Source: Thermoleophilia bacterium
GTDB taxonomy: Bacteria > Actinomycetota > Thermoleophilia > Solirubrobacterales > 70-9
Length of the DNA: 32,617 nt
NCBI GenBank assembly: GCA_016650125.1
Contig: JAENWT010000026.1
Span: 1-32,617 of the forward strand
Direction of reading: 5' to 3'
Every line of letters begins with the position of its first letter. Position 1 is the stretch's first letter. Below the pieces are notes generated by a model. The model searched no databases. It had not been told where the DNA came from and saw only the letters and a program-made list of their open reading frames with translations. Position numbers and translations under genes: made by a program. Positions 1 through 32,617 of this stretch are shown here, in pieces.

Positions 1-219
1 GTTCCGGTCTTTTTCTGCGAACCGCATTCACCCTGGCAGCGAGGCTCGAACGAAAACACCAATGGCCTGCTTCGCCAGTTCTTTCCGAAGGGGACTGATC
101 TCTCCGTGCACGGCACAGCGGAGCTGGACCGTGTTGCCCGACTGATGAACCTCCGGCCCCGGGAAACACTCAATTGGAAGACCCCGGGTGAGAAGATGGG
201 GGAACTGCTGTTGCGTTGA
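1..219 (+). CDS. IS30-family transposase, C-terminal part (cut by window edge)
   Basis: The reading frame is open from base 1 and ends at TGA 217-219, giving 72 residues of the catalytic C-terminus of an IS30-type DDE transposase. It contains [26 protein letters not shown] and [11 protein letters not shown], all hallmarks of the family. The Glu of the NENTNG motif is the expected third acidic residue of the DDE triad. The rest of the gene lies outside the window, so whether the element is intact cannot be judged. No second IS end can be paired here; the right terminal repeat would be expected within roughly 100 bases after the stop. Confidence 0.88.
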
Positions 220-267
220 CCGCTTGACGCCACCCCCTCTCTCCGCCATCACAGTTCTGGAATAAGG

Positions 268-419
268 CACCGAATTTTCCTAACTAGGAAATTCGGTGTT
301 TGCCGGAGTGACGCGCTGCAGCGACATCACAGACTGGACAAGGCGCCGGATTTCCCGACTGGGAAATCACGGCGTTTGCTGCAGTGGGCGCTGTTCTGCG
401 ACATCGCACGGGTCAGGCC
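268..419. repeat. Two tandem ~76-nt units, each with a hairpin
   Basis: Unit A (268-343) and unit B (344-419) are adjacent, of equal length and clearly related. Each opens with a ~31-nt near-palindrome (268-298 around CCTAACTAGG; 344-374 around CCCGACTGGG). Each continues with a shared tail containing GTTTGC, AGTG, GCGCTG and GCGACATC. The outer pair of the palindrome changes from A-T in unit A to G-C in unit B, so the stem is kept. They could be decayed IS-associated repeats, IS30 target sequence, or part of the structured RNA region that follows. No coding potential is evident. Confidence 0.6.
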
Positions 420-436
420 TATCCGGTCCGGGCCAG

Positions 437-481
437 CGAGACCACGAAAGTCCGGCATTATCGGGGACTTTCGTGGTCTCG
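437..481. repeat. 45-nt palindrome, family copy P1
   Basis: A perfect 17-bp inverted repeat (437-453 with 465-481) around an 11-nt centre that includes ATTATC. It is the same length as 29036-29080 and aligns with it without gaps. The two copies differ at paired positions 6/40, 8/38 and 17/29, and each change is compensated on the opposite arm. There is no U-tract, so it is not a typical intrinsic terminator. It resembles REP-type dispersed palindromes. Confidence 0.75.
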
Positions 482-497
482 ATGGCCTCAGAGCCAC

Positions 498-542
498 CGA
501 GATCGGGATAGTGGCCATATATCGCTCACTTTCCGGATCTGG
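498..542. repeat. 45-nt palindrome, degenerate family copy P4
   Basis: It lies 16 nt after P1 and is also 45 nt long. It begins CGAGATC and keeps ACTTTC and GGATCT on the right arm, aligning gaplessly with 29036-29080. Several stem pairs are inverted relative to that copy (positions 9/37, 16/30 and 19/27 in the 45-nt numbering), while a few others are mismatched, so the stem is imperfect. It stands about 46 nt upstream of the closing stem of structured RNA R1. Confidence 0.6.
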
Positions 543-567
543 TTGACCTAAAGCACCCACGACTCGT

Positions 568-735
568 CTTTTCCAAAGTAGGTAAGCGGGTGGTTCTCAG
601 GGACGTCCTGGGTGCTCCTGCCGAGGAGTAAGCGAAGGTGCCGAAGGGGGCGCACTTTCGTGCGTTCCCGAGCCTCCGAGCGTCGACGAAGGTCAGGAGT
701 GCGCAGGTCGTTCCTGAGGGTCGCCCGCCACCTCA
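568..735 (+). ncRNA. Structured RNA candidate R1 (paralogue of R2)
   Basis: This stretch is related along its whole length to 17657-17822. Shared blocks are CTTTTC(C)AAAG, GGTGGTTCTCA, GAGGAGTAA, GTCGACGAAG and CGCCCGCCACCTCA. The ends pair: GGTGG 589-593 with CCACC 728-732; 596-603 with 711-718 (8 bp, one G-U); 604-605 with 709-710; 607-620 with 694-707 (13 of 14 pairs). An apical hairpin 646-655/660-669 carries a UUUC loop. Wobble pairs work only on the plus strand, which sets the strand. It does not match what is recalled of tmRNA, RNase P or SRP RNA. No terminator follows; a separate promoter-like box for the next gene begins at 769. Confidence 0.6.
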
Positions 736-768
736 TCCCCAACACAACGCGGCTGAGTGCCGGGGATG

Positions 769-774
769 TAGCAT
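769..774 (+). promoter_or_regulatory. -10-like box TAGCAT, leaderless arrangement
   Basis: TAGCAT lies 7 nt before the ATG at 782 and no Shine-Dalgarno sequence is at the right distance, so a leaderless transcript is likely. The same spacing recurs at other genes in the window. It also argues that the gene starts here and not further upstream inside R1. Confidence 0.45.
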
Positions 775-781
775 CTGCCAC

Positions 782-1240
782 ATGGGCATCCTTGAAGCTG
801 AGCGGACCGTCGAAGTCAACGCGCCGAAGTCTCGGTGTTACGAGATCATTTCCGATCTGGAAAATTCGCCGAAATGGCAGGAGGCGATGGTTTCGGCCAA
901 GGTTCTGGAGACCGATTCCGAGGGCCGCCCGGGCCTGGTCGAGATCAAGTCAGACGCCAAAGTGCGCGTAGTGACCTCGCACCTCGCCTTCAAGTACCAG
1001 CCCGAAGACGGCATGACCTGGGAGCAGAAGAAGGGCGACCTCAAGTGGCTGAACGGTTCCTGGGCCCTCGAAGACCTCGGTGACGGCCGGACCAAAGCGA
1101 CCTACGCCCTCGAAGCCGACACCGGTCGCATGCTCGGCCTGCTGCTCAAGGGCCCGGTCCAGGACAAGGTCAAGAACATGCTGACCAAGGATGCCGCCGA
1201 GGGATTGAAGAAGTACGCAGAGTCCGAGACAACCGCCTAG
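782..1240 (+). CDS. SRPBCC (START/polyketide cyclase-like) family protein
   Basis: A 152-residue protein with the helix-grip features of the SRPBCC superfamily. An N-terminal strand (ERTVEVNAPKSRCYEIISDL) is followed by the WQEAM region typical of 'polyketide cyclase/dehydrase' proteins, a run of beta strands, and a long C-terminal amphipathic helix ending KKYAESE. Such proteins bind hydrophobic ligands in a cavity, but the ligand cannot be told from sequence. A longer in-frame start exists upstream but lies within the structured RNA R1 and would add a low-complexity N-terminus. The ATG at 782, 7 nt after a TAGCAT box, is preferred. It appears monocistronic and converges with aguB. Confidence 0.75.
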   Translation: MGILEAERTVEVNAPKSRCYEIISDLENSPKWQEAMVSAKVLETDSEGRPGLVEIKSDAKVRVVTSHLAFKYQPEDGMTWEQKKGDLKWLNGSWALEDLGDGRTKATYALEADTGRMLGLLLKGPVQDKVKNMLTKDAAEGLKKYAESETTA

Positions 1241-1267
1241 CCAACCGCGTACCGCTCACGGGTAGGC

Positions 1268-1292
1268 AACCCACTTCTCCAAACTGGGTTTT
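1268..1292 (+). terminator. Weak terminator-like hairpin
   Basis: AACCCA (1268-1273) pairs with TGGGTT (1285-1290) followed by TT, 27 nt after the SRPBCC stop. The stem is only 6 bp with an 11-nt loop, so this is a weak candidate. Confidence 0.3.
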
Positions 1293-1406
1293 CCCGAAGG
1301 GAACAACCCTGCCTTATTCAGAACTCAGCGAGACTCGAACAGGGCAAAAACCGAGGGCTTGTTCTCCATGTTCGGTTTTGCACGCCCTTGCGGTAGATCG
1401 ACCTTT

Positions 1407-2339
1407 TCAGTCTGCCAGCGGTCCGTATGTGTCGGGGCGTCGCGTACTCAGGAATGGGAATAGTTCCAGCCAGTCCTTGCGCTGCTCGAGGTCGAGGTCG
1501 GCGACGATTACCGCGGGGCGGTTTCGTGGCGCCTGCGCAAGCACCCGCCCGTAGGGGTCGGAGATGAAGGACGAGCCGTAGAAGGTGAGCGGGCCTTCGG
1601 TCCCGATGCGGTTGATCGTGACCATGAAAGTGCCGTTGGCGATGCCGTTGCCGACGATCACCTTTTCCCAGAGCGGCTCCGTGTCGAAATCCGGGTGGTC
1701 CGGCTCGGAGCCGATCGCGGTCGGGTAGACGATCACCTCCGCCCCGCCCAGCGAGTAGGCGCGGGCGAGTTCGGGGAACCACTGGTCCCAGCAGGTGGGG
1801 AAGCCGAAGCGGGCGTCACCGACCCGGACCACCGGGTAACCGGTGTCGCCCGGCCGGAAGTACCGGTCTTCGTAGTAACCGGCGGTCACCGGGATGTGGA
1901 GCTTGCGGGTGCGGGCGACCAGCTCGCCTTCGGGTGAGACGCAGATCGCGGTGTTGAAACCCATGCCGCCGTCCTCCGCCGCCTCATAAAGGGACGCGTG
2001 CACGTAGACGCGCTCGGCGATCGCGTGGCGCGTGGCGAACTCGACCGTGCGCCCGCCGGGGATCTCCTCGGTGAAGTCGGAGGCCGCCTCGGCCTGGTCC
2101 GGGGTGATCGCGAAGTAAGGCGAAAGGGTGAGCTCCTGGAGGCAGACCAGCTGCGCCCCGCGGCCGGCGGCGATCTGGATTCCCTCCGCCAACGCGGCTT
2201 CATGAGCTTCGGGGTCCGGGTTCCAGGCCTGCTGGACCGCGCCGATCCGGAACGGCGGGCGCTCGGTCTGCTCGACTCGGGCCAGCGATCCCGGGGGCGG
2301 TCCGGTCGCGTCGATCACTTCATAATTCTCGGAGGTCAT
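1407..2339 (-). CDS. aguB: N-carbamoylputrescine amidase (nitrilase superfamily)
   Basis: A 310-residue carbon-nitrogen hydrolase that converts N-carbamoylputrescine to putrescine, CO2 and ammonia in the cytoplasm. The nitrilase Glu-Lys-Cys triad is visible: E69 in CLQELTLSPYF, K146 in RTRKLHIP and C183 in PTCWDQWFPE. The CWDQWFPE context with GYYEDRYFRPGD is typical of AguB-type enzymes rather than of omega-amidases. The gene follows aguA by 24 nt with a GGAAGGAAGG ribosome-binding site, so the two are co-transcribed. About 30 N-terminal residues precede the usual family start at PFRIGAVQ; a shorter start is possible, but the ribosome-binding site supports this ATG. Confidence 0.88.
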   Translation of the reverse strand: MTSENYEVIDATGPPPGSLARVEQTERPPFRIGAVQQAWNPDPEAHEAALAEGIQIAAGRGAQLVCLQELTLSPYFAITPDQAEAASDFTEEIPGGRTVEFATRHAIAERVYVHASLYEAAEDGGMGFNTAICVSPEGELVARTRKLHIPVTAGYYEDRYFRPGDTGYPVVRVGDARFGFPTCWDQWFPELARAYSLGGAEVIVYPTAIGSEPDHPDFDTEPLWEKVIVGNGIANGTFMVTINRIGTEGPLTFYGSSFISDPYGRVLAQAPRNRPAVIVADLDLEQRKDWLELFPFLSTRRPDTYGPLAD

Positions 2340-2363
2340 CGGATTCGCCTTCCTTCCACCGGC

Positions 2364-3380
2364 TCAGCCTGCGGCCGGAATCTGTTGGGTGATGCAGTGG
2401 ATGCCGCCGCCACCGAGGGCGAGGACCCGGCCATCGATGCCGACCACTTCCCACCCGGGGAACAGCCCTGCGAGTCGGCCGAGGGCCTCTTCGTCCATAT
2501 CGGGATCGACCCCGCCGACCGGGACGATCAAGGCCCCGTTGGCGATGTAGAAGTTCATGTACGGCACTACCACCGAATCGCCGTCGTCGCGATCGACCCG
2601 CGGCAGCAGCTCCCATTCAACGGTCTCGATGCCGGCCTCGATCAGCCGCCGCAGGTTCTCCCGGGTGCCGTCCCAGTTCGGATCGCTCTCGTCGCTCACG
2701 GTCTGAAGCATGGCCTTGCCGGGCTCGACGAAAGCGCAGATGTTGTCGACGTGGCCGTCGGTGTCGGCGTCCTCGAGCAGCCCCTGGTCCAGCCAGACGA
2801 TGCGATCGGCCCCAAGCGTTCCGCGCAGCACGGACTCGATCTCCGCCTGGTCCATCTCCGGGTTGCGCGTCGGATCGAGCAGACATTGCTCGGTGGTGAC
2901 CAGCAGGCCCTCGCCGTCGACTGCCACCGAACCTCCTTCGAGCACCATCTCCTCGGCCAGGCGTTCGATACCGAGGTGGTCGAGGATCGCCGCCGAGACG
3001 GCCGCATCGTTGTCGTACGGCTCAAAGGCCTCGCCCCAGGCGTTGAAGCTGAAATCGACACCGGCCCGGCCGCCGTTCTCGTAGGTGACGACGATGGGGC
3101 CAGAGTCGCGCAGCCAGGAGTCGTCGATCGGCACGGCGAGCACTTCGACGTTCGCTTCCGGTACCCGCCGGCGGGCGTCGTCGGCCTGCGAAGGGTCGGT
3201 CACGAGAAGCACCGGCTCGAACTCGCTGATCGCCGCAACCACCTCGGCGTGGGTGTCCCGGGCCGCTTCAATCGTGGTGCCGCGCCAGGCATCCTCGCGT
3301 TGGGGCCAAGCCACCAGGGTCCGCTCGTGACGCGACCATTCGGCCGGCATGCGGATCGATTCCGGATCGGGTGCTCCCAT
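2364..3380 (-). CDS. aguA: Agmatine deiminase
   Basis: A 338-residue enzyme of the guanidino-group-modifying (PPAD) fold, converting agmatine to N-carbamoylputrescine and ammonia. Diagnostic motifs are DDSWLRDSGP (86-95), LEGGS (148-151 region), TDGHVDN (207-213, with His210 and Asp212) and GGGGIHCITQQIP, whose Cys329 is the nucleophile. The length is slightly shorter than the usual ~350-370. It is first in a two-gene operon with aguB, completing the agmatine route to putrescine. The ATG is 6 nt downstream of a TAGAAT box with no ribosome-binding site, suggesting leaderless translation. It diverges from the secreted-protein gene at 3462. Confidence 0.93.
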   Translation of the reverse strand: MGAPDPESIRMPAEWSRHERTLVAWPQREDAWRGTTIEAARDTHAEVVAAISEFEPVLLVTDPSQADDARRRVPEANVEVLAVPIDDSWLRDSGPIVVTYENGGRAGVDFSFNAWGEAFEPYDNDAAVSAAILDHLGIERLAEEMVLEGGSVAVDGEGLLVTTEQCLLDPTRNPEMDQAEIESVLRGTLGADRIVWLDQGLLEDADTDGHVDNICAFVEPGKAMLQTVSDESDPNWDGTRENLRRLIEAGIETVEWELLPRVDRDDGDSVVVPYMNFYIANGALIVPVGGVDPDMDEEALGRLAGLFPGWEVVGIDGRVLALGGGGIHCITQQIPAAG

Positions 3381-3386
3381 GATCCG

Positions 3387-3392
3387 ATTCTA
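3387..3392 (-). promoter_or_regulatory. -10 box TAGAAT of aguA (leaderless type)
   Basis: On the minus strand TAGAAT stands exactly 6 nt before the aguA ATG. It is the same hexamer and spacing as at ygfZ (19526-19531). No Shine-Dalgarno sequence is present. Confidence 0.55.
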
Positions 3393-3399
3393 GCCTCGC

Positions 3400-3428
3400 T
3401 TTACCTTTGCCGGGCCCGCCGCTAATCT
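3400..3428 (+). promoter_or_regulatory. Promoter candidate for the secreted-protein gene
   Basis: TTTACC (3400-3405) and TAATCT (3423-3428) are separated by 17 nt and face the gene at 3462, which has its own ribosome-binding site. It lies back to back with the aguA -10 box. Confidence 0.4.
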
Positions 3429-3461
3429 CCCCCGACCTACAGCATCGATCCAGGGAGACAG

Positions 3462-3971
3462 ATGAAATTCAGCAGGGCCGCGGACATGCGCCGCAAACTC
3501 ATCACCATCGCCTGCGCCATGGCGATACTGCTCGGCCTGGGCGTGCTCGCCGGGCCCGTAACCGCCAATGCGGCTCAGACTTCCGCCGCCAAGTCCGGCG
3601 TGCTCAAGGGCAACCCGACCAACAAGCGACTTGCCACCGAGTTCCTGAGACTCCTCAAGGCCGAGGATACGGCCGGACTCAAGCGTTTCCTCGACCCCGC
3701 TTTCCTGCTCCAGCGGGCGAGTGGCGAATACCTGACCAAGTCGCAGTACCTGGCCGATCCTTCAGTAGTCGAGGACTTCCGGGTTCGTGGTGTGGTCGGC
3801 AAGCGCTCGGGAAAGGTCAGGGTCATCCGCTTCGAGGCCAACAACATCCAGACGATCGACGGCGTGCCCGTGCCCGCAGCCTGGATCCCCCGGATTTCGA
3901 CCTTTTCCAAGGAGAGCGGGGCCTGGCGCCTGATCGGACACGCCAACTTCACCGAGCCGGTGGCCATCTGA
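3462..3971 (+). CDS. Secreted protein, possible NTF2/SnoaL-like fold
   Basis: A 169-residue protein with an N-terminal signal peptide: basic MKFSRAADMRRKL, then a hydrophobic stretch about 15-33 and an Ala-X-Ala type end near ANAA (35-38). The mature part has an early helix (ATEFLRLLKAEDTAGLKRFL), the phrase FLDPAFLLQRA, and strands ending WRLIGHANFTEP. That layout recalls nuclear-transport-factor-2-like 'lumazine/limit' domains. This is inferred from pattern only, and no catalytic residues can be named. The start is supported by GGGAGA 6-11 nt upstream. A strong terminator follows at 3998. Confidence 0.7.
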   Translation: MKFSRAADMRRKLITIACAMAILLGLGVLAGPVTANAAQTSAAKSGVLKGNPTNKRLATEFLRLLKAEDTAGLKRFLDPAFLLQRASGEYLTKSQYLADPSVVEDFRVRGVVGKRSGKVRVIRFEANNIQTIDGVPVPAAWIPRISTFSKESGAWRLIGHANFTEPVAI

Positions 3972-3997
3972 CCGGGCGGACTTCAGGGATGCAAGTG

Positions 3998-4022
3998 AAA
4001 ACCCCGCCAACGGCGGGGTTTT
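3998..4022 (+). terminator. Intrinsic terminator (bidirectional)
   Basis: AAAACCCCGCC pairs perfectly with GGCGGGGTTTT around an AAC loop. The plus strand ends in a T-run and the minus strand also does, so it can stop both the secreted-protein gene and transcription leaving the tRNA on the minus strand. Confidence 0.9.
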
Positions 4023-4030
4023 CCATTAAG

Positions 4031-4103
4031 TGGAGCTGAGGGGAATCGAACCCCTGACCTCCGCCATGCCATGGCGGCGCTCTGCCAGCTGAGCTACAGC
4101 CCC
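4031..4103 (-). tRNA. tRNA-Ala(GGC)
   Basis: A 73-nt cloverleaf on the minus strand. The acceptor GGGGCTG pairs with CAGCTCC (one G-U). The D-arm contains AGCTCAGCTGGCAGAGC, the anticodon stem CCGCC/GGCGG encloses ATGGCAT (anticodon GGC), and the T-arm is AGGGGTTCGATTCCCCT. The discriminator is A; CCA is not encoded. It lies downstream of rsfS with 53 nt between. Confidence 0.97.
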
Positions 4104-4156
4104 GAAGTGCAACGGCCGCGCATTTTACAGCGAATGGATCGAGGGGCCTTGCGGTG

Positions 4157-4543
4157 CTACGCGGCGGTGGTCGACTGCGACTGTGCGACGTCGAGGTTGA
4201 GCTCAACGCGGGGTGCTTCGTGCCAGAGCTCTTCGAGATCGAAGCGGTCGCGGGCCTCAGCGGTGAAGATGTGGACGACGCAGTCGAGATAGTCCATGAC
4301 CGTCCAGCCGACGTCTCCCGAGCGGTCGGGATTGACCGGCAACAGCGAGTCTTCTTTCTTCAGCCGGACGTGGATCTCTTCGGCGATGCCGTCGGCCATA
4401 CGCTCGTTGCGCGCGGTGGCGATCACCAGAAAGTCGGTGTAGGTGACGAGGTCGCGCATGTCGAGCGCGACGATGTCCTCGGCCAGCTTGTTGTCAGCGA
4501 GCTCGGCGGTTTTTTCGGTCAATTCCTGGCTAGTCAGTCCCAT
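4157..4543 (-). CDS. rsfS: Ribosomal silencing factor RsfS (Iojap/YbeB)
   Basis: A 128-residue member of the RsfS/Iojap family, which binds ribosomal protein L14 and blocks joining of the subunits when growth slows. Family features seen are DIVALDMRDL, TDFLVIATARNERMADGIAEEI, GDVGWTVMDYLDCVVHIF and the C-terminal YLDCVVHIFT-W pattern. The ATG at 4543 is preferred over one 12 nt upstream because GAGGA sits at ideal distance before it. The gene then overlaps nadD by 14 nt, which implies translational coupling. The nadD-rsfS order is common in bacteria. It is the last gene of the long minus-strand block. Confidence 0.93.
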   Translation of the reverse strand: MGLTSQELTEKTAELADNKLAEDIVALDMRDLVTYTDFLVIATARNERMADGIAEEIHVRLKKEDSLLPVNPDRSGDVGWTVMDYLDCVVHIFTAEARDRFDLEELWHEAPRVELNLDVAQSQSTTAA

Positions 4544-5153
4544 ATGTGTCCTCATTCTCGATCATTTGCGCCACTTCTGCGGGCAGCAGGTACCCGACCG
4601 GCTCCCCGTCGGCGATTCGCTGCCGGATCAGGCTCGACGAGATGTCAACTTCCGGCATCCCGAGAAACTCGACTCGATCCCCAGCCCCGACCTCCGCGAA
4701 CACCGACTTCACGTCCTCGAGGGAAACACCGGTCCGGGGCGCTACCGCCACTCTGGCCAGTTCGAGAATTCGCTGCGGCCGATGCCATCCACTGATGTCT
4801 TTCGCGGCATCAGCACCCATCAGCAGGTGGATCTCGATGTCAGGGTTTCGGTCAGCAATCTCCTCAAGCGTGTCACACGTGTAGGACGGACCTTCCCTTT
4901 TCATCTCGGTTGACGAAACTTCGACCCCGTCGAGGCCACCGAACGCGGCCTCCGCAAGCTGCAGTCTGACCGCGGCGCCCGGGTCCTCTCCCGACTCCTT
5001 GTGGAACGGATCGCCGGTCGGAACGACAATCACCCGGTCGAGTCCGAGCTGCCGTTTGGCTGCTTCGATCACGGCCAGGTGGGCCAGGTGCGGCGGGTTG
5101 AACGAGGATCCGAAGACCCCGAGTTGCTCTGCGATGCCGGGAGGGTCAGCCAC
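4530..5153 (-). CDS. nadD: Nicotinate-nucleotide adenylyltransferase
   Basis: A 207-residue nucleotidyltransferase that joins NaMN and ATP to give deamido-NAD. GVFGSSFNPPHLAHLAV carries the N-terminal GSFNP-x-H-xx-H signature (His22, His25), and ISSSLIRQRI near the C-terminus is the ISSTxxR signature. LMGADAAKDISGWHRP is the middle substrate-binding region. The GTG at 5153 overlaps the proA stop by 8 nt. Longer in-frame starts would run deep into proA and add residues unlike the family. The length fits the family (190-215). It overlaps rsfS at its 3' end. Confidence 0.92.
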   Translation of the reverse strand: MADPPGIAEQLGVFGSSFNPPHLAHLAVIEAAKRQLGLDRVIVVPTGDPFHKESGEDPGAAVRLQLAEAAFGGLDGVEVSSTEMKREGPSYTCDTLEEIADRNPDIEIHLLMGADAAKDISGWHRPQRILELARVAVAPRTGVSLEDVKSVFAEVGAGDRVEFLGMPEVDISSSLIRQRIADGEPVGYLLPAEVAQMIENEDTYGTD

Positions 5154-6411
5154 GTACCTGGCCGTCACCGCGAACCACGTACTTGATGGTGGTGAGCTCG
5201 CGCAGGCCGATCGGCCCGCGGGCGTGGAGCTTCTGGGTCGAGTTGCCGATCTCGGCGCCCATCCCGTATTCGAACCCGTCAGTGAACCGGGTCGAGGCAT
5301 TGACGTAGACCGCAGCGGCATCGACGTTCTCGGCGAAGATATCTGCCGCCTGCGAGTTCTCGGTGACGATCGCCTCGGAATGGCCGCTTCCGTGCCGGTT
5401 GACGTGCTCGATCGCGGCGTCGAGGTCGTCGACCACGGCCACCGCCAGCTTCAGGTCGAGGAACTCCGTATCCCAGTCGTCGTGGACGGCCAGCCGGACC
5501 TCGGTGCCACCGGAGTTCTCGCGGACGCGTTCGTCACCGACCAGTTCCACCCCGGCTTCCGCCAGTTGCTTCAGGGCGAGCGGCAGGAAAGCGGCGGCAA
5601 CCTGGCTGTCGACCAAAAGCGTTTCAGCCGAGTTGCAGACACCGGGCCGACTCACCTTGGCGTTGAAGGCGATCGCCCGGCCCATCTCCAGATCCGCATC
5701 GGCGTGCACATATATGTGGCAGTTGCCGGAGGCCGCGTACATGACCGGCACGGTGGCAACCTCCTTCAAGGCGTTCTTCAGCCCTTCACCACCGCGGGGA
5801 ATCAGCAGGTCGACCACGCCTTCCTGGGTGGCGAGGCCGGCGAGGCCTTCACGGCCGCCGCCGGTCGAAAGCACGACCGAATCGGCCGGCAGGCCCGCTT
5901 CGGCCAGGCCGTCGCGAACCACCGACGCCAGGGCCCCGTTGGTGCGCTCGGCGTAACTGGAACCACGCAAGAGGATCGCGTTGCCGCTCTTGATCGTCAG
6001 CACGGCGCAATCGATGGTCACGTTCGGCCGGGCCTCATAGACCACCGCGATCACGCCCAGCGGCACCCGGACCTTCTTCAGGTCGAGCCCGTTGTCCAGC
6101 GTGCGCGCCTCCAGCTCTTCACCCACCGGATCTTCCAGCGAGGCGACCTCCCTGACGCCGGCGGCCATCGCTTCGACCCGGTCTGCGGTGAGGGTCAGAC
6201 GGTCGACCAGCGCTTCACTCAGCCCCTGGGCGCGCTCATCGGTCAGATCCTCGGCGTTGGCGGCGAGGATCGTGTCGACGCTCTCCGTCAATCCGGCGGC
6301 AATCGCTTCCAGGGCGCTGTTCTTGGTCTCGGTCGGGGCCGACGCCAGCGTGCGGGCAGCGCCCTTGGCGGCGGCGCAGTCGGCGACTATGTCGGAAAGA
6401 GTGGCGTCCAT
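5146..6411 (-). CDS. proA: Gamma-glutamyl phosphate reductase
   Basis: A 421-residue aldehyde-dehydrogenase-fold enzyme, second step of proline synthesis, reducing glutamyl-5-phosphate with NADPH. Motifs are the PLGVIAVVYEARPNVT region, the glycine-rich RGG-EGL stretch, and SRPGVCNSAETLLV with the catalytic Cys (Cys259 in this numbering). The C-terminal FGAEIGISTQ-type motif appears as GMGAEIGNSTQ. An in-frame TTG lies 6 nt upstream. The ATG is chosen because TACGCT precedes it by exactly 6 nt, so proA may also have a leaderless promoter of its own. It follows proB in the usual order and is followed by nadD with an 8-nt overlap. Confidence 0.95.
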   Translation of the reverse strand: MDATLSDIVADCAAAKGAARTLASAPTETKNSALEAIAAGLTESVDTILAANAEDLTDERAQGLSEALVDRLTLTADRVEAMAAGVREVASLEDPVGEELEARTLDNGLDLKKVRVPLGVIAVVYEARPNVTIDCAVLTIKSGNAILLRGSSYAERTNGALASVVRDGLAEAGLPADSVVLSTGGGREGLAGLATQEGVVDLLIPRGGEGLKNALKEVATVPVMYAASGNCHIYVHADADLEMGRAIAFNAKVSRPGVCNSAETLLVDSQVAAAFLPLALKQLAEAGVELVGDERVRENSGGTEVRLAVHDDWDTEFLDLKLAVAVVDDLDAAIEHVNRHGSGHSEAIVTENSQAADIFAENVDAAAVYVNASTRFTDGFEYGMGAEIGNSTQKLHARGPIGLRELTTIKYVVRGDGQVRG

Positions 6412-6417
6412 GAGCAA

Positions 6418-6423
6418 AGCGTA
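6418..6423 (-). promoter_or_regulatory. -10-like box TACGCT before proA
   Basis: TACGCT lies 6 nt before the proA ATG in the proB-proA gap. It fits the TANNNT-N6-start pattern of the window, suggesting an internal promoter in addition to read-through from proB. Confidence 0.4.
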
Positions 6424-6441
6424 TAGGCTCGCCCGCGCCGG

Positions 6442-7530
6442 TCAGGCCAGGACGAAATAATCCCGGTGAACGAGTTCCTCGGAGGCCTGCGGCATCAGGT
6501 CGAGTACGTCCTTGCTCTTCATTCCCTTGATCCGGTCGGCCTCTTCGGCTGAGTAGTTGGCGATGCCTTTGCCGATGACCACTCCGTCCGCCACGACCTC
6601 GACCGCGTCGCCCGCCTCGAAACGGCCCTCGACCCCGGTCACGCCGACCGGCAGAAGGCTCGACCCGCTCTGGCTGAGCACGCGTGCCGCCCCGTCGTCA
6701 ACCACGATCCGGCCGGCTGCCGGCTTCGCGTACTTGAGCCACTGCTTGAACCCCGATGCCGGCCGCCGCCGGGCGGTGAACGAAGTCCCGGTAGCCTCGC
6801 CGGCCGCCGCCTTCCGGAGACTGCCGTCCACGGTCCCGTTGCAGATCCGTACTTCGATGCCCGAGCCGGAAGCCATCTCGGCCGCGGCCACCTTGCTGCG
6901 CATGCCGCCGCTGCCGAAGACCGAGGTGCGGTCGCCGATGTCCATGCCGGCCAGCTCGCTGAAGTCTTCGACTTTGGTGATCAGCTCCGCGTCCGGATTC
7001 GAACCGGGGTCAGCGGTGAAGACGCCTTCGGTATTGGTCAGCAACACGAGCAGGCGGGCTTCGAGCATGATCGCGACCTGGGCGGCAAGGAAGTCGTTGT
7101 CGCCGAAAGTGATCTCGTCGGTCGCCACGGTGTCGTTCTCGTTGATCACCGGCACCACTCCCCACTCCAGCAGGCGGCGCAGGGTCTGGCGGGCGTTCAG
7201 GTAACTGGCGCGGCTGGCAACGTCGGAGGCAGTCAGCAGCACCTGCGCGGCGGCCGCCTGGCCTTCCTGAAGACGCGACTCGTACTCACGGTAGAGCGAG
7301 CCCTGACCAACCGCCGAGGCGGCCTGGAGTTCGTCGATCGCGCGCGGGCGCGCCTCGAGGCCGAGCAGCCGGATCCCGGTGGCAATCGAGCCCGAGGTAA
7401 CCATGACCAGCGGTTCGCCGGCTCGGCAAAGCGTAGCGGCCTGTTCGCAGACGGAATCGAGCACGTCCGTGCGCAGGCCGCCGTCATCGGCGGCGACGAT
7501 CGAAGATCCGAGTTTTACGACGAGAGTCAT
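6442..7530 (-). CDS. proB: Glutamate 5-kinase with PUA domain
   Basis: A 362-residue protein that phosphorylates glutamate, the first and usually proline-inhibited step of proline synthesis. The N-terminal amino-acid-kinase domain (about 1-255) shows VVKLGSS, VTSGSIATG, QAASAVGQG, VPVINENDTV and FGDNDFLAA. FGSGGMRSKV is the nucleotide-binding region. A PUA domain follows from about residue 268 (GRIVVDDGAARVL to YSAEEADRIKG), as in the long form of the enzyme. It starts 6 nt after obg and is followed by proA. Confidence 0.95.
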   Translation of the reverse strand: MTLVVKLGSSIVAADDGGLRTDVLDSVCEQAATLCRAGEPLVMVTSGSIATGIRLLGLEARPRAIDELQAASAVGQGSLYREYESRLQEGQAAAAQVLLTASDVASRASYLNARQTLRRLLEWGVVPVINENDTVATDEITFGDNDFLAAQVAIMLEARLLVLLTNTEGVFTADPGSNPDAELITKVEDFSELAGMDIGDRTSVFGSGGMRSKVAAAEMASGSGIEVRICNGTVDGSLRKAAAGEATGTSFTARRRPASGFKQWLKYAKPAAGRIVVDDGAARVLSQSGSSLLPVGVTGVEGRFEAGDAVEVVADGVVIGKGIANYSAEEADRIKGMKSKDVLDLMPQASEELVHRDYFVLA

Positions 7531-7536
7531 TGATCC

Positions 7537-8829
7537 CTAGTAAAGCTCAAACTCATACTCGCCGACCTTGATTTCATCGCCCGGCTCGAAACCTGCTCGC
7601 TTCAGCTCGGCCATGACTCCCATCTCGATCAGCCTCGTCTCGAGGTAACCGAGGGCCTCGTCGTTGTTCATGTCGAACCGGTCGAAGAGCACTTCGACCC
7701 CGTGGCCGTGAACCCGGAAGGAGCCTTCGTCTTCCTTCTCCACCGAATAGCCACCCTCGCCCTTGGGGCGGTAGGTCAGGTGTTCGGCCTCGAAATCGAC
7801 GTCGACGCCTTCGTCGCCCCGCTTCACCGGAGCCATCACCTCCTTCGGCACGAAACGTACGATCGCCTCGGTCAGCTCGGGCAGGCCCGCGCCGGTGGCT
7901 GACGAGACCGGGATGATGCCGAGCACCGAATCGCCGACGCTCTCCTCCCAGTCGGCGACCTGATCGGCCGTGTCGGCGTCCGTCCAGAGGTCCGACTTGG
8001 AGAGAACGAGTAGTTCGGGCAGCGATTCCAGTCCGGTGTCATGGGCGGCCAGCTCATTGCGGACCGCGCGGTAGTTCTCGAGCGGTTCGCCGGCCGACGG
8101 AGCCAACTCGACCACGTGGATCAGCATCGCGCAGCGCTCGACGTGGGCCAGGAACTCATGCCCGAGGCCCGCCCCTTCGGCGGCGCCTTCGATCAGTCCG
8201 GGAATATCGGCCAATACGACCTGGCGGTCGTCGGCCTCGATCGTGCCGAGCACCGGCTCGAGCGTCGTGAACGGGTAGTCGGCGACCTTCGGGTCGGCCC
8301 GGGTCAGCCGGCTGAGCAGCGACGACTTGCCGGCGTTGGGCAGACCGATCAGACCGGCGTCGGCCAGGAGCTTCAGCCGCAGTTCAACCCAGCCCGCCTC
8401 GCCCGAGGTCCCCTTTTCGGCAAAACGTGGCGCCTGCCGGACCGAAGTTGAAAAGCGCTTGTTGCCGTGGCCGCCGCGCCCGCCACGGGCCAGGACCGCG
8501 GTCTGGCCGGTCTCGACCAGGTCGATCACCGCACCGGAAACCGAAACGGCCTGCGTTCCGGGCGGAACCCGGATCACCAGGTCTTCGCCACGGGCACCCT
8601 GTTTGTTCGAGCCCTCGCCGTGATTGCCACGCTCGGCGCGGAAGTGCTTGGAACGCAGCGCCCCGAGGTCGCGGCGCGAAGAATCGCAGAGCAGGATCAC
8701 CCCGCCGCCGTGACCTCCGTCACCGCCGTCGGGCCCGCCGCGCGGCACGTGGGCCTCGCGCCGGAATCCGATCACGCCATCACCGCCGCCACCGGCTTCC
8801 ACGTAGATTTTGGCCTTGTCGTAGAGCAC
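7537..8829 (-). CDS. obg: GTPase Obg/CgtA, ribosome assembly
   Basis: A 430-residue GTPase of late 50S assembly and stress control. The N-terminal glycine-rich Obg fold is about 1-158 (EAGGGGDGVIGFRREAHVPRG, GGDGGHGG). The G domain has G1 GLPNAGKS (162-169), G3 DIPGLIEGA (208 on) and G5 SSATG (309-313). The C-terminal OCT domain is about 345-430. The G4 motif reads SKSD (277-280) in place of NKxD. The start is GTG with no ribosome-binding site but with TACTCT 6 nt upstream; together with the hairpin after rpmA this suggests a separate leaderless transcript. A shorter start is not plausible because the Obg fold begins at once. Confidence 0.96.
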   Translation of the reverse strand: MLYDKAKIYVEAGGGGDGVIGFRREAHVPRGGPDGGDGGHGGGVILLCDSSRRDLGALRSKHFRAERGNHGEGSNKQGARGEDLVIRVPPGTQAVSVSGAVIDLVETGQTAVLARGGRGGHGNKRFSTSVRQAPRFAEKGTSGEAGWVELRLKLLADAGLIGLPNAGKSSLLSRLTRADPKVADYPFTTLEPVLGTIEADDRQVVLADIPGLIEGAAEGAGLGHEFLAHVERCAMLIHVVELAPSAGEPLENYRAVRNELAAHDTGLESLPELLVLSKSDLWTDADTADQVADWEESVGDSVLGIIPVSSATGAGLPELTEAIVRFVPKEVMAPVKRGDEGVDVDFEAEHLTYRPKGEGGYSVEKEDEGSFRVHGHGVEVLFDRFDMNNDEALGYLETRLIEMGVMAELKRAGFEPGDEIKVGEYEFELY

Positions 8830-8835
8830 CGGCCA

Positions 8836-8841
8836 AGAGTA
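8836..8841 (-). promoter_or_regulatory. -10-like box TACTCT before obg
   Basis: TACTCT lies 6 nt before the obg GTG, downstream of a hairpin that would end rpmA transcripts. The arrangement suggests obg is uncoupled from rplU-rpmA. Confidence 0.45.
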
Positions 8842-8851
8842 CTTAAACGGG

Positions 8852-8876
8852 AAAGACCCGCCGGTGGCGGACCTTT
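8852..8876 (-). terminator. Hairpin between rpmA and obg
   Basis: An 11-nt arm (8852-8862) pairs with 8866-8876 around a 3-nt loop, with two mismatched positions. The minus strand continues CCCGTTT. It is a terminator or attenuator candidate between the ribosomal protein genes and obg. Confidence 0.5.
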
Positions 8877-8899
8877 CGTAATGCTGGTGTCGCTGGTTG

Positions 8900-9154
8900 C
8901 TACTCGGCAGGGTCGACCGAGATCACGCGGCCGCGGCGGCCGGGCTTGAACCCGACCTTTCCGGGGCGTGTCGCAAAAATCGTGTGGTCGCGGCCGATGC
9001 CGACGCCGTCTCCGGGCCAGAACTGGGTGCCGCGCTGGCGGACGATGATCTCGCCACCGGTCACAACTTCCCCGGCGAAAACCTTGACGCCGAGCATCTT
9101 GGGGTTCGAGTCACGACCGTTCCTTGAGGAACCAAGACCTTTCTTATGCGCCAT
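8900..9154 (-). CDS. rpmA: 50S ribosomal protein L27
   Basis: An 84-residue L27, which reaches the peptidyl-transferase centre with its N-terminal tail. The start [19 protein letters not shown] and the [20 protein letters not shown] core are unmistakable. It begins MAHKKG directly, without the cleaved N-terminal extension found in Firmicutes. The ATG overlaps the rplU stop by one base (TAATG), so translation is coupled. Confidence 0.98.
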
Positions 9155-9687
9155 TAGTTGTCGTCCTCCTTCTTGGCTGCGGGCTTCTTCGCCGCAGGCT
9201 TCTTGGCGGCAGGCTTCTTCGCGGCTGCCGGCTTCTTTTCGGCCGCGGGCTTCTTCGCTGCAGGCTTCTTTGCTGCGGCAGGCTTCTTGGCCGGTGCCTT
9301 CTCGGCCGGTGCGGCCTTGGTCGCGGCTTCAGCCTTCGGCTCGTCCTTCTTGACAGCGGCCTTCTTCGGGGCAGCCTTCTTCGCGCCACCGAGTGAAGTC
9401 ACTTCGAGCTTGGTCAGCTCGGCCCGGTGTCCGGCCCGTCGGCTGTAGCCCTTCTTGGCCTTGTACTTGAAGACCTTGATCTTGTCGCCGCGCAGGTGCT
9501 CTGTGACCGTTGCTTCGATCTTGATCTTTTCCAGGTCCTTGGCCGTCGCGACCACTTCGTCGCCCCTGAACATGACGGGACGCAGCGTGACTTTGTCACC
9601 CTGTTCCGCCTTCAGGCGATCAACCACGAGAACCGTGCCTTCTTCGACGCGGTACTGCTTGCCACCGCTTTCTACAACCGCATACAT
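9154..9687 (-). CDS. rplU: 50S ribosomal protein L21 with histone-H1-like tail
   Basis: Residues 1-102 are a standard L21 ([17 protein letters not shown], the [20 protein letters not shown] region), which binds 23S rRNA in the large subunit. Residues about 103-177 form a low-complexity tail of repeated AKKPAA units with Lys, Ala and Pro, ending KEDDN. L21 is normally ~100-105 residues, so the tail adds about 70%. The repeats give a visible DNA tandem pattern at about 9175-9300. Tails like this occur on some actinobacterial ribosomal and DNA-binding proteins. The reading frame is clean into the rpmA overlap, so it is not an assembly error. Confidence 0.95.
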
Positions 9688-9726
9688 AATTGAACTCTCA
9701 AATCCTTGTTGGTCTGGTGCAGGCGG

Positions 9727-11769
9727 CTATTTTTTGCCGCGTCTGCGTCGCCCGCGCCGGAGGCCGAACCGGCCGGAGTTTACCGACTTCTCCTCCTCGG
9801 GCTTCTCCGCCCCGCCGTCCGGCGCATTCACCGGCTGGTCGGCCGCTTCCGGGGCCTTTTCCGGCTCCGGCTGGTCCGCTTCTACCGCGACCGCACCGCC
9901 GGGGTCCGACTTGGCGGCTTCGGTCTTGTTTTCGTCCGATTTCGGCGACCGGGAGCCAGATCGACCGTTCTTCTGCGTACTGCCGGGGTTACGGCTGCGG
10001 CGCGAGCGATTTGGCTTCGTCTGCGGCCGTTTCGGGGTCGTGTCCTCGGGTTGCTCGGCATCCGGCAGCAAGGAAGCGACCGCCGAGGCCCGCTCGACCG
10101 ATTCGATCTTGACCAGCTTGCGCGAGCCGACGACATCGGCCGCTCCGGTGACGCTGATGATGTAGGAGTCGATCCTGGCGATCGCGTCATCGGCGTTGTA
10201 CATGTGCGGCTCTTCGATCTTCACGAAGACCTCTTCGTCCGGCCTGAAGGGCAGGGCGCGTTCTTCGATCTTGACGCGCTCGCCTGACTCGATCAGCTCG
10301 AAGTTGTCGATCGGCAGCGCCTCGCCGCCTTCGAAGTGGAACTGCTTGCCGTTCTCGGCCTCGAGCTCGAGCAGACCGCTGTCCGGATGGTTGAGCAGGG
10401 CCGCCACCTTCGGGTGGACCCTGACCAGGAATGCTTCCTCATCCGGATGGTCGGCTGCAATCTCACGCATCTTGCGCAGCCCTTCGAGGGCAACGGTCTC
10501 GGCCGAGAGCACGACACCATCGCCGCCGCAGGTCGGGCACTTGACCGTGAGGATCTCGCGTACGCCGTCGGTGATGTTCTGGCGGGTCATCTCGACCAGT
10601 CCGAGCGGCGAGATCTCGACCAGATAGCTCTTGCTCTTGTCGGCGTCGAGCGCGCTGCGCAGGGTGCCGAGCACCTTGTCGCGGTTCTTGCCCCTGGCCA
10701 TGTCGATGAAGTCGATGACGATGATGCCGCCGATGTCGCGCAGCCGGAGCTGCCGGACCACTTCGGCCGCCGCTTCGTTGTTGACGCGGGTGATCGTCTC
10801 TTCGAGGCCACCCTTGCCACGACCGGTGAACGAGCCGGAGTTGACGTCGATGACGGTCAAGGCCTCGGTGTAATCGATGATCAGGTAGCCGCCGGAGGGC
10901 AGGTCGATGCGACTGCCCAGGGTCGACTGGATCGCCTTCTCGATTTCCCATTTCTCGAACAGCGGTTTGGTGCCTTCATACATCTCGACCAGCTCGACGA
11001 GTTCCGGCGCGGTCCGCTCGAAGAAGCTGGTGACGCGGTCGAACTGTTTCTGGTCGTCGATGATCGCGCGGTCGAACTCGTTGAGGAAAACGTCCCTGAG
11101 GACGCGGACCGGCAGGTCCTGTTCCTGGAAGACGAGTGAAGGAGCCTTAACTCCCTTCTTGCGCTTCTCGAGGACGTCACTGAGACGATGTAGGTAGGAG
11201 ACCTCACGGGTGAAGTCGGCTTTCTTGGCGCCATGAGCGGCGGTGCGGACGATCAGCCCGCCGGGACCGTCGTATGACCGGCTGACCATGCGGCGGAGGC
11301 GCTCGCGCTCCTTGTCGACCAGGCGGCGGCTGACGCCGACCCCGGTGCCGGAGGGCGCGTAGACCAGGTAACGGCCGGCGATCGTGACGTTCATCGAGAG
11401 CCGGGCGCCCTTGCTCTTGATCGGGTCCTTGATCACCTGGACCAGAATCTCCTGCTTGGGCTTGATCAGCTCGTCGATGCGGCGGCCCGTGCCACGGCCG
11501 CGCTTGGGCGCCTGCTGGCCGTCCGGCAACAGGATCTCGTCGACGTGCAGGAAGCCGTTGCGTTCAAGGCCGATGTCGACAAAGGCCGCCTCCATGCCGG
11601 GCAGCACGTTGTCGATCTTGCCGAGGTAGATGTTCCCGACGAGCGAGCGTCCGCCGCGTCGTTCGATGTAGACCTCGGCGACTTCCCGTTGGGACTTCAC
11701 GGTTTTCGCTTCGAGTACGGCCACGCGGGTTTCGCCGCGGTCGGCCGATACAACAATCGTTTTTTTCAT
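9727..11769 (-). CDS. rng: Ribonuclease E/G family endoribonuclease
   Basis: A 680-residue RNase E/G. An S1 RNA-binding domain lies about 36-130 (VGNIYLGKIDNVLPGMEAAFVDIG). A DNase-I-like catalytic domain has metal ligands in VIDVNSGSFTG (Asp308) and VIDFIDMARG (Asp353). The Zn-link is CPTCGGDG (Cys411, Cys414). A small beta domain follows (about 500-565, FRPDEEVFVKIEEPHMYNADDAIARI), TRAM-like in appearance. The disordered C-terminus is basic then acidic and ends RRGRRRRGKK, a likely RNA- or protein-binding tail. It acts in rRNA processing and mRNA decay. It stands between rodA (39 nt) and rplU (39 nt), the common actinobacterial order. Confidence 0.94.
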   Translation of the reverse strand: MKKTIVVSADRGETRVAVLEAKTVKSQREVAEVYIERRGGRSLVGNIYLGKIDNVLPGMEAAFVDIGLERNGFLHVDEILLPDGQQAPKRGRGTGRRIDELIKPKQEILVQVIKDPIKSKGARLSMNVTIAGRYLVYAPSGTGVGVSRRLVDKERERLRRMVSRSYDGPGGLIVRTAAHGAKKADFTREVSYLHRLSDVLEKRKKGVKAPSLVFQEQDLPVRVLRDVFLNEFDRAIIDDQKQFDRVTSFFERTAPELVELVEMYEGTKPLFEKWEIEKAIQSTLGSRIDLPSGGYLIIDYTEALTVIDVNSGSFTGRGKGGLEETITRVNNEAAAEVVRQLRLRDIGGIIVIDFIDMARGKNRDKVLGTLRSALDADKSKSYLVEISPLGLVEMTRQNITDGVREILTVKCPTCGGDGVVLSAETVALEGLRKMREIAADHPDEEAFLVRVHPKVAALLNHPDSGLLELEAENGKQFHFEGGEALPIDNFELIESGERVKIEERALPFRPDEEVFVKIEEPHMYNADDAIARIDSYIISVTGAADVVGSRKLVKIESVERASAVASLLPDAEQPEDTTPKRPQTKPNRSRRSRNPGSTQKNGRSGSRSPKSDENKTEAAKSDPGGAVAVEADQPEPEKAPEAADQPVNAPDGGAEKPEEEKSVNSGRFGLRRGRRRRGKK

Positions 11770-11808
11770 TTCAGGTGTTTCCGTTCAGATTGGTTGACCT
11801 GGAATCCA

Positions 11809-13002
11809 CTAAGGGATCCAGGTACCCCTCTGACCGACGCGCGACTGGATGTGAATGCTCTGCAGGACCCCGAGCATCAGGAAGGTGGCGATGACCGCCG
11901 AGCCTCCGTAGCTCATCAATGGCAAGGGTATGCCTGTAATCGGCATGATGCCGAGGTTCATTCCCACATTGACGAAGACCTGGAACATGATCGCCGCGGC
12001 GATGCCGGCGGCTACAAGGGTTCCGTAAAAATTCTTCGAGAGCGTCATCAGACGCAGCGCCCGCCAGAAAAGGAGGGCAAAAAGGGATAAGACAAGCGCG
12101 GCGCCGGCAAATCCATATCGCTCGGCGACCACGGCAAAGATGAAATCTGTGTGGTTCTCGGGCAGAAACCCGAGGCGTGACTGGGTTGCCTGATCGCCGC
12201 GACCGGTGGTTCCACCGGATCCTGCGGCGACTTTGGCCTGGTTCTGCTGGTAGCCGCCATCTCCGATATCCGAAGAAGGCTCGAGGAAAGACGTGAGTCT
12301 CTCCTGCTGGTACTCCTTGAGGAGCGGCGCACCGGCCATCGGCATGGCCACGAGGACGATGGCGACGAAAACCGCCAGGGCGCCGCCGATTGCGGCGAGA
12401 TGCGTCCAGCGCACCCCTGCCGCGACCATGATCGCGATAGTGATCGCCCCGAACACCAGAGAGGTGCCGAGGTCCTGCAGCAGGACGAGACCGGTTGGCG
12501 CAAAACCAAGCGCCAGGTAGCGGATCGTCCGTTGTCGTTCGGAGCCACGTCGGGCCCCGTCAATGACAAATCCAGCCAGGGAGAGGATGAGCAGAACTTT
12601 GCCCAATTCGGCCGGTTGGAAGGTGAAAAGTGGAAGTTCAAGTGAATTGGTCGATCCCCTCGCGGCGACGCCGAAAGCGAAGACCGCGAAGATCGAAGTG
12701 CAGAGGAACGTGTAGATACCCACCCGCAATTCGCGGAAGCGTGAGTAATCGACCCTCGAGATGAGAAACATCGCAACAATTCCCACCAGACCGTACAGAG
12801 CTTGGCGCTGCATGTAGTAGTCGGGGGATCCGGGGATCGCGTTGCGGCTGCCCTGGTGTAGCGTCAGCAGCGAGCACGCCAGCAGGCCCAGAGCCGAAAA
12901 CACGAGCCAGCCGTCCATGTCACGGATGCCGATGCGTTCGAGCAGCGAAACCCGGTGGTGAAAGGTCGGGGCCTCCCCCCGGCTGATCCGTGAAGACTCC
13001 AT
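11809..13002 (-). CDS. rodA: Rod-shape SEDS peptidoglycan polymerase RodA
   Basis: A 397-residue polytopic SEDS protein that polymerises lipid II for side-wall growth with PBP2. The frame extends upstream, but the ATG at 13002 is right: it overlaps the mrdA stop as TGATG and residues before it are antisense to mrdA. Family motifs are FQPAELGK (128-135), LLQDLGTSLVFG, the TQSRLGFLPENHTDFIFAV loop (with Asp286 as the likely catalytic acid) and the GIMPITGIPLPLMSYGGS signature near the C-terminus. About ten membrane segments are visible. A soluble N-terminus of ~30 residues precedes the first membrane helix. Confidence 0.95.
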   Translation of the reverse strand: MESSRISRGEAPTFHHRVSLLERIGIRDMDGWLVFSALGLLACSLLTLHQGSRNAIPGSPDYYMQRQALYGLVGIVAMFLISRVDYSRFRELRVGIYTFLCTSIFAVFAFGVAARGSTNSLELPLFTFQPAELGKVLLILSLAGFVIDGARRGSERQRTIRYLALGFAPTGLVLLQDLGTSLVFGAITIAIMVAAGVRWTHLAAIGGALAVFVAIVLVAMPMAGAPLLKEYQQERLTSFLEPSSDIGDGGYQQNQAKVAAGSGGTTGRGDQATQSRLGFLPENHTDFIFAVVAERYGFAGAALVLSLFALLFWRALRLMTLSKNFYGTLVAAGIAAAIMFQVFVNVGMNLGIMPITGIPLPLMSYGGSAVIATFLMLGVLQSIHIQSRVGQRGTWIP

Positions 13003-14876
13003 CACTCGGGGCTCGCGGTGCCGCCGGAAACGGCTTTGGCCTGCTTGTCGAAGTACGCCGAAAGGATCTGGAGAGCAACTGGCGCTGCGGTATCCGCACC
13101 GAATCCGCCCTCTTCGATCGTCGTCGTGACCACGATCTCGGGGTTGGGGTACGGCGCGAGCACCGCGTACCAGGCCTGATCGCCGTTCGGCGGGCGCTCG
13201 GCCGTGCCGGTCTTGCCGGCCACCGGCACCGGGAAGCCGCCGAAGACCTTGTACGAGGTGCCTTCGGGCGACTGGGCGGCGTCGTGGAGACCGCTCATGA
13301 TCACGTCGCGGGCCCCGGGGTCGATCGGGATCTCTCGCACCACTTCCGGCTCGGTCTCGGACAGCACCCGGCCGGCTGCGTCCTCGGTCTGCTGGACCAG
13401 TCGTGGCTTGTAGACGGTGCCGCCATTGCCGAGGGCGGAGTAGGCGACCGCCATCTGGAGCGGGTCGGCCTGGAGCGAACCCTGGCCGATCGCGAGCTGG
13501 ATGTTGTCGCCGATCACCCACGGCACGGCGAAGGGATTGTCCGGCTCCTCGCGGTCCCGTTCGTTGATCGCTTCTTTCGAAGGCAGGAAGCCGGCGGCCT
13601 CACCCGGGAGGTCGATCCCGGTGGTCTGGCCGATCCCGAACTGATCCGACCACTTCTGAAGCTGGTTGGTGCCGTTCATCTTGGCGCCGAGCAGGTAGTA
13701 GTAGACGTCCGACGAGACTTCGATCGAACGGCGCATGTCAACCGGACCGTGCGCCTCCTTGCCGGCGTTGGTAAAGACCTGGTCGGCGATTTTGACCTGT
13801 CCGGTGTCCTGGACTACGTCGGTCGCCGAAATCACTCCCCCGTCCAGCGCCGCAATCGCGGTGATCGGCTTGTAGATCGAGCCGACCGGATAAGCGCCGG
13901 TGATGGCCCGGTTGAAGAGCGGTGCGCCGTTGTCTTCGTCATATAACTCATCGACCCGCTTCTGACTGAGCGGCCGCGTGAACTCGGCCGGGTCGAAGGT
14001 CGGAGCCGAGCCGAGCCCGAGCACCTCCCCGCTGTTGACATCCATGGCAACGAAGCCGCCCGGCAGGCCGATCGAAGAAAGTGCCGCTTCGCCTGCCTGC
14101 TGAACGTCCTGGTCGAGGGTGAGCCGCAGCGTGTCGCCGGGCCGCGGGGTCTGGGAATCGAGCTGGCCCTTGACCTTGCCGGTGGAATCGACCTGGTACT
14201 TCGTCGTGCCCGCAGAGCCACGCAGAGTGTGGTCGTAAGTCTGCTCGATACCGGCTTTACCGAGCGAATCGCCGCCCTCGATGTCGGGGTCGTCGGCCTT
14301 GTCGAGGTCCTCCGCGGTGACGTCGCCGACGCTGCCAAGGAGATGAGCCGCTTCGGCCCCCTGCGGGTACTTGCGGACGAAGACCCGGTTCACCTGGATC
14401 TCCGGGTACTCCGCCTGGTGCTCCTGCAGGTAGAAGACGAGGTCGTCGTCGACGTTGTCGGCCATGGTGACCGGGCTGCCGGGCGGGTCGTTCTCGATTT
14501 CCTGGCGGTACCGGTTCTGGACCCACTCGAGCTTCCGGTCCACAACTTCCGCGACCGACTTGAAGAGTTTCCGGCGGGCGGGGCTCGCGTCGGGAACCTC
14601 TATCGGGTCGAGCTGCAGCGCCATGCTGGTCCGGTTGTCGACCAGCACGTTGCCGTCGCGGTCGAGGATCCGCCCTCGCGGCGGCCTGACCCGAATCTCG
14701 CGAGTCCGGTTCTCGGTCGCTTCGGCCAGGTACTCGTCACCGGTGACGACCTGGAGCGACCAGAGGCGGAAGAAAAGGACGCCGAAGAGGAACAGCCCCG
14801 CCCCGCCGATGATCGCCACCCGCAGGGCGGTTCCATGGCGATGCTTGGTTTTCGGGATGACGGGCTGAAATCTCAT
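13002..14876 (-). CDS. mrdA: Penicillin-binding protein 2 (elongasome transpeptidase)
   Basis: A 624-residue class B PBP. It has a short cytoplasmic tail, one membrane anchor (about 17-37), a PBP dimerisation/pedestal domain (RPPRGRILDRDGNVLVDN), and a transpeptidase domain from about 270. Active-site motifs are S333-x-x-K336 in PVGSIYKP, SSD (388-390) in the SxN position, and KTG (555-557) in AGKTGTAE. PBP2-type enzymes often carry SSD, so this supports the elongation paralogue rather than FtsI. It lies 6 nt after mreD and overlaps rodA, its polymerase partner. Confidence 0.95.
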   Translation of the reverse strand: MRFQPVIPKTKHRHGTALRVAIIGGAGLFLFGVLFFRLWSLQVVTGDEYLAEATENRTREIRVRPPRGRILDRDGNVLVDNRTSMALQLDPIEVPDASPARRKLFKSVAEVVDRKLEWVQNRYRQEIENDPPGSPVTMADNVDDDLVFYLQEHQAEYPEIQVNRVFVRKYPQGAEAAHLLGSVGDVTAEDLDKADDPDIEGGDSLGKAGIEQTYDHTLRGSAGTTKYQVDSTGKVKGQLDSQTPRPGDTLRLTLDQDVQQAGEAALSSIGLPGGFVAMDVNSGEVLGLGSAPTFDPAEFTRPLSQKRVDELYDEDNGAPLFNRAITGAYPVGSIYKPITAIAALDGGVISATDVVQDTGQVKIADQVFTNAGKEAHGPVDMRRSIEVSSDVYYYLLGAKMNGTNQLQKWSDQFGIGQTTGIDLPGEAAGFLPSKEAINERDREEPDNPFAVPWVIGDNIQLAIGQGSLQADPLQMAVAYSALGNGGTVYKPRLVQQTEDAAGRVLSETEPEVVREIPIDPGARDVIMSGLHDAAQSPEGTSYKVFGGFPVPVAGKTGTAERPPNGDQAWYAVLAPYPNPEIVVTTTIEEGGFGADTAAPVALQILSAYFDKQAKAVSGGTASPE

Positions 14877-14882
14877 GATGTT

Positions 14883-15440
14883 CTACGAACCCCTCAGATC
14901 GCCCAATTCGGCGGTCCGCCGGCGGCGCCCGCGTCTTTCGTCGATCAAAGCGGGCCGGAGGACCCGGCGGATCAGGGCGTTCAAAGGAAAGGCCAACAAG
15001 AAACCATAGAGACCCTGCAGTGCCACCTCGAGCAGAATCGCCGGGCTGACCGAGGCATCCAGACCGAGCACGGTTGTGAAGATTCCGAGGGCGACGCTGG
15101 AGGCGACCGTCGCGGCGCCGCAGAGTCCGGCGGTGACCAGCCGATCCGGTTGCTCCCCCCGCTCTCGATAGAGGCCCGCCAGGTAACCCACACCCATGAA
15201 GATCAGGGCGGCGGTGCCGAGCGGGCCGTCATCGAGCGCGTCCGACAGGAAGCCGATCGAGAAGCCGACCGTGGCCCCGACCATGCTGCCGCCGAGCAGG
15301 CCGAAGATCACCGCGCAGGCCGGCAGGACCCAGAACGACGTGTGGAGCACCTCGACCAGCGAGAAGAACCCCGACTGGAGCAGCACGACGAACAGCACCA
15401 GGAGGGCAATGCGCAGCGCGACTTTGTTGGTGACGATCAT
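14883..15440 (-). CDS. mreD: Rod-shape-determining protein MreD
   Basis: A 185-residue integral membrane protein with about five hydrophobic segments and short polar loops. It includes the MreD-like stretch VGATVGFSIGFLSDALDDGPLGTAAL and a very basic C-terminus (RRGRRRR). MreD is a poorly conserved elongasome subunit; the assignment rests on topology, on the LSDALDDGPLG pattern and on its place between mreC and mrdA. It overlaps mreC by ATGA, indicating coupled translation. Confidence 0.9.
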   Translation of the reverse strand: MIVTNKVALRIALLVLFVVLLQSGFFSLVEVLHTSFWVLPACAVIFGLLGGSMVGATVGFSIGFLSDALDDGPLGTAALIFMGVGYLAGLYRERGEQPDRLVTAGLCGAATVASSVALGIFTTVLGLDASVSPAILLEVALQGLYGFLLAFPLNALIRRVLRPALIDERRGRRRRTAELGDLRGS

Positions 15441-16282
15441 CCGCGGCTGCCGCCCGTCAGGACCTGGAGCAGGTCGAGGTTCCGCATGTTCGGATAAGGC
15501 GCCAGGTCCACGGTCTGGATCGCCTCGCGCTCGTCGATCGGCGCGTGGTCGACTTCGCCGATCGGAATGTTCCGCGGATAGAGCGAGGAGAGGCCCTCGC
15601 CCCGCCAGCCGGAGGTGACGACGCTCTGGCCCTTGGTGATGTTCTTGGTCTGGTCGAGGAACTCGAGCACGAGCTTGTCCGGCGCGCCGACCGTCGCCCG
15701 CACCACGCCCTGGGCCCCACCCGGCTCAACCTTGGCGCTGACGGCGCTGGTGCTGTCGGTGATCAGCGTGACCACCGAATCGCCCCGGCTGACCGAGCTG
15801 ATGTGGCCGACCAGGCCGTCACCGCTGATCACCGGGTCGTTGAGCGCGATCCCGTCCGAGGAGCCGCGGTCGATGCCCACGGTCGAGAACCAGACGGTCG
15901 GCGACCGGCTGATCACCGTTGCGGTGACCGGTTCGTAGCCGTCGGCGATGCCCGCCTTCGCCTGGAGGTTCGCCATCGTGCGCAGCTGCTTGTTCTCCTG
16001 TAGCGCCACCTGTCCGGCGATCGCCTGGCTCCTCGACTCGGCGAGCTCCGTGGTCAGCCTTTCCCGCTCACCCCGGGCCTCGATCGTCTCGTCGAACCAG
16101 TTGACCAGGTCCCGGGCGGGCTTCAGCACCCGGCTGGCTCCATCCTGGACGGGTCCGAAGACGTTTCCGAGGCCGCCGACCGAGCCCGAACCCTGGCCGA
16201 AAGTCACCGTGAGCAGCACGAAACCGAGCAGGACCAGCCCTATGAGAACCGCTCGACGGCGGCGAACTTGCTTTCGGTACAC
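15437..16282 (-). CDS. mreC: Rod-shape-determining protein MreC
   Basis: A 281-residue single-pass protein. It has a basic N-terminus (YRKQVRRRR), a membrane segment about 12-30, a coiled coil about 68-100 (GERERLTTELAESRSQ), then the two beta domains typical of MreC (VTATVISRSPTVWFSTVGIDRG, DPVISGDGLVGHISSV, VVTSGWRGEGLSSLYPRNIPIGEV). It scaffolds PBP2 in the periplasmic-side space. Translation starts at GTG 16282 with AAGG 9 nt before. No mreB precedes it; a ~160-nt leader and a TACAAT box do. Confidence 0.94.
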   Translation of the reverse strand: MYRKQVRRRRAVLIGLVLLGFVLLTVTFGQGSGSVGGLGNVFGPVQDGASRVLKPARDLVNWFDETIEARGERERLTTELAESRSQAIAGQVALQENKQLRTMANLQAKAGIADGYEPVTATVISRSPTVWFSTVGIDRGSSDGIALNDPVISGDGLVGHISSVSRGDSVVTLITDSTSAVSAKVEPGGAQGVVRATVGAPDKLVLEFLDQTKNITKGQSVVTSGWRGEGLSSLYPRNIPIGEVDHAPIDEREAIQTVDLAPYPNMRNLDLLQVLTGGSRG

Positions 16283-16456
16283 GGCTTGAAACCTTGGTTT
16301 GCGGAGTTGGTGGATTCCGTCGCGATGCGACGAGGCGCGACCAGTGACTTTCTCACTTATCAGCGCGGATGGTGCCGTCTGAGAGGCGTCTGTTCGAGTA
16401 CTTGCAGACTGGCGTGAAACGCCGAACCTGGACTACCGGTCCGAGTCAGGATTGTA
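16283..16456 (-). promoter_or_regulatory. Promoter box and long structured leader of the mre operon
   Basis: TACAAT (plus 16451-16456, minus strand) is the best -10 in the maf-mreC gap and would give a leader of about 160 nt. Two perfect short hairpins lie in it: 16318-16323 with 16327-16332 (CGTCGC/GCGACG) and 16411-16415 with 16419-16423. No convincing -35 is seen. No open frame of note is present. Confidence 0.4.
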
Positions 16457-16479
16457 CCGGGGCTGCCGGTTCGGCCGAT

Positions 16480-17040
16480 TCAGGCGTCGAGTTCGGGGGC
16501 GAGTTCGAGCAGTAGCCCTACCGGCAGCCCGATCACGTTGGCGAGGTCACCCTCGATACCCGCCACCAGAGCCGAACCCCGGCCCTGAATCGCATACCCT
16601 CCGGCCCGGTTCCGCCACTCGCCACTGGCCAGGTACCGGTCGATCTCGTGACTGCTGAGGTCCCGGAACCGCACTTCGGAGACCGCGACCCCGGTGCGGG
16701 TCTGGTCACCGTCGGGGCCGATGACCGCGAGACCGCTGAGAACCTGGTGGACACGACCTGAAAGCTGGGCCAGGTATTCCCGGGCCCGAACCTCATCTTC
16801 GGGTTTGCCGATGATGTGCTCCTCGACCACGACATCGGTGTCGCAGCCGATGACGATCGAGCCCTCCTCAGACACCGCCCTCGCCTTGAGCAACGCGTTG
16901 GCGAGCACGACTTCGGCCGGATTCCCATGAACGATCTCCTCAACCCCGGAGACCTTGACTTCAAATTCGAGGTCCAGGCGCTCGAGGATCTCCCGGCGCT
17001 GCGGGGAGCCAGAGGCGAGGATGACGGGGAAGGCGGGCAT
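16480..17040 (-). CDS. maf: Maf family nucleoside-triphosphate pyrophosphatase
   Basis: A 186-residue Maf/YhdE protein, hydrolysing non-canonical or surplus nucleoside triphosphates (dTTP/UTP type) to monophosphates. Motifs are VILASGSPQRREIL at the N-terminus, the KARAV region, GCDTDVVVEEHIIGKP (the catalytic Asp is in CDTDVV), and YAIQGRGSALVAGIEGDLANVIGLPV at the C-terminus. The ATG is preceded by TGGAGA. It lies 197 nt upstream of mreC, in line with the frequent maf-mre association, but with its own spacing and probably its own transcript. Confidence 0.94.
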   Translation of the reverse strand: MPAFPVILASGSPQRREILERLDLEFEVKVSGVEEIVHGNPAEVVLANALLKARAVSEEGSIVIGCDTDVVVEEHIIGKPEDEVRAREYLAQLSGRVHQVLSGLAVIGPDGDQTRTGVAVSEVRFRDLSSHEIDRYLASGEWRNRAGGYAIQGRGSALVAGIEGDLANVIGLPVGLLLELAPELDA

Positions 17041-17149
17041 GTCTCCAGACTTTCAGATCGGTCTACCGCGGGGGCGGGCACAAATCGGAACCAGGAGAAC
17101 AAGCTCTTAGTTTTTGCCCTCTCAAAGAGGTAACAGTTCTGAATAACTG

Positions 17150-17213
17150 CATCAAAGTTGGTATTTCCGAAATCAGTCTGCGTCGGAATACGTTCGTAAA
17201 ACCAACTTCGATG
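17150..17213. repeat. Long imperfect inverted repeat in an AT-richer patch
   Basis: CATCAAAGTTGGT (17150-17162) pairs with ACCAACTTCGATG (17201-17213) with one mismatch, and the stem continues inward imperfectly. The patch 17100-17250 is clearly less GC-rich than its surroundings and lacks any credible gene. It lies upstream of maf on the minus strand, so it may be regulatory or a decayed insertion. Confidence 0.5.
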
Positions 17214-17311
17214 TCTCGTCTAGTTGTAATTCCTAAGCACGTTGTTCCTTAAATCCGGGTGGACCCTGCATGCTGGAGGTATCTGACAACCAGCCGCAAG
17301 GAGACACCCGG

Positions 17312-17536
17312 ATGGAAGTGCACGCTAACGCTTCGTTGACGCCCCAGGGCCGCCTGACCATGGAGCCGGTAGGTCATTTCTTTGCCGCGTTTGGTGCATA
17401 TAGGACCAAAACGCGGCACAGAAACCCCATGGCAACGGGAAAATCTCATTCTGGGTCGGTTCGAGGCCCGAGGTCGCCGGGTCGAAACCGACCCAGTTCG
17501 TCATTCGGGCTGATTTCGGAGAAGTGGCCCGGATAA
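17312..17536 (+). pseudogene. Truncated IS481-like transposase start
   Basis: The ATG at 17312 follows AAGGAG by 8 nt and encodes MEVHANASLTPQGRL, which matches the usual N-terminus of IS481-type transposases (HANAxLTPxGR). After about 17-20 residues the frame turns into unrelated low-quality sequence and stops at 17536. The helix-turn-helix and DDE domain are missing, so this is a 5' fossil. ATCCGGGTG (17253-17261) is an inverted repeat of CACCCGGAT (17305-17313), which covers the start codon and could once have masked it. Confidence 0.5.
17451..17496. repeat. 46-nt palindrome
   Basis: CTGGGTCGGTTCGA at 17451-17464 pairs with the right arm 17482-17496 with one extra base. The size is close to the 45-nt family but the sequence does not clearly align with it, so membership is open. 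Confidence 0.55.
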
Positions 17537-17544
17537 GGGCCACT
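17523..17544. repeat. Short perfect inverted repeat
   Basis: AGTGGCCC (17523-17530) and GGGCCACT (17537-17544) pair perfectly around GGATAA. It is one of a cluster of hairpins between the IS481 fossil and R2. Confidence 0.5.
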
Positions 17545-17586
17545 ATGTGGCCTCGATCCCGGTCACTTCGAACCCGCAAGCGAACC

Positions 17587-17625
17587 GATCGGGATTGTGC
17601 CGACTATTTCGGCACAATCCCGATC
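17587..17625. repeat. Palindrome, family copy P3
   Basis: A perfect 17-bp inverted repeat (17587-17603 with 17609-17625) around CTATT. It matches the inner 39 nt of the 45-nt family, beginning GATCGGGAT as in P4 (498-542). Relative to 29036-29080 at least five base pairs are swapped on both arms together. It ends about 51 nt before the closing stem of R2, the same arrangement as P4 before R1. Confidence 0.65.
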
Positions 17626-17656
17626 AGTTCCCTCTTTGCGGGCTTGCGGCGCTCGG

Positions 17657-17822
17657 CTTTTCAAAGACCGCAAGTGGGTGGTTCTCAAGGACGTCCTAAG
17701 CGTGGCTGGCGAGGAGTAAACGAGCCGGTGAAGCGATTTGACTTCCGTCAATGAGCGAGCCGAGCGAGTGTCGACGAAGCCAGGCGCGCTTAGGTCGTTC
17801 CTGAGGGCCGCCCGCCACCTCA
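17657..17822 (+). ncRNA. Structured RNA candidate R2 (paralogue of R1)
   Basis: The second copy of the R element. GGTGG 17677-17681 pairs with CCACC 17815-17819; 17684-17691 with 17798-17805 (one unpaired A); 17692-17693 with 17796-17797; 17695-17709 with 17780-17794 (14 of 15 pairs). The apical hairpin is 17738-17742/17747-17751 with a UUCC loop. Compared with R1, pairs 4 and 10 of the long helix change on both strands together, and three others keep pairing through G-U. It is followed by a strong hairpin at 17834, as expected of an independent RNA gene. No open frame explains the conservation. Confidence 0.65.
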
Positions 17823-17833
17823 GGTCTGCACGA

Positions 17834-17861
17834 GAAAGGGCGGCCCGTTGGCCGCCCTTTC
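17834..17861 (+). terminator. Strong terminator hairpin after R2
   Basis: A perfect 12-bp stem, GAAAGGGCGGCC (17834-17845) with 17850-17861, around CGTT. The right arm ends CCCTTTC. It lies 12 nt after R2 and 33 nt beyond the aquaporin stop on the other strand, so it can serve both directions. Confidence 0.75.
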
Positions 17862-17893
17862 GACGTAGCTTTCAGCTGCGAGGCAGCGTCAAC

Positions 17894-18628
17894 TCAGGAC
17901 TGGCTGCCCGGCGAGACTGAGGTCGGCTCCAGTTCGGAGGCTGACTTCTCGATCACGAACTTGTAGAACGCGAAGGCGAGTGCAGCACCGACGAGTGGGG
18001 CGAGCACATAGACCCATGCATCCCCGAACTCACCGGAGACGAGGGCCGGGCCGAACCAGCGGGCCGGGTTGACCGAAGCGCCGGTCAGCGGTCCGAAGAC
18101 CATGCCGATCGCGGCGAAGGTCAGGCCGATCGCCAGCGGGGCCCATTCCTTCTTCGCCTTGATACCCAGCGCCACGGCCAGGACGGTCAGGACGAGCAGG
18201 AAGGCGCCGAGGCCTTCGACGATGAAGCCCTGAGTGGCGCCACCGAGCAACGGACTGATGGTCGCGGCTCCGTAATTGGAAGCGCGCCCTTCGTCTTCAA
18301 GCAGAGCCTTGGTCAGCAGCGCTCCGAGAACACCACCGGAGAGCTGGGCCAGGATGTAGATGACCGCGTCAACTGGCGCGATCTTCTTCATGAGCGCAGC
18401 ACCGAAGGTGATTGCGGGGTTGAAGTGACCACCACTGGCTATGCCTATCCCGATGATGAGGATGCAGAGGATGAAGCCATAAGTGAGGCCGATCACCGCG
18501 AAGTCAGAACCGAACGAAGCCGACTCTCCTACCGAGATGAAGAGGACACCGACACTAGTGATGAAAAAGACCAGGAACAAAGTTCCGACCAGTTCAGCGA
18601 TGTATGCGGCGAGTCCGCGATCTTGCAT
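17894..18628 (-). CDS. Aquaporin / MIP family channel
   Basis: A 244-residue MIP channel with six membrane spans and both half-helix NPA motifs: HFNPAITF in the first half and SVNPARWFGPAL in the second. The Arg after the second NPA is the selectivity-filter arginine. The pattern fits water channels of the AqpZ type better than glycerol facilitators, which usually have an Asp after the second NPA-R. An in-frame TTG lies 9 nt upstream, but GGGAGG is too close to it and well spaced for the ATG at 18628. The C-terminus has a short polar tail. Confidence 0.93.
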   Translation of the reverse strand: MQDRGLAAYIAELVGTLFLVFFITSVGVLFISVGESASFGSDFAVIGLTYGFILCILIIGIGIASGGHFNPAITFGAALMKKIAPVDAVIYILAQLSGGVLGALLTKALLEDEGRASNYGAATISPLLGGATQGFIVEGLGAFLLVLTVLAVALGIKAKKEWAPLAIGLTFAAIGMVFGPLTGASVNPARWFGPALVSGEFGDAWVYVLAPLVGAALAFAFYKFVIEKSASELEPTSVSPGSQS

Positions 18629-18786
18629 GTAAGTCAAACCTCCCGTGGCTTTATTTCGATTACTGCCCGTGAGTGGTGGGCGAGCATCAGTCTAACTTCA
18701 CCGAGCCGCTTTATACCTGTGGGCCAATACCGGCCGCGAGTGTATATGCCTGCCGTAGCGGGCGGGTCTCCCGGCTCTCTTTTGGG

Positions 18787-19098
18787 TCAAAGCAATCCGC
18801 CCACCAGATCGGGCAATTCGCGGGCCATGCGTGAACGGGGGATCACCAGGTCCACCCCGGCCTCGAGCGCCCGGCGGCGGGTCTCGACGTCGGTGTGCGA
18901 ATAGAAGCCGATCGAAGGTGGCTCCAGCGCGGCTGCCGCCACCGGGTCGGTCGTATCGAGATCGCACACGATCAGATCGGCGTCGACCCGCTCGGGCAGG
19001 ACCGCCGCCAGCGTGACCTCGTGCCCCGCACTGACCAGACTCTCCTTCACCCGGCTGGCCAGCATCAGGTCGGCGACACAGGCGAAAACCCTTGCCAT
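18787..19098 (-). CDS. Small receiver-like (pseudo-receiver) protein
   Basis: A 103-residue protein with alternating strands and helices of a CheY-like fold: MARVFACVADLML, DADLIVCDLD (the Asp46 region sits where phosphoacceptor Asp would), SIGFYSHTD, AGVDLVIPRSRMARELP. The conserved Lys at the end of strand 5 is replaced by Arg, and the acidic cluster at the end of strand 1 is weak (a single Asp at residue 10). Phosphorylation is therefore doubtful. It follows the 120-residue gene upstream by 13 nt, so they form a two-gene unit. No partner kinase or output domain is nearby. Confidence 0.65.
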   Translation of the reverse strand: MARVFACVADLMLASRVKESLVSAGHEVTLAAVLPERVDADLIVCDLDTTDPVAAAALEPPSIGFYSHTDVETRRRALEAGVDLVIPRSRMARELPDLVGGLL

Positions 19099-19111
19099 CC
19101 TGGCGCCCGGC

Positions 19112-19474
19112 CTAAATCGAGCGGCGCTGGCGGAACTCTTCGCGCACGCTCTCCGGCCGGCCCCACATCTGGACGACCTCGGACCGGCCTTCACGCACCT
19201 CGCGCATCTGGATCTCACCGGCGAAGCCCTCGGCATCCATCTTCTTGAGGACGCCGAGCACCGTTTCGGGGGCCGCGGCCCGTCCGAAGCTGTGAGCGAC
19301 GGCGACCCGCCAGTGCCAGTCGGCCCGCGAATAGGGCTGCGCGTTGATCAGGCTCATGTTGACTGCGGCGTCGATATAACGCGTCTCGTCATCGATCCGC
19401 AGATCGAACTCGACGTCTGTCCAGTCATCCGGGAGGGAATCGAGCACTTCCTGAAAGTCCTGAGCCAGCGCCAT
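19112..19474 (-). CDS. Conserved-type protein of unknown function, 120 aa
   Basis: I do not recognise this protein. It begins MALAQDFQEVLDSLPDDWTD and ends VREEFRQRRSI. It is acidic at the N-terminus and rich in charged residues, with DWHWRVAVAHSFGRAAAP and TVLGVLKKMDAEGFAGEI in the middle. No signal peptide, membrane segment or metal motif is seen. Codon use matches its neighbours. The ATG lies 7 nt after TAGTCT without a ribosome-binding site, the leaderless pattern of the window. It diverges from ygfZ and is followed closely by the receiver-like gene. Confidence 0.7.
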   Translation of the reverse strand: MALAQDFQEVLDSLPDDWTDVEFDLRIDDETRYIDAAVNMSLINAQPYSRADWHWRVAVAHSFGRAAAPETVLGVLKKMDAEGFAGEIQMREVREGRSEVVQMWGRPESVREEFRQRRSI

Positions 19475-19481
19475 CGGGGAA

Positions 19482-19487
19482 AGACTA
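19482..19487 (-). promoter_or_regulatory. -10-like box TAGTCT (leaderless type)
   Basis: TAGTCT stands 7 nt before the ATG at 19474 on the minus strand. It faces away from the ygfZ promoter 39 nt further on. Confidence 0.4.
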
Positions 19488-19525
19488 CCGGCCGCCGCAG
19501 GACCGGGCCGCGGCTGCCGCTCTCG

Positions 19526-19531
19526 TAGAAT
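19526..19531 (+). promoter_or_regulatory. -10 box TAGAAT of ygfZ (leaderless type)
   Basis: TAGAAT is exactly 6 nt before the ygfZ ATG, with no Shine-Dalgarno sequence. The hexamer and spacing are identical to those of aguA. Confidence 0.55.
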
Positions 19532-19537
19532 CGAAGC

Positions 19538-20503
19538 ATGACCACCGCCTCCACCCCAGATCTCGACGCCGAATACCGGCAGATCCGCGAGGAATGCGGG
19601 CTGCTGAGCCGGTCCGGGCGCTTCAGCCTGACCGCCTCCGGACCCGAGGCCGCGGAGTTCCTCCAGGGCCAGGTGACCAACGACGTCGAAGAGCTGGCCT
19701 CCGGTGCCGGGTGTTACGCGGCTTTGCTCGACCGCAAAGGCCACCTGCAGTCGGACCTGCGCATCCTGCGGACCGGCGAGGCCGAGTTCTGGATCGATAC
19801 CGAAGGCGACGCCGGCCCCGGGGTACTCAAGCACCTTTCGATGTACAAGATCGGCCGCAAAGTCGAGGTCGAAGCGGCCGGCCGGACGATCCTTTCCCTG
19901 ATCGGGCCCGGTTCTTACGAAGTCACCGGGCTGGCCCCGGGAGGCGAATACAACTCGGTCACGGGCACCTTCGCCGGCGTCGAGACGCTCGTGGTGGCCA
20001 CCGACCTGGGCCTTGACGTGATCGTCCCGGACGATTCGGTGGACGCGGTCACCGCCGAGCTCGAATCGCGCCGCGCCGTCCCCGTGTCCGAAGCCGCGGC
20101 CGAGATCCTGCGGGTCGAGACCGGCCGTCCCCGCTTCGGCCGGGACATGACCGAGGCCTCGATGCCGGCCGAAGCCGGCATCGTCGAAGCCGCGGTGAAC
20201 TTCACCAAGGGCTGTTACATCGGCCAGGAACCGGTCGCGAGGCTTCATTACAAGGGCAGGCCGAATCGCCACCTGCGAGGGCTGAAGTTCGCGGCCCCGG
20301 TGGAGGCGGGGTCAGTCGTCCGCCTCGGTGACCGCGAGCTCGGCTCGGTCGGCACGGCGGTGCTTTCGCCGGCCACCGGGCAGATCGGCATGGCCATCCT
20401 GCGCAAGGAAGCCGAGCCCGGGACCACCGTGCTCGTCTCGTCCGGCGAGGACGAGGTCGAAGCCGAAGTGATCGAGCTGCCGTTCCTGGAGGAGTTGTCA
20501 TGA
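19538..20503 (+). CDS. ygfZ: YgfZ/GcvT-fold folate-binding Fe-S repair protein
   Basis: A 321-residue protein of the YgfZ/IBA57 group, a tetrahydrofolate-binding protein that supports assembly or repair of certain Fe-S enzymes such as MiaB. The group signature K-G-C-Y-x-G-Q-E is present as KGCYIGQE (224-231, Cys226), followed by PVARLHYKG. The N-terminal part has the GcvT-like FLQGQVTNDV and YAALLDRKGHLQSDLRI motifs. It overlaps the next gene by ATGA, so the acyltransferase is translationally coupled. Confidence 0.92.
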   Translation: MTTASTPDLDAEYRQIREECGLLSRSGRFSLTASGPEAAEFLQGQVTNDVEELASGAGCYAALLDRKGHLQSDLRILRTGEAEFWIDTEGDAGPGVLKHLSMYKIGRKVEVEAAGRTILSLIGPGSYEVTGLAPGGEYNSVTGTFAGVETLVVATDLGLDVIVPDDSVDAVTAELESRRAVPVSEAAAEILRVETGRPRFGRDMTEASMPAEAGIVEAAVNFTKGCYIGQEPVARLHYKGRPNRHLRGLKFAAPVEAGSVVRLGDRELGSVGTAVLSPATGQIGMAILRKEAEPGTTVLVSSGEDEVEAEVIELPFLEELS

Positions 20504-21522
20504 GCGGCCGGGCGCAGGGCCTCGGCGGCAAGACGCTCGGCGCCGACAGTCCCCTTTTCGGCGGCAAGGATCCGGAGCCGGCGGCGGCAGCCCGACCGGC
20601 GCTGCCGCAGGAAATGATCCCGTCCTGGGACCCCCGGGCCGACGACTACGCCAGCCCGCTGCCCGATCCCCCTTCCCCGGAAGAGTTCGAAGGGGCCGTA
20701 GCTGACCTGAGCGACCTCCTGCCGGCGGCGGAGCCGGAGCGTTCGCTCGACGACTGGGGCCGCTCGGAAGACATGGTCTCCCGCCTCGAGCCAATACTCA
20801 ACTTCTATTACCGCTACTGGTTCCGCGTCGAAGTCGAAGGCATCGAGAACGTGCCTTCCGACAGCGGAGCCCTGCTCGTCTCGAACCATTCCGGCGCCCT
20901 GCCGCCCGACGCGCCGATGATCATGCAGGCGATCCGCAACGAGCACGAGACGCCGCGCCCGCTCTACATGCTGGGCGAGAACTGGTTCAAGGGGTACCCC
21001 GGAGTCTCGATGCTGGTCAGCAAGATGGGGCTGGTTCCCGCCCACCGCGAGAACGCGCAGCGCCTGCTGAAGGACGAAGGCCGCCTCGCGATCATTTTCC
21101 CCGAGGGCCAGAAAGGATCACGCAAGGTTTACTGGCAGCGGTACCGGCTGCGGCGCTTCGGGCGTGGCGGCTTCGTGCGCACCGCAATCCGGGCGGGGGT
21201 GCCGATCGTGCCGATCGCGGTAATCGGCGCCGAAGAAGCGATGCCGATCTTCGCCCACATGCGAACGCTGCAGAAGCTCAGCGGGCTCATTTACTTCCCG
21301 ATCACACCATCCTTTCCCCACTTCGGCCTGGCGGCGCCGCTTATGTACATGCCGTCCAAGTTCAAGATCAGCTTCATGGAACCGGTCGACATGAGCCAGT
21401 ACCCGCCGGAAACCGCCGACGATCCGGCCGAGATCCAGAACATCTCGGAGCGCATCAGGGCACGGATCCAGTTGCAGCTCGACGACATGATCGGCGAGCG
21501 CAAGTCGGTGTGGATGGGCTGA
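20500..21522 (+). CDS. Lysophospholipid/glycerophospholipid acyltransferase (PlsC-like)
   Basis: A 340-residue protein. A ~90-residue Pro/Asp-rich, probably disordered N-terminus precedes a PlsC-type acyltransferase domain. VSNHSGALPPDAPM holds the catalytic His130 and Asp137 in the NHSG-x-x-P-x-D form seen in actinobacterial relatives. FPEGQKGSRK (200 on) is the acceptor-binding block, and VPIVPIAVIGAEEAMPI follows. There is no obvious membrane helix other than the hydrophobic domain surface. It most likely acylates a lysophospholipid or a related lipid at the membrane. It is coupled to ygfZ by a 4-nt overlap. Confidence 0.85.
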   Translation: MSGRAQGLGGKTLGADSPLFGGKDPEPAAAARPALPQEMIPSWDPRADDYASPLPDPPSPEEFEGAVADLSDLLPAAEPERSLDDWGRSEDMVSRLEPILNFYYRYWFRVEVEGIENVPSDSGALLVSNHSGALPPDAPMIMQAIRNEHETPRPLYMLGENWFKGYPGVSMLVSKMGLVPAHRENAQRLLKDEGRLAIIFPEGQKGSRKVYWQRYRLRRFGRGGFVRTAIRAGVPIVPIAVIGAEEAMPIFAHMRTLQKLSGLIYFPITPSFPHFGLAAPLMYMPSKFKISFMEPVDMSQYPPETADDPAEIQNISERIRARIQLQLDDMIGERKSVWMG

Positions 21523-21537
21523 CGCCACCCGGTCGGA

Positions 21538-21543
21538 TACATT
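21538..21543 (+). promoter_or_regulatory. -10-like box TACATT (leaderless type)
   Basis: TACATT lies 7 nt before GTG 21551. This decides the lipoprotein start in favour of the GTG over the TTG at 21542, which falls inside the box. Confidence 0.4.
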
Positions 21544-21550
21544 GCTGTCC

Positions 21551-22018
21551 GTGAGGGGAACAGTGTTTTGCATCACAGCAGTTCTGGCCGCGGGAGTCGT
21601 GCTATCCGCCTGCGGCTCCGAGACCCACGAAAACAACCCGCGGCCGCCGGTCCCTCCGGTGGTCAGTATCTCGATCTCGGACGACACGATCGAGGTCTCT
21701 CCGTTGGCCGTCGGTGTCCCCGGCAAACGCCCGGTGAACATCAACCAGAACCAGCTCGCGACGGAGGGCCAGGCAAATCCGAAGGCGCCGGCCGTCGTTG
21801 CGGTCGCGATCTCAAACCTCACCAACCGCAACACCGAGCTGATCCTCGAAGGCCCCGTGGAACGCTCCGAACCGCTGACCGCGACCGGATCCGGTTCCTT
21901 CCAGGCGGCGCTGCCGACCGGGATCTACCGCTTCAGCTCACCGGCCAGTTCCGGCACGGCGAGGTTCGCGGTCGGACCCAGCCGGGTTTCCGCTTCAGGG
22001 GACCTGCTCACGCCCTAG
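21551..22018 (+). CDS. Putative lipoprotein
   Basis: A 155-residue protein with a lipoprotein signal: a short basic start, the hydrophobic run VFCITAVLAAGVVLSAC and the lipobox LSAC, so the Cys would be lipidated. The mature part has a Pro-rich linker (ENNPRPPVPPV) followed by a beta-rich domain (SISDDTIEVSPLAVG, AVAISNLTNRNTELILEG, GIYRFSSPASSGTARFAV) that resembles a cupredoxin-like or other Ig-type fold without visible copper ligands. Function is unknown. Its stop codon lies inside the left arm of the inverted-repeat element 22013-22184, so insertion may have reset its 3' end. Confidence 0.65.
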   Translation: MRGTVFCITAVLAAGVVLSACGSETHENNPRPPVPPVVSISISDDTIEVSPLAVGVPGKRPVNINQNQLATEGQANPKAPAVVAVAISNLTNRNTELILEGPVERSEPLTATGSGSFQAALPTGIYRFSSPASSGTARFAVGPSRVSASGDLLTP

Positions 22019-22184
22019 ATGGTTGATTCCTAATTACCGGGCGTCCGGGGGCGCGCCCGATCAAGCAGATCAAGGAATCGGGCGGAGGGCTTGCCGGTGG
22101 CAAGTTCGAGTCCGATGACGAAGATATGCGCAGTATCGGGCGCGTCATCCGGGCGTGGGGGAATTAGGAATCAATCATCTAGGG
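22013..22184. mobile_element. 172-bp element with 23-bp terminal inverted repeats (MITE-like)
   Basis: The left arm 22013-22035 and right arm 22162-22184 are inverted copies with 22 of 23 positions identical. Pairing continues outside after a 3-nt bulge (TGCTC against GAGCA). The centre is GC-rich and holds a short open stretch ending in TAG within the right arm, with no usable start. No transposase is present. It is either a miniature non-autonomous transposon or a very long-range RNA stem just upstream of ccr. No clear target duplication is seen. Confidence 0.6.
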
Positions 22185-22210
22185 GAGCACCTTTGCCAGC
22201 GCCGCGAATG

Positions 22211-22216
22211 TAGGAT
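22211..22216 (+). promoter_or_regulatory. -10-like box TAGGAT upstream of ccr
   Basis: TAGGAT lies 33 nt before the ccr GTG, which unlike many neighbours has a clear GAGAGGAG ribosome-binding site. No good -35 is visible. The box is outside the inverted-repeat element. Confidence 0.35.
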
Positions 22217-22249
22217 GCGCGGACCCTTCCCGAACCCGAGAGGAGCGAA

Positions 22250-23506
22250 GTGCCACTAGACCTCGCTGATGTGAGCAAGCTTGACGTTGAGCCCGGAGAA
22301 CTCCCCGAAACCATGTCCGCATGGGTCATTCGGGAGGAAACCATGGGTGAGCCCAAGGACGCCTTCAAGCTCGAAGAGATCGAGACCCCGGAACCGGGTG
22401 CCTTCGAGGTAATCGTCCGCGTGATGGCGGCCGGCGTGAACTTCAACAACGTCTGGGCCGCCCTCGGCAAGCCCGTCTCGGTCTTCGGCTACGGCGACCA
22501 CCCCGAGTACGGACACCACATCGGCGGCTCCGATGCCTCGGGCATCGTCTGGAAGGTCGGCGAAGGCGTGACCCGCTGGAAGCCGGGCGACGAAGTCGTA
22601 GTCCACTGCAACCAGGCCTCATACGAGGACGTCGAAGTCCACGGACTCGACCCGCTCGCCGCTCCCAGCCAGAAGATCTGGGGATACGAGACCACCTGGG
22701 GCTCGTTCGCCCAGTACACCAAGGTCCAGGCCCAGCAGCTGCTCTCGAAGCCGAAGAACCTCTCGTGGGCCGAATCCGCTTCGTACGGACTCACCTACTT
22801 CACCGCGTATCGCATGCTGATCGACCAGGCGAAGATCCAGCCCGGCCACAACGTGCTGATCTGGGGCGCAGCCGGCGGACTCGGCGTTTTCGCAGTCCAG
22901 CTCTGCAAGGCCGCCGGTGCAAACGCGGTCGGCGTCGTCTCTTCCGACGAGAAGGGCGAACTGGTCAAGAGGCTCGGCGCGGTCGACTACATCAACCGGA
23001 ACGAGTTCTCCGGCATGATGCGGACCGGCAACGAGGACAAGGACGAAGAGAAGGCCCGTTTCAAGATCTCCCGTGACTTCGCGAAGAAGGTCAAAGGGAT
23101 CCTCGGGGATGCCCCCGACGTCGTCTTCGAACACGTCGGCCAGGCAACCTTCCCGACCTCGGTCTTCGTGGTCAAGCCATTCGGCAAGGTCGTCATCTGC
23201 GGCGCCACCTCGGGCTACAACCTCGACTTCGACGTGCGTTACCTGTGGATGCGCCAGAAGCAGATCATCGGCTCGCACTTCGCGAACGCCTACGAATGCA
23301 TGAAGGCCAACCAGCTGATGGCCGAAGGCAAGGTCAGCCCCGTGCTCTGGAAGACGATGGAATACGACGGTGTGGCCGATGCCCACCAGTTGCTCCACGA
23401 GAACAAGCACCTCGGCAAGATCGCCATCCTGGTCGGCGCGAAGGACGAAGACGAAGGCCGCGAAATCGAAGGCCCCGGAGCGATCCGGGCCGAAGTCGGC
23501 GCTTAG
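22250..23506 (+). CDS. ccr: Crotonyl-CoA carboxylase/reductase
   Basis: A 418-residue medium-chain reductase of the carboxylating enoyl-thioester reductase group, converting crotonyl-CoA, CO2 and NADPH to (2S)-ethylmalonyl-CoA. Long Ccr-type features are FNNVWAALGKPV, the GHHIGGSDASGIVWKVGEGV region, NADPH-binding WGAAGGLGVFAVQL, and IIGSHFANAYE. The CO2-pocket residues reported for the family are seen as Asn67, Glu147 and His343. The Phe that precedes the Glu appears here as Tyr146. Start is GTG with a good ribosome-binding site. Ethylmalonyl-CoA mutase is encoded 1.2 kb downstream on the same strand. Confidence 0.93.
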   Translation: MPLDLADVSKLDVEPGELPETMSAWVIREETMGEPKDAFKLEEIETPEPGAFEVIVRVMAAGVNFNNVWAALGKPVSVFGYGDHPEYGHHIGGSDASGIVWKVGEGVTRWKPGDEVVVHCNQASYEDVEVHGLDPLAAPSQKIWGYETTWGSFAQYTKVQAQQLLSKPKNLSWAESASYGLTYFTAYRMLIDQAKIQPGHNVLIWGAAGGLGVFAVQLCKAAGANAVGVVSSDEKGELVKRLGAVDYINRNEFSGMMRTGNEDKDEEKARFKISRDFAKKVKGILGDAPDVVFEHVGQATFPTSVFVVKPFGKVVICGATSGYNLDFDVRYLWMRQKQIIGSHFANAYECMKANQLMAEGKVSPVLWKTMEYDGVADAHQLLHENKHLGKIAILVGAKDEDEGREIEGPGAIRAEVGA

Positions 23507-23526
23507 CCGGTAAGGAGCAGCAGGGC

Positions 23527-23823
23527 ATGGCTAACTACATTTCCGAGATTTCCTGGCACGTGACTCCGTTCAGGACGCAGCGCTGGCTCGATCTGTGGGA
23601 GCCGGCCGCGGCCAAGGCGACGAACTACGGCGCCGAGAGCTGGCAGATCTACCGCTCGGTCGAAGATCCCCTGATCTTCCGCCAGCTGACCATCTGGAAT
23701 GACAAGAAGGACTTCGAGCGCTACTGGTACTCCGAAGAACTGTCGGCCCACCGCGAAGAGATCATCGACCTCTACGTGAAGCCGCTGCTGCCGATCTGGT
23801 GCACACCGATCGCCAGCGGCTGA
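23527..23823 (+). CDS. Small protein, probable dimeric alpha/beta-barrel (NIPSNAP/ABM-like)
   Basis: A 98-residue protein with strand-helix-helix-strand pattern and many aromatic residues (SEISWHVTPFRTQRWLDLW, SWQIYRSVEDPL, TIWNDKKDFERYWYS). It ends in a predicted helix and YVKPLLPIWCTP. The pattern fits ferredoxin-like dimeric alpha/beta-barrel domains, but I do not recognise a specific family and no catalytic residue can be named. AAGGAG stands upstream. It follows ccr by 20 nt and is probably co-transcribed, so a link to the ethylmalonyl-CoA pathway is possible but unproven. Confidence 0.7.
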   Translation: MANYISEISWHVTPFRTQRWLDLWEPAAAKATNYGAESWQIYRSVEDPLIFRQLTIWNDKKDFERYWYSEELSAHREEIIDLYVKPLLPIWCTPIASG

Positions 23824-23838
23824 ACCGCTCGGTATGAC

Positions 23839-23861
23839 CCCGGCCCCTAGAAGGGGTCGGG
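23839..23861. terminator. Hairpin at the convergent gene ends
   Basis: CCCGGCCCC (23839-23847) pairs with GGGGTCGGG (23853-23861), one wobble, loop TAGAA. It lacks a T-run on either side, so function as a terminator is uncertain. It overlaps the 3' end of the minus-strand gene. Confidence 0.4.
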
Positions 23862-24578
23862 CTGGGTTCCCGAGAGCTTGACGAAGCTGCCCCGGGCACC
23901 CCGGGCACTCTTCTTGGAACCGATCGAGAAGGTGGTGTCTTGCCCTTCGAGCGAGTTGCCGCGCGGGTCAACCACGGCCGCCAGCCGGTGCCCGTTGACC
24001 GAGGCGACGATCCCGGCGGAACCGGAGGGGTTGCCCTGCTGATCGTTGTAGGCGCGCAGGGTAAGCCGGTTGGCCTCGCTGAATCCTGCGATCTTTTTGC
24101 CGGCCTTGCCGTTTTCGAGATTCTGGATCTTGCCGTTGGGGAAGATCTTGCGGAGCTGGAAACGGTGTCCGCTCGGGAACACGCAGAGCTGGTAGCGACT
24201 GCCGTCCGTATCCTGGCGCACGCTCACCGAGAGGTAGGCCTGGGACTTCACCTTCTTCGGCGTCGACTTGAAGAGGCGGCCGGTCGCCGTGATGCCGACG
24301 TTGCGGCCGACGAACGGGACACGGAAAGCGCATTCCTTCGTACGTTTGCCGACTTCGAGCCGGAACGACTTCTTCGAACCACCCCGGTCGCAGTTGGCTT
24401 TACCGCTGTACTGCTTGATCTCCTTGCGTGCAGTCGTCGACTGAAGCGAGTTCTTGAAAGTAGTGATCGAAGCGGCATCGGCCGAAGAAGCGGCAATCGA
24501 AAGGCAGGCGAGGGCCAGACCCGAAGCCAGAATCAGGCGAAGGGACGATCCGGTCTTGTGAATGTGGAGTAGACGCAT
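23847..24578 (-). CDS. Secreted protein with laminin-G/concanavalin-like domain
   Basis: A 243-residue protein with a signal peptide (basic start, hydrophobic LILASGLALACLSIA, cleavage near ADA-A at 33-36). The mature part looks like a jelly-roll domain of the LamG/DUF1080 kind: YQLCVFPSGHRFQLRKIF, the EANRLTLRAYND phrase (compare 'pNrLrv'), GIVASVNGHRLAAVVDP, and a final strand after DTTFSIGSKK. Four Cys residues in the mature region could form disulfides, which fits the nearby VKOR/DsbA pair. Ligand unknown. The ATG is 6 nt after TAGGCT. It diverges from ecm. Confidence 0.7.
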   Translation of the reverse strand: MRLLHIHKTGSSLRLILASGLALACLSIAASSADAASITTFKNSLQSTTARKEIKQYSGKANCDRGGSKKSFRLEVGKRTKECAFRVPFVGRNVGITATGRLFKSTPKKVKSQAYLSVSVRQDTDGSRYQLCVFPSGHRFQLRKIFPNGKIQNLENGKAGKKIAGFSEANRLTLRAYNDQQGNPSGSAGIVASVNGHRLAAVVDPRGNSLEGQDTTFSIGSKKSARGARGSFVKLSGTQPDPF

Positions 24579-24584
24579 ACAAAG

Positions 24585-24590
24585 AGCCTA
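24585..24590 (-). promoter_or_regulatory. -10 box TAGGCT (leaderless type)
   Basis: TAGGCT lies exactly 6 nt before the ATG at 24578 on the minus strand. No ribosome-binding site is present. Confidence 0.5.
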
Positions 24591-24674
24591 AACACCGCGG
24601 GCGGCGAAAGGTGCGCCTCGGGGGATGGTGACCGAAGCCTTTCCGGAACGGTTCGGGCGGTATCTTTCCTAGGT

Positions 24675-26684
24675 ATGAGCGACCATCGTCTGCCCGAGAA
24701 GGACCACCCCTGGGTGATGCGCACCTACGCGGGCCATTCCGATGCCAAGCGTTCGAACGAGCTTTACCGCGGCAACCTGGCCAAGGGTCAGACCGGTCTT
24801 TCCGTCGCTTTCGACCTGCCCACCCAGACCGGCTACGACCCCGACCACATCCTCTCGCGGGGCGAGGTCGGAAAGGTCGGCGTCTCGGTTGCCCACCTCG
24901 GCGACATGGAGACGCTGATGGACCAGATCCCTCTCGAGACGATGAACACCTCGATGACGATCAACGCCGTCGCTGCCTGGATGCTCGGGCTCTACGTGGC
25001 CGCCGCGGAAGAAACCGGCGTCGACCGCTCCGAGCTCAAGGGCACGACCCAGAACGACATCATCAAGGAGTACCTCTCCCGCGGCACCTACGCCTTCCCG
25101 CCCGAGCCGTCGATGCGCCTGATCGCCGACATGGTCGCCTTCACCGTGAACGAGGTCCCGAGCTGGAACCCGATCAACATCTGCAGCTACCACCTCCAGG
25201 AGGCCGGAGCGACGCCGATCCAGGAGATCGCCTACGCGATCTCGACCGCTGTGGCCGTGCTCGACGAGGTCAAGTCCCGCGGCCAGGTCGCCGAGGAGGA
25301 TTTCCCCAAGGTCTTCGGCCGCATCTCGTTCTTCGTCAACGCCGGCATCCGCTTCATCGAGGAGATCGCCAAGTTGAAGACGATGGGCCGGATCTGGACC
25401 GAGATCGGCCGCGAGCGGTACGGCGTCACCGACGAAAAGATGCTGCGCTTCCGGTACGGCGTCCAGGTCAACTCGCTCGGACTGACCGAGGCCCAGCCGG
25501 AGAACAACGTTCAGCGCATCGTGCTCGAGGCGCTTGCCGTGACTATGTCCCGCGACGCCCGGGCCCGAGCTCTGCAACTGCCGGCCTGGAATGAAGCGAT
25601 GGGCCTCCCCCGCCCCTGGGACCAGCAGTGGAGCCTGCGGATCCAGCAGGTGCTGGCCTTCGAAACCGACCTGCTCGAGTATCCCGACATCTTCGAAGGA
25701 TCCAAGGTGATGGAAGGCCTGGTCGACGAGTTCACCGCCGGCGCCAAGGACGAGATCGCCGTCGTCGAAGAAAAGGGCGGCGCCGTTGCCGCCGTGCCTT
25801 ACATGAAGGCCCGCCTGGTCGAATCCCAGCGCGAACGTTTTGCCCGGATCGAGAACGGCGAGCAAAAAGTGGTCGGCCTGAACACGTACACCACCACCGA
25901 GGAATCGCCGCTCACCAAGAGCTCCGACGGCGGAATCATGAAGCCCGATCCCGAGGTCGAGCGCGAGCGCACCGAAGCCCTCGAGGCCTGGCGCGCGGAC
26001 CGCGATGATGATGCGGTGACCACCGCCCTCGCCGAAGTCGCCCGGGTCGCCGCCGGTGACACCGAGAACATCATGCCGGCAACGATTGCCGCAGCCAAGG
26101 CAGGAGCGACGACCGGCGAATGGGCCGCCACCCTGCGCGAAGTGTTCGGCGCCTACCGCGGCCCGACCGGCGTCGGCGGTGCCGCTCCGGCGGGTGACCG
26201 TGAAGCCCTCACCGCGACCCGCGACCGGGTCAATGAAGTCTCGGAAGAAATTGGCCACCGTATCCGCATCCTGGTCGGCAAGCCCGGACTCGACGGTCAC
26301 TCCAACGGATCCGAGCAGATTGCCCTGCGCGCCCGCGACGTCGGCATGGAGGTCGTCTACCAGGGAATCCGCCTGACGCCGGAGCAGATCGCCGAGTCGG
26401 CGCTCCAGGAGGACGTCGACGTGGTCGGCCTCTCGATCCTTTCCGGCTCGCACCTCGAATTGGTCCCGGAAGTGGTGCGGCTGCTCGCTGAAGAAGGCCT
26501 GACCGTGCCGGTCGTGGCCGGTGGCATCATCCCGCCGGAGGACGCAATCAGCCTGATCGAAAGTGGCGTTGCCGGCGTCTACACACCGAAAGACTTCGAC
26601 ATGAACGAGATCATGGCCGAGATCGTCGAACTCGTGGCCCAGCGCCACGGCCAGGCCGAAAGCCCGGCAGCCCAGCCCGTATAG
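24675..26684 (+). CDS. ecm: Ethylmalonyl-CoA mutase (B12-dependent, MeaA type)
   Basis: A 669-residue coenzyme-B12 mutase rearranging ethylmalonyl-CoA to methylsuccinyl-CoA. The TIM-barrel part (1-~410) has RTYAGHSDAKRSNELYR, AFDLPTQTGYDPDHIL (Tyr54) and SYHLQEAG (His173). TQTGYDPD in place of the THRGYDSD of methylmalonyl-CoA mutase is the mark of the Ecm clade. The C-terminal cobalamin domain has GKPGLDGHSNGSEQIA, where Asp540-x-His542-x-x-Gly545 binds cobalt from below, followed by LSILSGSH and GGIIPPED. Both domains are in one chain, as in MeaA. The start is 8 nt after TATCTT with no clear ribosome-binding site. Confidence 0.93.
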   Translation: MSDHRLPEKDHPWVMRTYAGHSDAKRSNELYRGNLAKGQTGLSVAFDLPTQTGYDPDHILSRGEVGKVGVSVAHLGDMETLMDQIPLETMNTSMTINAVAAWMLGLYVAAAEETGVDRSELKGTTQNDIIKEYLSRGTYAFPPEPSMRLIADMVAFTVNEVPSWNPINICSYHLQEAGATPIQEIAYAISTAVAVLDEVKSRGQVAEEDFPKVFGRISFFVNAGIRFIEEIAKLKTMGRIWTEIGRERYGVTDEKMLRFRYGVQVNSLGLTEAQPENNVQRIVLEALAVTMSRDARARALQLPAWNEAMGLPRPWDQQWSLRIQQVLAFETDLLEYPDIFEGSKVMEGLVDEFTAGAKDEIAVVEEKGGAVAAVPYMKARLVESQRERFARIENGEQKVVGLNTYTTTEESPLTKSSDGGIMKPDPEVERERTEALEAWRADRDDDAVTTALAEVARVAAGDTENIMPATIAAAKAGATTGEWAATLREVFGAYRGPTGVGGAAPAGDREALTATRDRVNEVSEEIGHRIRILVGKPGLDGHSNGSEQIALRARDVGMEVVYQGIRLTPEQIAESALQEDVDVVGLSILSGSHLELVPEVVRLLAEEGLTVPVVAGGIIPPEDAISLIESGVAGVYTPKDFDMNEIMAEIVELVAQRHGQAESPAAQPV

Positions 26685-26694
26685 GGTCCTTCGA

Positions 26695-27279
26695 GTGTCC
26701 GATCAACTGACCCTCCTCCAGCGGGGGATCCCCACCGAGGTCGTGGTGCTGCTCATCGTCATCACCGTGGCCACGCTGGCCGCCGTGTTCGCCGCGCTGA
26801 GGGGTTCCGGAGGCGAAAAGGTTCTTCGAATCGCAGCCGGTGTTCTGAGTGGCCTCGGGCTCCTGGTCTCTGGTTACGTCGTCTACAAGACGCAGGTCCT
26901 CAACGAGGTCCCCCAGTGCATCAGCGGCGGAGGCGGCTGCAGCCTGGTGGAAAAGAGCGACTATTCCCACCTCGGCGGTGTCCACGTCTCGATCTTCGGT
27001 TTCATCGGATACGCCCTGCTTCTCGGAGCCTCGATCTGGAACGGCGACCGGGCCCGCGTGGCCGGGTTCGTCCTTGCTCTTTTCGGCTTCGGCTTCAGTC
27101 TCTACCTGACCTACCTCGAACTCTGGGAGATCCTCGCGATCTGCCAGTGGTGCGTAACGAGCGCCGTCGTGATGACGATGCTCTTTGTGGTCAACACGAC
27201 TCGGATGTTCAGCTATTTCGGGCTCGACGAGTACGAGGACGACGTCGCCGAACCGGTTGACGAAGCGCCCGAAACCTAA
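26695..27279 (+). CDS. Vitamin K epoxide reductase-like membrane oxidoreductase
   Basis: A 194-residue membrane protein with about five hydrophobic spans, an extracytoplasmic loop with Cys75 and Cys82 (QCISGGGGCSLVEKSDYSH) and the quinone-side CQWC pair (Cys150, Cys153). The Ser/Asn-type residues near SIFGFIGY match bacterial VKOR. It reoxidises a periplasmic thiol oxidase using menaquinone. It starts with GTG 10 nt after ecm, and the next gene encodes its expected DsbA-like partner 53 nt later. The acidic C-terminal tail is not part of the core. Confidence 0.9.
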   Translation: MSDQLTLLQRGIPTEVVVLLIVITVATLAAVFAALRGSGGEKVLRIAAGVLSGLGLLVSGYVVYKTQVLNEVPQCISGGGGCSLVEKSDYSHLGGVHVSIFGFIGYALLLGASIWNGDRARVAGFVLALFGFGFSLYLTYLELWEILAICQWCVTSAVVMTMLFVVNTTRMFSYFGLDEYEDDVAEPVDEAPET

Positions 27280-27332
27280 CTCTCGCCTAACCCGGGGCCC
27301 GTTTTCCGGCATTTAGATAGCATCAGCCGCCA

Positions 27333-28094
27333 ATGGCTACCGGACCGCAGCAGAAGAGAAAAGAGCTTCGCGAAAAACGTCTCAAGGCAGAGGCCCAAGC
27401 GAAGGGCGGCGACCGCCGTGAAAACCTGATGAAGATCGTCGGTGTGGCGGCATTCGTCGCGATCATCGCGATCATCGGCGTGGTTTTCGCCCTGTCGAAA
27501 AAGGGGGACGATTCGCCTGCGAAGGATTCCTCTTCGGTAAGCGAGCAGTTGGCCGGTATCCCGCAGAACGGCTCCGTGCTCGGCGATCCCAAGGCCAAGG
27601 TCACCCTGGTCGAATTTGGTGACCTCCAGTGCCCGATCTGCAAGCAGTACGCCGACGAGATCCTTCCCGACGTCATCGCCGGCCCGATCAAGTCCGGCAA
27701 GGCCAACTTCGAGTTCAAGAACTGGGCGGTCCTCGGCGCGGACTCCACCCTCGCGGCCAAGGCGGCCCTGGCCGCCGGCGAGCAGAACCTTGCCTGGTCC
27801 TACCTCGAGAACTTCTACGCCAATCAGGAGCTCGAGAACACCGGTTACGTCACCGACGACTTCATGACCGACATCGCCGAGAAGGCCGGCATCAAGGACA
27901 TCGACAAGTGGAACGTCGATCGTGAGAAGCCGGATCTCGAAAACGTCCTGCTCGATATCGACAACGAAGCGATCAAGCAGGGCTTCAGTGGCACGCCTTC
28001 CTTCGCCATCCGCGACTCCAAGGGCAAGCTCACGCCGATCGACGACACCCAGACGTCCCAGGCGATCATCGACGCGATCAACAAGGCGCAGTAG
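27333..28094 (+). CDS. DsbA-like membrane-anchored thiol oxidoreductase
   Basis: A 253-residue protein with a charged cytoplasmic N-terminus (KRKELREKRLKAEAQ), one membrane anchor (about 34-54) and an extracytoplasmic thioredoxin fold with the redox site CPIC (Cys100, Cys103) in VEFGDLQCPICKQY. The cis-Pro is in GTPSFAI (Pro222). The helical insert between marks the DsbA/DsbG branch rather than plain thioredoxin. With the VKOR upstream it forms a complete oxidative folding pair. A TAGCAT box lies 9 nt before the ATG. Confidence 0.92.
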   Translation: MATGPQQKRKELREKRLKAEAQAKGGDRRENLMKIVGVAAFVAIIAIIGVVFALSKKGDDSPAKDSSSVSEQLAGIPQNGSVLGDPKAKVTLVEFGDLQCPICKQYADEILPDVIAGPIKSGKANFEFKNWAVLGADSTLAAKAALAAGEQNLAWSYLENFYANQELENTGYVTDDFMTDIAEKAGIKDIDKWNVDREKPDLENVLLDIDNEAIKQGFSGTPSFAIRDSKGKLTPIDDTQTSQAIIDAINKAQ

Positions 28095-28113
28095 TGGGGA
28101 GTTGCGGCTGAGC

Positions 28114-28671
28114 ATGAACGACGGCATCTCCGCCTGGCTGCGCTGCTACCGGTGCTGGTCACGCAACCTGGAAGTCCAGGTCCACTACGACGCGATTCGG
28201 ACGATCGACCCGGAAACGGGCCTGCCGGCCGAAGGCGTCGACGAGGTCCAGGAGTCGGTGGTCCAATGCCTCGACTGCATGCACGACCAGCCGCACCTCA
28301 CCTTCGACCGCGACCGGGTGGTGCCGATCGAGGACCGCTGGGAACGGCTGGTGGCTGGAACGCCCTGGGTCGCCTCCTGCACGGTCACCGTCGAGGGCGA
28401 CCAGGTCGAGGCCTGCTCCGGCCCGGAGGCAGTCGACTTCCTCACCTACGGAGCCTTCGGCGACCCCGGGACCCGCGAGTTCTTCACCCACGTGCGTTTC
28501 CACAAGCACCACGACGACCAGATCGCGGTCCACATGCTGGTCGAGCTCTACGCTCGCTCGGCCGAAGAGGCATCCGAGGTGCTCGCCGAGGCGGCCCGTG
28601 GCGCCCTGGAGATCACTTCACTGGCCGAAGAGTCCCGCCCCCCGGCCCACGCCTCAGAGAACCCTCACTGA
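28114..28671 (+). CDS. Unknown protein with a four-cysteine (zinc-ribbon-like) start
   Basis: A 185-residue protein I cannot assign. Its N-terminal part has CYRCW (Cys11, Cys14) and CLDCM (Cys52, Cys55), an arrangement expected of a treble-clef or zinc-ribbon site. The rest is mixed alpha/beta with VASCTVTVEGDQVEACSGPEA and a His-rich stretch FHKHHDDQ. No signal or membrane segment is seen. It starts 20 nt after the DsbA-like gene and overlaps the 3' end of the convergent 106-residue gene by 7 nt. A redox role is suggested by position only. Confidence 0.65.
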   Translation: MNDGISAWLRCYRCWSRNLEVQVHYDAIRTIDPETGLPAEGVDEVQESVVQCLDCMHDQPHLTFDRDRVVPIEDRWERLVAGTPWVASCTVTVEGDQVEACSGPEAVDFLTYGAFGDPGTREFFTHVRFHKHHDDQIAVHMLVELYARSAEEASEVLAEAARGALEITSLAEESRPPAHASENPH

Positions 28672-28985
28672 GCCGTATCTGAAGAGCTGGGCTTCGATGG
28701 TGGCGGGTCCGCCGGCTTCTTTGCTGCCGCGGCCGCTTCGGCACGCGCCTTCGGCTCCGTGGACTCGGCTGAAGTAGCGGTGTCGGACTGCTTGCCGGGG
28801 TCGCGGTCGACCAGCTTCTCTTTGGCTTCTTTGGCCTTCTCCGCCAGGGAGCCGTCGCCGCTCATGATGTTGCGCAGTTCCTTGCCGTCACGCTTGAGGT
28901 TGTCCGGCTCGGCCCGGTCACCAAGCTTGTCTTCGGCCTGCTTCTTGAGCTGGCCGACCTGCTGTCCAAGTTTCTTGAAGTCCAT
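28665..28985 (-). CDS. Small charged helical protein, unknown
   Basis: A 106-residue protein. Its first half is Lys/Glu-rich and helical (MDFKKLGQQVGQLKKQAEDK, then LAEKAKEAKEKLVD); its second half is a disordered Ala/Pro/Ser/Lys tail. It loosely resembles short actinobacterial 'antitoxin-like' or late-embryogenesis-like helices, but no family can be claimed. The ATG is 6 nt after TACCCT, with no ribosome-binding site. Its end overlaps the convergent upstream-strand gene by 7 nt. Confidence 0.6.
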   Translation of the reverse strand: MDFKKLGQQVGQLKKQAEDKLGDRAEPDNLKRDGKELRNIMSGDGSLAEKAKEAKEKLVDRDPGKQSDTATSAESTEPKARAEAAAAAKKPADPPPSKPSSSDTAQ

Positions 28986-28991
28986 ACACGG

Positions 28992-28997
28992 AGGGTA
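28992..28997 (-). promoter_or_regulatory. -10 box TACCCT (leaderless type)
   Basis: TACCCT lies 6 nt before the ATG at 28985 on the minus strand, the same arrangement as at aguA, ygfZ and the gene at 24578. Confidence 0.45.
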
Positions 28998-29035
28998 CCC
29001 GGTGTCCTCAGCAGGCTAACCGGAAGTTCAGGCCG

Positions 29036-29080
29036 CGAGATCCCGAAAGTCAGGGATTATCCCTGACTTTCGGGATCTCG
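29036..29080. repeat. 45-nt palindrome, perfect family copy P2
   Basis: The 21-nt arms 29036-29056 and 29060-29080 pair without mismatch around TTA. It is the most regular member of the family that also includes 437-481, 498-542 and 17587-17625. It sits 12 nt after the maoC stop, where it could end that transcript, although no T-run follows on the minus strand. No R-type RNA is beside this copy. Confidence 0.8.
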
Positions 29081-29092
29081 GCGGCCGAAGCG

Positions 29093-29641
29093 TTACTCGA
29101 CTGCGCCTTCTTCGGCTATCGGCGTTCCGTGGACCTTGCGCGGAATGAGGGCCGTTCGCTTGAACTGGGCTACAAGGACGCCGTCCTGGTTGTAGACCCT
29201 CGTCTGGACCTTTACGAGGCCTCGGTCGAGCTTCGACTTCGACTCGCGGACATCGAGGACCTCGGACTCGCAGAAGAGCGTGTCTCCGTGGAAGACCGGG
29301 TTCGGGTGGCTCAGCTCGTCGGTGGCGAGGTTGGCGATCGCCTTGCCCGAGAAGTCCGAGACCGACATGCCGACGGCAAGCGAATAGACGAGCGGTCCGA
29401 CCACTACGTTCTTGCCCTGCTGTGAGGCGTGGGCGTGAACATCATTGATGTGGAGCGGGTGATGGTTCATCGTGAGCAGGCAGAAAAGATGGTCGTCCGA
29501 CTCAGTCACGGTTTTGGCCGGCATGTGCTTGTAGATGGCGCCGACCTCGAACTCTTCGAGGTAACGACCGTAGGGGTGGGAGCCCGATTCTTCGCGCTCG
29601 GCCTGGTCGGTCGTGAAATCGCTGGTTGCTTCTTCGCTCAT
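29093..29641 (-). CDS. mch: MaoC-type hot-dog hydratase, probable mesaconyl-CoA hydratase
   Basis: A 182-residue single hot-dog protein of the MaoC group. VTESDDHLFCLLTMNHHPLHIND is in the place of the hydratase-2 motif; the usual GDxNPLH reads MNHHPLH, so His64 is kept but the catalytic Asp position is Asn59. NVVVGPLVYSLAVGMSV and FHGDTLFCESEVLDVRESKSK match the MaoC protein that accompanies CitE-like lyases in actinobacteria. In this locus it is the best candidate to hydrate mesaconyl-CoA to beta-methylmalyl-CoA. It is shorter than the double hot-dog Mch of Rhodobacter. AAGGAA precedes the ATG. Confidence 0.78.
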   Translation of the reverse strand: MSEEATSDFTTDQAEREESGSHPYGRYLEEFEVGAIYKHMPAKTVTESDDHLFCLLTMNHHPLHINDVHAHASQQGKNVVVGPLVYSLAVGMSVSDFSGKAIANLATDELSHPNPVFHGDTLFCESEVLDVRESKSKLDRGLVKVQTRVYNQDGVLVAQFKRTALIPRKVHGTPIAEEGAVE

Positions 29642-29694
29642 GTTTTTGTTGGTTCCTTGGTTGGTGTGACCGCGGGCGTGAGGCCCGGCGGATC

Positions 29695-30060
29695 TCAGTG
29701 GACTTTTTTCAGCTTTTCGCGCTGCTCGTGGGATTCGAACACCCTCGTAATCAACTTGGCGACGTTCGAATCACCCTCGAAACGGATATGTCCCGTTTCC
29801 GCAGCACGGCGATAAGAAGCAACGGTGCTCTTCTCATCGGCCAGCTGGTTGAACTGCTGCCGGTCGATCTCGACCCGGCATCGCTCATCCTCTCCCCGTC
29901 CCTTGCTCACCTTCGGCCCGGGTACCTCAACCCGGTAGGTCTGCATGTCTCCTCTGGCTCGCAGATCGAGTCCGAAGATCAACTTCAGCTTTTTAAGTGC
30001 CGGCAGCTCCTCCTGGAGGTGGGTGACGGCGGTCTCAATCATCTGCGCTGTGGATGCCAT
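29695..30060 (-). CDS. Small protein, possibly SCP2-like
   Basis: A 121-residue protein located between the maoC and acyl-CoA dehydrogenase genes on the same strand. The C-terminal half (CRVEIDRQQFNQLAD, AAETGHIRFEGDSNVAKLI) has the rhythm of sterol-carrier-protein-2-like domains, in which a helix follows 'G-x-l-x-x-x-G-D'. The N-terminal half has a helix with LQEELPALKKLKLIFGLDL. This is a weak fold-level guess, and no ligand can be named. The position suggests a role beside the acyl-CoA enzymes. Confidence 0.55.
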   Translation of the reverse strand: MASTAQMIETAVTHLQEELPALKKLKLIFGLDLRARGDMQTYRVEVPGPKVSKGRGEDERCRVEIDRQQFNQLADEKSTVASYRRAAETGHIRFEGDSNVAKLITRVFESHEQREKLKKVH

Positions 30061-30121
30061 GAAGTGAGTGTCTCAGGAAAACGGACCCGGAATCAACCCC
30101 GGATCCGTGGTCCAAGTCAGA

Positions 30122-31330
30122 TCAGATCTTGTTGCGCTCGAGCAGCTTCTTGCCGATGACCATGCGCTGGATCTCCGAGGTGCCTTCGCCGATCAGCAGT
30201 AGCGGGGCGTCGCGGTAGAGGCGCTCGATCTCGTATTCCTTCGAGTAGCCGTAACCACCGTGGATCCGGAAGCAGTCTTCGACGACTTCCTTGCCGGTCT
30301 CGGATGCGATCAGCTTGGCCATGCCGGCCTCGAGGTCGGAGCGGATTCCCGCGTCCTTCATCTTGGCGGCCTTGCGGGTGACGAGTCGGGCAGCTTCGAG
30401 CTTGGTGGCCATATCGGCCAGCTTGAACTGAATCGCCTGGTGCTGGGCGATCGGCTTGCCGAAGGTCTTTCGCTCCTGGCTGTACTTGAGGGCGAGTTCG
30501 AGAGCGCGCTGGGCGATCCCGACGCCACGGGCGGCGACGTTGACGCGGCCGACTTCGAGCGCGTCCATCATCTGGCCGAAGCCCTTGTTCAGGCCGGCTT
30601 CTTCGCCACCGAGGATGTTCTCGGCCGGGCACTTGTAACCGTCGTAGACCAGCTCGGTCGACTCGACGCCCTTGTAGCCCATCTTCTTGATCTTCGGGGG
30701 AACGACCAGACCGGCGTACTCACCGGTGTTCTCGCCGACCCACGGCTCCTTCTCGGTGATGAAGCAGGTCATGCCCTTGTAGGGCGGGCTGGCGTCGCTG
30801 TCGGTCTTGACGAGCAGGAAGACGAGGCTGGAACCGAGACCGTTCGTGACCCACATCTTCTGGCCGTTGATCTCGTACTTGCCGTCGTCGCCCTTCTTGG
30901 CGGTCGTCTTGATGCCCTGGACGTCAGAGCCGACTTCCGGCTCGGACAGCGAGAAAGCGGCGCGCATTTCGCCCGTCGCCATCTTCGGCAGGTACTTCTG
31001 CTTCTGCTCGTCGTTGCCGAACTTGTCCAGCAGGTAGGCGCCGATGAAGTGGGTGTTGACCACGCCGGAAATCGAGATCCAGCCGCGGGAAAGCTCTTCG
31101 ACGATCAGCTCGTACGTAGAGAGATCGAGGCCCATTCCACCGTACTCCTCGGGGATCATGGCGCCGAAGAGACCGAGTTCCTTCATCTGCTCGACGATGT
31201 CCTCCGGGAACTCGTCGTTGGCATCGAAATGCTCGGCGTTCGGGATGATCTGCTCGTCGACGAACTGGTGGACCATCTCGATGATGGCCTTCTGGTCGTC
31301 GGTGATCTCCTGGTAGCTGTTCTCGGACAT
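30122..31330 (-). CDS. mcd: Acyl-CoA dehydrogenase, probable methylsuccinyl-CoA dehydrogenase
   Basis: A 402-residue flavoprotein with the full acyl-CoA dehydrogenase fold. The helical N-terminal domain is followed by the FAD/substrate block AAFSLSEPEVGSD (124-135), KMWVTNG, the RKTFGKPIAQHQAIQFKLADM region, RIHGGYGYSKEYEIERLYRDA and GEGTSEIQR, with Glu382 at the usual catalytic-base position. The ATG at 31330 is preceded by GAGGAG; upstream in-frame TTG codons have no support. Context points to (2S)-methylsuccinyl-CoA to mesaconyl-CoA in the ethylmalonyl-CoA pathway. Sequence alone would also allow another short-chain acyl-CoA. Confidence 0.8.
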   Translation of the reverse strand: MSENSYQEITDDQKAIIEMVHQFVDEQIIPNAEHFDANDEFPEDIVEQMKELGLFGAMIPEEYGGMGLDLSTYELIVEELSRGWISISGVVNTHFIGAYLLDKFGNDEQKQKYLPKMATGEMRAAFSLSEPEVGSDVQGIKTTAKKGDDGKYEINGQKMWVTNGLGSSLVFLLVKTDSDASPPYKGMTCFITEKEPWVGENTGEYAGLVVPPKIKKMGYKGVESTELVYDGYKCPAENILGGEEAGLNKGFGQMMDALEVGRVNVAARGVGIAQRALELALKYSQERKTFGKPIAQHQAIQFKLADMATKLEAARLVTRKAAKMKDAGIRSDLEAGMAKLIASETGKEVVEDCFRIHGGYGYSKEYEIERLYRDAPLLLIGEGTSEIQRMVIGKKLLERNKI

Positions 31331-31556
31331 GGCTCCTCTTCGGTTCGGTGGGCGCTGCTGAGTAGAAGCCCGCTGTGGCGCGAAAAGCAGCGCACGAGGG
31401 ACGGGCAAAAGGGACTACTAAGGATACCGGGGAGGCAGTTTCGGGGAGCGCCGGATCGGGCATCGGCTTATGTCCCGTTCCATATACGCTTTCGGATGGT
31501 GCCAGAACCCTCTTTCCGCGCCCCAGACGAGTTTCGAAACGACCACAAGGAGCCCC

Positions 31557-32606
31557 TTGCGCAACCCCCGTAACTTCTTCAAGCCCATGGCGATCGGCGC
31601 GCCCGATCCGATCACCGAAGTGCCGTTTGGTCCCTCCCGGATGATCCACTTCTTCGACGCCTCGAATCCGAAGATGGCGGCCAAGGTTCCGGACATGGCC
31701 AAGCAGGCCGACATCCTCCTCGGCAACCTCGAAGACGCCGTCCCGGTCGACAACAAGATCGCCGCCCGTGAAGGCCTGATCAAGGTCGCCAAAGAGGCCG
31801 ACCTCGGCGAGACCCAGCTCTGGACCCGCATCAACTCGCTCGAAAGCCCGTGGGTACTCGACGACATCACCGAGCTGGTCACCCAAGTTGGTGACAAGAT
31901 CGACGTGATCATGGTCCCGAAGGTCGAAGGCCCGTGGGACATCCACTACATCGACCAGCTTCTGGCCCAGCTCGAAGCCAAGGCCGGCGTCAGTCGTCCG
32001 ATCCTGGTCCACGCCATCCTCGAGACCGCCCAGGGTGTGACCAACCTCGAAGAAATCGCCGCGGCCAGCCCGCGCATGCAGGGCATGAGCTTCGGCCCGG
32101 CAGACCTCGCCGCGTCGCGCCGCATGAAGACCACCCGCGTCGGCGGCGGCCACCCCGGCTACCGCTCGATGGAAGATCCGATTGCTGACGATCCTGAGGC
32201 CGCCCGCGTAACCGCCCAACAGGACCCCTGGCACTACTCGATCGCCCGCATGGTCGATGCCTGCGCTTCGAACGACATCCTGCCGTTCTACGGCCCGTTC
32301 GGCGACATCAAGGACGTCGAGGGGTGCGAGACCCAGTTCCGCTCGGCCTTCCTGCTCGGCTGTGTCGGCGCCTGGTCCCTCCACCCCGTCCAGATCGGCA
32401 TCGCCAAGAAGGTCTTCTCGCCGCCGGCCGACGAGGTGCTCTTCGCCAAGAAGGTCATCGAAGCCATTCCCGACGGCCGCGGTGTCCACATGATCGACGG
32501 CAAGATGCAGGACGACGCCACCTGGAAGCAGTGCAAGGTGATGGTCGAACTGGCCGAGATGCTGGCCGCAAAGGATCCGGAGCTCAAGGAGCAGTACGGC
32601 TTCTAG
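31557..32606 (+). CDS. mcl: CoA-ester lyase (CitE/HpcH type), probable malyl/beta-methylmalyl-CoA lyase
   Basis: A 349-residue TIM-barrel lyase of the HpcH/HpaI-CitE group. NLEDAVP (57-63), WTRIN with Arg91, [28 protein letters not shown] (Glu156) and GPADLAASR (Asp183) supply the Mg and CoA-ester sites. The terminal QDDATWKQ motif is typical of the actinobacterial Mcl-like branch. TTG 31557, 4 nt after AAGGAG, is preferred because family members begin RNxFKPxAIGAP; an ATG at 31470 would add residues unlike the family. It cleaves beta-methylmalyl-CoA to glyoxylate and propionyl-CoA. It diverges from the acyl-CoA dehydrogenase gene across 226 nt. Confidence 0.85.
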
Positions 32607-32617
32607 GGCAGTTTGTA

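What the first reader, a model, noticed from the sequence alone, without database searches (positions are those of the whole stretch)
22013..22184. 172-bp inverted-repeat element directly upstream of ccr
The 23-bp ends match at 22 positions and the pairing continues beyond them. The left end contains the stop codon of the lipoprotein gene and the right end stops 27 nt before the ccr -10 box. It could be a MITE that altered both genes, or a long RNA stem insulating ccr. A short codon-like stretch inside hints at a captured gene fragment.
Basis: seen in the sequence. Interest (0 to 1): 0.5.

Follow-up and report, generated by a model that had tools for sequence, protein, structure and literature searches.

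The report
Mobile hairpin element at stop codons
A 168-base piece of DNA that jumped into the end of a lipoprotein gene is one copy of a widespread family of mobile elements whose shape, one long hairpin on one particular strand, is conserved although its letters change, suggesting that the folded strand itself does something.

Summary
The element proper is 22015-22182 (168 bp, CTAG at both ends); the outer 2 bp per side are flank. It is mobile: 4-5 copies in its own genome, related copies in other species, and none at the orthologous spot in nine relatives. It most likely inserted into a CTAG that held the lipoprotein's stop codon, so that protein is unchanged; the -10-like box of ccr is intact.

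In 22 aligned copies 92.8% of cells at 57 pairs are paired, 37 pairs with two-sided changes. The fold belongs to one strand: lower energy there in 56 of 56 copies, G-U pairs 468 against 120 in a sample of 56, purine-rich loops. A covariance model finds it in 141 of 299 genomes of the class, also with quite different terminal repeats. IS982-family elements in the same order share the 16-bp ends and the CTAG site, so an IS982 transposase is the likely mover, but the body is not IS-derived.

It is a new YPAL-like family of structured MITEs. Whether RNA or single-stranded DNA is the selected molecule is open. The 'gene fragment' is not coding.

The parts
22015..22182 (+). mobile hairpin element (168 bp counting CTAG at both ends); the + strand is the strand with the conserved fold
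22015..22030 (+). left terminal inverted repeat CTAGATGGTTGATTCC, identical over 16 bp to the ends of IS982-family elements of genome G060
22167..22182 (-). right terminal inverted repeat (15 of 16 to the same IS ends)
22016..22018 (+). TAG stop codon of the lipoprotein gene inside the target CTAG
22045..22053 (+). 5' side of the conserved wobble/bulge motif (CCGGGGGCG)
   Evidence: sequence; conservation
22143..22152 (+). 3' side of the conserved motif (CGTCATCCGG, bulged A at 22147)
   Evidence: sequence; conservation
22087..22107 (+). apical 9-bp stem with 3-nt loop; helix 4 of the consensus, 8 of 9 pairs with two-sided changes
21542..22018 (+). upstream lipoprotein-like gene (158 aa, lipobox LSAC read by eye; no NCBIfam match)
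22211..22216 (+). -10-like TAGGAT of ccr, also present in several relatives; the simple promoter scan did not report it
22250..23506 (+). ccr, crotonyl-CoA carboxylase/reductase (TIGR01751, 502 bits over a cut-off of 379); 81-90% identical in the 12 same-genus loci with a near full-length copy

Best explanation
It is one copy of a family of non-autonomous mobile elements (MITE-type, about 169 bp). Shown: the element is repeated and mobile, sits at CT-AG sites that are often stop codons, and its whole length is kept as one long hairpin on one defined strand while letters and even terminal repeats change. Inferred: an IS982-family transposase that recognises the CTAGATG..GATTCC ends moves it. 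Inferred: the folded single strand (an RNA transcript, or single-stranded DNA during transposition) matters for the element's own spread, because the fold is kept in copies of both orientations to genes. At this place it inserted into the CTAG that holds the lipoprotein stop codon, left that protein intact, and put a -107 kcal/mol stem between the lipoprotein mRNA and the ccr promoter region. It may end or protect the upstream transcript there as a by-product.
For: Copies: own genome C26, C8, C13 complete plus two contig ends. 56 distinct copies, 158-181 nt, in fetched loci. Empty sites: nine relatives with lipoprotein-ccr order have no model match between the two genes at E up to 1; sites of G025/G032 copies lack it in the sister genome. 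Two hairpins on C8 share one CTAG. IS982: transposase NF033520, 158 bits over a cut-off of 130, with ends identical to the window's left end over 16 bp; IS982-type ends at eight contig ends of the own genome. Fold: 57 pairs, 37 with two-sided changes, 0 of 500 shuffles as high, slid controls far lower. Strand: 56 of 56 lower energy; GU 468 vs 120, 14 of 14 clusters, unpaired bases 40% A, 39% G, 7% T. Spread: 141 of 299 class genomes. Exchange of ends: the body is found with CTAGAGGCCTGATG ends at 113-116 bits.
Against: The own genome's IS982 ends differ at 3 of 16 positions or more from the MITE's, and no complete IS982 is assembled there. The MITE body has no similarity to the IS interior. 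Homologous bodies with other terminal repeats suggest that one IS982 cannot be the mover of all of them. No target duplication longer than CT/CTAG can be proved. Orientation was set by body similarity, which for the most distant copies barely exceeds the reverse (e.g. L127 60 vs 49, L120 69 vs 57), or by a model that scores G-U pairs; only 22 of 56 elements pass p<0.05 alone, 2 go the other way. No expression data.
Confidence: 0.8

Rival explanations
1. The selected molecule is RNA: the element is a mobile RNA gene or 3'-UTR hairpin (YPAL-like) that protects or ends mRNAs, and hosts keep it for that.
For: G-U pairs kept as G-U at several columns, purine-rich loops, strand bias. Upstream gene on the same strand in 32 of 48 copies with an upstream gene called. 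YPAL precedent (role recalled; size and mobility in passages).
Against: By hand count the adjoining stop codon is on the 5' side in 16 cases and on the 3' side in 22, so many copies would be transcribed the wrong way by the gene they adjoin. No terminator-like U run or promoter match in 21900-22300.
Confidence: 0.35
2. The selected molecule is single-stranded DNA: a strand-specific transposition intermediate folds and is inserted 3' of CT, as in IS200/IS605 or REP/RAYT.
For: CT on the folding strand's 5' side without AG on the other side in 20 copies against 5 the reverse (p 0.004). No long target duplication. DNA folding also favours the same strand, -53.1 vs -41.0 kcal/mol. Orientation to genes not fixed.
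Against: The polarity fades under control: 16 vs 6 (p 0.05) without right ends reading CATCTG, and 13 vs 6 (p 0.17) or 9 vs 4 (p 0.27) when clusters are counted. The ends are shared with an IS982 element whose transposase has a DDE domain, not with a tyrosine transposase. Tyrosine transposase genes were not searched for.
Confidence: 0.2
3. Plain MITE: a passive palindrome moved by IS982, whose pairing is restored by template switching in quasi-palindromes, not by selection.
For: Long palindromes are known to be corrected by template switching (recalled). Terminal repeats match IS982.
Against: Correction would erase wobble pairs and internal loops, yet both are conserved at fixed positions and mainly on one strand. 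Neutral-decay simulation gives |delta GU| mean 2.6 (95% limit 6.0) against a mean of 6.2 observed.
Confidence: 0.15
4. Fixed regulatory or insulating structure of the ccr locus.
For: It lies directly between the lipoprotein stop codon and the ccr promoter region.
Against: Absent at this place in nine relatives that keep the gene order; present at unrelated places elsewhere.
Confidence: 0.03

Closest known systems
YPAL / RU-2 (Yersinia palindromic sequences)
   Same: About 167-168 bp, mobile, in many intergenic regions (passages of PMC2759123; length 168 also in a table passage of PMC2267715). From recall: often just downstream of stop codons and folding as RNA.
   Different: Different host group; no Yersinia sequence was compared. 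Here ends match IS982, the site is CT(AG), and a strand-specific fold is shown across many genera and several terminal-repeat types.
MITECca01, IS982-derived MITE of Cardinium (PMC9769881; abstract and section 4 read)
   Same: Short, non-coding, ends like an IS982-family element, many copies, mostly intergenic.
   Different: About 240 bp, one strain only, keeps sequence of the parental IS, no conserved fold reported in the text read. Here the body is unrelated to the IS interior and is widespread.
REP elements mobilised by RAYT (PMC3733652; start of abstract, passages)
   Same: Hairpin repeats; an E. coli RAYT recognises and cleaves single-stranded REP DNA (passage).
   Different: REPs are 20-40 bp with a GTAG or CGTC tag; these are about 169 bp with terminal repeats shared with a DDE-domain transposon.
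ERIC, NEMIS/Correia, Bcr1 repeats (recalled; ERIC, NEMIS and Bcr1 named as MITEs in a passage)
   Same: Bacterial MITEs often inserted next to genes and transcribed (same passage).
   Different: Other sizes, ends and hosts; not compared by sequence here.
IS982 family insertion sequences
   Same: Identical 16-bp ends and CTAG site in G060; at least one end of this type (up to 4 mismatches, some may be chance) in 18 of 22 loci with IS982 transposase matches.
   Different: About 0.85-1 kb with a transposase; no homology of the interior to the element body.

Membership tests
MITE (non-autonomous DNA transposon) | terminal inverted repeats | tested here: met
MITE (non-autonomous DNA transposon) | short and without a transposase or other coding capacity | tested here: met
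   168 bp
MITE (non-autonomous DNA transposon) | multiple dispersed copies and empty orthologous sites | tested here: met
MITE (non-autonomous DNA transposon) | target-site duplication | tested here: inconclusive
   CTAG flanks are palindromic; 36 of 56 rebuilt targets are CTAG, the others do not show equal 4-bp copies on both sides
MITE (non-autonomous DNA transposon) | a related autonomous element with the same ends | tested here: met
   IS982 of G060 identical over 16 bp; own genome 13 of 16 at best
internal-deletion derivative of IS982 | body derived from the IS interior | tested here: not met
   window element against ten IS982 sequences or ends: only the ends and one 10-bp word match
REP/RAYT | 20-40 bp, GTAG or CGTC tag at one end | tested here: not met
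   length 168, ends CTAG (definition)
REP/RAYT or IS200/IS605-like mobility | Y1 tyrosine transposase in the genome | not tested
YPAL | sequence homology to Yersinia YPAL | not tested
   no YPAL sequence fetched
known RNA family | match to an Rfam model | tested here: not met
   0 matches up to E = 1 in window 21900-22300

The most novel reading that the evidence does not exclude
A class of mobile elements whose transposition or maintenance depends on a folded single strand (RNA or ssDNA): the 169-nt fold, not the sequence, is the inherited trait, the terminal repeats are exchangeable modules for whatever transposase is present, and the elements settle beside the CT of stop codons, which survive the insertion.
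Probability: 0.27. Interest if true: 0.8.

Novelty: new variant of a known kind. Interest (0 to 1): 0.58.

Why it matters
Bacterial MITEs are often treated as sequence-defined by-products of insertion sequences. Here one family, not described in the papers listed by my searches, is found in nearly half of the sampled genomes of its class and keeps a strand-specific fold while its sequence and its terminal repeats change. That makes a general question testable: do bacterial MITEs carry a selected RNA or ssDNA? The stop-codon-preserving site also shows how such elements can multiply with little harm.

Tried and rejected
Captured gene fragment: frame 0 from the ATG in the left repeat is open in 20 of 32 non-redundant copies and in 22 of 32 on the other strand, not clearly more than a G+C-rich 50-codon frame gives (own rough estimate, no call). 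The window's own copy stops after 4 codons, frames differ between copies, the C13 copy has a +1 base, and Pfam finds nothing for the one 35-aa frame tried. Rejected.

Known RNA family: none in Rfam. Rejected.

Strand-biased C-to-T mutation as the source of G-U pairs: unpaired bases on the oriented strand are only 7% T. Judged unlikely.

Stop codons TGA or TAA turned into TAG by the element's first bases: I first read this from flanks CT|GA of G025_C7 and C77. The sister genome reads CTAG at both places (the C7 alignment is poor there), so a one-base-longer right end (CATCTG) fits as well. Withdrawn.

Polar insertion: 20 vs 5 shrank to 16 vs 6 and, by clusters, to 13 vs 6 or 9 vs 4. Kept only as a hint; the odds of the ssDNA rival and of the novel case were lowered for it.

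IS110 bridge-RNA-like element: considered because of the CT dinucleotide and similar RNA length (recalled). Set aside because flanks beyond CT look unconserved and the fold is one long hairpin; not formally tested.

Host insulation as the selected function: set aside because orientation to genes is not fixed.

Alignment of unoriented copies was unusable and was replaced by oriented copies.

Papers: searches listed no paper on such an element in Thermoleophilia or Solirubrobacter; some searches listed only part of what they found (15 of 948, 10 of 22, 10 of 14), and subscription journals are mostly not held.

Rows dropped: A1 uses 22 of the 56 copies, chosen as alignable with the window. One search uses 32 non-redundant copies plus 24 model hits; L230, L231 and L241 were left out as duplicates, as was a second, 205-nt hit in L237. 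One search uses 56 plus 19; L240, L246, L255, L216 and L213 were left out for unclear ends; one search adds the first four back (20 vs 6, p 0.009).

Full report
WHAT IS THERE. The inverted repeat is real. The + strand of 22003-22194 folds at -121 kcal/mol (z -11.1, 0 of 200 shuffles as good). Comparison with the other copies sets the limits at 22015-22182, 168 bp with CTAG at each end.

IT IS A MOBILE ELEMENT. The own genome (G000, 41 contigs, 2.83 Mb) holds complete copies on C26 (the window), C8 and C13 at 96-100% identity, plus one contig end with 142 nt (C14) and one with 24 nt (C5), which may be two halves of one copy. Among 61 genomes, own included, 9 have a blast match. A scan of genome contigs for both ends at the right distance gave 35 stretches, mainly Solirubrobacterales and Thermoleophilia MAGs, also five from one Propionibacteriaceae MAG, one Nocardioides and one MAG labelled Chloroflexi (binning errors possible). 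From the loci fetched by then I drew 56 distinct copies, 158-181 nt, 22 of them 169 nt.

EMPTY SITE AT ccr. The downstream gene is crotonyl-CoA carboxylase/reductase (TIGR01751). In nine relatives the lipoprotein gene lies directly upstream of ccr (in eight plsC is seen too). Their spacers are 75-193 nt and model R1 finds nothing between the two genes at E up to 1; weak partial matches lie elsewhere in L080, L082, L083, L084 and L090. G002 ends the lipoprotein with CCC TAG, so the CTAG with the stop codon can exist without the element; the window's lipoprotein ends at the corresponding residue. TAGGAT is kept in several relatives.

EMPTY SITES ELSEWHERE. For seven copies in G025 and G032 (one genus) joined flanks were searched and aligned. 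Three sites are clean: G032_C14, G032_C28 and G025_C83 correspond to a stretch without the element in the sister genome. G025_C112 corresponds to CTAG followed by about 50 other bases; G025_C77 aligns well on the right flank only; G025_C7 and C105 align poorly near the target. R1 lists no element at any of the seven (best match E 0.39, elsewhere in its locus).

TARGET. Writing each copy as XX[AG..CT]YY, XXYY is CTAG in 36 of 56 copies; the rest are CTAA or TTAG (7), CCAG or CTGG (4), CTGA or TCAG (2), ATAG or CTAT (2) and five single types. Two different hairpins on C8 (9554-9722 and 9719-9886) share one CTAG. With my simple ORF caller, 32 of 48 copies have the CTAG at a gene's stop codon, against 30 of 105 background CTAG sites in the same loci (p 1.5e-5) or 30 of 68 outside genes (p 0.02); some loci overlap, so the background is not fully independent. 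Avoidance of genes explains part of the enrichment.

POLARITY, A HINT ONLY. On the oriented strand the left flank is CT in 66 of 75 copies and the right flank AG in 51 of 75; discordant 20 against 5, p 0.004. With four more copies it is 20 against 6 (p 0.009); without copies whose right end reads CATCTG 16 against 6 (p 0.05); by clusters 13 against 6 (p 0.17) or 9 against 4 (p 0.27).

WHO MOVES IT. Genome G060 has three elements of about 1 kb with the same 16-bp ends. The 293-aa protein of one is an IS982-family transposase (NF033520, E 2.7e-46, above cut-off; DDE_Tnp_1). Matches to it occur in 9 of 61 genomes, own included; 18 of 22 such loci hold at least one end of this type at up to 4 mismatches. 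In the own genome five contig ends carry its 3' part and three its 5' part, with ends CTAGATGACTAGTTCC and CTAGATGAGTAGTTCC: a repeated IS982 that broke the assembly (inference). The element body has no similarity to the IS interior, so it is not a simple deletion derivative.

THE FOLD IS CONSERVED. Alignment A1 of 22 copies gives 57 consensus pairs, 37 with two-sided changes. Counts: 92.8% of 1247 cells paired (77.4% in shuffles), covariation score 0.467 against 0.187, none of 500 shuffles as high; sliding by one column drops the score to about 0.10. The outer 15 pairs, the terminal repeats, vary little; the evidence comes from the body. Several pairs stay G-U in most copies (columns 28-155: 18 GU, 4 GC; 36-146: 17 GU, 4 GC), the latter next to a bulged A in the motif GGGG/UCAUCC.

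ONE STRAND. Copies were oriented by body similarity (weak for the most distant ones). The homologous strand has the lower RNA energy in 56 of 56. In a set of 32 non-redundant copies and 24 model hits, G-U pairs are 468 on that strand and 120 on the other (53 up, 2 down, 1 tie); 14 of 14 clusters at 70% body identity agree; unpaired bases are 40% A, 39% G, 14% C, 7% T; the mean energy gap is 26.6 kcal/mol against 8.9 in a neutral-decay simulation (95% limit 22.6). Limits: only 22 of 56 are significant alone, and for model hits the orientation comes from a model that scores pairs. The same strand is favoured with DNA parameters (-53.1 vs -41.0), so the data do not tell RNA from ssDNA. For the window the RNA values are -107.4 and -75.6.

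SPREAD AND MODULAR ENDS. Covariance model R1 matches at E <= 1e-4 in 141 of 299 genomes of the class and 72 of 114 genera; some of these gave sequences to the model, and only 9 candidates per genome were scored, so copy numbers are lower bounds. In 396 genomes of the phylum 13 match, 11 of the same class (own included) and 2 outside. The body occurs with other terminal repeats: CTAGAGGCCTGATG (C8 and C12 of the own genome, 115.5 and 113.1 bits) and TCAGATGCCTGCC (L240), among others. The C8 example pairs 76 bp of 169 nt with 12 G-U pairs on one strand and none on the other.

ORIENTATION TO GENES. In 56 copies the upstream gene runs in the sense of the fold in 32, against it in 16, none called in 8; the downstream gene is convergent in 40, same-strand in 13, none in 3. 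Counting by hand, a stop codon adjoins the 5' end in 16 copies and the 3' end in 22. So the fold strand is not tied to read-through from the adjoining gene, and the selected role is probably in the element's own cycle (inference).

MECHANISM, STEP BY STEP. Shown: insertion, site preference, fold, strand. Hinted: polarity. Inferred: IS982 transposase acts on the ends; the folded strand takes part in mobility or maintenance; the ends can be exchanged. Local effect on ccr and the lipoprotein mRNA: possible, not tested.

AGAINST KNOWN KINDS. The closest known kind is YPAL/RU-2 (167-168 bp; passages; its stop-codon preference is recalled). An IS982-derived MITE is published for Cardinium. A 2008 survey notes that both strands usually share stem-loops except where GU pairing is essential (passage), which makes the one-strand bias here noteworthy. 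The seven paper searches listed no description of this family.

Noticed in passing
L002:1344-1512 (own genome C8:9554-9722) and C12:11980-12147: Hairpin elements with a homologous body but different terminal repeats (CTAGAGGCCTGATG..); the C8 one has 76 pairs with 12 G-U on one strand, 0 on the other.
   Followed up: yes
L058:1337-1503 (G033 C5): A 167-bp hairpin with a third kind of ends (CTAGTGGCCCTTCTC..) directly beside a window-type copy; not listed by model R1.
   Followed up: partly
L133:453-617 and L136:1859-2023: Hairpins of about 161 bp with yet other ends (AGCCCC..) and strong strand asymmetry; L136's is matched by model R1 (66 bits), L133's is not listed.
   Followed up: partly
G000 C8:112165-112254 and C13:53013-53066: Short remnants made of the two ends of the CTAGAGGCCTGATG-type element, apparently internal deletions.
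   Followed up: no
G000 ends of C8, C14, C22, C30, C35 and C23, C32, C33: IS982 ends at contig ends: a multi-copy IS982 probably broke the assembly, so the genome holds more of it than assembled.
   Followed up: partly
L078, L085, L086 upstream of ccr: In three relatives with other upstream sequence, a shared TGAGTYTWGCCTAAA-like stretch precedes ccr; possible operator.
   Followed up: no
L145:294-1185 (G037 C113): An 892-bp stretch between matching ends; G037 has no match to the IS982 transposase used; a 181-bp hairpin element forms its right part.
   Followed up: no
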